A stretch of DNA of 8,483 nt from contig NZ_CAPJ01000395.1 in the NCBI RefSeq assembly GCF_000331775.1, forward strand, positions 1 to 8,483. Direction: 5' to 3'. The notes under the pieces were generated by a model that worked only from the letters and a program-made list of their open reading frames with translations, had not been told where the DNA came from and ran no database searches. Shown here one piece after another: positions 1 through 8,483 of the stretch (within the stretch, counting starts at the first letter, position 1; every line of letters starts with the position of its first letter). The translations under genes were made by a program, and so were the position numbers. The DNA is from Xanthomonas translucens pv. translucens DSM 18974 (GTDB lineage: Bacteria > Pseudomonadota > Gammaproteobacteria > Xanthomonadales > Xanthomonadaceae).

Positions 1-438
1 CGCGTGCAGCAGCGGCGCGCTCAGCGTCACCGCCTGCCAGCCGCGCGCGGCCAGCACATAGCCGAGCGGGCCGAACACCGCGCCGAACAGCGTCGCGCGC
101 CACGGCTGTTGCATGACCCAGGCCAGCGAATGGTTGAAGGTCAGCGCGAAGCCGGCCCACAGCGCCAGGATCCACAGCGGCGCCCACGGCGCCGGCGGCA
201 GCGCCGCGGCGTAACGCACCCAGCCGCCGGCGGCCAGTGCGGTATCGACGCCGGCGCCGAGCAGCAGCGCTAGCGCCATCAGCGTCGCATCGCCGCGCGC
301 GCGGCGCCGCGGCTGCAATTGGTACAGCGCGAACAGCGCCAACGCCGCAGGGCCTGCCCAGGCCAGCCCGTGCCCGGCGCCCATCACCGCCGCCAGCCAC
401 AGCAGCTGCAGCGCGACGTAGTTGGCCAGGTTGCTCAT
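1..438 (-). CDS. DUF2878 family membrane protein (3' end outside window)
   Basis: Function unknown; a small, very hydrophobic inner-membrane protein. The frame is open from the ATG at 438-436 to the window edge, giving 146 residues; the family as I recall it is about 170 residues, so only a short C-terminal piece is missing. Four or five hydrophobic segments are visible (about residues 7-22, 28-40, 52-70, 87-106 and 115-130). The stretch WAGFALTFNHSLAW (about 94-107), followed by GAVFGPLGYVLA (119-130), is what I associate with DUF2878. The start overlaps the methyltransferase stop by four bases (ATGA) and has no clear ribosome binding site, so reinitiation is likely. Proteins of this family often sit next to DUF1365, Cfa-like and FAD-oxidoreductase genes, as here. 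A role in membrane lipid modification is inferred only from this context. Confidence 0.85.
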   Translation of the reverse strand, partial: MSNLANYVALQLLWLAAVMGAGHGLAWAGPAALALFALYQLQPRRRARGDATLMALALLLGAGVDTALAAGGWVRYAAALPPAPWAPLWILALWAGFALTFNHSLAWVMQQPWRATLFGAVFGPLGYVLAARGWQAVTLSAPLLHA

Positions 439-1766
439 GCGTCGTGCGCCAGCGCCGGCGCGAACTGTGCCGGGCGCGCGCCCGGCTTGCTCAGCCACAA
501 GTGCACGTCGCCGATCGAGCGCTCCAGGAAGCCGCCCTCGCAATAGGCCAGGTAGAACTCCCACATGCGGATGAAGCGTTCGTCGTAGCCCAGCGCGCGC
601 ACCTGCGGCAATTTGGCCATGAAGCGCTGGCGCCAGGCGCGCAGGGTCAGCGCGTAGCTGGGACCGATGTCTTCCAGGTTGAACAGGCGCAGGTCGCTGG
701 CGCGCGCGATCGCGCCGGTCATCGCCGCCACCGAGGGAATGAAGCTGCCGGGGAAGATGTGGCGTTTAATGAAATCCACCGATGTCAGCGCCTGTGCGTA
801 GCGGTGGTCCTCGATCGTGATGGCCTGGATCAGCGCCTGGCCGTCGTCCTTGAGCAGGCTGCCGACCTTGCCGAAATAGGTGTCCAGGTACTGGTGGCCG
901 ATCGCCTCGATCATCTCGATCGACACCAGCCGGTCGTAGCGGCCGTCGAGGTCGCGGTAGTCGCGCAACAGCACCTCGACGCGCTCGGACAAGCCGGCGG
1001 CGTCCACGCGCTGGCGGGCCAGGTCGTATTGCTCGCGCGAGATCGTGGTGGTGGTGACGCGGCAGCCGTGGTGCCTGGCCGCATGCAACGCGAAACCGCC
1101 CCAGCCGGTGCCGATCTCGACCACATGGTGGTGCGGCTGCAGGTCGAGCTTGGCGCAGATGCGCTGCAGCTTGCGCTCGGCGGCGCGTTCCAGCGCGGCA
1201 TCGCCGAGCGCGGCGTCTTCGTCGCGGAAGATCGCCGAGGAATACATCAGGTTGCGGTCCAGGAACAGTTCGAACAGCGGGTTGCCCAGGTCGTAGTGCG
1301 CGGCGATGTTGCGGCGGCTGCCGGCGCGGGTGTTGCGCGCCAGCGCGTGCAGGCCGCGCATCGCCACGCCGCCGAGGCGGGCCAGGCCGGTCTCCATCGC
1401 ATCCAGGCGCTCGCGGTTGCGCACCAGCAGGCGCACCAGCGCGACCAGGTCGTCGCATTCCCACAACCCGTCCATATACGCCTCGCCGACGCCGACGCTG
1501 CCGTTCAGCGCGGCCTGGCGGTAGAAGCGCGGGTCGCGGATGCGCAGGTGCGCGTGCAGTGCGCTGTCCGCCTGCGTGGCATCGCCTGGCGTGGCGCTGC
1601 CCAGGGTGGTGATCGCGCCGGCCTCCTCGATGCGCAGCTGGCCGTCGCGCAAGCCGTCGAGCGTGGCGAACAGGCGCCGCCGCAGCAGGCGGTCGAAGCC
1701 GCGCAGCGGGGGCGCGGCCGGGGCCAGCGCGACGGAAGCGGAGGAGGGCGCGTGCGGAGCGTTCAT
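435..1766 (-). CDS. Cyclopropane-fatty-acyl-phospholipid synthase-like SAM methyltransferase
   Basis: A 443-residue protein of the Cfa/CmaA family (COG2230), which transfers a methyl group from S-adenosylmethionine to the double bond of unsaturated acyl chains in membrane phospholipids. An N-terminal region (about 20-150) precedes the Rossmann methyltransferase domain. Visible motifs are HYDLGN (157-162), LMYSSAIF (173-180), the SAM-binding motif VVEIGTGWGG (215-224), SIEMIEAIG (282-290) and DFIKRHIFPG (331-340). Aligned by eye to E. coli Cfa, the bicarbonate ligands Cys139 and His266 are replaced by Ser177 and Gln314, while Glu239 and Tyr317 appear kept as Glu287 and Tyr371. Ring formation is therefore doubtful; a UfaM-like methylase making methyl-branched or furan precursors is the main alternative. 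The ATG overlaps the DUF1365 stop (ATGA), with GAGA about seven bases upstream. Family assignment is firm, exact product is not. Confidence 0.95.
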   Translation of the reverse strand: MNAPHAPSSASVALAPAAPPLRGFDRLLRRRLFATLDGLRDGQLRIEEAGAITTLGSATPGDATQADSALHAHLRIRDPRFYRQAALNGSVGVGEAYMDGLWECDDLVALVRLLVRNRERLDAMETGLARLGGVAMRGLHALARNTRAGSRRNIAAHYDLGNPLFELFLDRNLMYSSAIFRDEDAALGDAALERAAERKLQRICAKLDLQPHHHVVEIGTGWGGFALHAARHHGCRVTTTTISREQYDLARQRVDAAGLSERVEVLLRDYRDLDGRYDRLVSIEMIEAIGHQYLDTYFGKVGSLLKDDGQALIQAITIEDHRYAQALTSVDFIKRHIFPGSFIPSVAAMTGAIARASDLRLFNLEDIGPSYALTLRAWRQRFMAKLPQVRALGYDERFIRMWEFYLAYCEGGFLERSIGDVHLWLSKPGARPAQFAPALAHDA

Positions 1767-2626
1767 CGGCGTTCTCGCGGAAGGGAATGATCGGGGTGGT
1801 CGTGCACCGGATTGCCGCGCAGCCACAGGCGCAGCGCCTGCCAGTGGATCTTGGCCACGATCTGCAGGGTCATCGCCGGATAGCGCAGCAGCGCGCGCGC
1901 CAGGCTGGTGCCGCAGATCTCGCGCCGCTGCAGCACCAGGGTGGCGTCGAAGCGCCTGGCCGCCGGTTGCCGATCCAGTACGTCCATGTGCACGCGCAAC
2001 TGCGCGCCCGGTTCGCTGCAGCGCCATGCGTAGGCGTGCGCCATCGCCATGAACGGGGAGACGTGGAAGCGCTTGTCGAAGCGCCAGGCGTGCACGCTGC
2101 CGTGGCTGCGCGCGGCGGCCACCGGCAGCACATAGGCGTGGCGCTGCTTCCACGGCGTGTTGGTGATCTCGGCGACGATGCTGTGCAGGCGCTGCTGCGC
2201 ATCGTGGCAATAGTAGAACGTGACCGGGTTGAAGCAATGGCCGAAGTAGCGCAGATTGGTCAGCATGCGCACCGCGCCGAGCGGGCGTTCGCCGCAGTGC
2301 TGCTGCACGCGGTCGCGCACCGCTTCGTCCAGCGCTTGCGCCGGATCGCCGAGGTAGTCGCTGCGGCGGAATTCTACCAGGTTGCGGCGGCCGACCGACC
2401 ACCACCAACGCCGCGCGAACACCTGCTCGAGTTCGGCCAGATCCAGGTACATCAGGAAGATCGGATAGCAGAACGCCAGTGCTTTGGGGGCGTAGCGGCG
2501 GTGCCGGACCCAGCCGCTGTACAGCGCGCTGTGCAGTCCCGGCATGGTCGTGCCCGCCGCCGCCGGCGTTGTCGAGACGGCGCCAGCCGGCGGGGCGGAC
2601 ACGGGAGCGCTGCGCAGCAGGTTCAT
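1763..2626 (-). CDS. DUF1365 domain-containing protein
   Basis: A 287-residue protein of the DUF1365 family (COG3496), whose biochemical role is unknown. Characteristic motifs are YSGWVRHRRY (36-45), NLRYFGHCFNPVTFYYC (124-140), EITNTPW (153-159) and KRFHVSPFM (185-193). The first 28 residues are rich in Ala, Pro and Thr and are not part of the family core. An alternative start at Met28 (ATG at 2545-2543) would give a more typical N terminus, but the upstream ATG overlaps the flavoprotein stop (ATGA) and is preferred because all other junctions in this operon have the same form. DUF1365 genes commonly lie between an FAD oxidoreductase and a Cfa-like methyltransferase, exactly as here, so a part in making or handling a modified fatty acid is inferred. 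Confidence 0.93.
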   Translation of the reverse strand: MNLLRSAPVSAPPAGAVSTTPAAAGTTMPGLHSALYSGWVRHRRYAPKALAFCYPIFLMYLDLAELEQVFARRWWWSVGRRNLVEFRRSDYLGDPAQALDEAVRDRVQQHCGERPLGAVRMLTNLRYFGHCFNPVTFYYCHDAQQRLHSIVAEITNTPWKQRHAYVLPVAAARSHGSVHAWRFDKRFHVSPFMAMAHAYAWRCSEPGAQLRVHMDVLDRQPAARRFDATLVLQRREICGTSLARALLRYPAMTLQIVAKIHWQALRLWLRGNPVHDHPDHSLPRERR

Positions 2627-3885
2627 GGCCAGGGTACCCCGAGCCCGGCGGCGACGTCGACCGCGCTGCGCAGGCCGTCTTCGTGGAAGCCAAAGCCCCA
2701 GCCGGCGCCGGCGAACCAGGTGCCGCGCTGGCCCTGGATCTCGCCCTTGCGCGCCTGCGCCGCCAGTGAGGCATGGGTCTGTAGCGGATGCCGGTAGCGC
2801 ATGCGCCGCAGCACCTTGGCCGGATCGATGTCGTCGCTGCGGTTGAGGCTGACGATGAACGGCTGCGGCGAGGCGATCGATTGCAGCGCGTTCATCCAGT
2901 AGCTGACCGTGCACGGCGCGTGCGGATCGGCCGGCACGTGCGCGTTCCAGGCCGCCCAGGCGCGGCGATTGCGCGGCAACACGCGCGCATCGGTGTGCAG
3001 CACGGTGTCGTTGTCCTGGTAGGCGATCGCGCCGAGGATCTCGCGCTCGGCAGTGCTGGCGTCGTTGAGCAGGCGCAGGGCGTCGTCGGCGTGGCAGGCC
3101 AGCACCACCTGGTCGTAGTGCTGGGCATCGGCGTCGCTGTCGGCATCGGTCAGCACCGACACGCCCTGCGACAGCCGCTGCACCGAACGCACCGGCGTGC
3201 CGACGCGCTCGTGTACGTGCCAGCGGCTGCGCAGCGCGTGCACATAACTGTTGGAGCCGCCCGCGACCACCTGCCACTGCGGCCGGCCGTTGACCTGCAG
3301 CATGTGGTGGTTGGCCATGAAGCCGATCAGCTGGCGCATCGGAAATTGCAGGATCTGCTGCGACGGCGAGGACCACAACGCCGACGCCATCGGCACCAGA
3401 TGCGCGTCGCGGAAGACCTGCGAATAGCGGTGCCGCTGCAGGAACTCGCCCAGGGTCAGCTGCGCCTGCGCCTCGTCGGCCAGCACCTGCGGCGCCTGCC
3501 GGTAGAAGCGGCGCAGATCGCACAGCATGCGCCAGAAGCGCGGGCTGACCGCATTGCTGGGCTTGCAGAACAGCCCGCCGAGGCTGCCGGCGTTGTATTC
3601 CAGCCCGCTGCGCGCCTCGTGCACCGAAAAGCTCATCGTGGTCGGCTGCGCGGCCACGCCGAGCTGCGCGAACAGCGTGCTCAGCAGCGGATAGTGTTGC
3701 GGGTTGAACACGATGAAGCCGCTGTCCACCGCGTAGGCCACGCCGTCCAGTTCGATCGCATGGGTATGGGTGTGCCCACCGAGGTAATTGGCGGCCTCGT
3801 ACAGGGTGACCTCATGCTGCTGCGACAGCACCCATGCCGACCCCAGCCCGGCGATGCCCGAGCCCACCACCGCGATGCGGCTCAT
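2623..3885 (-). CDS. FAD-dependent oxidoreductase (amine-oxidase-like, COG2907)
   Basis: A 420-residue flavoprotein. The N terminus is a Rossmann fold that binds the FAD ADP moiety: GSGIAGL at 8-14, then LYEA (28-31) and the GGHTHTH segment (36-42). The C terminus carries the second FAD contact, FAGAGWGFGFHEDGLRSA (391-408). The family resembles phytoene-desaturase and amine-oxidase flavoenzymes and usually travels with DUF1365 and Cfa-like genes. Known relatives by context are the flavoproteins that act with Cfa-like methylases in methyl-branched fatty acid synthesis (BfaA with BfaB) and the oxidative steps of the furan fatty acid pathway. I cannot tell which reaction this one performs, so oxidation or reduction of a methylated acyl chain is an inference. 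The start is the ATG that overlaps the desaturase stop (ATGA) and directly precedes the nucleotide-binding motif. Confidence 0.93.
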   Translation of the reverse strand: MSRIAVVGSGIAGLGSAWVLSQQHEVTLYEAANYLGGHTHTHAIELDGVAYAVDSGFIVFNPQHYPLLSTLFAQLGVAAQPTTMSFSVHEARSGLEYNAGSLGGLFCKPSNAVSPRFWRMLCDLRRFYRQAPQVLADEAQAQLTLGEFLQRHRYSQVFRDAHLVPMASALWSSPSQQILQFPMRQLIGFMANHHMLQVNGRPQWQVVAGGSNSYVHALRSRWHVHERVGTPVRSVQRLSQGVSVLTDADSDADAQHYDQVVLACHADDALRLLNDASTAEREILGAIAYQDNDTVLHTDARVLPRNRRAWAAWNAHVPADPHAPCTVSYWMNALQSIASPQPFIVSLNRSDDIDPAKVLRRMRYRHPLQTHASLAAQARKGEIQGQRGTWFAGAGWGFGFHEDGLRSAVDVAAGLGVPWP

Positions 3886-4871
3886 CGTGCTCGCGCCTGC
3901 GCCTGCGCCCGCACCAGCCCCGCCGGCACCGGCCGCAGCTGGCGGATCAGGCCGGTCCACGACAGCGCCTTCAGGCCATACCAGGTCAGGTCGATTTCCC
4001 ACCAGCGGAAGCCCTGGCGTGCCGCACCCGGGAAGAAGTGGTGGTTGTTGTGCCAGCCCTCGCCGAAGGTCATCAGCGCCAGCCAGGCGTTGTTGCGGCT
4101 GTCGTCGCGGGTGTCGAAACGGCGGCTGCCGAAACGGTGCGCTAGCGAGTTGATGGTGAAGGTGGCATGGAACAGCGCCACGGTGGAGACGAAGAAGCCC
4201 CATACCAGCAGTTGCGGTCCGTCGGTGCCGAGCTGCGGATGGTGGCGTTGCAGCCAGCCGCCGAGCAGGAACAAGGCCAGCGCCAGCAGCGCCGGCAGCA
4301 GCAGATCGAAGCGGTCGAGGAAGCGCAGTTCCGGGAAGCGGCGCAGATCCGGGATCGCTTCCCAGTCGGTGCGGAAGCCGCGCGGGGTCAGGAACCAGCC
4401 GCTATGGCTCCACCAGAACCCATGCTGGCGCGGCGAATGCGGATCGGCCGGGGTATCGGTGTGACGATGGTGGTTGCGATGGTGTGCGGCCCACCACAGC
4501 GGGCCGCGCTGTACGCAGCTGGCCCCGAGCGCGGCGAACAGGAACTGCACCACGCGCGAGGTCTTGAACGCGCGGTGGGCGAAGTAGCGGTGGTAGAAGC
4601 CGGTGAGCGCGAACATGCGCACCGCGTACATCGCCACCGCCATGCCCACCGCGAACCACGATGCGCCGACCCAGAACACGCCCAGGCAGGCCAGGTGCAG
4701 GACGAAATAGGGCGCGGCGCGCAGCCAGTCGATGCGATCGGCGTGGGCCTCGTCCAGTTCGATCTCCGCACCCGTATCGAACCAGCGCCGCAGCGTGCGC
4801 GCCACGCGGCCGCGGCGCGGTGCGGGTGCTGCGGCAGGGGTGCGGGGATGGTCCGGAACGGGGCTCGGCAC
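3882..4871 (-). CDS. Acyl-CoA / fatty acid desaturase (delta-9 type, membrane di-iron)
   Basis: A 329-residue integral membrane desaturase of the OLE1/DesC type (COG1398), which uses O2 and electrons to place a double bond in an acyl chain. The three histidine boxes are present: HRYFAH (94-99), HRNHH (131-135) and HNNHH (274-278), with the supporting NSLAH at 241-245. Hydrophobic segments lie at about 54-90, 106-120, 188-205 and 221-237. I chose the GTG at 4871-4869. No in-frame ATG lies close to the family core, the longer frame from 4991 would begin upstream of the predicted promoter (4928-4901), and a weak GAG lies eight bases before the GTG. A GTG further in, at Val23, cannot be excluded. 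It heads a five-gene operon and may supply the unsaturated chain used by the downstream methyltransferase. The C terminus ends in an Ala/Gln/Arg run encoded by three near-identical hexamers (3893-3910). Confidence 0.92.
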   Translation of the reverse strand: MPSPVPDHPRTPAAAPAPRRGRVARTLRRWFDTGAEIELDEAHADRIDWLRAAPYFVLHLACLGVFWVGASWFAVGMAVAMYAVRMFALTGFYHRYFAHRAFKTSRVVQFLFAALGASCVQRGPLWWAAHHRNHHRHTDTPADPHSPRQHGFWWSHSGWFLTPRGFRTDWEAIPDLRRFPELRFLDRFDLLLPALLALALFLLGGWLQRHHPQLGTDGPQLLVWGFFVSTVALFHATFTINSLAHRFGSRRFDTRDDSRNNAWLALMTFGEGWHNNHHFFPGAARQGFRWWEIDLTWYGLKALSWTGLIRQLRPVPAGLVRAQAQARAR

Positions 4872-4900
4872 AAGCGCATCTCGTGGGGGATTCGGGTAGC

Positions 4901-4928
4901 GATACGGACAAAGCCGGAAGACGGATGC
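4901..4928 (-). promoter_or_regulatory. Predicted ECF sigma promoter of the lipid operon
   Basis: Read on the minus strand, GCATCC (4928-4923) and CGTATC (4906-4901) are separated by 16 bases and end 29 bases before the desaturase GTG. The same pair, extended to GCATCCG-N15-CGTATCGCT with equal spacing, occurs in front of the secreted-protein gene at 8007-7980. A CATCC-type -35 resembles my recollection of the SigK target in mycobacteria, whose anti-sigma factor RskA is the namesake of the one encoded here. The promoter role is inferred from the duplication, the spacing and the position. Confidence 0.65.
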
Positions 4929-4933
4929 ACTCG

Positions 4934-4956
4934 CGCCGCGACGTCGCTGCGCGGCG
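4934..4956. repeat. Inverted repeat just upstream of the predicted -35
   Basis: CGCCGCG (4934-4940) and its exact complement CGCGGCG (4950-4956) flank a nine-base centre. A ten-base palindrome GCGACGTCGC (4938-4947) overlaps it. The repeat ends six bases from the -35 element, a position suited to an operator or activator site. In such GC-rich DNA it could also be chance. Confidence 0.3.
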
Positions 4957-5119
4957 TTGCAGGCACGGCATGCAGGGCCATGGCAGCGCATCGCGGTCGC
5001 CGCTGGAAGCTAGCGTCCACGCAGGTCGGAATCGTCGGAGGATCGGCTACCCGGCGCATGTGCGACGGCTGCGGCGATGCTGCCTGCGCGCGAGTGGTGG
5101 CCGGGTGAATGTGTGGATC

Positions 5120-5163
5120 GGGGGAGCCCCTCTGCCACCGGGAGAGGGGTTGGGGTGAGGGGG
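5120..5163 (-). repeat. REP-like element, copy 1 (minus orientation)
   Basis: On the minus strand this reads CCCCCTCACCCCAACCCC followed by a hairpin with arms CCCCTCT and AGAGGGG (plus positions 5127-5133 and 5143-5149, nine-base loop). This is the head-plus-stem form of the intergenic REP-like repeats I know from Xanthomonas, Stenotrophomonas and Pseudomonas. A G-to-C difference next to the arm (GGCAGAGG instead of GGGAGAGG) shortens the stem compared with the usual form. Confidence 0.75.
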
Positions 5164-5212
5164 CGTCGGCACCGACAGCGTGGCTTACCTGGATGTGCGA
5201 GGCTTCGCCCGT

Positions 5213-5260
5213 CCCCTCATCCGCCCCTGCGCAGCACCTTTTCCCGCAGGGAGAAGGGGA
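5213..5260 (+). repeat. REP-like element, copy 2 (plus orientation)
   Basis: It begins CCCCTCATCCGCCCC (5213-5227) and continues to a hairpin with arms CCTTTTCCC (5237-5245) and GGGAGAAGG (5249-5257), a nine-pair stem with one G-T wobble and a three-base loop. It is a diverged partner of copy 1, placed head to head 49 bases away, as in a BIME-type pair. Lying 45 bases beyond the anti-sigma stop, it may also limit read-through or protect the 3' end of that transcript. Confidence 0.75.
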
Positions 5261-5302
5261 TTGCCTGTAGGCGTGTCGTGGTCTGTGCCGCGGCCCACTT
5301 GT

Positions 5303-6085
5303 CTACGGCGCCAGACGCAGCGTGCTGATGCCGCCCTTGGCCACGATCGGACCGGTGGCGATGCCGCTGGGTGCGCCGCCTGGCGGTTCCATCGTCACCG
5401 CCAGCAGCGCGCCGTCGCTGAGCAACGGCATCAGCGCGTCGGGAATGCGCGCCGCGCGCGCCTGCGCGTCGTCGAACACACCCATCGAGCGTGCCTTGCC
5501 GTCTGCAGGAATCAGCCACAGCTCCGGCACGCGCGCGGCGTCGTGGCCGCCGGCCAGCGGGGTCAGGGTGATGCGCTGCTTGTCGGCGTCCATCAGCACC
5601 ACGTAGCCGGGCTTGCCGTCGTCCTGCATCAGCGTCGAGGTCATCGCGATGCCGGTGTCCGCTGGCGCTGTGGCGACCGGCGGCGTGGGCGTTTGCGGCG
5701 GCAGCGACGGGCGCGCCACCATCAAGGTGAGCATGCAGGCCGCCGCGGTGGCGAAACCGCCCGCGCTCAGCCAGCGCCAGGTGCGTACGCTTTCCCAGAA
5801 ACCAGGCGCCGCCGCCGGCGCGCGCGGTGCCGACGCATCCAGGCCCAGCGACGCGCGGATGCGCACCCACACGCGCTCGGGGACCGCGACTGGCGCGATT
5901 TCGTCGGCCAGCGGCATCAGGTGCTGCTGCCATTGCGTCACCGCCGCGGTGAACGCGGCATCGGTGTCGATGCGCTGTTCGGCGGCGCGGCGCTCAGGCG
6001 CATCGAGCACGCCAAGCACGTATTCGCCGGCCAGCACGTCGCGCGGCGGCGGGGTTTCCTGCGGATCGGGCACGGATGCGTTCAT
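5303..6085 (-). CDS. RskA-type anti-sigma factor
   Basis: A 260-residue single-pass inner-membrane protein that should hold the adjacent ECF sigma factor inactive. The cytoplasmic part has the RskA-style N terminus LAGEYVLGVLDAPERRA (18-34) and no HxxxCxxC zinc motif. The transmembrane helix is at about 105-124 (WLSAGGFATAAACMLTLMVA). The periplasmic part has the typical RskA C-terminal domain, including ELWLIPADGKARSMGVF (188-204) and LLAVTMEPPGGAPSG (227-241). The family is named for RskA, which controls SigK in mycobacteria and is cleaved by membrane proteases to release the sigma factor; the release signal here is unknown. The ATG overlaps the sigma factor stop (ATGA), with GGA a few bases upstream, which would keep the two proteins in balance. 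Confidence 0.94.
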   Translation of the reverse strand: MNASVPDPQETPPPRDVLAGEYVLGVLDAPERRAAEQRIDTDAAFTAAVTQWQQHLMPLADEIAPVAVPERVWVRIRASLGLDASAPRAPAAAPGFWESVRTWRWLSAGGFATAAACMLTLMVARPSLPPQTPTPPVATAPADTGIAMTSTLMQDDGKPGYVVLMDADKQRITLTPLAGGHDAARVPELWLIPADGKARSMGVFDDAQARAARIPDALMPLLSDGALLAVTMEPPGGAPSGIATGPIVAKGGISTLRLAP

Positions 6086-6639
6086 CGTTCCAGGCACGCC
6101 TTCAGCTTGGCCAGGCCGCGCCGGATCCAGCTCTTGACCGTACCCAGCGGCGTTCCGCTGCGGTGCGCCAGTTCCTCGTAGGTGATGCCTTCGAAGAACG
6201 CGGTGCGGATCAGCTCGCCGCGTGGCGGCTCCAGTTCGCCGATGCACACGTCCAGGCGCCGCCCGGCCACGCGCCATTCGGTCTCGGCCAGCGGATCGCG
6301 GCCGTCGTCGTGCAGTTCGCCGGCGTCGTCCAGCGCCACAGATTGCCGCGCCGGTGCACGCGCGCGCAGATGATCGATGGCCTTGTTGCGGGCGATCATG
6401 GTCAGCCAGGTCAGGCCGCGCGCGCGCTGCGGATCGAACTGCGCGGCCTTGCGCCAGACGGAGGTGAACACCTCCTGCAGCACGTCCTCGGCTTCGCCGC
6501 GCTGCGGCACGATGCGCAGGCACACGCCGAACAGTCGCGGCGCGGTGCTGCGGTACAGGCGTTCGAATGCGGCGCTGTCGCCGGCCGCAGTAGCGACCAG
6601 CAAGTGTCCTGCTTCGTCGTGATCGGGCGTCTCGGTCAT
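6082..6639 (-). CDS. ECF-family RNA polymerase sigma factor
   Basis: A 185-residue sigma-70 family protein with only regions 2 and 4, the normal size for ECF factors. Region 2 spans about 24-93 (AFERLYRSTAPRLFGVCLRI, AEDVLQEVFTSVW at 50-62, LTWLTMIARNKAIDHLRAR at 76-94). Region 4 spans about 127-182, with the helix-turn-helix TYEELAHRSGTPLGTVKSWI at 153-172. It is followed by its RskA-type anti-sigma gene with a four-base overlap, the usual arrangement for this group. The ATG at 6639 lies just ahead of the conserved region and 58 bases after the preceding stop; no strong ribosome binding site is seen. It may be expressed from the promoter at 8007-7980 together with the two genes ahead of it. 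The same promoter sequence before the desaturase suggests it controls the lipid operon. Confidence 0.96.
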   Translation of the reverse strand: MTETPDHDEAGHLLVATAAGDSAAFERLYRSTAPRLFGVCLRIVPQRGEAEDVLQEVFTSVWRKAAQFDPQRARGLTWLTMIARNKAIDHLRARAPARQSVALDDAGELHDDGRDPLAETEWRVAGRRLDVCIGELEPPRGELIRTAFFEGITYEELAHRSGTPLGTVKSWIRRGLAKLKACLER

Positions 6640-6697
6640 GCCGGGCAACGGTGGCGAAGGTCGCGGCGATGCTACAGGCTTTCGCCGCGCGCGTCGC

Positions 6698-7069
6698 TCA
6701 ACGGCGCTGGCCGCGCCACAGTGCGAGCGCGGCGAGCAGTAGCAGGATTTCGAAGCCGGCCAGGCCGGTAGTGGTCGGCCCGACCGGCCACAGCCGCAGC
6801 AGGCTGGCGCTGCGGTAGAGCACGATCGGCACGTAGAAGGCCAGCGCCAGCAGCAGTCCGGTGCGGATCTGCCCGCTACGCGCGAAATGGCCGAACAGGA
6901 ATGCCATCCCCAGTTGCAGGCCGCCATAGATGACCAGGTACTCGGACTGGCCGGAGCGGTCCAGGCCGATATAGCCGACTGCAGCGGCGGTCTGCGCCGG
7001 CAGCAGCATGCACCAGATCGCCAGGACCGCGTACAGCGCGGCGTTGAACCACAGGTAGGCCTTGGCCAT
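6698..7069 (-). CDS. Small four-helix membrane protein (DUF4345-like)
   Basis: A 123-residue protein with four predicted membrane helices at about 6-24, 45-61, 70-86 and 102-118, and a basic C-terminal tail (WRGQRR). The segment YGGLQLGMAFLFGHFARSG (48-66) resembles DUF4345-type proteins; this family call is tentative and the function is unknown. The ATG at 7069 is supported by a good ribosome binding site, AAGGAA at 7080-7075, five bases away. It sits between the secreted protein (88-base gap) and the sigma factor (58-base gap), all on one strand, so it is probably in the same operon. A partner role in membrane sensing, or a response to membrane change, is only a guess from position. Confidence 0.85.
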   Translation of the reverse strand: MAKAYLWFNAALYAVLAIWCMLLPAQTAAAVGYIGLDRSGQSEYLVIYGGLQLGMAFLFGHFARSGQIRTGLLLALAFYVPIVLYRSASLLRLWPVGPTTTGLAGFEILLLLAALALWRGQRR

Positions 7070-7121
7070 GGATGTTCCTTGTCGTGGGAGGGGCGATGCC
7101 GTTGCATGCTTGTAGCGTCCG

Positions 7122-7136
7122 CGCCGGAGGCCGGCG
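7122..7136. repeat. Short perfect hairpin between the secreted and four-helix protein genes
   Basis: CGCCGG (7122-7127) and CCGGCG (7131-7136) pair around a three-base loop, 21 bases after the secreted-protein stop. No T-run follows on the minus strand, so it is more likely a weak attenuator or mRNA-stability structure than a full terminator. It could reduce expression of the downstream genes relative to the first one. Confidence 0.35.
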
Positions 7137-7157
7137 TGAATGCGCGCTCGGCGCGGG

Positions 7158-7946
7158 TCAGCGCGCGGCGCATTGCGCGACCAGCGGTTGCTGCACCGCC
7201 TGGTTCCAGGCGTCGTCGTCGGCCTGGCCGCGCAGGCGCTCGGGGAATTCGATGCGCACCTGCGCATAGCGGCCGCGCGCGTCGCGGACATTGCCGATGC
7301 CGCGGAACTCGAGCAGGCGGCGATCGCCGCGCGTATAGGCCACGGCGATGTTCGGCAGCACGCCGCCGTACCAGGCGTCCACCGCCAGCGTGTAGCGCTG
7401 GACGCCGGCGTCCGCCGCCGCGGGCTTGATCTGGAAATCCAGCGTGCGCAACGCACTGGGCAGCACGAAGGCCACGCGCTGCGGCGTGCCCTGGCCCAAC
7501 GCGTCCCAGTGCAGGCGCAGATAGGCGTCGAACCCGGCATCGATCACCTGCGGCGCCGCCGTCGCCGGCAATGGCGCGCTGCGTTCCGGCTGGCCGTCGC
7601 GCTGGCTGAACATGACCCGGCCTTTGCCGGCATGGCGCACGCCTTCGCGGTAGCCGCTGCGCGCATCGACCAGTTCGAAATCCGGGGCGATGCTGCCGTC
7701 GGCGATGCGCTTGCGCGCGAACGGCGTGCCGTCGGCGCAGCGGTACAGCACCAGCCGCGCGCCGTCGTCGCGCAGCCAGTGGCTCTCGCGGTATAGCAGC
7801 TGCTGGCCGCCCGGCGCATAGGCCAGGCCGTCGTAGTGCAGCATGGCCTGCGCCGGGGCGGCCGCGCCGAGCACGGCGATGCATAGGCTGGCCGCCAGCG
7901 GCAGGCGCGCGCGGGCGAGCGGGGCAGGGGCGATCGGCGTGGGCAT
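7158..7946 (-). CDS. Secreted/periplasmic protein of unknown function
   Basis: I do not recognise a family. The protein has 262 residues and begins with a clear Sec signal peptide: Arg12 and Arg14, a hydrophobic core (15-30) and a likely cleavage after AQA at 34. The mature part is about 228 residues, soluble and rich in short hydrophobic strands, suggesting a beta-rich fold. Its only two cysteines, Cys70 and Cys259, could form a disulfide. There is no lipobox. The start at 7946 is chosen because the signal peptide begins right after it and because the predicted ECF promoter ends only 33 bases upstream; the longer frame reaching 8129 would start before that promoter. As first gene of the group that includes the ECF sigma factor and RskA, it may be a product or a sensor of that system. 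Confidence 0.85.
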   Translation of the reverse strand: MPTPIAPAPLARARLPLAASLCIAVLGAAAPAQAMLHYDGLAYAPGGQQLLYRESHWLRDDGARLVLYRCADGTPFARKRIADGSIAPDFELVDARSGYREGVRHAGKGRVMFSQRDGQPERSAPLPATAAPQVIDAGFDAYLRLHWDALGQGTPQRVAFVLPSALRTLDFQIKPAAADAGVQRYTLAVDAWYGGVLPNIAVAYTRGDRRLLEFRGIGNVRDARGRYAQVRIEFPERLRGQADDDAWNQAVQQPLVAQCAAR

Positions 7947-7979
7947 GCGCAGCGTTTCCGCAGGATGGTGACAGCGAGC

Positions 7980-8007
7980 GATACGCGGCGGGCGCCGATC
8001 CGGATGC
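7980..8007 (-). promoter_or_regulatory. Predicted ECF sigma promoter of the secreted protein / sigma factor group
   Basis: On the minus strand, GCATCC (8007-8002) and CGTATC (7985-7980) are separated by 16 bases and end 33 bases before the ATG at 7946. The match to the sequence before the desaturase extends to 16 identical positions (GCATCCG and CGTATCGCT) with the same spacing, while the spacers differ. If both are targets of the encoded sigma factor, the sigma operon is autoregulated, as is usual for ECF systems. Confidence 0.65.
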
Positions 8008-8052
8008 GCCTTGGTGCGTGGCATCCCTCCTCGAGCCGCTCGCGCCACTGCC

Positions 8053-8084
8053 GCGCATGCGTGTTCACGGCAGCGTGCATGCGC
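8053..8084. repeat. Inverted repeat in the rnfB/secreted-protein gap
   Basis: GCGCATGC (8053-8060) and GCATGCGC (8077-8084) are perfect eight-base arms around 16 bases. A competing repeat, CTGCCG (8048-8053) with CGGCAG (8068-8073), overlaps it. It lies about 45 bases upstream of the predicted -35. It may be a protein-binding site or a chance feature of GC-rich DNA. Confidence 0.3.
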
Positions 8085-8141
8085 AGGCGTGGCGCTACGG
8101 GTTGGGCCTGTCGGACCGCCAGCCGGCACCGTGCGGCGTGA

Positions 8142-8158
8142 CCTGACCAGCCGTCAGG
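8142..8158 (-). terminator. Possible 3' hairpin after rnfB
   Basis: CCTGAC (8142-8147) and GTCAGG (8153-8158) form a six-pair stem with a five-base loop, 48 bases beyond the rnfB stop. A second small stem, GCCAC/GTGGC at 8165-8169 and 8176-8180, lies between it and the gene. No T-run follows, so termination by these alone is uncertain. Confidence 0.25.
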
Positions 8159-8206
8159 CGCTGCGCCACGCAGCAGTGGCTGGCGAGCTGACAGACCCAG
8201 CGCGAC

Positions 8207-8483
8207 CTACTCGGGAATGCACGACATGCCCTGGACCGGACGCAGCGCGATGCAATCCACCGGACAGGCCGGCACGCACAGCTCGCAGCCGGTGCACAGC
8301 GGCGCCAGCACCGTGTGCATGTACTTGGCGCCGCCGACGATGGCATCGACCGGGCACGCCTGGATGCACTTGGTGCAGCCGATGCAGTCGGCCTCGATCA
8401 CCAACGCCACCTGTGGCGGCTTGTGCGTGCCGCGGCTGCGGTCGTAGGGCAGCGGCCGCGTGCCGAGCACGTGTGCCAGCGCC
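8207..8483 (-). CDS. rnfB: Electron transport complex subunit RnfB/RsxB, C-terminal part
   Basis: The last 91 residues of a ferredoxin-like protein that enters from the right edge. Two complete 4Fe-4S motifs are present: [12 protein letters not shown] followed by [14 protein letters not shown], and [12 protein letters not shown] followed by VDCIAL. The first motif and the following block match what I know of E. coli RsxB (RnfB) almost word for word. RnfB passes electrons within the membrane Rnf/Rsx complex; in E. coli this complex keeps SoxR reduced. The protein stops about 15 residues after the second cluster, much shorter than the E. coli tail. The N-terminal membrane anchor and first cluster region would lie outside the window. 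No other rnf subunit follows, so this may be a stand-alone rnfB, as I recall for xanthomonads. The frame stays open upstream of the GTG at 8470, so that codon is not taken as the start. Confidence 0.92.

Follow-up and report, generated by a model that had tools for sequence, protein, structure and literature searches.

A conserved two-part promoter motif probably links a SigK-like ECF sigma factor to a lipid operon in Xanthomonas, and its core adjoins two sigma/anti-sigma classes in related bacteria

Two copies of a probable promoter and a proposed regulatory circuit

An identical two-part motif precedes a sigma-factor gene group and a lipid operon in Xanthomonas translucens pv. translucens DSM 18974, and in chosen loci of the family its presence follows that of a SigK- or ECF11-type regulatory module. 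An earlier, sequence-only reading had proposed that both copies are -35/-10 elements for the encoded SigK-like ECF sigma factor, making the lipid operon a direct target and the sigma group autoregulated. Given the conservation of the motif and the way the promoter follows the module, this is the best reading of the locus, and we consider it very probable (roughly 87%). RNA polymerase carrying the SigK-like factor would read GCATCC, 16 bases and CGTA at both copies, while the RskA-type anti-sigma factor would keep the sigma factor inactive until an envelope or oxidative signal released it. Promoter 1 would then fire to express the secreted protein, small hydrophobic protein, sigma factor and anti-sigma factor, a self-reinforcing unit encoding its own brake. 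Promoter 2 would drive the desaturase, FAD oxidoreductase, DUF1365 protein, methyltransferase and DUF2878 protein, leading to modification of membrane fatty acids. In this scheme the computed results are the positions and spacing of the copies, their conservation and the way module and promoter occur together; polymerase binding, transcription start, signal and lipid product are inferred.

The motif in the window

The window is the whole stretch of 8,483 nucleotides that was analyzed (NZ_CAPJ01000395.1, positions 1 to 8,483, forward strand; Table 1). The motif GCATCCG-N15-CGTATCGCT occurs on the minus strand at 8007-7977 and 4928-4898 with 0 mismatches over its 16 bases and with 15-base spacers that differ in sequence, exactly as first described. 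Copy 1 ends 30 nt upstream of the ATG at 7946 (262-aa protein) and copy 2 ends 26 nt upstream of the GTG at 4871 (329-aa desaturase), in agreement with the short, similar distances originally noted. The sole further site at up to three mismatches has three (2799-2829, plus strand; 0.32 matches expected from shuffles), so the window holds no third copy, which bears out the original count by eye. A functionless chance pair must be considered, since such pairs are common in simulated windows: three 7-15-9 mask pairs were observed against a mean of 2.19 in 100 first-order Markov simulations. We accordingly rejected significance based on the window alone, where the pair is at chance level in GC-rich sequence. 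It is location and conservation, in the genus and at 60 family loci, that place the pair beyond chance; these refute a functionless coincidence, to which we assign practically no weight.

Table 1. Promoter copies and genes of the window, with the matches on which the gene names are based
Feature	Position	Strand	Details
Promoter copy 1	7977..8007	-	GCATCC 8007-8002, N16, CGTA 7985-7982; in front of sigma group
262-aa protein, first gene of sigma group	7158..7946	-	signal-like N-terminus (by eye)
Small hydrophobic protein (by eye), 123 aa	6698..7069	-	DUF4345 weak, under cut-off
ECF sigma factor, SigK-like, 185 aa	6082..6639	-	NCBIfam PRK12534, 352 bits (cut-off 267)
RskA-type anti-sigma factor, 260 aa	5303..6085	-	PF10099 RskA_C, 79 bits (cut-off 29.4)
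Promoter copy 2	4898..4928	-	GCATCC 4928-4923, N16, CGTA 4906-4903; in front of lipid operon
Fatty acid desaturase, GTG start chosen (not proven)	3882..4871	-	PF00487
FAD-dependent oxidoreductase, UfaD-like by description	2623..3885	-	PF01593; cf. UfaD in PMC7380195
DUF1365 protein, UfaO-like by domain	1763..2626	-	PF07103, 280 bits
Cyclopropane-fatty-acid-synthase-like SAM methyltransferase, UfaM-like by family	435..1766	-	PF02353, 258 bits; ATG at 1766
DUF2878 protein, incomplete at window edge	1..438	-	PF11086, 130 bits

Genes of the two units

The sigma factor scores 135 bits against the NCBIfam SigK subfamily, under the cut-off of 226. Among 20 solved sequences its best match is SigK (4nqw, 90.2 bits), followed by a narrow margin by R. 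sphaeroides RpoE (86.5 bits). In the alignment to 4nqw its C132 and C182 fall on cysteines, the conserved pair of SigK (133/183 in M. tuberculosis), and this pair is found in 32/32 SigK-class and 0/15 ECF11-class sigma factors of the family loci. The RskA_C match upholds the proposed identity of the anti-sigma factor, relatives of which were detected by tblastn in all 32 SigK-class loci. The 262-aa protein has no match in Pfam or NCBIfam; a beta fold is predicted (mean pLDDT 87.9), weakly LolA/DUF1849-like, with fold matches that are weak to moderate. MPT83 is a fasciclin protein, and the scanned window proteins include no fasciclin domain, so that the mpt83 of the mpt83-sigK-rskA cassette (Mycobacterium, Yersinia) has no counterpart among them. 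That gene is a trait of the cassette, and membership of the sigma and anti-sigma classes does not need it.

The lipid operon contains a methyltransferase, an oxidoreductase and a DUF1365 protein that match the furan-fatty-acid trio (UfaM/UfaD/UfaO) by domain only. The resemblance to that set is known from domain matches and descriptions, with UfaO containing DUF1365 and the domains of UfaD and UfaO as given in the available part of PMC7380195. The product may be modified membrane fatty acids, perhaps furan fatty acids.

Conservation within the genus

Twenty genomes of the genus were searched genome-wide for exact GCATCCG-N15-CGTAT, with the reversed pattern as control. The sigma factor, the FAD oxidoreductase and both copies occur together in 18 of them, and the copies stand in front of the same two units at each of these 18 loci, where position was read. 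The remaining two genomes have neither this sigma factor nor the lipid-operon FAD oxidoreductase, and no exact copy. Loss of the motif before these genes in relatives, named at the outset as grounds for abandoning the proposal, was thus looked for and not found. These two sites account for 36 of the 59 exact matches (reversed control, 2).

Most transcription of the lipid operon could instead come by read-through from the sigma group, with copy 2 a minor or relict promoter. The sigma gene lies ahead of the operon and is co-directional with it in SigK-class loci (32/32 for direction), and no terminator was detected in the stretch from the anti-sigma gene to the lipid operon of the window. The single terminator-like site on the minus strand of 4850-8210 lies at 5821, within the anti-sigma gene, against 0.8 expected. 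A hairpin between the units was discarded as a terminator, its RNA folding being no better than that of shuffles (z 0.56). However, copy 2 is kept in 18/18 genus genomes with the locus, and in one (G009) both promoters remain in place although about 4 kb of extra DNA with an opposite-strand gene separates the units; it is also kept in two genomes whose sigma gene is elsewhere. We regard read-through as the main route as distinctly improbable. No sigma-70 promoter was found within 4850-8210.

Matches elsewhere in the genomes

The other 23 of the 59 exact genus matches lie away from the locus, and none is claimed as a target. Twelve recur at one place: the 10 that were read are 326-327 nt before an sdhC-like gene (by eye), and G011 and G014 were assigned to it solely by identical sequence. 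This site falls inside an opposite-strand ygfZ-like gene (by eye), and the coding constraint of that gene may by itself preserve the sequence. Three matches are some 257 nt upstream of a gene for a membrane-type protein (by eye), and eight are single matches that were read in part. Exact GCATCCG-N15-CGTATCG gave 19 matches in 16 of 119 family genomes, 15 of them away from the locus (control, 3). A search allowing one mismatch in five genomes returned 101 matches against 46 for the reversed pattern. Neither search discriminates, and both were set aside as a source of targets, with too many matches.

The motif follows the module in the family

We compared 60 chosen family loci, 48 with an adjacent sigma or anti-sigma gene and 12 without an adjacent module. 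The core across them is GCATCC-N16-CGTA, and the bases 3' of CGTA in the originally proposed GCATCC-N16-CGTATC are less well kept. The strict motif precedes the desaturase in 25/32 SigK loci (the other seven have GCATCT-N16-CGTA), in 15/15 ECF11/ChrR loci, in the one locus keeping just an anti-sigma gene at a contig end, and in 3/12 loci without an adjacent module, two of which have a SigK-type sigma factor elsewhere. Six altered patterns were found before the desaturase in 0/60 loci. Counted by genome, GCATCY-N16-CGTA precedes the operon in 50/51 with a SigK- or ECF11-type module (strict, 43/51) and in 1/9 without one. The two exceptions are G116, with a SigK-type sigma factor elsewhere in the genome and no motif at the operon, and G211, with the motif and neither a SigK-type sigma factor nor ChrR. 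In another locus lacking a module (L245), a core with a gap of 17 bases lies 106 nt ahead of the desaturase match. The motif at the head of the sigma group is strict in 23/32 SigK loci, has one change or a 17-base gap in eight and is cut by a contig end in one; with a search range of 1700-1800 nt for the head, the changed forms are weak evidence.

A dimer could bind two half-sites held at a constant distance, and the repeated element might then be an ordinary transcription factor binding site instead of a sigma promoter. We find this very improbable, since the halves do not repeat each other in inverted or direct orientation (by eye), the gap before the desaturase is solely 16 among the spacings of 10-22 scanned in the 48 module-bearing loci, and the presence of the motif follows the module. 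The layout is, moreover, that of ECF11 promoters with mapped starts in the accessible portions of PMC5507510 and PMC4336711.

One probable promoter core beside two sigma classes

The operon adjoins SigK/RskA, an ECF18/ECF19-type system, in 32 of the 60 loci and ECF11/ChrR in 15, with an identical core. The motif is not peculiar to SigK, because every ECF11/ChrR locus bears GCATCC-N16-CGTA. The recognition helix, PLG(S/T)VKS-x-(I/L)RR, is nearly alike in the two types of sigma factor. These observations also suit the possibility that the copies are real ECF promoters read by a further ECF sigma factor as well, the link being shared rather than exclusive, and 5/32 SigK-class genomes have ChrR additionally elsewhere. 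We nevertheless think a second reader of the Xanthomonas promoters unlikely, with ChrR found in none of the 11 genomes searched among the 18 of the genus with the locus, and with exact sites disappearing together with the sigma factor in the genus.

On the operon tree the modules switched at least 4-5 times, and both a single SigK clade and a single ECF11 clade were rejected by the AU test. The clade around L239/L241 (100/100) and the pair of pairs L249,L251 / L253,L266 (100/100) serve as examples of a swap; they were used because the L239/L241 sister pair, with 95 in the quick tree, has just 80/56 in the careful one. We lean slightly toward a fixed promoter with an exchangeable sensor: the lipid operon would have passed repeatedly between SigK/RskA and ECF11/ChrR with core and spacing nearly unchanged, since both sigma factors are proposed to read GCATCC-N16-CGTA. 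Genomes with both modules would represent a hand-over stage, and flanking bases may be retuned later. T follows CGTA in 35/61 SigK sites and in 3/30 ECF11 sites; covariation of this base with sigma class is suggestive, and not significant with three independent pairs on well-supported branches.

Outside the lipid-linked set, G(C/A)ATCC-N16-CGTA occurs in 8/32 RskA-paired loci (sigma strand, -1200 to +1700), before the sigma gene in three Lysobacter loci and just 3' of the anti-sigma gene in the other five. Other spacings gave 0 matches there and four control patterns at five spacings gave 0-2. The remaining 24 are without it, some owing to a contig end, so these loci do not establish the motif as a common feature of SigK-type sigma factors.

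In the usual view, each ECF sigma factor has its own anti-sigma factor and its own promoter, insulated from others. Here one promoter core may serve two ECF groups with unlike sensors at one and the same operon, among species that are close relatives. This would offer a natural system for testing how a stress circuit can take on a new input while its output is left as it was, and it predicts between which sigma factors cross-talk is to be expected. For plant-associated bacteria, it also supplies a specific candidate regulator of a pathway that probably makes furan fatty acids or methylated lipids. Among the matches listed in a literature search of titles and abstract openings, none described a SigK/RskA-type system in Xanthomonas or Lysobacter, or ECF module exchange at a constant promoter.

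Comparison with known systems

The SigK/RskA regulon of M. tuberculosis likewise places a SigK-type sigma factor with both SigK cysteines beside an RskA anti-sigma factor. Its Rv0449c-Rv0447c genes encode an FAD oxidoreductase, a DUF1365 protein and a cyclopropane-synthase-like protein. The sequence-only reading likened the CATCC core of the motif to the SigK -35 element. The Xanthomonas locus differs in that its two units have a promoter each, its operon includes a desaturase and another secreted protein takes the place of MPT83/MPT70. In M. tuberculosis the sigma gene is autoregulated via the Rv0449c promoter, according to excerpts of PMC7509140.

The geometry ATCC-N16-CGTA is common to the Xanthomonas motif and to the ECF11/ChrR systems, including R. 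sphaeroides RpoE, P. syringae PSPTO_1043 and Shewanella RpoE2, as far as the consulted sections of the sources describe them. An ECF11 consensus of TGATCC-N16-CGTA was obtained by ChIP-seq, and PSPTO_1043 controls homologs of RSP_1091, RSP_1090 and cfaS, with a binding peak before its own sigma gene (PMC5507510, in part). Mapped Shewanella starts lie 3' of TGATCC and CGTATT/CGTAAT at the promoters of rpoE2 and the cfa operon (PMC4336711, in part). By contrast, the Xanthomonas promoter starts with GC, not TG, its anti-sigma factor is RskA, not ChrR, and its sigma factor is SigK-like with two cysteines. The TGATCC form was found before the desaturase in 0/60 chosen family loci, including the 15 ECF11 loci.

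A precedent for one class replacing the other is rpoE-chrR of R. capsulatus, which the available text of PMC7074977 describes as induced by photooxidative stress and as having its nearer relative in SigK/RskA rather than in R. sphaeroides RpoE/ChrR. It differs in lacking an RSP_1090/1091 homolog, according to a table in that paper. In S. maltophilia, with rpoEc-chrR-chrA and smlt2375-2367, a neighboring ECF sigma factor likewise activates an operon (PMC11832516, in part). The order by annotation is as here: periplasmic protein, desaturase, FAD oxidoreductase, hypothetical protein and cyclopropane synthase. That system differs in its ChrR-type anti-sigma factor, divergent layout and two cyclopropane synthases. 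In one RNA-seq experiment from the same excerpted source, this operon, alike by annotation, rose 165- to 697-fold in a chrR mutant, and the induction was reversed once rpoEc was also removed.

Organization of the window and of the genus loci

The sequence-only reading had placed two copies of a two-part motif ahead of the sigma group and the lipid operon, and had seen no third copy in the window by eye. Both copies lie at the positions claimed, with 16/16 bases identical and a gap of 15 bases in each, and every other place in the window has at least three mismatches. The genes concerned all run on the minus strand; from the end of copy 1 to the ATG at 7946 is 30 nt, and from the end of copy 2 to the GTG at 4871 is 26 nt. 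Taken alone, the pair in the window is unremarkable, as three pairs with the same mask occur there against a mean of 2.19 in windows simulated with its dinucleotide composition. The case is therefore built on position and on relatives.

Features of the window and of motif-bearing regions elsewhere in the genus
Feature	Position	Strand	Remarks
rnfB-like gene, partial			upstream of sigma group
Motif copy 1	8007-7977	minus	heads sigma group
262-aa protein	starts 7946	minus	first of sigma group; signal-like N-terminus by eye
Small hydrophobic protein		minus	second in sigma group
SigK-like ECF sigma factor		minus	third in sigma group
RskA-type anti-sigma factor		minus	last in sigma group
Anti-sigma gene to lipid operon	5090-5302		GC-rich, repeat-like pieces by eye
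Motif copy 2	4928-4898	minus	heads lipid operon
Fatty acid desaturase	starts 4871	minus	first of lipid operon
FAD oxidoreductase		minus	second in lipid operon
DUF1365 protein		minus	third in lipid operon
Cyclopropane-synthase-like methyltransferase		minus	fourth in lipid operon
DUF2878 protein		minus	fifth in lipid operon
Motif in fetched regions L084, L085, L164, L166, L170, L176, L178, L184, L189, L190	1501-1527	motif-bearing	before sdhC-like gene
Motif in fetched regions L090, L168, L171	1501-1527	motif-bearing	~257 nt before membrane-type protein

A Pfam/NCBIfam search of the 262-aa protein gave no match; its closest named relatives are in Xanthomonas graminis and X. translucens (98% identity). 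The RNA of 5090-5302 folds no better than shuffles.

Among 20 genomes of the genus to which Xanthomonas sp. NCPPB 1128 belongs, the sigma factor, the FAD oxidoreductase and GCATCCG-N15-CGTAT are found in an identical set of 18, and the remaining two have none of the three. The two sites precede the sigma group and the desaturase in 18/18 carriers. The distance between the promoters is variable among relatives, at 7.3 kb in genome G009 vs 3.0-3.7 kb in the other genus genomes carrying the locus. The added DNA in G009 (L152:5007-8822) separates the anti-sigma gene from the lipid operon and carries, on the opposite strand, a TAL-effector-like gene; both motifs are retained despite it. At L152:1950-2550 the 262-aa protein gene is matched in part only, with no full-length frame near the usual start, and the gene is possibly disrupted in G009.

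Association of module and promoter across the family

The first family set comprised 80 sigma-factor loci. An RskA pair with a co-directional downstream lipid operon was found in seven among these 80 of 511 sigma-factor matches listed; GCATCCG-N15-CGTA precedes the lipid operon in 7/7 and the sigma group in 5/7, the other two reading GAATCC. For the second set, 297 family genomes were searched with the FAD oxidoreductase (171 positive), and 60 regions were fetched by choice, of which L233 and L261 duplicate L009 and L011. Each locus was classed from its best sigma-factor match and its anti-sigma type, two criteria that were concordant wherever both were seen; this gave 32 SigK/RskA loci, 15 ECF11/ChrR loci, 12 without an adjacent module, and one at a contig end with the RskA gene alone remaining.

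Strict GCATCC-N16-CGTA precedes the desaturase in 25/32 SigK and 15/15 ECF11 loci, in the RskA-only locus (1/1) and in 3/12 loci without an adjacent module; the seven SigK loci missing it all have GCATCT-N16-CGTA. Before the desaturase, the core at other spacings (10 to 22) occurs in none of the 48 loci with a module, and six altered patterns and TGATCC each occur in 0/60 loci; in L245, which has no adjacent module, the two halves of the core are 17 bases apart. Ahead of the sigma group, within a search range of up to 1.7 kb, 23/32 SigK and 15/15 ECF11 loci carry the strict core, the nine misses being GAATCC (2), a 17-base spacer (3), GCATCA (2), GCATCT (1) and one cut off.

Module and promoter motif go together across family genomes. 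The strict motif is at the operon in 43/51 genomes with either module (one counted by its anti-sigma gene alone) vs 1/9 without (Fisher p 4e-5), and in 50/51 vs 1/9 when GCATCT is allowed (p 3e-8), both p values being uncorrected for kinship. Genome searches found ChrR in 15/15 ECF11-class genomes and, away from the operon, in 5/32 of the SigK class; it was found in 0/12 genomes of the class without an adjacent module, 0/11 genus genomes with the locus, 0/2 genus genomes without it and 0/2 Pseudoxanthomonas genomes. A SigK-type sigma factor was found in 0/15 ECF11-class genomes and in 3/12 without an adjacent module, two of which have the motif at the operon (G110, G156) and one of which does not (G116).

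Proposed exchange of two modules at one predicted promoter

SigK/RskA and ECF11/ChrR stand beside the same operon, which is thus found under two unlike modules. The tree of the four operon enzymes calls for at least four to five module changes: five on the first tree, five on a careful tree of 42 rows (four forced by well supported branches), and four to five on bootstrap trees. Neither class holds as a single clade. The clearest change is that between L249 and L251 (ECF11) and the adjoining L253 and L266 (SigK), with support of 100/100; L241 (SigK) is nested in an otherwise ECF11 clade with the same support. Apart from the GCATCT form, the core and spacing of the predicted operon promoter are constant across these changes, a constancy for which we offer as reason that the recognition helices (consensus sPlGsVKSWIRR in the SigK class, MPLGTVKSHlRR in the ECF11 class) agree at most positions. 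T directly follows CGTA in 35/61 SigK vs 3/30 ECF11 sites, and the second position past GCATCC holds A in 8/61 vs 22/30; the former difference is not significant once kinship is allowed for, because independent pairs number only three.

In other bacteria, ECF sigma factors are already known to regulate their own genes and to control these lipid genes. TGATCC-N16-CGTA lies between divergent units in 5/6 alphaproteobacterial ECF11 loci (the sixth, L069, is without it), is the published ChIP-seq consensus of P. syringae PSPTO_1043 (PMC5507510), and is closely resembled by Shewanella RpoE2 promoters with mapped starts (PMC4336711). The predicted promoter of the window therefore reads as an ECF11 type with two bases changed, and it stands beside a SigK-type sigma factor. 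A literature search of limited coverage, by title and abstract start, returned no account of SigK/RskA control over these genes among Xanthomonas and Lysobacter relatives, and none of ECF modules being exchanged repeatedly at one constant promoter. Rhodobacter capsulatus offers a published precedent for one module exchange; it is described as being without RSP_1090/1091 homologs.

Motif copies away from the locus

Exact GCATCCG-N15-CGTAT has 59 matches in the 20 genus genomes (control pattern, 2), of which 36 are the two locus sites. Twelve recur ahead of an sdhC-like gene, named by eye; in the ten read, the motif lies 326-327 nt before the gene, within an opposite-strand coding sequence whose codons probably keep it, although it may be a real site. 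Three precede a membrane-type protein, also named by eye, and eight are single. The longer GCATCCG-N15-CGTATCG has 19 matches in 16/119 family genomes (control, 3), 15 of them outside the locus (L129-L140, L145-L147). Allowing one mismatch gives 101 matches vs 46 for the control in five genomes; neither this pattern nor the longer one discriminates. The Lysobacter enzymogenes genome G005 (locus L006) has two SigK-type sigma genes (G005:C8 and G005:C9), one adjoining the lipid operon and the other elsewhere, with the motif upstream of each.
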